From positions 1 through 20,166 of the IMG/VR virus record IMGVR_UViG_3300017987_000439: DNA of 20,166 nt; one strand, 5' to 3'. The notes under the pieces were generated by a model that searched no databases, was not told the origin of the DNA, and worked only from the letters and a program-made list of their open reading frames with translations. The position numbers and the translations under genes were made by a program. Positions within the stretch are counted from its first letter, which is position 1; the number at the start of each line of letters is the position of its first letter. The DNA comes from a virus. Below are positions 1 through 20,166 of the stretch, piece after piece.

Positions 1-1097
1 AGAGTGTAAACAGGCCTCCTCATAAAATACCTACTGCTATTTTTAATTTAATGGGTCTAACAGGCCAAAGAGCTATTGATATTTATAGAATAATGATAGG
101 TGTGTGGGGTAATAATATAGATAACTCTTTAAATCCTATTTATTCAGAAGATAATAGTGTACAACTTTTAAACAAAAAGTTACAAGGTAGAATACCTATA
201 CAAACCTCTCCTCTTACAAATGTGACTCTTGTAGATCTTTTGAAAAGATATTCAAATGAACTTGTTAATGAAATGTATTTCTGCTATAGGGTTGATAGGG
301 ATAGAAATGCGGTTTTACCTAAAGCGATTATAAGACAAAAACCCTTTAATACAGAACATGGCAAGGTTGATGGTACAAAATTTTTATCTTTACCAAGATG
401 GAAGGTTTCAACAGATTTAATACAAAGTATAAATATATCTAAAAATGAATCTCTTAGGTTTAACTTTGTACATATAATAGGTACAACAGGTTCTCCTGGT
501 ATAGACGGTGCAAATCTAGCCTTTCAAAACGCAACTGCCGGTACTATAAAAAAAGATGAAAAAGATATAGAAAGACATGGTTTAAGACCTTATACAAAAG
601 TTTCTAATTTTGACTGGCCGCTAGATAAAGGTTCAACCTCACACGCACCCTATTGGGCCAGTCTATGTTTCGATTGGGTTTATGGAGGTCATTTCAGGGC
701 TAATGGAAAGATTTCTTGTATAGGAATAGAAGAAGATATTTGTATAGGTGATAATCTTGAGTTAGGAAATACAGTTTTTCATATAGAATCTATTGTTCAT
801 ACTTGTAACATAACTCCAGACGGTAAAAAGTTTTTTAGAACTAATTTTGAGCTTACTCATGGCGTTGACAAGAGAAGTAATAGTAACGGCCCTGTGTATC
901 CCGAAATGGATTTTGTAGATACTGAAAATGATAGGGCTGATGATTTTAACAGAGGCGACCAGATACTACCAGGTTACTCTGATTCGCAAGATATACCAGG
1001 AAGAGTAAATGGAGAAGATGTTTCGGGTAGCTCATCGGGAAGATCTGGAAGTTTTACTTTACCTTTTATAAAACGTGGTGATAAAAATAAAAAATAA
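1..1097 (+). CDS. Baseplate/tail hub protein, 5' partial
   Basis: The reading frame is open from base 3 to the TAA at 1095-1097. The ATG at 51 has no ribosome binding site and the frame continues upstream of it, so the true start lies outside the window. The visible part is about 364 residues. Counting from the ATG at 51, a beta-rich segment near residues 135-145 (RFNFVHIIGT) and a compact C-terminal domain near 215-275 (ANGKISCIGIEEDI, then FHIESIVHTCNITPDGKKFF, then LTHGV) resemble the gpD/gp27/gp44-type hub fold that caps the tail tube and holds the spike. The last 70 or so residues are a hydrophilic, Gly/Ser/Asp-rich tail that looks disordered. The spike gene follows after 17 bases, the usual hub-spike order in contractile tails. 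The assignment rests on remembered family features and gene order, not a search. Confidence 0.7.
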   Translation, partial: SVNRPPHKIPTAIFNLMGLTGQRAIDIYRIMIGVWGNNIDNSLNPIYSEDNSVQLLNKKLQGRIPIQTSPLTNVTLVDLLKRYSNELVNEMYFCYRVDRDRNAVLPKAIIRQKPFNTEHGKVDGTKFLSLPRWKVSTDLIQSINISKNESLRFNFVHIIGTTGSPGIDGANLAFQNATAGTIKKDEKDIERHGLRPYTKVSNFDWPLDKGSTSHAPYWASLCFDWVYGGHFRANGKISCIGIEEDICIGDNLELGNTVFHIESIVHTCNITPDGKKFFRTNFELTHGVDKRSNSNGPVYPEMDFVDTENDRADDFNRGDQILPGYSDSQDIPGRVNGEDVSGSSSGRSGSFTLPFIKRGDKNKK

Positions 1098-1114
1098 CAA
1101 TACTGGAGATTGTA

Positions 1115-2254
1115 ATGTCAGATTTTGACGATATATTTGGATATGGACCTGAAGATGTTGAGTTTTATGATGATAACCAGGATTCGTTTAACTCAAGCCT
1201 ATATGAAATGGCAGATATATCCAGCGAGTACAATTCTAATGTTTTTGGAAATGCAAAATTAAAAAATGGAATTGTTGTAAAAGTTTATGAAAAAGATGAT
1301 GAGGCAAATTTAAGTAAAAAATTTCCCGAATACGATGTACTTGTTGTAGAGCAAAAAGAAACTCACACAGTGGAGCCTGTTCTATACAAACACTGCACCT
1401 GGCCAGATATTTTTGGCGGTAGAGCGGATTTTTTTGAATATAAACTTAGACCTGTCAAAATAAACGAAGCAAAGGATAAAGGGAAAACACCTATTTCGAC
1501 TACCTTTAAAGATCAGTTTGGAAGCATGGTTTTACTACTTTGTTTAGACGGAGCTACAGACAAAGGTGTTATTGTTGGGGGTGTACCTCATCCCGGAAGA
1601 ACAACAAATCTTAGCAAAGAAAACGGCATCCATCTTGAAGGTGAATATAACGGAATGAGATGGCAGATCAACAAAGATGGAGAGCTTACTGTAACTTTTA
1701 AATCCAAAACAGATGATAAAGGCGTTCCTCAAGATGAAACTTCAGGCGGTACTTTTGTAAAAATGGACAAAGAAGGTTCCATACAAATGGATACAGCTCT
1801 TGAAGGAGATGAAGCTACTAACATGAAGCTAGACAAACCTAAAAAAGATATTTTAGGTAATGCAGGTAATAATGTAGCTTTTAATGCCAAAAAGAATATA
1901 GAACTAAATGCTGATGTGAATATAAACGGCAATGCGATGGTTGATATTAATTATATAGCCGAAGGAAAGGCTTTGTATTCTGCCAAGTCACTTCTTACAC
2001 TTAAGTCTGAAAGTCAAATTGTCATATCTGGTGCTAGTCTGTCTTCCGAGACAAGTGGTCTTTCAAGTATGAAATCCAGCAACATGCAAATTGAGGCTAA
2101 AGCCAGTGTAGATGTAAAAGCACCTGCAATCAGGCTTGGAGATGCTACCGCAAATGCTGTTCTGAAAAGTACAATTTATATCGGCACTGGAAACCTTGGA
2201 TTTCCCGTAATATCTGTTTCTGTAGGTCCTTTCAGCAATAATGTGTTCATATAA
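1115..2254 (+). CDS. Baseplate central spike protein (gpV/gp45/gp5-like)
   Basis: This 379-aa protein is likely the membrane-piercing spike at the tail tip. The ATG at 1115 is preceded by GGAG (1104-1107) at 7-base spacing. Residues 1-45 are acidic and Asn/Ser-rich. Residues about 46-165 look like an OB fold, starting at GIVVKVYE and closing with GATDKGVIVGGVPHPG, the usual end of this domain in spike proteins. Residues about 170-235 contain GEYNGMRWQINKDGELTV, a pattern common just after the OB fold. Residues about 240-345 are short beta repeats (NIELNADVNINGNAMVDI, then SLLTLKSESQIVISG) that would form a trimeric beta-helix or prism. The C-terminus is hydrophobic and lacks an obvious metal-binding tip motif. 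There is no lysozyme domain, unlike T4 gp5. It lies directly after the hub gene, which supports the role. Confidence 0.8.
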   Translation: MSDFDDIFGYGPEDVEFYDDNQDSFNSSLYEMADISSEYNSNVFGNAKLKNGIVVKVYEKDDEANLSKKFPEYDVLVVEQKETHTVEPVLYKHCTWPDIFGGRADFFEYKLRPVKINEAKDKGKTPISTTFKDQFGSMVLLLCLDGATDKGVIVGGVPHPGRTTNLSKENGIHLEGEYNGMRWQINKDGELTVTFKSKTDDKGVPQDETSGGTFVKMDKEGSIQMDTALEGDEATNMKLDKPKKDILGNAGNNVAFNAKKNIELNADVNINGNAMVDINYIAEGKALYSAKSLLTLKSESQIVISGASLSSETSGLSSMKSSNMQIEAKASVDVKAPAIRLGDATANAVLKSTIYIGTGNLGFPVISVSVGPFSNNVFI

Positions 2255-2304
2255 TAAATTATTTTTTATTATTTTGCAACTTCTATGATACTATAAAGTA
2301 TAGC

Positions 2305-2323
2305 CGGGTAAAAACCCGTTTTT
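2305..2323 (+). terminator. Intrinsic terminator 1 of a tandem pair
   Basis: The hairpin stem CGGGT (2305-2309) pairs with ACCCG (2314-2318) around an AAAA loop and is followed at once by five T residues (2319-2323). It lies 51 bases after the spike gene stop and would end the hub-spike transcript. Confidence 0.7.
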
Positions 2324-2330
2324 CTTACTC

Positions 2331-2357
2331 GGCCCTGTTTATCAGGGTCTTTTTTTT
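2331..2357 (+). terminator. Intrinsic terminator 2, abutting a ribosome binding site
   Basis: GGCCCTG (2331-2337) pairs with CAGGGTC (2343-2349) around TTTAT, with one G-T pair, and eight T residues follow (2350-2357). It is stronger than the first hairpin. The T run ends on the GGAG (2358-2361) of the gene starting at 2367, so no promoter fits between this terminator and that gene. Expression of that gene must come through this hairpin by read-through or antitermination. Confidence 0.85.
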
Positions 2358-2366
2358 GGAGATATT

Positions 2367-2642
2367 ATGTACGAAAAATTTCTTGAGCTTAAAGAGAATA
2401 AAAAATGGCTTTTCTACCTGCTTATTATCCCCTTTGTTATCGTAGCTGGACTTGAGTTTTACAACAGATACCTGTTAAATAGTGGAAAACAGATTGTAAG
2501 AGATACAGAAGAAGAGGATAAAAAACTAGAAAGAGAACAGGTAAAAGCCGAAGAATCTGCTAAGTACCATCAGGAAAAGGCTAAGGAACTGGAAAAAGAA
2601 AGTAATAATGTAGAAGTGAACAAAGACTGGCACTTGGAGTAG
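2367..2642 (+). CDS. Small one-TM protein with a coiled coil (inner-spanin-like shape)
   Basis: This 91-aa protein was not recognised as a named family. The N-terminus is charged (KENKK, residues 9-13), followed by a hydrophobic segment at about 14-32 (WLFYLLIIPFVIVAGLEF). Residues about 45-80 are nearly all Glu, Lys, Asp, Gln and Ala and should form a coiled coil. The positive charges before the membrane segment predict an N-in, C-out topology, placing the coiled coil in the periplasm. That is the general shape of an inner-membrane spanin (Rz type). A small lipoprotein gene at 3964 could be its outer-membrane partner, but the two are 1.3 kb apart, unlike classical Rz/Rz1 pairs. GGAG at 2358-2361 fixes the start. 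The spanin role is only an inference; a membrane anchor of another kind fits equally. Confidence 0.7.
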   Translation: MYEKFLELKENKKWLFYLLIIPFVIVAGLEFYNRYLLNSGKQIVRDTEEEDKKLEREQVKAEESAKYHQEKAKELEKESNNVEVNKDWHLE

Positions 2643-2644
2643 TA

Positions 2645-2863
2645 ATGAATAGTATTGATGAGAGATGGTTAAAGTGGGATAAAATGTACAACGATGGTCA
2701 ATATATTGAAATTATTAAAGAGTTTGATCAGATGCTAAAAAATAAAGAGAAAATTGTAATTGGAGATCTTTTGAGAAGAGATCATGCTTTACAAGAAGTC
2801 AACATAACACCTATATCAAAGTCTTCTATTAGTCTGAGGAAAAACAATGTCAAATTATCTTGA
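2645..2863 (+). CDS. Hypothetical protein, 72 aa
   Basis: The family is not recognised. The ATG at 2645 lies 2 bases after the previous stop, with TTGGAG at 2634-2639 as ribosome binding site inside the end of the upstream gene, so translation is probably coupled. The first 45 residues look helical and amphipathic (ERWLKWDKMYNDGQYIEIIK), with several aromatics and a slightly acidic balance. The last 20 residues are Ser/Lys-rich and may be disordered. Its end overlaps the start of the next small gene by 17 bases. Such dense overlapping small genes are typical of phage accessory blocks. Confidence 0.6.
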   Translation: MNSIDERWLKWDKMYNDGQYIEIIKEFDQMLKNKEKIVIGDLLRRDHALQEVNITPISKSSISLRKNNVKLS

Positions 2864-3026
2864 AGAAAATTTAAAGCTAAAAATGGAAATAGCAACAATT
2901 ATAATGGGTTATGAGAACGAGTTGCTTAAATGTAAGCGAGAAGAGATTTCAGAGTTTTCAAAAGGTTGTATGGAAAGGTATTATAATATAATGTCTGAAC
3001 TAAGAGAGATTAAAGATGGAGAATGA
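2847..3026 (+). CDS. Hypothetical 59-aa helical protein
   Basis: This short frame runs from the ATG at 2847 to the TGA at 3024-3026. GAGGA (2836-2840) gives a good ribosome binding site at 6-base spacing. It begins MSNYLEENLKLKMEIATIIM and ends SELREIKDGE. The composition is rich in Glu, Lys, Leu and Met, and the whole protein looks helical, with two Cys (residues 29 and 41). It overlaps its upstream neighbour by 17 bases and the next gene by 11 bases, filling what would otherwise be a 150-base gap in an operon with almost no gaps. The function is unknown. Confidence 0.6.
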   Translation: MSNYLEENLKLKMEIATIIMGYENELLKCKREEISEFSKGCMERYYNIMSELREIKDGE

Positions 3027-3219
3027 GAAGGTAGAAATAGCCAGGTTTAAATTGGATAGAAAAACAAAAGAAGAGGTTCTTGAGCCACTTTTTCTTTACA
3101 AAAATGACGTATCGTGCTTATATAAAGATAGCAGGGGTGTTTTTGTTTACATAAAACAAGGATATTACTTCAAGGTTCCTTATAAATTATCGGAATTAGA
3201 AGAGAAACTGGAGCTTTAA
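3016..3219 (+). CDS. Hypothetical protein, 67 aa, small beta fold
   Basis: The family is not recognised. It starts at the ATG at 3016 inside the end of the preceding gene, with a purine-rich AGAGAG just upstream. The alternative ATG at 3023 stops after three codons. The body alternates hydrophobic and polar residues (LEPLFLYKNDVSCLYKDS, then GVFVYIKQGYYFKVPYKL), which suggests a small beta barrel or sheet. A charged helix closes the protein (SELEEKLEL). The next gene starts one base after its stop, so both are probably translated together. Confidence 0.6.
   Translation: MENEKVEIARFKLDRKTKEEVLEPLFLYKNDVSCLYKDSRGVFVYIKQGYYFKVPYKLSELEEKLEL
3210..3213 (+). promoter_or_regulatory. Ribosome binding site that selects a TTG start
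   Basis: GGAG lies 7 bases before the TTG at 3221. The first downstream ATG (3245) has its nearest GGAG only 2 bases away, too close to act. This favours TTG as the real start of the gene at 3221. Confidence 0.6.
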
Positions 3220-3220
3220 A

Positions 3221-3640
3221 TTGCCTAAGTTTAAGTATGGAGACATGGTTCGGGTAAACGATCACTTCGGTATCATTGTTTCTGTAATTAAAGAAGGTAG
3301 TAGGTATAAATGTAGGGTTAAATGGAATAATCAGGAACTTATACCACCTGAGATGTTTTTTTATGAAAATGAGATAAAGATGATTAAACCAAGTAGAGAA
3401 ATTAGATGTACATGTGGAACGGAAGTTGTTTACGGAAGAGTTCCCACTGAAGCACATTCTACATCTTGTGATCTTAGAAATGTAGATAGAGTTTTGTCTG
3501 AGGAAAAAGAATTCCTTAAAGAAGATACAGAACGAAAGATTGTTGTCTCTGAAGAGACTTTAAAGGAGTTTGAGAAACTTTGTGACAGTAATGAAGAGGG
3601 TGATTATGACGACGAAGATTTCTTTACCTTTGGATTTTAA
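3221..3640 (+). CDS. SH3/KOW-like small protein with a possible zinc site
   Basis: This 139-aa protein uses a TTG start chosen by its ribosome binding site. Residues 1-56 (KFKYGDMVRVNDHFGIIVSV, then YKCRVKWNN) have the 'hydrophobic-G-D-x-V-x-V ... G-x-I-V' pattern of small SH3- or KOW-type barrels. Residues 63-83 carry C63, C65, H79 and C83 in a CxC-x13-H-x3-C arrangement that could bind one zinc. The tail from about residue 95 is strongly charged and ends in an acidic run (EEGDYDDEDFF), possibly a nucleic-acid mimic or a protein-contact tail. The stated folds come from pattern recognition only. The cellular role is unknown; binding to nucleic acid or to the transcription machinery is one possibility. 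Confidence 0.6.
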   Translation: MPKFKYGDMVRVNDHFGIIVSVIKEGSRYKCRVKWNNQELIPPEMFFYENEIKMIKPSREIRCTCGTEVVYGRVPTEAHSTSCDLRNVDRVLSEEKEFLKEDTERKIVVSEETLKEFEKLCDSNEEGDYDDEDFFTFGF

Positions 3641-3645
3641 TTCTC

Positions 3646-3957
3646 ATGAAAATTTCTGATTATCTAGAGGATTGGGAGGATTTCAGGAAGTACATAGAAA
3701 AAAAGGCTAAAGGAAGATGTGTTATAAACAATAAAAACTGGATGAAACTTAGGGACTATCACTTCGATAGGTTTTTAAAGAACATAGAGTACCCTTTTGG
3801 TTTTATATTCAGAATTTTATATATGACTAAAATTCACAAAGATATACCTTGTATACACAAGATGTATAACAGGTATAAAAAAAGAGAAGTCCAAAGAATT
3901 GATGCAAGTAAGATGAGGCCGAGAACTAGGGCAGATGCATTTAAAAAATATAGGTAG
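3646..3957 (+). CDS. Hypothetical basic protein, 103 aa
   Basis: The family is not recognised. The protein is strongly basic in its second half (MYNRYKKREVQRIDASKMRP, then RTRADAFKKYR) and rich in aromatics (WEDF, NWMKLRDYHFDRF, YPFGFIFRILYM), so it looks like a compact helical protein that may touch nucleic acid. It has one Cys at residue 25 and another in IPCIHKMY. The ribosome binding site is weak (TGGAT at 3631-3635). The start is 5 bases after the previous stop, so translational coupling is likely. The following lipoprotein gene uses the AGGTAGG that contains this gene's TAG stop. Confidence 0.6.
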   Translation: MKISDYLEDWEDFRKYIEKKAKGRCVINNKNWMKLRDYHFDRFLKNIEYPFGFIFRILYMTKIHKDIPCIHKMYNRYKKREVQRIDASKMRPRTRADAFKKYR

Positions 3958-3963
3958 GTTTTT

Positions 3964-4125
3964 ATGAAGTTAGTTTGTTTTTTATTTTTTTTTCTTTATG
4001 GCTGTGCTGGTTCAACCGTTTGTTATAATAAAGATGATAAAAAAGAAGAAAAGTGTAAGAAAAAAGAAAGGAAGCTTGGTATGGACAAGGATGTAGAGTA
4101 TTTTGAGAGAGAGAATAGGTATTAG
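3964..4125 (+). CDS. Small lipoprotein, 53 aa
   Basis: The frame runs from the ATG at 3964 to the TAG at 4123-4125, with AGGTAGG (3952-3958) 5 bases upstream. The protein begins MKLVCFLFFFLYGCAGS: one Lys, a very hydrophobic stretch, then a lipobox-like L-Y-G-C with the modified Cys at residue 14. The mature part of about 40 residues is highly charged (DDKKEEKCKKKERK) with two more Cys (residues 20 and 31). Residues after the lipid Cys are A and G, not D, so outer-membrane sorting would be expected under the E. coli rule. An outer spanin (Rz1-like) is possible because of the small size, but the Pro-rich stretch common in Rz1 is absent. The T-rich signal region (3977-3997) has runs of T that could be prone to slippage. 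Confidence 0.65.
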   Translation: MKLVCFLFFFLYGCAGSTVCYNKDDKKEEKCKKKERKLGMDKDVEYFERENRY

Positions 4126-4127
4126 AA

Positions 4128-4754
4128 ATGGAAAAGATGAAAAAACACACAGAGTTTGAAACAAAGTATAAGATTGAGGGGGACAAGCTTTTTGAGTTTA
4201 AGCAAATTGTAGAAAAGATTGACCAACCGTATGATTTCCTTTATGTACAAGGGCCTGACTGGTATTATACAAAAACAGACGGCTCTTTCTTGAGATATAG
4301 AAAGGCAGAAAATGACAAGACAGGCAGAGCTGAGCTTACAATGAAAGCAAAGCCAGAGGGCTCCTCACATAACGTGGTTAGAAAAGAGGTTAATCTAAGG
4401 GTTGATAAGAACAATTTTAATACAATTGAGGCGTTCACTAAAATGTTAGGTTATGAATTTAACTTTGAAATATGGAAAATGTGTCATATATATAATTTTA
4501 AAGATGCTACACTTGTTTTTTACACCGTTAGAGATAACAAAGGTGTTATGACGCATTTTGTTGAAATTGAAGTTGACGAAGAAACTATTCACAAATTAAC
4601 AGAAGAAGAAGCTTTGGATATTGTTAGAAAGTATGAAAGAATTCTGGAACCTATTGGGATAACTTACAGACACAGGCTTAACAAAAGCTTGTTTGAGATG
4701 TATGTTAATGAATCGTTACTAGAAAAGAAAGAAGTTGACATAAGGGCTGTTTGA
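4128..4754 (+). CDS. CYTH-domain triphosphate-tunnel enzyme
   Basis: This 208-aa protein has the signature of the CYTH (triphosphate tunnel metalloenzyme) superfamily, whose members hydrolyse thiamine triphosphate, inorganic triphosphate or RNA 5'-triphosphate ends, or cyclise ATP (class IV adenylate cyclase). Visible motifs are ExExK at E9-F-E11-T-K13, FLRYR at 54-58, TMKAK at 71-75, VVRKEV at 83-88, the acidic strand FVEIEVDEE at 144-152, and a C-terminal YRHRLNKSLFEMY at 180-192. All are where this fold places its tunnel residues. Metal-dependent cleavage of a triphosphate is therefore likely, but the substrate cannot be told from sequence. The start is uncertain: ATG 4128 lies 2 bases after the previous stop, while ATG 4137 has GGAAAAG just upstream. 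It leads a five-enzyme cassette ending at 6761. Confidence 0.85.
   Translation: MEKMKKHTEFETKYKIEGDKLFEFKQIVEKIDQPYDFLYVQGPDWYYTKTDGSFLRYRKAENDKTGRAELTMKAKPEGSSHNVVRKEVNLRVDKNNFNTIEAFTKMLGYEFNFEIWKMCHIYNFKDATLVFYTVRDNKGVMTHFVEIEVDEETIHKLTEEEALDIVRKYERILEPIGITYRHRLNKSLFEMYVNESLLEKKEVDIRAV
4742..4746 (+). promoter_or_regulatory. Ribosome binding site deciding the GNAT start
   Basis: AAGGG lies 7 bases before the ATG at 4754. An in-frame TTG at 4751 is too close to it to be a better start. The ATG shares its A with the TGA stop (4752-4754) of the CYTH gene, a typical coupled junction. Confidence 0.55.
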
Positions 4755-5209
4755 TGGTTTTTGAGATTAGTAAAGTAAGTTCATTTGAGGCTTTGCAGAT
4801 TTTAACGCTTATAAACCAGCACTACGATGCACCAGAGCATCTGAAGGTTAAAACGGTAAAAGAGCTTTATGATGAAATTGCTAAAGATAACGCTAAAGTA
4901 GGTGTAATCAAAGAAAACGATGAAATAGTAGCTGTTTCTTTTTATAAGAAAATGACAGACCACCTGGTTATGACCTATTGGACAATAGTACACAAAGCCC
5001 ATAGAAAAAAAGGGCTTGCATATAGGATAAATGAAGAGTTTGAGAAAATTTTCAAACAACAGGGTTTTAAAAAGGTAATGTGTGATATCTATACAGATAA
5101 TTTACCTAGCTTATTTTTAAAACTAAAAAGAGGGTACTTGGTAGAAGGTCTTAGAAAAAACCATGATCTACAAGGTGTTCATGAGTACACGCTAGGTAAG
5201 GAGATTTAA
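4754..5209 (+). CDS. GNAT family N-acetyltransferase
   Basis: This 151-aa protein is the normal size for a single GNAT domain that moves an acetyl group from acetyl-CoA to an amine. The acetyl-CoA binding motif A is visible as TYWTIVHKAHRKKGLAYRI, with the R84-x-x-G87-x-A89 pyrophosphate loop after a beta strand. Motif B follows (DNLPSLFLKLKRGYLVEGL, residues about 115-133), where N116 and the F-x-x-x-x-x-G-Y pattern match the usual N...ly.k.GF arrangement. The final strand is HEYTLGK. The substrate is unknown: a host protein, a small molecule or a toxin-linked tRNA are all possible. It begins in the stop codon of the CYTH gene and ends one base before the HAD gene, so it is part of one coupled operon. 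Confidence 0.8.
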   Translation: MVFEISKVSSFEALQILTLINQHYDAPEHLKVKTVKELYDEIAKDNAKVGVIKENDEIVAVSFYKKMTDHLVMTYWTIVHKAHRKKGLAYRINEEFEKIFKQQGFKKVMCDIYTDNLPSLFLKLKRGYLVEGLRKNHDLQGVHEYTLGKEI

Positions 5210-5210
5210 A

Positions 5211-5678
5211 ATGCGACTAGACAAAGAATTTTATACAGCAACTCACGAACATTATCAAACCTCTCCGTACAAAGTACCCTCAGGTCCTACTGCTTTTTTT
5301 GATTGCGACGACACCCTTGTGATGTGGGATTTACCTGAAGATATGAACTTGAACGACGATAGGCTTATAACTGTTAGTTGTAGAGGGCATAACGAAAGAC
5401 TTCTACCAAATGAGCATAATATTGATCTACTGAGGAAATTTGCAAGAAGAGGCCATGCAATCGTTGTTTGGTCAGGGGGTGGATCGGACTGGTGCGAAGC
5501 AGTTGTAAAAGCCCTTGGGTTAGAAGAGTTCGTACATGTAATTACAGGTAAGCCAAACTACTACATAGACGATCAGGCTGATCCAAGGAAGTGGATTGGA
5601 AAACACGGTATTTTTACTATAGATGGTCAAAAAATTCACGGTGACAATATTCCAGAAATTAAAAAGGAGAAAAAATGA
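5211..5678 (+). CDS. HAD-superfamily phosphatase
   Basis: This 155-aa protein shows all four HAD motifs. Motif I is FFDCDDTLV with nucleophile D31 and acid/base D33. Motif II is VVWSGGG with S88. Motif III is K114 in ITGKPNYY. Motif IV is YIDDQAD with D120/D121. Such enzymes use an aspartyl-phosphate intermediate and Mg2+ to remove phosphate. The length and absence of a large cap resemble small phage HAD proteins such as the phosphatase half of T4 PseT, which acts on 3'-phosphate RNA ends, but no kinase domain is present here. TAAGGAGAT (5196-5204) is a strong ribosome binding site before the ATG at 5211. The gene ends in a 4-base ATGA overlap with the MazG-like gene, which couples the two. 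Confidence 0.85.
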   Translation: MRLDKEFYTATHEHYQTSPYKVPSGPTAFFDCDDTLVMWDLPEDMNLNDDRLITVSCRGHNERLLPNEHNIDLLRKFARRGHAIVVWSGGGSDWCEAVVKALGLEEFVHVITGKPNYYIDDQADPRKWIGKHGIFTIDGQKIHGDNIPEIKKEKK

Positions 5679-6067
5679 CCGGACAAAAAGAAGATCTAGA
5701 TTCTGCTATTAAGAGCTTAAATACTCTTTCTGAATCTATTCACGATATTAATGTAGAAGCTGGTTGGTGGACCGACCTACAGACAGGGCAGCGTAAAGAG
5801 AGAAATGTAGGAGAGCTTTTGTGTCTTATACATAGTGAGATCTCAGAGGCTATGGAGGGTTATCGTAAAAACATGATGGACGACAAATTACCCCACAGGA
5901 AGATGTTTGAAGTGGAGCTTGCAGACGCACTTATTAGAATCTTTGACCTGGCAGGCGCTCATAGCCTGGACTTGTCAGGTGCTGTGTCTGAAAAAATTGA
6001 ATTCAATGCAAATAGAGAAGATCATAAATTATCTGAAAGATTAAAAGAAAACGGAAAAAAGTTTTAA
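5675..6067 (+). CDS. MazG-like nucleotide pyrophosphohydrolase
   Basis: This 130-aa, all-helical protein matches the MazG/dUTPase-2 type NTP pyrophosphohydrolase fold. The metal-binding signature ExxE...ExxD is visible as E55-I-S-E58 in LIHSEISEAMEGYRK and E81-L-A-D84 in EVELADALIRIFDLAG. The family cleaves nucleoside triphosphates to monophosphate and pyrophosphate; phage members are thought to clean the nucleotide pool or lower alarmone levels. The segment WWTDLQTGQRKERN (31-44), just before the first motif, is typical of the phage type. Its start overlaps the HAD stop (ATGA) with AAAGGAG just upstream. Making dNMP for the kinase encoded next is a plausible pathway link, but that link is inferred. 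Confidence 0.85.
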   Translation: MTGQKEDLDSAIKSLNTLSESIHDINVEAGWWTDLQTGQRKERNVGELLCLIHSEISEAMEGYRKNMMDDKLPHRKMFEVELADALIRIFDLAGAHSLDLSGAVSEKIEFNANREDHKLSERLKENGKKF

Positions 6068-6077
6068 GGAGACTAAA

Positions 6078-6761
6078 ATGAGTTATGTAATTGGTTTGGC
6101 TGGTGTTAAAACATCGGGGAAATCTACTGTCACGGAAATGATTAAAAGAGTTATTGCAGAAAGAAATCCAAATATTTCTGTTGAAGAAGCAGCTCTTGCT
6201 AACAAGCTAAAAGAGGTGTCTGCAGAGGTTTTTAACATTCCCAGAGAAAACTTTGACAGACAAGATTTAAAAGAGGTTAACTTTGAAGATGGTCCAAAGA
6301 TTTTGACAATGGGAAAAATCAACGATGTTTTACATTCTTTTAACGTAGATGTTACACAAGATCTTTTAAATAGTTATTTAGATATTACAGGGATGGAACT
6401 TGAAAGCCCTCGAAGGGTAGCTCAAATCATTGGCACCCAGGTTTTGAGAGCTACGGGAAATGAGGATATTCATTGTGAAAATGTAAACCTTAATTTGACT
6501 GGTGTGACTATTATTTCCGATATGAGGTTTCCAAATGAGTTTGAGTACTTCAACAGTCATAAAGAATGGAAAAGCGGCTTCCTACCTATTTACATCAAAA
6601 GAGATGAGGCCGAAGCACTTGTCACAGAAGATTCTCATGAATCAGAGACTTCTGTATTTAAGTTCTCAGATAAATGTGTAGAACTTCCTAATAACGGTAG
6701 TTTAGAGGATCTTGAAACAATGGTTTTTAATGTTTTAAAAATTAATAGTAATTTAATTTAG
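6078..6761 (+). CDS. Deoxynucleoside monophosphate kinase (T4 gp1-like)
   Basis: This 227-aa P-loop kinase would move phosphate from ATP to dNMPs, giving dNDPs for phage DNA synthesis. Walker A is visible as GVKTSGKST (residues 9-17). PRRVAQIIGTQVLRATGNED (111-130) and IISDMRFPNEFE (145-156, with D148, R150, N153 and E154) are hallmarks of the phage dNMP kinase family, as is the SHESE motif (186-190) that follows. The length is close to the usual 220-250 residues. AAGGAG (6066-6071) precedes the ATG at 6078. It is the last gene of the accessory cassette; the structural genes resume after a 41-base gap with no terminator. Confidence 0.88.
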   Translation: MSYVIGLAGVKTSGKSTVTEMIKRVIAERNPNISVEEAALANKLKEVSAEVFNIPRENFDRQDLKEVNFEDGPKILTMGKINDVLHSFNVDVTQDLLNSYLDITGMELESPRRVAQIIGTQVLRATGNEDIHCENVNLNLTGVTIISDMRFPNEFEYFNSHKEWKSGFLPIYIKRDEAEALVTEDSHESETSVFKFSDKCVELPNNGSLEDLETMVFNVLKINSNLI

Positions 6762-6776
6762 CCTGTAACCGACTGT

Positions 6777-6788
6777 AATCTTTAAAGT
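6777..6788 (+). promoter_or_regulatory. Possible phage regulatory element upstream of the gene at 6803
   Basis: AATCTTTAAAGT, with GACT 2 bases before it, is repeated exactly at 11678-11689 upstream of the J gene. It contains the palindrome CTTTAAAG. It lies just before AGGAGA (6793-6798). No clear -10 box follows, so the promoter reading is weak. Confidence 0.3.
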
Positions 6789-6802
6789 AAGCAGGAGAAT
6801 TC

Positions 6803-8224
6803 GTGGCTCTTTTTAACAAACAAGACAGAATAGAACTTTCTAAGAAAGCTGTTTCTATAGAAGACGAGATAAAGTCTGCAGATGCTGCTATATTAGAAGC
6901 TCAGATCGATAAACAAGATCTTGAAAACCAGGACTCTCCTAATAAAAAACTTGTAGATGAACAGACAGGTCTTATAAAGCCATATCAGGATGAAGCTGTT
7001 TTGTTTGACGGAAATCAGAGGTCTGAATTAACAGAGCAGATTATGGAAGATTCTGCTAGAAGAATTCTAAACAACTCTTTTTTTCCAAATGACCCAAACT
7101 CTCCTTTGGCATCCTTACCAGACGGTCTATGGACTAACTTCATACCTTTTTCTAGAACACACGGTATAGGTAAGACAAATTTTGAACAGTTTGTATCTAC
7201 AGGAAACCGTACAGAACCTGATATTATTGCAGACATAAATTCTACAATATCTTCAATTGAATCAGAAGCTATATCTGAAAGAGCAACTGGGCTAGAGTGT
7301 AATCTAGGGGTCGGTAGTTGTACTGGAGAGACACCTCCTGGATCAGGTACTACACAACCGCTTTGTATTACAAATGGCGGTACATGGTCTACTGGTCCAG
7401 ATGTATATTCTTCAAATTCAAACGTACAGGCTTTAATAGGACAGCTAAAATCACTTGTTCAAGAGTGGGAAGATATTCTTAATAATCAGAAGTCAATAAT
7501 TCCTACAGATGATCCTGATTCTACAAGAGATTCAGGCAACTCATCAGCAGTTTCTGATATAGACGACACAATTGCGATTATAGATTCATGGCAGTCTGTA
7601 CAAGACTTTGATACAAGCACCTCTTTGCCTAGTGGTAGTAATGGTTCTGGCTGTGCTGCTTTTGGCGCTCTAACAGAGGGGTATTTTCAGCAGTCAAAAC
7701 TTGCCCCAACAACACTACAAATTCTCAAGGATGAAGTGGGTCCAAGATCCTCTTTTATATCTTCTAGACTTGCTGATATAACAGGAAATGACTATTTAGG
7801 TTCTGTTAACCAGGATATTAACGATGGATCGGTTCTTAATACAGAAGGTTTATATGGTGACAGATTTCTTTTTATAAACCTTAGACTAAATACCATAGGA
7901 GGAACTCTTTCTAGAAAAATTAACATAGACAGAGTTATAGAGGTTCAGGAGCAGATAAAGGAAAATGCTGAACTATCCAAAGAAGCCTTAGATCTTGCTA
8001 TTTCGGCAACAAAACTTAATGCTCCAGGGACAGGTACAAAATTTGTAAATGTAAAAGAGCCTGAAAAATTTAGCGTAGGAGATAGGGTGTATCTTGTAGC
8101 AAATGAACAAGAAGAGCTGTCAGGTTCTATTAAGGGTATAGAAGGTTATAGGATAGAACTTAGTTTTACAGTTCCTAAGAAATACAGCACAATCAACACG
8201 GCAAGGTTGTATAAGTTTATTTAG
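6803..8224 (+). CDS. Probable virion/baseplate-associated protein, unknown family
   Basis: This 473-aa protein begins with GTG, fixed by AGGAGA at 6793-6798. Residues about 8-45 form a charged helix likely to be a coiled coil. Residues about 60-160 contain LFDGNQRSELTEQIMEDSAR and LWTNFIPFSRTHG, not recognised. A Gly/Ser/Thr-rich segment with four Cys (near 166-188 and 284) follows; paired cysteines are unusual for a cytoplasmic virion protein. Residues about 370-400 are helical again. The last 65 residues (KFVNVKEPEKFSVGDRVYLV, then YRIELSFTVPKKYSTIN) form a beta module that resembles parts of the J protein and its neighbour. Placement between spike and baseplate genes and this shared module suggest a baseplate or tail-attached protein. 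Its stop overlaps the stop of the opposite-strand lipoprotein gene. Confidence 0.75.
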   Translation: MALFNKQDRIELSKKAVSIEDEIKSADAAILEAQIDKQDLENQDSPNKKLVDEQTGLIKPYQDEAVLFDGNQRSELTEQIMEDSARRILNNSFFPNDPNSPLASLPDGLWTNFIPFSRTHGIGKTNFEQFVSTGNRTEPDIIADINSTISSIESEAISERATGLECNLGVGSCTGETPPGSGTTQPLCITNGGTWSTGPDVYSSNSNVQALIGQLKSLVQEWEDILNNQKSIIPTDDPDSTRDSGNSSAVSDIDDTIAIIDSWQSVQDFDTSTSLPSGSNGSGCAAFGALTEGYFQQSKLAPTTLQILKDEVGPRSSFISSRLADITGNDYLGSVNQDINDGSVLNTEGLYGDRFLFINLRLNTIGGTLSRKINIDRVIEVQEQIKENAELSKEALDLAISATKLNAPGTGTKFVNVKEPEKFSVGDRVYLVANEQEELSGSIKGIEGYRIELSFTVPKKYSTINTARLYKFI

Positions 8225-8772
8225 CGCCATTCTTTTATTTCTTTTATATAATGATCGTAATTTTTTTGTTGACAATAGTAGTCAAAAGTAGTTGAGTGCA
8301 TAATACTATAAGGACAACCGTCAATTAGCATCTCATTTCTTCTTATCAATCCAAGGTAGTATCCAATCCTTTCAAAGAAGCTACTAAAATCATCGACTTT
8401 TTCGGTCAAATCAGTGTGAGGTCTGTACCTTATACAATGTTCTAGTTCATGGTATATGGTAAATTCCCTATCTAATGCTGTTGAGTTTGAGAACCACCAG
8501 GTTCTGTCTATAAGGATCTCTGCTTCTCCACTTAGTAGATTTTTACACCTACCGATAACTTTTTTATCATCCTTACTTTCAAGATCTCCAAAATTCATTG
8601 ACATATTTTCAAATCTATACTTGTATTTTTCGTATTTTATAATCTGTTTGTACTTTTCTATATACAGATGAAAAGTAGGATCTACACCTTTTTTTTCTGA
8701 CATTCTGTTTACCAGGGCAAATGAGCAGGAGCTTAAAGCAAATAAGCAGTATATGATTAATATTTTTTTCAT
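8221..8772 (-). CDS. Lipoprotein zinc metallopeptidase-like protein
   Basis: This 183-aa protein is on the opposite strand to all structural genes. MKKILIIYCLFALSSC is a lipoprotein signal with lipobox L-S-S-C and lipid Cys16, so the mature protein would sit in the envelope. Residues 108-119 read HELEHCIRYRPH: a HExxH zinc motif plus a third His at +11. Downstream, SIMHS (156-160) looks like the Met-turn of metzincin-type peptidases. From memory, bacterial secreted proteins with HELGHCxxxRxH and SIM motifs have the same spacing; here the Gly is Glu111. Other Cys are at 9, 76, 113, 153 and 167. It is probably a membrane-tethered protease acting in the periplasm or at the surface. The start forms an ATGA overlap with the upstream membrane-protein gene. 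Its role in infection is unknown. Confidence 0.75.
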   Translation of the reverse strand: MKKILIIYCLFALSSCSFALVNRMSEKKGVDPTFHLYIEKYKQIIKYEKYKYRFENMSMNFGDLESKDDKKVIGRCKNLLSGEAEILIDRTWWFSNSTALDREFTIYHELEHCIRYRPHTDLTEKVDDFSSFFERIGYYLGLIRRNEMLIDGCPYSIMHSTTFDYYCQQKNYDHYIKEIKEWR

Positions 8773-8951
8773 TTTACAATTCTTAAGTTAGGTCTTCTAT
8801 ATTTTCTAAAGACATGAACTCTTTTTTGCATGTCTATAAAGAATAATATCATAATAAAAAAATGGAGAGATATAAAAACGCTTATAAATACTCTGTCAAA
8901 CATGGTACTGTAACCTATTGATTTTTCATGAAACACTATTTTCAGTTCCAA
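8769..8951 (-). CDS. Small one-TM membrane protein, 60 aa
   Basis: This protein reads from a TTG at 8951, preceded on its strand by AAAGG at 5-base spacing (plus-strand 8957-8961). An internal ATG (residue 17, before FDRVFISVF) is an alternative start with a poorer ribosome binding site. Residues about 18-41 (FDRVFISVFISLHFFIMILF) form one strong membrane segment. The C-terminal 19 residues are very basic (KRVHVFRKYRRPNLRIVK) and would stay in the cytoplasm. It overlaps the start of the lipoprotein metallopeptidase gene by 4 bases, so the two form one translationally coupled pair. No family was recognised. A partner or anchor for the lipoprotein, or a small envelope-active peptide, are possibilities without direct support. 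Confidence 0.55.
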   Translation of the reverse strand: MELKIVFHEKSIGYSTMFDRVFISVFISLHFFIMILFFIDMQKRVHVFRKYRRPNLRIVK

Positions 8952-8957
8952 CAGAAC

Positions 8958-8981
8958 CTTTAAAATAGGGTATAAACTATA
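8958..8981 (+). promoter_or_regulatory. Candidate promoter for the 878-aa baseplate gene
   Basis: The 47-base gap between divergent genes holds CTTTAAAA (8958-8965) and TATAAACTATA (8971-8981), a -10-like box about 10 bases before the GGAA ribosome binding site (8991-8994). A similar TATGATATTATA lies upstream of the J gene. A divergent gap must hold promoters for both strands, but the exact boxes are not certain. Confidence 0.4.
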
Positions 8982-8998
8982 GATTAATACGGAAAATC

Positions 8999-11635
8999 AT
9001 GGCTTTAAAAGATATTTTAACACAAGTCGGTGGAAAGCTGGTTGTAAACCCAAAAACCTCTATAAGCGCATCTGGTTTTAAAGATCATATTAGTGGTGAT
9101 TTAGCTTGGAATGTTACTAATAGAAATCCTAGTGTTTTTTTTAGTCCTGTAGATATAGACCCCCAAAGGGCTGATGGTATATTTCCATATAGACTTCTAG
9201 TAGTTGATTCCAGGACAAACAGGCCTGTTTCGGGTAGTTTGTCTGGTTTACCAGGAGGAATAGGTGGGGTTTCTCAGAATAATCAAGTTGTTAAGTATAA
9301 ATCAGACACAGGCGGTGTACAGTATACTTATGGTGGAGGAGTAGGTATTTGGGAGGTTACGCTTCCTATTACACCTCAGCAGCTAAGTATAACAGATCAA
9401 TTTGCTATAAATACATCAGCTACTATGAGAGGTGTTGTAGAAGAGCATAATGGTGTTAAGTTTAAAATGATAACGGCATCTGGTACATATGGTATATGGC
9501 CTAGTAGGGATCGTATTGCTGATGAAAATTCTGGAACAGGAATCGCTCTTTTTGGTGGTGTAGTTGAGTCCTTAGGGAGTGTTGCTAGAGCTGGCCAAGC
9601 ACTTATAAGCGGAGGTAAGCCGAAACCTATTGCTTTAGATTTTACAAAAGAAAACGCTGGAAGAAATACTGGTTATTTTCAAGCACAACTTGTACAGCAG
9701 TTTTTAGAGCAGTATGCAATGGCGAAAACAAATCCTGCTAATAAAAACTGGAGACTTGTTTTTGATTGCCCCAAAACAAACGAATCTTTTGTCGTAACCC
9801 CTATTGCATATACTGCTTCAAAAAGCCAAAGAAGTCCTGGTGAAACACTTTTTAACATGCAGTTTAAGGCATGGAAAAGAGTTAGGCTTAACCAGGGTTC
9901 TCTTGTAGATGTTGGTGGTAAAACCTTTGATTTAGATGCAAACTTCTTTCAGAGAATATCAAACACACTAGACAATGCAAGAAGTTTAATGAGCGCATCT
10001 TTAAATGTAGTAAAATCTGTTAGAGCTGACTTTAGAAAGCCTTTTGATCAACTTAGAAAAGTAACACTTCTTGTTAAGGATTTTGCAGGTTTAACATTAG
10101 CTGTATCTGATCTACCAAACCAGATAGGTAGGGACATAAGTTCTGCTACTAGAAAGAGATCTAACGACCTGGCAGCTGCATCCCAGGCTTTTTCTCTAAC
10201 ATTTAGCGGTGCTCAGAGAACAAGGGTTTCTCAGACAAAAATACAGAATACTTTAAGTGTAATTAAAGAAGAGAACGACAGGAACGAAGGTTTAACATCT
10301 CAAGAGGTAGAAGTTGGCCTAAATGGAATACAGGCTAGAGATGCTAATAGAGTATCTCCTGTAAATGAGATTTTTGAAAATCCAGAAGAAAATTTTGATT
10401 TTTTTAGTGCAATAGCTGTAGATGAGTTAGAGCTTACACCCAAACAAACACAGGCAATAGAAGATGAGATTGAAGTGAACTCACTAATTTCTGTTGATGA
10501 GGTTAGAGACATTGTTCAAGATATTCAAGATTTAATCCTTGATATATCAAATGTTTTTGGAGCCGGTGATGCAGAGTTTTCTGAAATATTTGGAAGACCA
10601 GCACCCAGAGAACGTGCTATACCTATGACAATTGATGAGTTTGAACTTTTAACAGCTATGGAAGCGGCTGTTTTAGATATGAACATTCTTTCTTCTACTA
10701 GAGAGTTTGACGACACAAGAACTCAGACACCACTAGAATATGTAGGTGGTTTAGCAGACGACTCTGATATACCTTTTAACTCTTCTTATACAGCAAAGTT
10801 TCTAGCTCCTGTTCCTTTTGGTTTAACAATAGAGCAGATATCTTCTAGATACTTAGGAAGTGCAGATCTTTATAATGAAATAGTTACAATAAATAATTTA
10901 AGGTCTCCTTATATTGATGAAGATGGTTTTTTCTATAGTTTTCTGTCAAACGGTGATGGTAGGCAGTTTAACATAGGTACTGACAAAAATCTTTATATCG
11001 GCCAAAAAATTCAGCTATCAAGTAACACAGTACCTATGTTTACTAGAAAAATAGCTAATATAGAAAAGATCTCCGATAATAACTATCTTATAACAGTAGA
11101 TGGTCTTGCTGACCTAGAAAACCTCAAAGCCTCTGAAGGCGCAAAAATAAAAGCTTTTCTACCTGGAACAGTAAATAGTCAGAATCAAATCTACATACCT
11201 ACAAACGAAGTTACCCCAGAAGAACCAAGAGCTTATGATATCCCGTTCTTACAAGACGATACCCTTACAGGACTATCCAAGATTGACTGGCTTCTGACAG
11301 AAAATGGAGATGTTGTTTTGAATTCCTTTGGGGAAGCAGGTCTTGCCAATGGTATTACAAATCTTGTACAAGCTTTAAAAATGAAGGTTGTAACCACTAA
11401 AGGTGCAATATTAGATGAAAATAACTACGGATTAGGGATTAATCCCGGTACTATTGTAAGCGATATTGTTGTAGAGAATATAATGAAAGATCTTGAAGAT
11501 ATGATACTAGAAGATCCTCGTTTTGATGGTATAGAAAGTATGGAGATGAATGTTTTGCCTCCAGACCTTTCTTTGACAATAAGTGTTAGGCTGGCAAATA
11601 ATCGTGGTATATTTCCTATAAACTTTACAGTATAA
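8999..11635 (+). CDS. Baseplate protein: hub-like domain, LysM-like domain and DUF2634/gp25-like C-terminus
   Basis: This 878-aa protein appears to join parts that are often separate in simpler phages. Residues about 115-295 (LPITPQQLSITDQFAINTSA, SGTYGIWPS, then the segment ending FNMQFKAWKRV) resemble the N-terminal domain of LysM-bearing baseplate proteins of Gram-positive myophages. Residues about 300-600 are helical and acidic. Residues about 604-640 (LTIEQISSRYLGSADLYNEI, then INNLRSPYI) match the LysM-like domain of T4 gp53/XkdP-type proteins. Residues about 645-745 form another beta segment. Residues about 760-878 (DWLLTENGDVVLNSFGEAGL, then NYGLGINPGT, ending SVRLANNRGIFPINF) match the DUF2634/XkdS and gp25-like wedge fold. 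It likely links the tube end and hub to the wedge and sheath. GGAA at 8991-8994 gives a weak ribosome binding site. Confidence 0.75.
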   Translation: MALKDILTQVGGKLVVNPKTSISASGFKDHISGDLAWNVTNRNPSVFFSPVDIDPQRADGIFPYRLLVVDSRTNRPVSGSLSGLPGGIGGVSQNNQVVKYKSDTGGVQYTYGGGVGIWEVTLPITPQQLSITDQFAINTSATMRGVVEEHNGVKFKMITASGTYGIWPSRDRIADENSGTGIALFGGVVESLGSVARAGQALISGGKPKPIALDFTKENAGRNTGYFQAQLVQQFLEQYAMAKTNPANKNWRLVFDCPKTNESFVVTPIAYTASKSQRSPGETLFNMQFKAWKRVRLNQGSLVDVGGKTFDLDANFFQRISNTLDNARSLMSASLNVVKSVRADFRKPFDQLRKVTLLVKDFAGLTLAVSDLPNQIGRDISSATRKRSNDLAAASQAFSLTFSGAQRTRVSQTKIQNTLSVIKEENDRNEGLTSQEVEVGLNGIQARDANRVSPVNEIFENPEENFDFFSAIAVDELELTPKQTQAIEDEIEVNSLISVDEVRDIVQDIQDLILDISNVFGAGDAEFSEIFGRPAPRERAIPMTIDEFELLTAMEAAVLDMNILSSTREFDDTRTQTPLEYVGGLADDSDIPFNSSYTAKFLAPVPFGLTIEQISSRYLGSADLYNEIVTINNLRSPYIDEDGFFYSFLSNGDGRQFNIGTDKNLYIGQKIQLSSNTVPMFTRKIANIEKISDNNYLITVDGLADLENLKASEGAKIKAFLPGTVNSQNQIYIPTNEVTPEEPRAYDIPFLQDDTLTGLSKIDWLLTENGDVVLNSFGEAGLANGITNLVQALKMKVVTTKGAILDENNYGLGINPGTIVSDIVVENIMKDLEDMILEDPRFDGIESMEMNVLPPDLSLTISVRLANNRGIFPINFTV

Positions 11636-11677
11636 TTTCAATAACTTACACCTTTCCTTAATTATTCGTTCGGACTA

Positions 11678-11706
11678 AATCTTTAAAGTGTATGATATTA
11701 TATATC
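11678..11706 (+). promoter_or_regulatory. Candidate promoter for the J-protein operon
   Basis: The 84-base gap before the J gene contains AATCTTTAAAGT (11678-11689), shared exactly with 6777-6788, then TATGATATTATATATC (11691-11706), a good -10-like region. AAGAGG (11708-11713) and the ATG at 11720 follow closely, giving a very short leader. No convincing -35 box was found, so a phage-encoded or host accessory factor may be needed. No terminator hairpin follows the 878-aa gene. Confidence 0.45.
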
Positions 11707-11719
11707 TAAGAGGACTTAT

Positions 11720-14700
11720 ATGGCTGAAGGCTTACCAACACCTAGATCTAGAGAACAAATACTTTCAGAGATGCTTACGGAATACCGAGGTCTTACAGGT
11801 ATTGACGATCTAAATACAGGTTCTGTTGTTACTCAATTTTTTGACGTTGTAGCCAGATCCGTTGCTAGGACATCTGGAGACATATTTCAAATACTTAGAG
11901 ACTTTTCTTTAGACAGAGCCGTAGGCGAGGCTTTGAATAGAATAGGCGACGAAGAGCGTGTACCTAGACAGCCAGCCCAGATTGCAAGCGGAACAGTGAG
12001 TGTACTAGATACTACTTTTGAGAAAATAGAGACAAAAATATATGCAGGCTCACCATCTCCTAATATAGGATCTTCTGTAATCAGGGTTTCAGATGCTTCT
12101 GAGTTTACAGCTACAGGAACTCTTTATATAGGAAGAGGTACTCCAAATGTTGAAGGGCCTATTTCTTATAATACGGTTACTCAAGTAGGTTCTTTCTGGG
12201 AGATAACACTAGACACCCCAACTAAAAAATTCCACAATATTTCTGAGTCAGTAATTCTAGGGCAAGGCGGTACAAGAACTATACCAGTTGATACGGTTGT
12301 ACTTTCTCCTGGAGCAGGTGCTACTGCAGATATTCTCTATAATGTTTCTTCTGCAGCAATTCTTTTAGATGGTGAGAACAGAAATGACTTTGTACAGGTT
12401 GTAGCTCAGGAGCCAGGTGACTTTGCAAACGCACCAAGAGGTTCTATTAGAGAGTTTTCAACAGAACCTTTCCCAGGTGCTTCTGTTATAAATGAAATAC
12501 CTATATCAAACGGTGAAAAAGAAGAAAGTGACGACAACTATAGAGATAGAATTAAAAAAGCAAGACTTTCAAGAGGCCTTGGTACTGCACTAGCGGTTAG
12601 AAACGCTGTTTTAGGAGCACAGGCTCAGGACGAAGATGCCAGAGTAACTTCTAACGAAATAGATACAACAAATCCAGAGCAGACAATTTTGTATATTGAT
12701 AATGGAGAGGGGTATGAAGAAAAGTCTTCAGGAGTAGGTATTGAACCTATTATAGATTCTGCAATAGGTGGAGAGCAAAATTTTCAACTAGAAACAGGCG
12801 GTTCTCAAACATCTGTAAGAAAAGCTTTTTTAGAGTCTTCTCTTTCCACTCCTTTTAGTATTAATTCTTTTGATAAACTTTCCATATTAGTTGGTGGAAT
12901 TCTTTCTGAGCACACCTTTCTTTCAGGTGCTTTTAGAGCAGAAGGTGCTGCAACTGCTTATGAAGTTGTTGCAAGTATAAATGATAACCCAGATCTTACC
13001 TTTGAAGCAACTACAGCAGAAAATGGAACAAAAGTTGTATTACAAGCAAAAGCTGAAGATAATGAATTTTTACAAATCACATCTCCTAGTGTTGGAAATG
13101 ATTCAGCACCTAGCTTTGGTTTTACTTCCAACGAGGTAAGTACTGTTTTATTATATAAGAATAGAGAGCTTTTAAATAAAAATGGTAGATCAGCTTTTGT
13201 TATATCGAAGGAAAGATTCGATTGGTCAAGCACTATAACAGATGGCGAAACCTTGACAGTATCTGTTGATGGAACAAATGCTATAACTTATACATTTCAA
13301 GATGAGGATTTTATTGCAGAAGGACAGCATCCTACTGTTAGTGCAAACAATACCTTATCTTCTTGGATCAATGTTATAAACGCAAAAGTCACGGGTGTTA
13401 CAGCAGAAGCAAATGGTGAGCAGATAAAACTTACCAGTAACTTAGGTGCTGTAAATAGAGCTGCGATAAGTATTGACCCACTATCTACACTTGTTATAAA
13501 AGGAATGTTTTCTTCTGATCTAGGTCTTTCTGCTACTGGTAACGAAGCAGACTTTGAATTATCTAGAAATACAGCGCAGATAAAGCTTAATCAACCTCTT
13601 ACCGAGGGTGATTCTTTAACATTAGGATCTGAGTTTACTAGAGCAGAAGTCAGAAGTTCAAATATTTTAGGTGGATCACTTACTCTTACCGATACAGCAT
13701 ATCTTTGGATAGTTGTTGACAATAAGAATGTAGAATCGATTCAAACAGGTCTTGCTGCCGATACTTTTTTAGAAGTATCAAAACCCGGTGGTGGAATTAT
13801 TAGGTATACCAGTAGTTCTACTAATGCATTTGGAAATGTACAGGTTGGAGATTATGTAATTGTCTGGTCAGAAGAACTTTCTGCTGCAAATAGATTAGAA
13901 GCAAGAGTAAACGCTGTTACAGCAACAACTCTTGATATTAAAGTCACTGCCTCAGAAGAATCTTCTGCTGTTGCTGAAGGCCCTTTGTTGTTTCAAGAAG
14001 GTTTTACAGTAGTAAGAACAGAGATAGCACCACAAAAGATTAAAGTAGATCCAGGTGTATATGATATAAACACTATCGCAGATGATATAAATCTACAAGT
14101 AAAAAACGCTGTTTTTAGTATAGATGAAGACGAGATTTTTGTAATAAGAACAAAAACAGAGTCTGTAGATGGCTCTCTTTTCGTGGTCGATTCTAATGAA
14201 GCAGGTAAGTCATTAAATTTTACAAAAAGTGATAGTTCTGATAGTATAAATTCTCAAATAGCCTTTAATGAGTCCTCTTTTAGTGATAAACAATTTCCTC
14301 TTTTTGTTCACGGAACCATAAATACAGATGCTTTTGCAGATCCACCAAATAGTAATATAACTTCGATAGATTCAAGTGAAGATCTTGCAGCTCTAGGATT
14401 AGATCCTTCAGGTTATATATGTTTTTCTCAACCATACAACGGTCAGAATGACATTATCTCTGAAGAGTGCATTGAGATTGAAAGGTTTATTGGAACAGCA
14501 ATAAATGTAGAAAATAGCCCTATTTATAAAAGAAGTAGAGTCGGAGATCGTTACCATGTACTTGGTGGTTATGACTTCAGTCACAATGACTTCTTGGTTA
14601 TTGTATTAGATAACGATGCTACAGGAAAGACTTTTGATATTCCTGTATTTAGAACAGCACTTGTAAACAATACCCACCCAAATAACCCTGATAACTTTAG

Positions 14701-17700
14701 AGCCTATGATTCTGAAGGTGGTCCAACGACAGAGTTTACAGAATTTTTTGGAGATGAATTCTTATTTGACAACTACAAAGCTTTAATGCAGGCAAAAAAT
14801 GGTCTAGATCCACTTTCTCTTACCGATGAAGATGCCATCCTTTATAGATCTACAGAATGGGGTAGATCAGGTGAGAGCTTTGGTGTAGGCTACAAATACC
14901 CAACTGCTTCAGATCAGGATATCACACATATTGTGACTTTTGGTGAAACAGTAAATATTGATATTTTTCTAAAATCTGGACCTGCAAGAGTAACAACTAT
15001 TGATGGAACAACAGAGTGGAATGTTAGTATATCTCCTTTAAGTCCTTCTGTAGACCTTGTTACATATACTTATTCAGGGACGGGTACAGCTCCAGGATTA
15101 GCTTCTCTTAACTCAGGCGATTATGTAACAATAAGAACTACTGGAGAGTTTAGTCAGGAAAACACAGGAACCTATAGAGTTGATTCTTCTACTGCCAATA
15201 GTTTTACTATTAGAAGAGCAAACGGAGATGCTGTAGCTGAGACCGATATCGCTACTGTTGAAACAAATACTTTTTCTATTTATGAAAGCTCTTCAACTAC
15301 CGCACAAGAGATCGTGGACTATGTGACAAGTGATGTTTCAGATTATCTTACAGCAACTATATTAGACGATAATGGAAGTTCAGGTGCTGGTGTTATCGAC
15401 AGATCTACTGCAGAAGATTCTGATTTTTCTTATGAAAGAGTTTTCCTAAAAGACGGTAAAAACTATATCCTTTCAACAGATCTTGATGCGCTTGTAGGAA
15501 ACCCTCAGTTTACTTTTAAGAACAGTTTAACTCTTCCTAGTTTTTCTACTAACACTGTAGATGCATATACTTTTAACGATGGTGAGCAGGTAAGAATAGT
15601 ACCTACAACATCTCTGCATCTTTCAGAGTTTTTTAACATTCTAGCTGTTACAGGTTTTACAACAATAGGTGAGATAAAATCAGTAAGAAGAAACTCTACA
15701 CTACAGTTCTCTAGTGATGTAACAGGAAGCGAAGGTTCTGTACAAGTAGCTGGTGATACAGCAAGTGCTGCTATTGCAACAATTGACGGAAGTGCCGTTG
15801 TTGTTGGGAGTCAGTCAAATCAAAAATCTATAGTTACAATACTTACTTCAGCATCTACCGGATTTCACTCAGATCAGTATGTAAAAGTTTCTGCTAGTGA
15901 GATTCAAAAGAAGAATATCGGCATAGATGAGACAAATTCTATAAGAGTTACCCAAGCCACCCCTGCTGTAGGCTTTTCAAAGATTGAACTTTTTGATAGA
16001 CAACTCACTCAAGATCTATTTGGTAGAAATAGATACCACACAAGAACCCGTGGAAGAACTTTTAGAGTAGAAAAACAAGGTGAATTAACCTGTATATCTT
16101 GGGATGGAAACGGTACAGAGCCTTTCTTTTTAGTTAATAGTATTGATGTAAAAGACTCTTCAGCAAGTACTTTAACAATAAATACCGATTCAGTTCTTGG
16201 AACAGCAGATATCAGTGTTGACACTGGTGACATGAGGTTTGATGGTATTAATAAAGGTGATTTGATCACACTCTCAAACAGACTTAATTCAGTAAACAAT
16301 GGAACATTTATTGTTCTTGGTAAATCTGATGACGGAAAAACTTTAAGAATCTTAAACCAAGACGCTGTTAATGAGTTAGCAACTGGTAGTTTTACTATTA
16401 CCGATAATGTAGCTGTTGTAGGCAGTACTTTTACTGTAGGAGCAAACACTGTTACTGAAGGTGTTGAATTCTCTGTTGGAGCTACTTTAGACGATACAGC
16501 TTCAAATCTTGCTGCTGCTATTTCACTTTTACCTAACGTATCCTCTCAATCAAATGCTGCTATAGCCAACATAGAAAGTGACATACCAGGCGTGACAGTT
16601 GCTTTATCTGCTTCTGGTGGTGGTGCAACGGCTAGTGGAAGTCAGTTAACAGCGCCTACTTCAAGTACAGGAGATTTAACAGCAACTACAGAAGTTCAAG
16701 AAGGTGACTCTGTTATAATTGCTAGTGATTTTAATATTCTAAACCAAGGAACTTATAGGGTAATCAGAAGATTTAAAAACTCTATCTATATTGATAACCC
16801 TAACTCTGTAGATGAAGAAGTTACACTAGCAGATCAACTTATATCAACAGGGGCAAATGCTTCTACTGATTATGATGTAGAAAAAGACGGCAGTACTACA
16901 AAGCTAAAATGGGCAGGTTCTGGAAACGAACCTTCTTTAGAAAGTATGAGACCAGGAGATATCATAACTTTAGGTACAGACTTCTCTGCTGACAATCAGG
17001 GTGAGTTTCATATTATAGATTCTGGAGAAAAACTTCAAGAAATCACAAGAATGACTCAATCAAGAGCTGTTGACATGTCAACAGGACAATATGCTCTTAT
17101 AAATAGTGCAGAAGATGCTACTGAGTATTATATCTGGTATAACAAAGACGGTGGAGGAGGAGACCCTTCCGTACCTGGTAAAACTGGTATAGAAATTCCT
17201 GTAACTACCGGAGAAAGTGCTTCAGATGTTGCTATTACAAAAACTAGTGTTATAAACACTACTTTTTCTGCTGATTTCTCTGCGGTAGCATCTGGTGATG
17301 ATGTAATTATTACAAATGTTGGTTTTGGAGAAACTACAAACGCCTCTAATGTAGATGTTGCTGGTGACTTTGATGTCGAAGTTACACAAGAAGGCAGAAG
17401 AAATTTTGTTAGCTACATCAACGTAGACGCTGTAAACGAAAGCGGTATTACAATTTCTGATGTACTAGAATTTCACAGAGAAGCTATGAAGTTTAAATCT
17501 TATGATGGAATCATTCCCGGTGATGTTGCCGTTATTTCCAGTAACTTTCTAGGTGAAGACAATGCCGGAAGATACACTGTTAGCGATGTGCTAAGTGAAA
17601 CAGAAATTATTGTAACAGGAAATGCTTCGAGTACTACTAAACAACTTCTAGATACTAACTTTAGCAATTTCTATGTAGAAGAAGAAAATCCCTATGTAGG

Positions 17701-18286
17701 ATATAAGAAGATCGATATTATAGCAACAAACCCTGCAAATCTAAACGCAAAAAATATACTTTTTGATACAGCTAATCAGTCATCGAAAATTAACGAGCTT
17801 GCCGGTGTTTCGATTTCTGCATTAGGAAAATTAAACCTTTCAAGTGATGTTATCAAAGGTATTGATAGTTACAAATACAACACAGGCCTCATTGCAGAAG
17901 CTAATAGGATTGTATACGGAGAGCCACGGGATAGTACTACTTATCCAGGTGTTGGAGCCGCAGGAGCTGAGATCTTTATTAAAGCACCTCTTGTTAGAAG
18001 AATTCAGGTTTCTATTGATGTAAGAGTTAAAACAGGTGTTCCTTTCTCTACAATATCTGAAGAGATAAGAAACTCTGTAACAGCGCTGATCAACTCTAAC
18101 GATGTAGGTCAACCAATTCCTATTTCAAATATTGTAAGTAATGTAAACGCTATTGTAGGTGTTCAATCTGTAGCTATAAGCTCTCCTCAGTATGATGCTA
18201 ATAATGACGTAATTAGGGTTAATTCTGGAGAAAAAGCACTTGTATTAGATACAATAGCAGATGTAATCGTTTCAAAAATTGAGTAA
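11720..18286 (+). CDS. Giant baseplate J-like wedge protein with repeated beta modules
   Basis: This 2188-aa protein is several times longer than usual J proteins (about 300-660 aa). Residues 1-115 and 181-340 carry the normal J start (SREQILSEMLTEYRGLTGID, GSVVTQFFDVVARSVARTSG, then EESDDNYRDRIKKARLSRG). The C-terminus from about 2050 is also J-like (AGAEIFIKAPLVRRIQVSID, PISNIVSNVNAIVGVQSV). Between them lie about 1700 residues of Ser/Thr/Asp-rich beta modules. One type with the pattern G-D-x-V-x-I ... N-x-G-T-Y-x-V occurs about six times (near residues 680, 1094, 1446, 1653, 1713 and 1920). Another (VSDASEFTATGTLYIGRGTP, 120-180) recurs in the next gene. J proteins form the ring of wedge dimers that triggers sheath contraction. 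The inserts may build outer baseplate decorations or receptor-contact surfaces; that is inference. AAGAGG at 11708-11713 fixes the start. Confidence 0.88.
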   Translation: MAEGLPTPRSREQILSEMLTEYRGLTGIDDLNTGSVVTQFFDVVARSVARTSGDIFQILRDFSLDRAVGEALNRIGDEERVPRQPAQIASGTVSVLDTTFEKIETKIYAGSPSPNIGSSVIRVSDASEFTATGTLYIGRGTPNVEGPISYNTVTQVGSFWEITLDTPTKKFHNISESVILGQGGTRTIPVDTVVLSPGAGATADILYNVSSAAILLDGENRNDFVQVVAQEPGDFANAPRGSIREFSTEPFPGASVINEIPISNGEKEESDDNYRDRIKKARLSRGLGTALAVRNAVLGAQAQDEDARVTSNEIDTTNPEQTILYIDNGEGYEEKSSGVGIEPIIDSAIGGEQNFQLETGGSQTSVRKAFLESSLSTPFSINSFDKLSILVGGILSEHTFLSGAFRAEGAATAYEVVASINDNPDLTFEATTAENGTKVVLQAKAEDNEFLQITSPSVGNDSAPSFGFTSNEVSTVLLYKNRELLNKNGRSAFVISKERFDWSSTITDGETLTVSVDGTNAITYTFQDEDFIAEGQHPTVSANNTLSSWINVINAKVTGVTAEANGEQIKLTSNLGAVNRAAISIDPLSTLVIKGMFSSDLGLSATGNEADFELSRNTAQIKLNQPLTEGDSLTLGSEFTRAEVRSSNILGGSLTLTDTAYLWIVVDNKNVESIQTGLAADTFLEVSKPGGGIIRYTSSSTNAFGNVQVGDYVIVWSEELSAANRLEARVNAVTATTLDIKVTASEESSAVAEGPLLFQEGFTVVRTEIAPQKIKVDPGVYDINTIADDINLQVKNAVFSIDEDEIFVIRTKTESVDGSLFVVDSNEAGKSLNFTKSDSSDSINSQIAFNESSFSDKQFPLFVHGTINTDAFADPPNSNITSIDSSEDLAALGLDPSGYICFSQPYNGQNDIISEECIEIERFIGTAINVENSPIYKRSRVGDRYHVLGGYDFSHNDFLVIVLDNDATGKTFDIPVFRTALVNNTHPNNPDNFRAYDSEGGPTTEFTEFFGDEFLFDNYKALMQAKNGLDPLSLTDEDAILYRSTEWGRSGESFGVGYKYPTASDQDITHIVTFGETVNIDIFLKSGPARVTTIDGTTEWNVSISPLSPSVDLVTYTYSGTGTAPGLASLNSGDYVTIRTTGEFSQENTGTYRVDSSTANSFTIRRANGDAVAETDIATVETNTFSIYESSSTTAQEIVDYVTSDVSDYLTATILDDNGSSGAGVIDRSTAEDSDFSYERVFLKDGKNYILSTDLDALVGNPQFTFKNSLTLPSFSTNTVDAYTFNDGEQVRIVPTTSLHLSEFFNILAVTGFTTIGEIKSVRRNSTLQFSSDVTGSEGSVQVAGDTASAAIATIDGSAVVVGSQSNQKSIVTILTSASTGFHSDQYVKVSASEIQKKNIGIDETNSIRVTQATPAVGFSKIELFDRQLTQDLFGRNRYHTRTRGRTFRVEKQGELTCISWDGNGTEPFFLVNSIDVKDSSASTLTINTDSVLGTADISVDTGDMRFDGINKGDLITLSNRLNSVNNGTFIVLGKSDDGKTLRILNQDAVNELATGSFTITDNVAVVGSTFTVGANTVTEGVEFSVGATLDDTASNLAAAISLLPNVSSQSNAAIANIESDIPGVTVALSASGGGATASGSQLTAPTSSTGDLTATTEVQEGDSVIIASDFNILNQGTYRVIRRFKNSIYIDNPNSVDEEVTLADQLISTGANASTDYDVEKDGSTTKLKWAGSGNEPSLESMRPGDIITLGTDFSADNQGEFHIIDSGEKLQEITRMTQSRAVDMSTGQYALINSAEDATEYYIWYNKDGGGGDPSVPGKTGIEIPVTTGESASDVAITKTSVINTTFSADFSAVASGDDVIITNVGFGETTNASNVDVAGDFDVEVTQEGRRNFVSYINVDAVNESGITISDVLEFHREAMKFKSYDGIIPGDVAVISSNFLGEDNAGRYTVSDVLSETEIIVTGNASSTTKQLLDTNFSNFYVEEENPYVGYKKIDIIATNPANLNAKNILFDTANQSSKINELAGVSISALGKLNLSSDVIKGIDSYKYNTGLIAEANRIVYGEPRDSTTYPGVGAAGAEIFIKAPLVRRIQVSIDVRVKTGVPFSTISEEIRNSVTALINSNDVGQPIPISNIVSNVNAIVGVQSVAISSPQYDANNDVIRVNSGEKALVLDTIADVIVSKIE

Positions 18287-18288
18287 AA

Positions 18289-19908
18289 ATGGCTACTAGA
18301 GAAGATGAATACAAAAGACTTAGGGCTTACCTTAATAAAGCTATTAGGGGTGCTAACACAGATGCTATTCTAAAGTCTGTAGCAAGCGGTCCTGCTCATC
18401 TAATTAACAACGTAGAAGCTGTAAACGATTCGCTATACGTTGTTTCTGCACAAGAAATGTTTTTAGACCAAAGACTTGGAGATAAGGGTGTTATTAGACC
18501 TCCAAATGTAGGTTTATCAGATGAAGCTTTTCGTGAGATAGGTATTGAAGTCACGACTAGAAAGCAGGTTAGAGATCTTATACACCAGCTTTTAAGGGTT
18601 TTGTATGGAGAAGTTTTTACAAGAGCAACTTCTGATGCTACTGAAGTAGAAAATTACTTTCTAGAAGATGGTGATAACTTACTCATTTCCTTTGATGGTG
18701 GTGAACCTTTAGATATAATATTTTCTACAAGCCAGTTTCAAAATATAAGTAGTGCAACAGCTCAGGAAGTTGCAGATGCGATAACTAAAAAAATTAGAGA
18801 ATTGGGTCAAACAGGTTCTGCTTTTGTAAAAGAGCAGGGTAATGACTTTAAAGTATCTCTAATTTCCTCTACAGATGGTCCTTCTTCTAGTGTAAGAGTC
18901 TTAGGAGGTAAGGCTCAAAATGTTTTAAAATTTGAGGAAATAAGACCTACCTCTGGTGATTTTAGTACACAGTGGACTATCACACAAGAACCTGATGGTA
19001 GTATAAGATTTACGTGGACAGGCGGTGCAAACCCTTCTATAGGTAAGGTAAAACCTGGAGATTATGTAAATATTTACGGAACTGCTTTTGATACTTTAAA
19101 TAGAGGAACCTTTATTATAACAGAAGTTATTAGTAGTACTGTTAACAATTCTTATTTTGAAATACAAAACCCTAACGGCTTAGAAGAGATAGTAACACAA
19201 GGTACTGGTGAGGCTGTATTATTCTTTAATCCTAAACTAAGAACTTTGATATCAGATAAAAGATATGCTGCAGCTTTTCAGACATCTCCTAGAACCTTAG
19301 AGGTTTTTATGCCAGCTACTACAAGAATTGTAAGGCGTAGTAGAAAAGGCGCTGCTCATATATATGAAAGCGGTCCTTCTTTAGAAGGTCAGGAAGGCCC
19401 ATATATTTATGATGAGACAGTTGGTTATACAATAAGTAATGAATCAGCATCTACAACAGAAATTTTAGATACCGATAGTGATGATATTGTATTTGTAGAC
19501 GATGCTTCAGAGTTTCCAGACGAGGCAGGTAGTGTAATTATAGGGTTGGGTACATCTCACCAAGAAGGCCCTGTGCCTTATATTGCAAAACCTTCTTCAA
19601 ATACTATTAGAATAGATCCTTCATATAAGTTTAAAAATAGACATCCGATAGGAACTGACATAGCTCTTGTTGCTGAGAAAAATCCACCAAACGTGTCTTT
19701 AGATGGTAATGATTATCCTTTTTACCTAACAGACTCTGTTGCTGGAAGGCTTTATGCAGAAGATCTTATAAAAGAGGTTGTTGCAACAGGTATTATTGTA
19801 ATAATTTATATACTATATCCAAGTGACGAAGGTCTAGGTAATTGGGGTAACGAAAGTACTTCTGAAAAATTCTATGTATGGGGTACAGAAGAGGATTTAA
19901 TAGGTTAA
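18289..19908 (+). CDS. Baseplate-associated protein sharing modules with the J protein
   Basis: This 539-aa protein starts 2 bases after the J stop with only a weak GAG (18281-18283), so translation is probably coupled to the J gene. Residues 1-110 are helical (EYKRLRAYLNKAIRGANTDA, TTRKQVRDLIHQLLRVLYG) and look like an attachment domain. Residues about 125-210 (DGDNLLISFDGG, then ATAQEVADAITKKIREL) match a module type also seen in J. Residues about 225-300 contain GDYVNIYGTAFDTLNRGTF, the same repeat as in J. Residues about 398-463 (FVDDASEFPDEAGSVIIGLG) match the J module at 120-180. The C-terminus includes a hydrophobic run (GIIVIIYILYP) that may be a buried strand. The position after J is where P2-like phages place gpI and T4-like phages place wedge proteins, but no such family was recognised. 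It probably builds on the wedge surface. Confidence 0.75.
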   Translation: MATREDEYKRLRAYLNKAIRGANTDAILKSVASGPAHLINNVEAVNDSLYVVSAQEMFLDQRLGDKGVIRPPNVGLSDEAFREIGIEVTTRKQVRDLIHQLLRVLYGEVFTRATSDATEVENYFLEDGDNLLISFDGGEPLDIIFSTSQFQNISSATAQEVADAITKKIRELGQTGSAFVKEQGNDFKVSLISSTDGPSSSVRVLGGKAQNVLKFEEIRPTSGDFSTQWTITQEPDGSIRFTWTGGANPSIGKVKPGDYVNIYGTAFDTLNRGTFIITEVISSTVNNSYFEIQNPNGLEEIVTQGTGEAVLFFNPKLRTLISDKRYAAAFQTSPRTLEVFMPATTRIVRRSRKGAAHIYESGPSLEGQEGPYIYDETVGYTISNESASTTEILDTDSDDIVFVDDASEFPDEAGSVIIGLGTSHQEGPVPYIAKPSSNTIRIDPSYKFKNRHPIGTDIALVAEKNPPNVSLDGNDYPFYLTDSVAGRLYAEDLIKEVVATGIIVIIYILYPSDEGLGNWGNESTSEKFYVWGTEEDLIG

Positions 19909-19909
19909 T

Positions 19910-20166
19910 ATGGCACAAAGAACTGTAGCTGGATCACATTTAAAAGTTTATATAAACGGTGTTGTTTATAATGAAACTCAAAGTTTGAGCTATTCCATAG
20001 ATTATGGTGAAGAGCCTATCTACGGAATTGACTCTGTTTTTCCCCAGGAAATAAAGATAACCAGGGTCTCTGTCACAGGAAGTATTTCCGGTGTAAGAGT
20101 TTCTAACTCAAACGGGCTACAAGGTTACAATGCAAGACCTGGAATAAGAGACTCTATATTTGCTCC
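19910..20166 (+). CDS. Tail protein, 3' partial, possible tube-like fold
   Basis: The frame begins at the ATG at 19910, one base after the previous stop, and stays open to the window end (85 full codons). AGG at 19902-19904 is a weak ribosome binding site. The visible part starts MAQRTVAGSHLKVYINGVVY and continues with alternating beta strands (ETQSLSYSIDYGEEPIYGID, then EIKITRVSVTGSISGVRV). The pattern of an opening strand, an acidic loop, then a 'hydrophobic-x-G-S-I-x-G' strand recalls the tail-tube fold that is also used in tube initiators and baseplate adaptors. With only the N-terminal part visible, the tube-like call is tentative; presence of a coding gene is much surer. Its place after J and its companion supports a tail role. 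Confidence 0.6.
   Translation, partial: MAQRTVAGSHLKVYINGVVYNETQSLSYSIDYGEEPIYGIDSVFPQEIKITRVSVTGSISGVRVSNSNGLQGYNARPGIRDSIFA

Follow-up and report, generated by a model that had tools for sequence, protein, structure and literature searches.

Two described systems are among the closest to the domain analysed here. The first catalytic cysteine half-domain (FCCH) of the ubiquitin E1 proteins Uba1 and Uba6 (Pfam E1_FCCH, PF16190) is a small β-barrel of about 80 residues, inserted into the protein that carries it. Within E1, loops tether the FCCH to the inactive adenylation domain, and the FCCH makes contact with ubiquitin (PMC12355090). In the tailspike of phage K1F, the polysialic acid binding site is located in a β-barrel (PMC12632334). 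The roles described for E1 and K1F serve below as analogies for the function of a repeated phage module, termed A, and not as tests of it.

The window, i.e. the whole stretch of DNA analysed, is a virus record of 20,166 bases, attributed to a contractile-tailed phage, and represents a fragment. Gene J (11720..18286; all J and K features lie on the plus strand) is an uninterrupted frame encoding a 2188-AA protein with a conserved core formed by residues ~1-330 and 1990-2188, between which ~1650 residues of inserted domains are placed. Residues 10-329 match the baseplate wedge family phrog_6 with an E-value of 1e-25. The PF04865 (Baseplate_J) cut-off was passed by J orthologs, and a Pfam search with J of the window returned no match to this family. 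Judged by the profiles of its core, J is a wedge protein of the Baseplate_J type (PF04865/phrog_6). Gene K (18289..19908) encodes 539 AA and follows J directly, which is the customary gene order in baseplate clusters. Its AlphaFold2 model, built from 42 orthologs and compared with VIA-align, predicts a helical N-terminus, a domain of family B with one copy of module A inserted, and a J-like C-terminal part. A short stretch outside module A is also common to the two proteins (J 121-156, 12080-12187, and K 401-438, 19489-19602; E ~1e-7). The protein encoded before J (8999-11635) resembles baseplate or sheath-initiator proteins in its C-terminal part (phrog_975, E 2e-13; PF10934, only E 0.019). 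Elsewhere in the window Pfam recognizes a GNAT acetyltransferase and a deoxynucleotide monophosphate kinase (4751-5209 and 6078-6761), and among the tail genes a small protein encoded on the minus strand (8221-8772) has a lipoprotein-like start and a metallopeptidase-like HELEH motif, with no match in a Pfam search.

A sequence-only reading of this DNA had proposed that one module recurs about seven times in the two adjacent genes, and our analyses bear this out at the positions given there, with six copies in J and one in K. The copies in J are A1 (13757..13954, J 680-745), A2 (14993..15244, J 1092-1175), A3, A4 in a short form (16655..16819, J 1646-1700), A5 (16853..17098, J 1712-1793) and A6 (17453..17629, J 1912-1970), the last being the shortest match (profile columns 10-51). 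The seventh copy, K1, occupies 18937..19233 (K 217-315). The internal insert that had been noted in A3 is real: a first half (16046..16144, J 1443-1475), which corresponds to J 1715-1740 in A5, is separated by the insert from the second half (16205..16375, J 1496-1552). When hidden Markov models of six copies were used to seek the seventh, all were recovered, most clearly A2 (2e-10), A4 and K1 (1e-8 each) and A5 (5e-8), more weakly A3 through its second half (1e-5), A1 (4e-4) and A6 (5e-3), of which A1 and A6 are modest taken alone. With relatives added to the profiles, all seven copies scored 42-71 bits, while none of 400 shuffled proteins exceeded 6.6 bits. The motif GD.[VILA].[IVL]...G.[YF].[VI] occurs six times in J and K together, whereas 5000 shuffles gave two at most and 4933 of them none. 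Along J, profile-profile comparison set the six copies apart (42-55 columns, E 6e-12 to 5e-20) from other stretches (0.01-0.6), except that a segment that overlaps A5 at its end scores too. The significant self-similarity that the sequence-only reading had asked for is present. A decayed eighth copy had also been suggested at 15861-15960 (J 1381-1414); its profile-profile match (E 0.03 over 15 columns) lies within the background, and we rejected it.

To these sequence comparisons the predicted fold can be added. Residues 110-320 of the K model have a pLDDT of ~90 or more. FliD D2 and phage sheath domains found with VIA-align cover K 110-329 with ~100 residues aligned (Z 7-9.6) and skip a segment of about the length of A, so that A in K is predicted to be a small β-barrel inserted in module B, a flagellar-cap/sheath-like domain. 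Within this one-copy model, K1 aligns with the FCCH of Uba1/Uba6 over 76-80 residues at 2.5-2.7 Å (Z 6-6.6) and with the endosialidase barrels of phi92 (4hiz, Z 6.9), NF (3gvj, 6.2) and K1F (1v0e, 6.0) at 19-22% identity; Z values of 6-7 are in the range that the tool rates as common. A tandem model of A4-A5 showed the order of strands and turns seen in the K copy, and its fold search gave no useful match (best Z 2.4); the lack of FCCH there is not counter-evidence. The expectation of the same small β-fold for every copy holds in part: the barrel of K1 and the strand order of A5 agree with it, the tandem found no fold match, and the comparison covers the modelled copies. The AlphaFold alignments were small, with 42-52 sequences.

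Searches of family collections gave module A no name. Independently of the fold search, Pfam E1_FCCH matched A2 with E 0.009. Membership of A in this family by sequence was nevertheless rejected, as the best score was 16.5 bits vs. a cut-off of 29.5, and one of 57 module sequences (at 0.056) and none of the 16 related phage records matched. Comparison of the module profiles with PDB chain sequences gave chance-level matches only, and no sequence relation to endosialidases. No PHROG family was significant for the module, the best recurrent one being phrog_6185 of unknown function (E 0.0014, 8 of 57 members), and nothing recurrent was found in NCBIfam. A literature search found no description of this barrel in phage baseplates. 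The family accordingly carries no name in Pfam, NCBIfam or PHROGs, and we class it with other insertion domains that are repeated in the tail proteins of phages.

As a lone-protein query against viral contigs J gave no match, whereas an alignment query gave many. Profile-guided scans of IMG/VR gave more than 100 related contigs, among them several with lengths of 130-180 kb, and genome assemblies contributed another four; within an annotated phage collection Myxococcus phage Mx1 was the only match. The non-redundant set of complete J proteins has 76 members, of which 54 carry exactly six copies of A. K carries one copy in 84 of 85 proteins, and the two partial matches in the remaining one appear to be one split copy. 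The copies occupy fixed slots: in six-copy J proteins and K, all 408 copies score best with the profile of their own slot. This count is favourable because the slot profiles included the tested copies; independent of them is the gap in mean identity, with 42-56% for copies of one slot and 16-29% for copies of different slots. Spacing is near-constant from the N-terminus to A1 (690-771 residues), from A6 to the C-terminus (219-228) and between slots, except for A3-A4 (10-725 residues) and A5-A6 (19-154). In distant relatives mainly slots 1 and 6 are kept and slots 2 to 5 differ; copies undetected there may be diverged and not lost. Between close J pairs, dN/dS in the A segments is ~0.04-0.14, a value like that of the remaining insert and slightly above that of the core, and the module is under purifying selection. 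Slot-specific orthology across relatives implies that the expansion predates most of the group. That the expansion is old and under selection, as the sequence-only reading had held, is thus upheld.

What that reading had overlooked is that J and K share two further families, B and C, and that the relatives have A in a third gene as well. Module B of K (18616..18936, K 110-216; resuming at about K 316-329 past A) is predicted to have a FliD D2/sheath-type fold, its best matches over ~100 residues being 7kh1 (Z 9.6), 6kty (9.3) and 5h5v (8.6). J contains two copies of it, at 12821..13105 (J 368-462; profile-profile E 4e-21 vs. the B of K) and 13193..13474 (J 492-585; E 1e-8), and a probable third one at 15506..15757 (J 1263-1346; E 8e-7). 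Module C lies at the A5-A6 junction of J (17084..17395, J 1789-1892); it is also found in M, a tail gene downstream, and in the K protein of some relatives. A C-like domain (16376..16654, J ~1553-1645; E 3e-8 vs. the C profile, a partly circular value) is located at the A3-A4 junction. Domains of the C and C-like type vary in presence at these two junctions, the ones with variable spacing. The site past A in K, at about residue 361 (19369..19371), is defined by the alignment of K orthologs and by Kelch matches; it is empty in the window and holds C in three relatives (L003-L005) and kelch repeats in Mx1. Kelch repeats are likewise found at or after this site in the K orthologs of contigs L006 (27801-30749) and L151 (13345-19911), of which the latter protein reaches 2189 AA. 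One J of 2815 AA (L008:1554-9998) has five consecutive C-like domains at A3-A4. Contig L001, which overlaps the window with 100% AA identity and extends it downstream of the part 19910-20166, encodes a 1278-AA M protein carrying C. Frequent exchange of C among J, K and M was considered and rejected, since 117 of 119 C copies match best to a copy in the corresponding gene of a different genome; these matches also indicate that the C copies are old.

Besides J and K, whole-record searches of the relatives with the A profile revealed a ~320-AA protein with two copies of A. Its gene is known from the relatives' genomes, as the window ends short of that region, and it is flanked by the terminase large subunit and the portal genes according to the Mx1 annotation and to PHROG matches in two further genomes. 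With a profile of its own the protein was detected in 18 of 18 genomes (L160:7617-8609 and L161-L177). Sixteen of them have the A pair, one with two extra nested inserts in the loop preceding the GD strand. In the other two (L171:2714-3097 and L172:3093-3470) residues 62-251 are cleanly missing and the flanks are joined, which constitutes a natural empty site. Distant relatives carry the insert, so its absence in these two looks like a loss. This empty site is the clearest sign that A is a removable insertion domain.

We propose that A is probably a portable small β-barrel insertion domain, with seven copies in J and K and, among relatives, two more in the terminase-portal protein, and that on the virion it would act as a spacer and docking arm. 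According to this proposal, its two ends would lie near each other, so that a loop of another domain, such as B in K or the core of the third protein, could take it up; that A is likewise inserted into other domains of J is assumed by analogy with these two. A barrel inserted in this way might project from the virion core and contact neighbouring proteins or the cell surface, and the A-adjacent junctions and the loop before the GD strand would accept exchangeable domains such as C and kelch repeats. A bolder extension, which we put forward tentatively and consider doubtful, is that in Mx1-like myophages one barrel serves as a virion-wide docking element, with slot versions on the wedge, its partner and a packaging/portal protein, each slot encoding a specific neighbour and variable domains being placed at defined junctions.

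The main rival to the spacer and docking reading takes A for a carbohydrate-binding, lectin-like barrel gripping sugars of the host surface, as the K1F endosialidase barrel binds polysialic acid. The resemblance of K1 to the barrels of K1F, NF and phi92 (Z 6.0-6.9) speaks for it, given that the polysialic acid site is in that barrel (PMC12632334), and avidity would be expected from so many copies on a symmetric baseplate. Nevertheless, the strong purifying selection with no fast change seen, the slot identity fixed across diverse phages and the presence of A in a gene between terminase and portal, remote from those that usually face the host, make this role unlikely by our estimate. Purifying selection and the copies in the head-cluster protein would, on the other hand, suit a purely architectural filler that enlarges or stiffens the wedge without specific contact, and so would the copy number and spacing fixed at the ends of J. 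Here the 42-56% identity kept within slots over wide distances suggests slot-specific contacts, and two genomes have the third protein without A; this explanation seems to us quite improbable.

The likeness among the copies could finally be convergent, a common strand-turn pattern instead of duplication. A between-slot identity of just 16-29% and a consensus (GD..I...N.G.F.V) that fits a common turn are in keeping with it. However, the profile-profile matches of the copies are far stronger than those of other parts of J (6e-12 to 5e-20 vs. 0.01-0.6), and those of the long form reach upstream of the GD motif, so that we give convergence hardly any credence. Our preferred reading remains the inserted spacer and docking domain. 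The analysis describes a previously unnamed domain family as a fixed baseplate part in a widespread phage group known mainly from metagenomes and marks where such baseplates accept foreign domains; the empty site shows that an otherwise conserved protein can have the barrel or lack it.

Phage Mx1 is another of the closest described systems. This isolated contractile-tailed phage (PMC10720576) encodes the J and K orthologs WNM70274 and WNM70275, the latter annotated as 'kelch repeat protein'. Only four copies of A were detected in its J (slots 1, 2, 4 and 6), and its K has kelch repeats where the K of the window is empty. The host of Mx1, Myxococcus xanthus, is culturable, which makes the idea testable. 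Like other Baseplate_J proteins (PF04865, phrog_6), J has the conserved core, but it adds the ~1650 residues of repeated domains between the core parts. B of K is similar in predicted fold to FliD D2 and tail sheath domains; in K, however, B carries an extra A, and in J it is repeated. The endosialidase barrels of K1F, NF and phi92 are, like A, parts of phage virion proteins, and the predicted fold of A in K resembles theirs at a middling Z, yet they are placed within an enzyme, whereas A occurs in many copies in baseplate wedge proteins. With E1_FCCH, A would share the small β-barrel and the insertion in a host protein, and in the predicted model the A of K aligns over the whole FCCH length; unlike E1_FCCH it is repeated seven times, scores below the family cut-off and lies in a neighbourhood with no hint of a ubiquitin pathway. 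A barrel of probably similar fold appears as an extra domain in three settings, namely ubiquitin E1, endosialidase tailspikes and baseplate wedges.
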